7,016 nt of DNA, taken from contig JALGZO010000490.1 in assembly GCA_025774865.1 (NCBI GenBank), positions 1-7,016 of the forward strand. Direction: 5' to 3'. This document shows positions 1-7,016 of the stretch, in pieces. The notes under the pieces are model-generated. The model did not search any database and was not told where the DNA came from. It saw only the letters and a program-made list of their open reading frames with translations. Both the position numbers and the translations under genes were made by a program. Every line of letters starts with the position of its first letter. The stretch's first letter is position 1. The DNA is from a bacterium (GTDB lineage: Bacteria > ARS69).

Positions 1-223
1 CTTCGCGAAAACGCGGGCCCTTCTTCGGGCACGGGTAGATCATAGAGTTCAGGTCGAGAATCGAGAGCGCTTCACGGACCTTGCGACAGTAGGGACAGGC
101 TTCGAACTCGTAGAGCTCGAGCGGCCGCTCGGGACGCGGCCCGAGCCGTCCCACGTTCATGCCAGTAGCGAGACGGACCACGGTGGCGAAGGTCGAAAGC
201 GTGAGATCGATCGCGCGGTTCAC
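1..223 (-). CDS. CPYC thioredoxin-fold / glutathione S-transferase N-terminal domain protein, 5' part only
   Basis: The visible 74 residues begin at a GTG (223-221) and run off the left edge without a stop. A purine-rich GGGGGAG lies 4 nt upstream of the GTG and favours this start over the internal Met22. Residues 1-22 look like an amphipathic helix or N-terminal extension. A beta strand (LELYEFEA, about 35-42) then leads into CPYC at 43-46, followed by a helix (RKVREALSIL) and a YPCPK segment with Cys65. The strand-CPYC-helix pattern is that of glutaredoxin and GST N-terminal domains, where the first Cys forms a disulfide or mixed disulfide with glutathione. The phrase around CPYC and YPCPK resembles a family with tandem GST-N domains known from bacteria and plastids; that is recalled, not searched. 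The substrate is unknown. The gene lies 255 nt after the operon and probably has its own promoter. Confidence 0.8.
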   Translation of the reverse strand, partial: MNRAIDLTLSTFATVVRLATGMNVGRLGPRPERPLELYEFEACPYCRKVREALSILDLNSMIYPCPKKGPRFRE

Positions 224-251
224 GGCGCTCCCCCTTCTCGCGGTCCGGGAG

Positions 252-260
252 AGTGTAGCA
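252..260 (-). promoter_or_regulatory. Candidate extended -10 promoter for the CPYC/GST-N gene
   Basis: Read on the minus strand, these bases are TGCTACACT: a TGn extension followed by TACACT, which matches TATAAT at four of six positions. The predicted start point would lie about 20 nt before the GTG at 223, leaving room for the GGGGGAG ribosome site. No convincing -35 box is seen 17 nt upstream, which is tolerable for an extended -10 promoter. This is a motif match only. Confidence 0.3.
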
Positions 261-313
261 GCTCAGAAATGGACCTCGGCGAGCAGGTAGGCGAGGTTCT
301 CCGCATTCCCGAA

Positions 314-335
314 CTCCGATCGGCGGCGACCGGAG
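314..335 (-). other. Stem-loop in the intergenic region
   Basis: The arms 314-322 and 327-335 can pair over 9 positions around a 4-nt loop. In minus-strand RNA one of these is a G-U pair. The stem is GC-rich and stable. The downstream sequence (TTCGGGAATG) is not a U tract, so it is not a canonical intrinsic terminator. It could instead be an RNA 3'-end stabiliser or part of the leader region of the next gene. Confidence 0.35.
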
Positions 336-381
336 CCGAAAGCCGCGTACCTTGTCTTCGAGGGTCACTGCGGCATCTCCC

Positions 382-407
382 GAGTTCGTGTTCGGTGACA
401 AGAACTC
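382..407. repeat. Interrupted 26-bp inverted repeat
   Basis: The half-sites GAGTTC (382-387) and GAACTC (402-407) are perfect inverted copies. After one mismatch, three further positions pair, leaving a 6-nt centre. The element could form a hairpin in RNA or serve as a binding site for a dimeric regulator. It directly abuts the hairpin at 408-434 and lies about 125-150 nt upstream of the candidate promoter at 252-260, so control of that promoter is uncertain. Confidence 0.35.
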
Positions 408-434
408 AGGAAACGGGCTTCTGTGGCCCTTCCT
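408..434 (-). terminator. Possible transcription terminator after the HtrA-like gene
   Basis: Read on the minus strand, AGGAA plus GGGC pairs with GCCC plus TTCCT around a 7-nt loop, with a 2-nt bulge on the 3' arm (9 bp in all). It begins 45 nt after the stop codon of the HtrA-like gene. The following bases, GAGTTCTTGT, contain only a broken T run. Position supports an operon end, but the weak U tract keeps the call tentative. Confidence 0.35.
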
Positions 435-478
435 GCTTTCAATCGGAATCTGTGTAGACCTTTGCGACAGAGTTCAGC

Positions 479-3316
479 CTAGCCCTCGTGGTCGATCCGC
501 TCCCAGCCATCCGGGCCCCGGCGAATCTCGCTGGTGGGCCAGAAGCGCGGATCCGGCTTGAGGGTGACGACCGAGGCCTTGCCGTCGAGATCGAGCGTCT
601 TGATGCGAACCGCGCGGCCGTTCGGTCGATTCGAGGTGGCGGCGAGGAAGGCGTCGAGGTCCTGGATCGGCACGCCGTCGATCTCGACGATGCGGTGGGT
701 CGCGCGCAGGCCCGAGCGGTTCGCCGGCGAGCCGTACCAGAACCAGGAGACGTAGAGACCGATCGGCTCGACGCCCCGCTGGTCCGATACGGCGGGATGG
801 GGCGCCTGGAGAAGCGCCCCCTCCCACAGGAGGAAGCGGTCCGTTCCGCGCCCGCTCTGGGCCGTCGTGCCGACGTCGAGCGTGAGCTCCTCGCCGTTGC
901 GCAGCACCGTCAGGCTCACTCGCTCGGCCTGGGACGCGCGCTCCACCACGGCGAAGGACTCGGCCGGGCGCCCGTTGATCGAGAGGAGCAGATCCCCTTC
1001 GCGGAGGGTCTCGGCCGCGGGAGTCCCGGCGGTTCGCCGCACGACGGTCAATACGCGCCGCCGGCTCTCCTTTCGGCTCTCGATGCGCCGGGCGGCCTCC
1101 TCGCCCAGGCCGCGGTTCCGGGCGTCGGCGAGATTGATCGGCCGCAGCTCGACGCCGAGGCTCCGCCACTCGCGGGAGCGATCCGAGGTGGCGATGTCGA
1201 GCATGTCGACCACGGCGCGCGCCGGAATGCCGGCGAATGTCGACGTCACCCCCCCGTCGTCATCGACCGAGAAGGCCGCCCACAACGCGTACACGCGGCC
1301 CTTCTTGTCCGAGATCACCCCGCCGAGCGTGGCGGCCGAATCCGCCAGCCCGATCAGCTCGATGTTGGTTTCGCGAAAGCGCGGCGGATCGCTGAGCGAG
1401 ATGCGCGGCGCCTCCAGCCGAGAGACGCGAGTCTTTCGCGAGATCAGCCGCTGCAGACTGCTGAGGCCCACCAGCCAGATCTCCTCGCCCAACTCCAGGG
1501 CTTCCGGCCGAAACGTCACACTCCGCACCGGCGTACCGCCGAGCAACGCGGGGTCGTACCGCAACAACGCGACATTGTGAGCCGGATGCACGTAGACGAC
1601 CTCGCCGAAGACCTGGACCGACTCGGCGAACGTGATCTTCACGTCGCCGAGCGCGATGGGAACGGTTTCGCGGTCGACGACCACGAAGCCGCGCTCGGCG
1701 TCTACCACGAGGCCGGTTCCCCGGAAGCGATCCGCGTGAACGCCGTCGATGCCAAAGGGGATGTCGACGTCCACCATCGCGATCGACGGAGCCAGATCGC
1801 GCGCCGGTCGCGTGCCCTCGGCGGGGAAGCTCGTGGTCGCGATCTCGGGGCGCGGCGGCGGAGGTGGCGGCGGTGAGGCCTCGCAGGGCCACTCACCGGT
1901 GGCGTCGTCGCGCCTGCAACGCTTCATCTCGAACCAGAGCCGGTCGACGCTGACGACCGCGACCTCCTCCGTACGGGGCGAGCTCAGGTGGAAGTAGCGC
2001 ACCGGAACCTGCTCGCCGTTGGCGAAAGAGGCCATGCGAACCTCGAACTCGTCGAGCGTCTTCACCCTCTCACCTTCGACCGCGGTGATGACCACGCCGT
2101 GGCTCACGTCGGCGCGCGAGAACATGTACCCCGAGGAAGCGAGGTAGACCCCGCCGACCGGAACGCCGTAGTTGCGGGCCTGTTGATAGGAGAGATCGTG
2201 GGCGACGGCACCGCCCAGCTCGAGGTATTCGGAGGGCGTGATCGCGTGGAGGTCCTGTGCGGAGACGATGATCGAGATCGGTCGGCCGCCACGCTCGACC
2301 TCGATGGGGATCTCCTTGCCGACGTTGTCGTCCAGCAGCGATCCCAGCGGACCGAACTTCGTGACCAGCCTGCCGCCCACGCGCACCAGCACGTCGCCCA
2401 CTTCGAGCTTGTCGTCGGCGGGCCCGCCAGGCACGATTTCCTCCACCACGAGCATGCCGGTGCCGCCGAGATCGCTCCTCCGCACCTCCGCCTCGGTCTC
2501 GGAGCGCAGCCCGAGCCGCCGGACTTCGTCGTAGGGGCGGTAGGCGAAGACGGCCTGCAGCGTTCCCCGCGTCACGGGCTCTCCGCGGCGGATGAGGTCG
2601 AGGGCGCGAACGACGAACTCGAGGGGCAGGTAGAAGCTCGACGAGGCGCTCCGCCTCCCCCCGGCGTTCAGCGCGACCACGTGGCCGTGAACGTCGACCA
2701 CGGGCGACCCCGATGACCCGCCGGACGTGCTCGACGCCGCCTGGTAGTAGAAGGTGTTGAAGTCGTTGTAGCGGAGGTGTCCGTACCTGGGCGCTTCCCG
2801 ATCGAGGCGCGCCAGGGTTCCCGCCAGGATCGACAGCTTCTCGCCGGCGTCGTTCCCCACCACGCGGATCTCGGTGCCGACCCGCGCGTGCTCGGGGACG
2901 AGGCTCAGCTGGCCGGGCGTCATGAATTCGACCTCGGTCGGGTCGTAGCGGACGATCCCGAAGTCGTGGACGGGGTCGCGATAGACGACTTCGACGGGTA
3001 CCTCTTCATGGTCGAGGAATACGGCCTCGATCGTCGCCGGCCCCGGGTTCACGACGTGGCGGTTGGTGACGATGAGGCCGCGCTCCGCGTCGACCACGAA
3101 TCCCGTGGCGAGCTCGTCGGCCTGCATCTCCGTGTCGAAGGAACGGGGCACACTCACCCGCAAGACGACGACCGCGGGGACCACGCGATCCAGGGTCGCC
3201 TGCCAGCGCGGCGTTGAGACGACGTCCCGCGCCGCGGCGGGTGCCGGCGCAGCGAGGCCGGCCGTGACGGCACAGAAGAGAAGCAGTCGCAGCGGCCTAC
3301 GGGGCAACGCCGCCAT
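479..3316 (-). CDS. Exported tandem HtrA-like protein, Nma111/DEG7 type: active protease, 2 PDZ, degenerate protease, 2 PDZ
   Basis: A 945-residue protein. Residues 1-29 form a signal peptide (Arg-rich start, hydrophobic core, Ala-rich end, likely cut near AAA-R30), so it should act in the periplasm. Domain 1 (about 40-245) is a trypsin-like HtrA protease with His87 in TNRHVV, Asp118 in HDFGIV and Ser204 in GSSGSP. PDZ-like regions follow at about 255-350 and 360-460. A linker with seven consecutive prolines (482-488) leads to a second protease-like domain (about 510-710), where the triad positions are Glu550, Asn581 and Gly666, so it should be inactive. Two more PDZ-like regions lie at about 715-815 and 828-920. 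The order and length match yeast Nma111 and plant DEG7 (about 1,000 residues); bacterial DegP is about half this size. The ATG overlaps the ribE end by 20 nt. GGGGAG is only 2 nt from the ATG, so TTG at 3307 (11-nt spacing) is an alternative start. Substrates are unknown. Confidence 0.9.
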   Translation of the reverse strand: MAALPRRPLRLLLFCAVTAGLAAPAPAAARDVVSTPRWQATLDRVVPAVVVLRVSVPRSFDTEMQADELATGFVVDAERGLIVTNRHVVNPGPATIEAVFLDHEEVPVEVVYRDPVHDFGIVRYDPTEVEFMTPGQLSLVPEHARVGTEIRVVGNDAGEKLSILAGTLARLDREAPRYGHLRYNDFNTFYYQAASSTSGGSSGSPVVDVHGHVVALNAGGRRSASSSFYLPLEFVVRALDLIRRGEPVTRGTLQAVFAYRPYDEVRRLGLRSETEAEVRRSDLGGTGMLVVEEIVPGGPADDKLEVGDVLVRVGGRLVTKFGPLGSLLDDNVGKEIPIEVERGGRPISIIVSAQDLHAITPSEYLELGGAVAHDLSYQQARNYGVPVGGVYLASSGYMFSRADVSHGVVITAVEGERVKTLDEFEVRMASFANGEQVPVRYFHLSSPRTEEVAVVSVDRLWFEMKRCRRDDATGEWPCEASPPPPPPPRPEIATTSFPAEGTRPARDLAPSIAMVDVDIPFGIDGVHADRFRGTGLVVDAERGFVVVDRETVPIALGDVKITFAESVQVFGEVVYVHPAHNVALLRYDPALLGGTPVRSVTFRPEALELGEEIWLVGLSSLQRLISRKTRVSRLEAPRISLSDPPRFRETNIELIGLADSAATLGGVISDKKGRVYALWAAFSVDDDGGVTSTFAGIPARAVVDMLDIATSDRSREWRSLGVELRPINLADARNRGLGEEAARRIESRKESRRRVLTVVRRTAGTPAAETLREGDLLLSINGRPAESFAVVERASQAERVSLTVLRNGEELTLDVGTTAQSGRGTDRFLLWEGALLQAPHPAVSDQRGVEPIGLYVSWFWYGSPANRSGLRATHRIVEIDGVPIQDLDAFLAATSNRPNGRAVRIKTLDLDGKASVVTLKPDPRFWPTSEIRRGPDGWERIDHEG
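1853..1873 (-). repeat. Seven-codon proline run encoding the linker between the two HtrA halves
   Basis: Seven consecutive CCN codons (five CCG, one CCA, one CCT) encode Pro482 to Pro488 of the HtrA-like protein. The mixed codons suggest selection for a stiff proline linker rather than a recent slippage product. It marks the boundary between the catalytic half and the degenerate half. Confidence 0.85.
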
Positions 3317-3917
3317 CGCTCCCCGGGACGATTCGATCGAGATACTGCTTCACGTACTTGCCCAGTACGTCCGCCTCGAGGTTGACGCGGTCTCCGACCC
3401 GCCGCTCCCCGAGCGTGGTGCGTTGCAGGGTCAGGGGTATCAACGCCACGTCGAAGCCCGTCTCGCGCGCGCCCACCACCGTGAGGGAGACCCCGTCGAC
3501 CGCCACCGAGCCCTTCGACACCAGGAACTGCGAGATCTCGCTTCCGCATTCCACGTAGAGGCGGACGTCGTCGCCGTCGCGCGCCATGTCGCATACGCGC
3601 CCGACACCGTCGACGTGTCCCTGCACGATGTGGCCGTCGAGCCGGCCGCCCGCGCGCAACGCGCGTTCGAGGTTCACGCGAGATCCCGGCGCGAGGTCGC
3701 CGAGCGCGGTCTTCTCCAGCGTCTCGCGCACGGCGTCGAAGTGGATCTCGGCACCGTCCACACCGGTGACCGTGAGGCAGGTGCCGTTCACCGCCACGCT
3801 GTCGCCAACCTCGAGCTCGCCCGCGAGGGTCGCGGCCTCGATCGCGAGCCGGGTGAGTTCACCATGCGGCTCGATGGTCGCGATTTCGCCCATGATTTCG
3901 ATGATTCCCGTGAACAC
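3297..3917 (-). CDS. ribE: Riboflavin synthase, alpha subunit
   Basis: Cytosolic riboflavin synthase converts two molecules of 6,7-dimethyl-8-ribityllumazine to riboflavin and a pyrimidinedione, the last step of riboflavin synthesis. The 206 residues have the usual length and the diagnostic N-terminus MFTGIIE. Two lumazine-binding barrels lie at about 1-88 and 97-187: NGTCLTV (Cys47) in the first, and QGHVDG (His101), DGVSLTV (Ser144) and EADVLGKY (Asp183) in the second. These correspond to positions studied in the E. coli enzyme. The C-terminal helix, about 188-196, fits the trimerisation helix. The start is GTG (3917-3915) with GAGGG close upstream, 12 nt after thrC. The end overlaps the HtrA-like gene by 20 nt. 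No ribD, ribBA or ribH neighbour is present, and the 12-nt gap leaves no room for an FMN riboswitch. The gene is called ribE or ribC depending on the organism. Confidence 0.96.
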   Translation of the reverse strand: MFTGIIEIMGEIATIEPHGELTRLAIEAATLAGELEVGDSVAVNGTCLTVTGVDGAEIHFDAVRETLEKTALGDLAPGSRVNLERALRAGGRLDGHIVQGHVDGVGRVCDMARDGDDVRLYVECGSEISQFLVSKGSVAVDGVSLTVVGARETGFDVALIPLTLQRTTLGERRVGDRVNLEADVLGKYVKQYLDRIVPGSDGGVAP

Positions 3918-3929
3918 GACGCCCTCGCG

Positions 3930-5279
3930 CTATCCGTAGAAACGCTGCTCGATCTGACGCAGCATCTCGTCTCGGACCTTCTCGTACTTTGCCGGGAGCT
4001 CGATCGGGGGGTTCGGGATCTGCGACTCGACGCCCTCGAGCTCCATCTGGTGGTAGCGCACCTTGAAGTCGACGAACTTGAGGCCGTGCGCCGTCGAGAT
4101 GACGATCACGCGCTCGCCCTTCGCGATCGTCCCGGACTTCACGAGCTTCTCCATGGCGGCCAGCGCCACGCCGGTGTGGGGGCAGTTGAACAGCCCCGTG
4201 CGGTCCCCCCGGGCACAGGCGTCGGCGATCTCGGCCTCGCTGGCCTGTTCCACGATGCCGCCGTGACGCTGCAAGGCGCTGATCGCCTTCTCGATGGACA
4301 CGGGGTTGCCGATCTGGATCGCCGTGGCGATGGTCGAACGAGCGGCGATCGGCTCGAACACCCTGAAGTCCTTCCGGTAGGACAGGTAGAGGGGATTCGC
4401 GGACTCCGCCTGGGCGCAGACGATCCGGGGCGTGCGATCGATGAGGCCGAGGTCGAACATCAGATCGAACCCCTTGGCGAGGGCCGAGACGTTGCCGAGG
4501 TTGCCGCCGGGAATCACCACCCAGTCGGGCACCTCCCAATCGAATTGCTCGACGATCTCGATGCCGACGGTCTTCTGGCCCTCGATGCGCAGACTGTTCA
4601 TCGAATTGGCGAGGTAGATCCCGTCCTTTTGCGAGATCTCCTTGACGATCTCCATGCAGCCGTCGAAGTCGGTGTCCAGCGCGAAGACGATGGCGCCGTT
4701 GGCCACGGGCTGAATCAGCTGGGCGACCGAGACCTTTCCCCGCGGCAGGAAGACGATCGCCGGAATGCCCGCAGCCGCAGCGTAGGCCGACAGCGCGGCC
4801 GAGGTGTCGCCGGTGGACGCGCACGCGACGGCGGGGATGTTCTTCCCGCGCGAGATCATCTCCTTGACCATCGAGACGAGCACCGTCATGCCCAGGTCCT
4901 TGAAGGACCCGGTGTGGGTGTTGCCGCACTGCTTGATCCAGAGATCGGCGATACCCAGCTCCTCGCCATAGCGCTCGGCCCAGTAGAGGTTCGTGTGTCC
5001 CTCGAACATCGAAACGACGTTGTCATTCGCGATGTTGGGGAGCACCCACTCCTTCTTTCCCCAGACACCCGAACCGTATGGAAAATCGTTCACGAGGTTG
5101 CGCTGCCGGAAGAGCGACTTCCAATCCTCCGCCGAGGTCTTGCGCAGCTCGTCCTTGTCGTGGACGACCTCCAGCAGCGCTCCGTCGCTGGCCTGGTAGA
5201 CGATCTCGTCCAGCTCGAAGCGCTCGTTCGGGTCGTGAATGCTCTGGAACCAGGAGTGGTAGAACGGCTTCTCGGACAC
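3930..5279 (-). CDS. thrC: Threonine synthase, plant-type class
   Basis: This PLP enzyme converts O-phospho-L-homoserine to L-threonine and phosphate, the last step of threonine synthesis. Of the 449 residues, the PLP-binding Lys is K127 in HTGSFKD (122-128). PGGNLGN (257-263) is the PLP phosphate loop, and [13 protein letters not shown] (154-166) is the conserved active-site helix region. The protein has an N-terminal part ([15 protein letters not shown], about 67-81; [14 protein letters not shown], about 92-105) and a core that closely follow the plant threonine synthases as I recall them, rather than the E. coli ThrC layout. The start is GTG 5279-5277, because GAGGAG (5293-5288) precedes it by 8 nt; an upstream ATG at 5372 would run 31 codons into hom with unrelated basic sequence. 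It begins 2 nt after the hom stop, so translation is probably coupled. Confidence 0.96.
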
Positions 5280-5281
5280 GG

Positions 5282-6616
5282 CTAGAGCTCCTCTTCGATG
5301 CGAACGAGGACCGTGGGCGCGGTGACGTCGTCGAGCCGGTCGATGATCTCGAGGGCGCTTCGAATCGCCCACTCCCGCGCCGGGTGGGTCATGATCAGCA
5401 CTGGAACGGATCCCGCCGAATCGGCCCTCTCCTTCTGGATCACGGACTCGATACTGATCTCGCGCTCGCCGAGCACGCTGGTGATGTGCGCCAGCACGCC
5501 GGGCCGATCGACGGCCGTAAACCGCAGGTAGTAGCGCCCCACGATCTCGCCCATCGGGATCAGTGGCTTGGGCCCGAGCTCGCCGGGAAGGTACGAGAGC
5601 GGCGCGACCCGCCCCGCGCCACCGCGCCGGACCTCGCGTGCGATCTCGATGAGGTCGGAAACGAGGGCACTCGCCGTGGGGAGCTCGCCCGCTCCCGCCC
5701 CGTAGAAGAGGGTCCGACCGACGATGTCCCCGGTGACCGCCACGGCGTTCATGGCGCCGTCCACGTTGGCGAGCAGACTCGTCGCCGGAATCATCGTGGG
5801 GTGAACGCGCGGCTCGATGCGCTCCGACCCGTCCTCGCCGCGGCGCGCCTTGGCGATGCCGAGCAGCTTGATGCGGAAGCCGAGCTCCCTCGCCGCGTCG
5901 AAGTCGATGGGGGCGAGGTCTGAAATCCCCTCGGTCGGAACTTCCTTGTAGGTGAGCTCCGCCCCATAGGCCATGGCGACGAGCAGCGTCAGCTTGTGCG
6001 CGGCATCGATCCCCTCGATGTCGAAGGTCGGATCCGCTTCGGCGTATCCCAGGTCCTGGGCCCTCTTGACGACCACGTCGAAGGCCTCACCGGTCTTCTC
6101 CATCTCGGTGAGGATGTAATTCGTCGTTCCGTTCATGATGCCGTGGACGCTCTCGATCCGGTTCGCGTTGAGCCCCTCGCGCAGAGAGCGGAGGATCGGG
6201 ATCCCTCCTCCCACGCTCGCCTCGAAGGCAACCTCGACGGACTGGCGCGCCGCCGCGTCGAAGATCTCCTTCCCGTGAAGGGCGAGAAGGGCCTTGTTGG
6301 CCGTGGCCACGTGCTTGCCCGCGTCGATCGCTCCGAGAATCAGCTTCCGGGCGAAGTCGTAGCCACCGACGAGCTCGACCACGATGTCGACCTCCGGATC
6401 GCGGATCAAGCCGTCGGAATCGGCGTCGAAGCGCAGGTGCGAGACGTCCACGCCTCGATCGGTCGCCGTGTCGATGTCCGCGATCCGCACCAGCCGGAGC
6501 GGAAAGCCGAGGCGTTGCTCGATCACCTCGGCGTTGCGCTGGAGCACCTTGACGACGCCGGCTCCGATGGTGCCGAAACCGACCAGTCCAATGCCGACGG
6601 GTTTCCTCTCAGTCAT
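5282..6616 (-). CDS. hom: Homoserine dehydrogenase with C-terminal ACT domain
   Basis: Reduces L-aspartate 4-semialdehyde to L-homoserine with NAD(P)H, the branch step toward threonine and methionine; cytosolic. At 444 residues it has the usual size of the monofunctional enzyme, with no aspartokinase fused. The Rossmann motif is G13-F-G15-T-I-G18. TANK with Lys108 follows GKHVA. GYAEADP (190-196) leads to Asp204 and Lys208, the pair matching the catalytic Asp and Lys known in the yeast enzyme. An ACT domain spans about 362-440 ([17 protein letters not shown] onward), which in this family is the usual site of threonine feedback. The ATG at 6616 is preceded by GGAG only 2 nt away, a weak ribosome site. 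Coupling to the aminotransferase stop 18 nt upstream may help. thrC follows after 2 nt. Confidence 0.97.
5288..5293 (-). promoter_or_regulatory. Ribosome binding site that decides the thrC start
   Basis: GAGGAG on the minus strand lies 8 nt before the GTG at 5279 and inside the last codons of hom. It is the best Shine-Dalgarno match among the gene starts here. It fixes a GTG start that makes the protein begin [10 protein letters not shown], which fits the family, instead of a longer ATG form overlapping hom. Confidence 0.75.
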
Positions 6617-6634
6617 GTCTCCGCTCGCTCGCGC

Positions 6635-7016
6635 TCAAATCACGGCCTCGCGCAGGAATCGACGGATTCCGCGCACCGCCTGCCGAATCCGGTGCTTGTT
6701 CTCCACCAATGCGAAGCGCACGTGGCCTTCACCGGTCTCACCGAAGCCCACCCCGGGCGAGACCGCGACACCGGCTTCCCGAAGCAGCCGCTTCGAGAAC
6801 TCGAGGGAGCCCATCGCCCGGAAGGGCTCCGGAATCTGCGCCCAGACGAACATCGTCCCGAGGGGCTTCTCGATCTTCCAGGACCCCTCTCCGGCCTGCC
6901 CCAGACCGTCGATCAGCGTGTCACGACGCACCCGGTACTCGTCGCAGTTCTCCCGCACCACATCCTGGGGCCCCCGCAGCGCGACGATGCCGCCGATCTG
7001 GATCGCCTGGGGCATG
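6635..7016 (-). CDS. alaC: AlaC-like class I/II aminotransferase, C-terminal part
   Basis: The last 126 full codons of a PLP fold-type I aminotransferase; the 5' part, including the PLP Lys, lies beyond the right edge. The Met at 7015 is internal, because it falls in a conserved MPQAIQ segment where the fold is already under way. The visible part includes [12 protein letters not shown] (53-64), [11 protein letters not shown] (68-78), SPGVGFG (86-92) and HVRFALVEN (98-106), whose Arg100 is the expected substrate-carboxylate-binding residue. These phrases follow E. coli AlaC (glutamate-pyruvate transaminase) closely from memory. LL-diaminopimelate aminotransferase is a related family and cannot be fully excluded from the C-terminus alone. 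Its stop is 18 nt before hom; alaC-hom-thrC order is known from proteobacteria, which supports the call. Confidence 0.85.

Follow-up and report, generated by a model that had tools for sequence, protein, structure and literature searches.

A bacterial, apparently exported tandem HtrA protein with the domain architecture of Nma111 and DEG7

Introduction

Does a bacterium encode an HtrA protein in which the whole protease-PDZ-PDZ unit occurs twice, and how does such a protein relate to the eukaryotic proteins of the same layout? The question is raised by one gene in the window, the 7,016-nucleotide stretch of bacterial DNA analyzed here (assembly GCA_025774865.1, contig JALGZO010000490.1). The tandem layout is that of yeast Nma111/Ynm3, which is nuclear and has no signal peptide. 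In plants, DEG7 has the order PD-PDZ-PDZ-inactive PD-PDZ-PDZ and trimerizes via its degenerate domain (PMC3473262; PMC4754418). For prokaryotic serine proteases, a survey from 2008 recorded the trypsin family with PDZ domains only as PD-PDZ and PD-PDZ-PDZ (PMC2605481). A 2019 survey assigned PDZ_1 to fungi and archaea (PMC6411480). We found neither a description of a bacterial tandem HtrA nor an experiment on such a protein in the literature searched, a search that left most subscription papers outside its reach.

Results

One gene encodes two protease-PDZ-PDZ units

The gene and its features were placed as follows, with domain boundaries expressed as residues of the encoded protein.

479..3316, minus strand: tandem HtrA gene, 945 codons in an uninterrupted frame (stop counted in the coordinates)
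3230..3316, minus strand: predicted signal peptide, residues 1-29 (MAALPRRPLRLLLFCAVTAGLAAPAPAAA), with a basic n-region, hydrophobic core and AxA-like site
2582..3205, minus strand: first protease domain, residues 38-245, triad H87, D118 and S202 in GSSGSP (Pfam, alignment, model, fold search)
2261..2566, minus strand: PDZ domain 1, residues 251-352 (Pfam PDZ_6 at 290-342 and PDZ at 266-321; model)
1949..2251, minus strand: PDZ domain 2 of the Pfam PDZ_1 type, residues 356-456 (PF12812, 83.5 bits, best stretch 358-426)
1877..1945, minus strand: mid-linker, residues 458-480, with conserved C467 and C478 (alignment of homologues)
1181..1810, minus strand: second protease domain, degenerate, residues 503-712 (alignment, Pfam scan of the half, models, fold search)
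851..1171, minus strand: PDZ domain 3, residues 716-822 (PDZ_2 at 752-815; models)
551..841, minus strand: PDZ domain 4, residues 826-922 (PDZ_6 at residues 363-407 of the isolated second half; model)

The minus-strand location and the catalytically dead second protease are both points absent from the first-pass annotation.

The domain order is thus signal peptide, protease, PDZ, PDZ, protease, PDZ, PDZ. A Pfam scan of the full protein identified Trypsin_2 twice, with PDZ-type domains behind each copy. When the first half was scanned alone, Trypsin_2 and PDZ_1 scored 97 and 72 bits, respectively, both far above threshold; the second half alone gave a pair of PDZ domains, and its Trypsin_2 match, which spans the full profile, reached 25.1 bits, just below the cut-off of 27.6 bits. 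Family profiles of the N and C halves aligned over 425 columns (E 2.2e-41, 23% identity), which indicates that the whole protease-PDZ-PDZ unit was duplicated.

AlphaFold2 modeled the whole protein from 45 sequences with a mean pLDDT of 89 (below 50 for residues 1-34), and the second half alone with a pLDDT of 92. In fold searches, the first half matched DegP (3otp_D; Z 25.2, rmsd 7.7, 368 residues), while the second half matched Helicobacter pylori HtrA (Z 23.8, rmsd 14.3, 351 residues) and, at an rmsd of 2.5-2.7, the single protease domains 3mh5_A and 6z0e_B. We take the large rmsd against H. pylori HtrA to reflect a different domain arrangement. The solved plant proteins Deg2 and Deg9 have the same PD-PDZ-PDZ unit, and their chains align with either half over 372-395 residues, but each contains a single unit where the tandem HtrA has two. 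No Nma111 or DEG7 chain was present among the PDB matches listed.

The first-pass annotation had read the 945-residue chain as protease-PDZ-PDZ twice and looked to structure prediction for two protease folds and four PDZ folds. The duplicated layout is borne out by Pfam, the half-half alignment, the models and the fold searches, and six folds, two trypsin-like and four PDZ, are present in the AlphaFold2 secondary-structure order. A second half unlike a protease, which it had named as a reason to abandon the idea, is contradicted by the pLDDT 92 model and its HtrA and protease fold matches.

Relatives occur in several bacterial lineages, with conserved gene order in one of them

A pattern search of GTDB genomes returned 493 stretches encoding relatives. 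The best 80 of these are near full length and 47-69% identical to the window protein, so the architecture is not a chance product. They come from Myxococcota, Gammaproteobacteria and 'Deltaproteobacteria' MAGs, mainly the first two. One copy (L076), from a record titled Actinobacteria (Centralia_MAG_342), groups with the gammaproteobacterial ones, possibly owing to misbinning or mislabelling, and in L041, L056 and others from GC-rich genomes the open frames far exceed 945 codons. A scan of viral contigs returned no relative, and a search of plasmids and phages no match.

Myxococcal-type relatives share the gene order aminotransferase, homoserine dehydrogenase, threonine synthase, riboflavin synthase and tandem HtrA, and Pfam confirmed the window neighbours as the genes of this order. 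The tandem HtrA gene starts about 20 bases before the riboflavin synthase gene ends, and this overlap (3297-3316) suggests that the two lie in one transcription unit. At the contig end, a truncated fragment encodes a glutathione S-transferase N-terminal domain with a CPYC motif (PF13417; 2-226, minus strand). Neighbours of the gammaproteobacterial copies, named by eye, are presumably glycine-cleavage genes and a sugar kinase. As a clue to function, the neighbourhood yielded no partner: the myxococcal synteny consists of housekeeping genes, and none was found among the gammaproteobacterial neighbours.

The window is contig C494 of its assigned genome (G000), which comprises 785 contigs with 8.3% contamination. 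Another contig of this genome, C239, carries a further gene for each of homoserine dehydrogenase and threonine synthase, apparently within a thrA-asd-thrB-thrC cluster, its thrA being 58% identical to that of a same-family genome. The window threonine synthase is about 80% identical to those of L005-L008 and at most 31% identical to any in four same-family genomes, and the tandem HtrA was absent from the four same-family genomes searched. Tetranucleotide correlation with the window was 0.93 for C239 and 0.86 for L005, so composition is not decisive for provenance. Given the synteny, the roughly 80% identical neighbours, the second thr cluster on C239 and the missing tandem HtrA in same-family genomes, the window contig was probably misbinned from a myxococcal-type genome. 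The protein analysis is independent of contig provenance.

This distribution bears on the direction of descent. If bacteria had acquired a eukaryotic gene horizontally, to which a signal peptide and the cysteine pair of the linker were added afterwards, one could account for a searched literature that has the tandem layout from eukaryotes only and for a patchy bacterial distribution: in the phylum to which the closest relative's genome belongs, 52 of 188 genomes sampled have a strong match. However, the genes span at least two phyla and have diverged deeply (the best 80 of 493 are 47-69% identical to the window protein), and the alaC-hom-thrC-ribE-tandem HtrA order is kept in the myxococcal group. 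Multi-phylum spread, divergence and synteny together point to long vertical descent in bacteria, and we regard acquisition from a eukaryote as unlikely. Descent in the other direction is a tentative proposal to which we give somewhat less than even odds: the unit may first have been duplicated and fused, and its second active site lost, in bacteria, with Nma111 and DEG7 descending from a secreted bacterial quality-control protease, possibly of the myxococcal type, that later reached the nucleus and plastid and lost its signal peptide and cysteine pair.

The tandem protein has the layout of Nma111 and DEG7 rather than that of DegP-type proteins

In a tree of protease domains, the N domains, the C domains and ordinary HtrAs formed three separate groups, and in a tree of whole halves the N-half and C-half groups each received 100% SH-aLRT support. 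Since the N halves all fall into one clade and the C halves into a second, duplication and decay appear to have occurred once; these trees give good support to a single duplication before the sampled bacterial lineages diverged, and do so without the approximate eukaryotic sequences introduced below. Halves grouping with different single HtrAs, the other result that the first-pass annotation considered fatal, appeared in neither tree.

Several features place the protein with the Nma111/DEG7 class: a chain of about 1000 aa in which one protease-PDZ-PDZ unit follows another, a PDZ_1 domain, and GXSXS rather than GXSXG around the catalytic serine. PDZ_1 (PF12812) was found in all 45 homologues scanned, with the window protein at 83.5 bits against a cut-off of 28; no match exceeded the cut-off in 14 control genomes or in a further 20 genomes. 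The serine motif is GSSGS in the first domain, and the Ser at 204 is present in 79 of 80 proteins (best 80 of 493 loci). A GXSXS motif has been reported for A. niger Nma111 (PMC7804941). Among 24 other HtrA-type frames sampled, 13 had GNSGGP and none GSSGSP.

Ordinary DegP, DegQ, MucD and HtrA proteins match each half in PD-PDZ(-PDZ) fold and are exported to the envelope, as the tandem HtrA appears to be, with the same presumed quality-control role, but carry one unit per chain rather than two. The DegP/DegQ Do family is defined by a single protease domain with one or two PDZ domains behind it, in contrast to the two units found here, and the tandem HtrA scored 142 bits against the NCBIfam Do family (TIGR02037; curated cut-off 416.2). 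Two ordinary DegP/DegQ genes might nevertheless have fused independently of Nma111 and DEG7, with a layout that is only convergent, as HtrA units are common building blocks and the single domains match DegP/HtrA structures well. Such an origin is hard to reconcile with three separate groups of protease domains, with a dead second domain shared by Myxococcota and Gammaproteobacteria, with the low Do-family score, and with a serine motif and PDZ_1 domain unlike those of DegP-type proteins, and we consider it very unlikely.

For direct comparison, approximate sequences of Nma111 (997 aa) and DEG7 (1097 aa) were used that were written out rather than retrieved from a database; results obtained with them serve as leads only. 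As such leads, the approximate Nma111 was 36% identical to the tandem HtrA over 918 columns, and the approximate DEG7 up to 49% over 863 columns and 52.6% over 481 first-half residues. For contrast, the best ordinary HtrA reached 28% over 300 residues and 23% over 311. The window protein differs from the family consensus at 55 columns compared; there, the approximate Nma111, composed before the sequence of any relative was known, had the consensus residue 24 times, the window residue three times and neither 28 times, which argues that it was not copied from the window protein, although single letters are unproven. The approximate DEG7 was composed after the family consensus was known, and the only outside check on it is its length of 1097, as published. 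In the protease-domain tree, the approximate eukaryotic domains fell among their N and C counterparts, apart from DegP-type domains, and the approximate DEG7 halves did so again in the whole-half tree. Trees constrained to keep the bacterial sequences together, on one side or on the other, were not rejected (AU p 0.52 and 0.54, with the approximate eukaryotic sequences), and thus favour no one position of the eukaryotic branch. A single duplication common to bacteria and eukaryotes should be treated as a lead only.

The first active site is intact and the second is lost

Residues H87, D118 and S202 of the first protease domain are invariant in 80 of 80 aligned proteins (the best 80 of 493 loci). 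In the second domain of the same best 80 of 493, the His position is occupied by Asn, Asp or Glu in every protein (E550 in the window protein), the Asp position by Asn in 76, Asp in three and Ser in one (N581 in the window protein), and the Ser loop (about 660-666) is lost in all 80. An intact His-Asp-Ser first protease followed by a degenerate second one, as in the Nma111/DEG7 class, is therefore found in 80/80. Alignment and models together show the second domain to be a fixed, predicted pseudoprotease across the family, with the fold kept and the catalytic residues lost. That it still cleaves via a non-canonical residue set is barely conceivable, even with a well-kept fold and invariant D548, R549 and H580 near the old site, given a His position that is never His and a missing Ser loop in all 80 proteins (best 80 of 493 loci).

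Predicted export signals are frequent and a linker cysteine pair is conserved

Signal-like N-termini were detected in 58 of 77 proteins, including the window protein, using a crude home-made screen. The other 19 of 77 failed this crude screen, and we think that doubtful start codons account for many of these failures. From these N-termini, we infer that the tandem HtrA is exported and located in the envelope.

The positions of C467 and C478 in the mid-linker are Cys/Cys in 79 of 80 proteins and Ser/Ser in one, a Nannocystis protein (L067), among the best 80 of 493 loci, and in 31 of 45 sequences the pair represents the sole cysteines of the aligned stretch. Either both cysteines are present or both are missing, as would fit a probable disulfide in an oxidising compartment.

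Discussion

Our results support the view, based on sequence comparison, that the tandem HtrA is a bacterial, apparently secreted counterpart with the Nma111/DEG7 architecture. The first-pass annotation had proposed an exported bacterial counterpart of these proteins, and that much is upheld by the domain layout, by a second protease that is dead, by the GXSXS motif and PDZ_1, and by the separate clades of the halves. It had also suggested a bacterial source or a parallel branch of the family, between which the trees with approximate eukaryotic sequences show no preference. Nma111 shares with the tandem HtrA the layout, the GXSXS motif (of the A. niger homologue, PMC7804941) and the PDZ_1 domain reported from fungi (PMC6411480), but is nuclear and has no signal peptide, where the tandem HtrA has a predicted one, and its approximate sequence lacks the linker cysteine pair. 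DEG7 (Deg/HtrA clade III) has the same published domain order and degenerate second protease; it is found in the chloroplast stroma and at the thylakoid surface, and its approximate sequence has a longer inter-half linker without the cysteine pair. Apparent export and the conserved linker cysteine pair would thus be what is new relative to the eukaryotic forms.

We propose that the protein is an exported envelope HtrA with a fused, duplicated unit, in which the N half performs catalysis, the pseudoprotease acts as a platform, the PDZ domains capture clients and a disulfide spans the linker; we assign this joint reading a probability of roughly 0.7. The sequence and models show that duplication and fusion of the whole protease-PDZ-PDZ unit made the protein. 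The first protease would be the sole catalytic domain, acting through the conserved His87-Asp118-Ser202 triad, and the second most likely serves as an oligomerisation platform for a trimer, by analogy with plant DEG7. As suggested by HtrA biology, the four PDZ domains most likely bind C-termini or hydrophobic segments that misfolded envelope proteins expose, and either deliver them to the active site or control access to it, which would combine protease and chaperone-type quality control. PMC4877387 cites a chaperone activity of Ynm3/Nma111. In the oxidising periplasm, a C467-C478 disulfide would probably stiffen the joint between the halves.

In the literature searched, the tandem HtrA layout is a plant and fungal feature. 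A widespread bacterial counterpart would allow the role of the pseudoprotease half to be studied in a simpler setting. It also means that a proper phylogeny can address where two eukaryotic proteases came from, one linked to apoptosis in yeast and one to photosystem repair.
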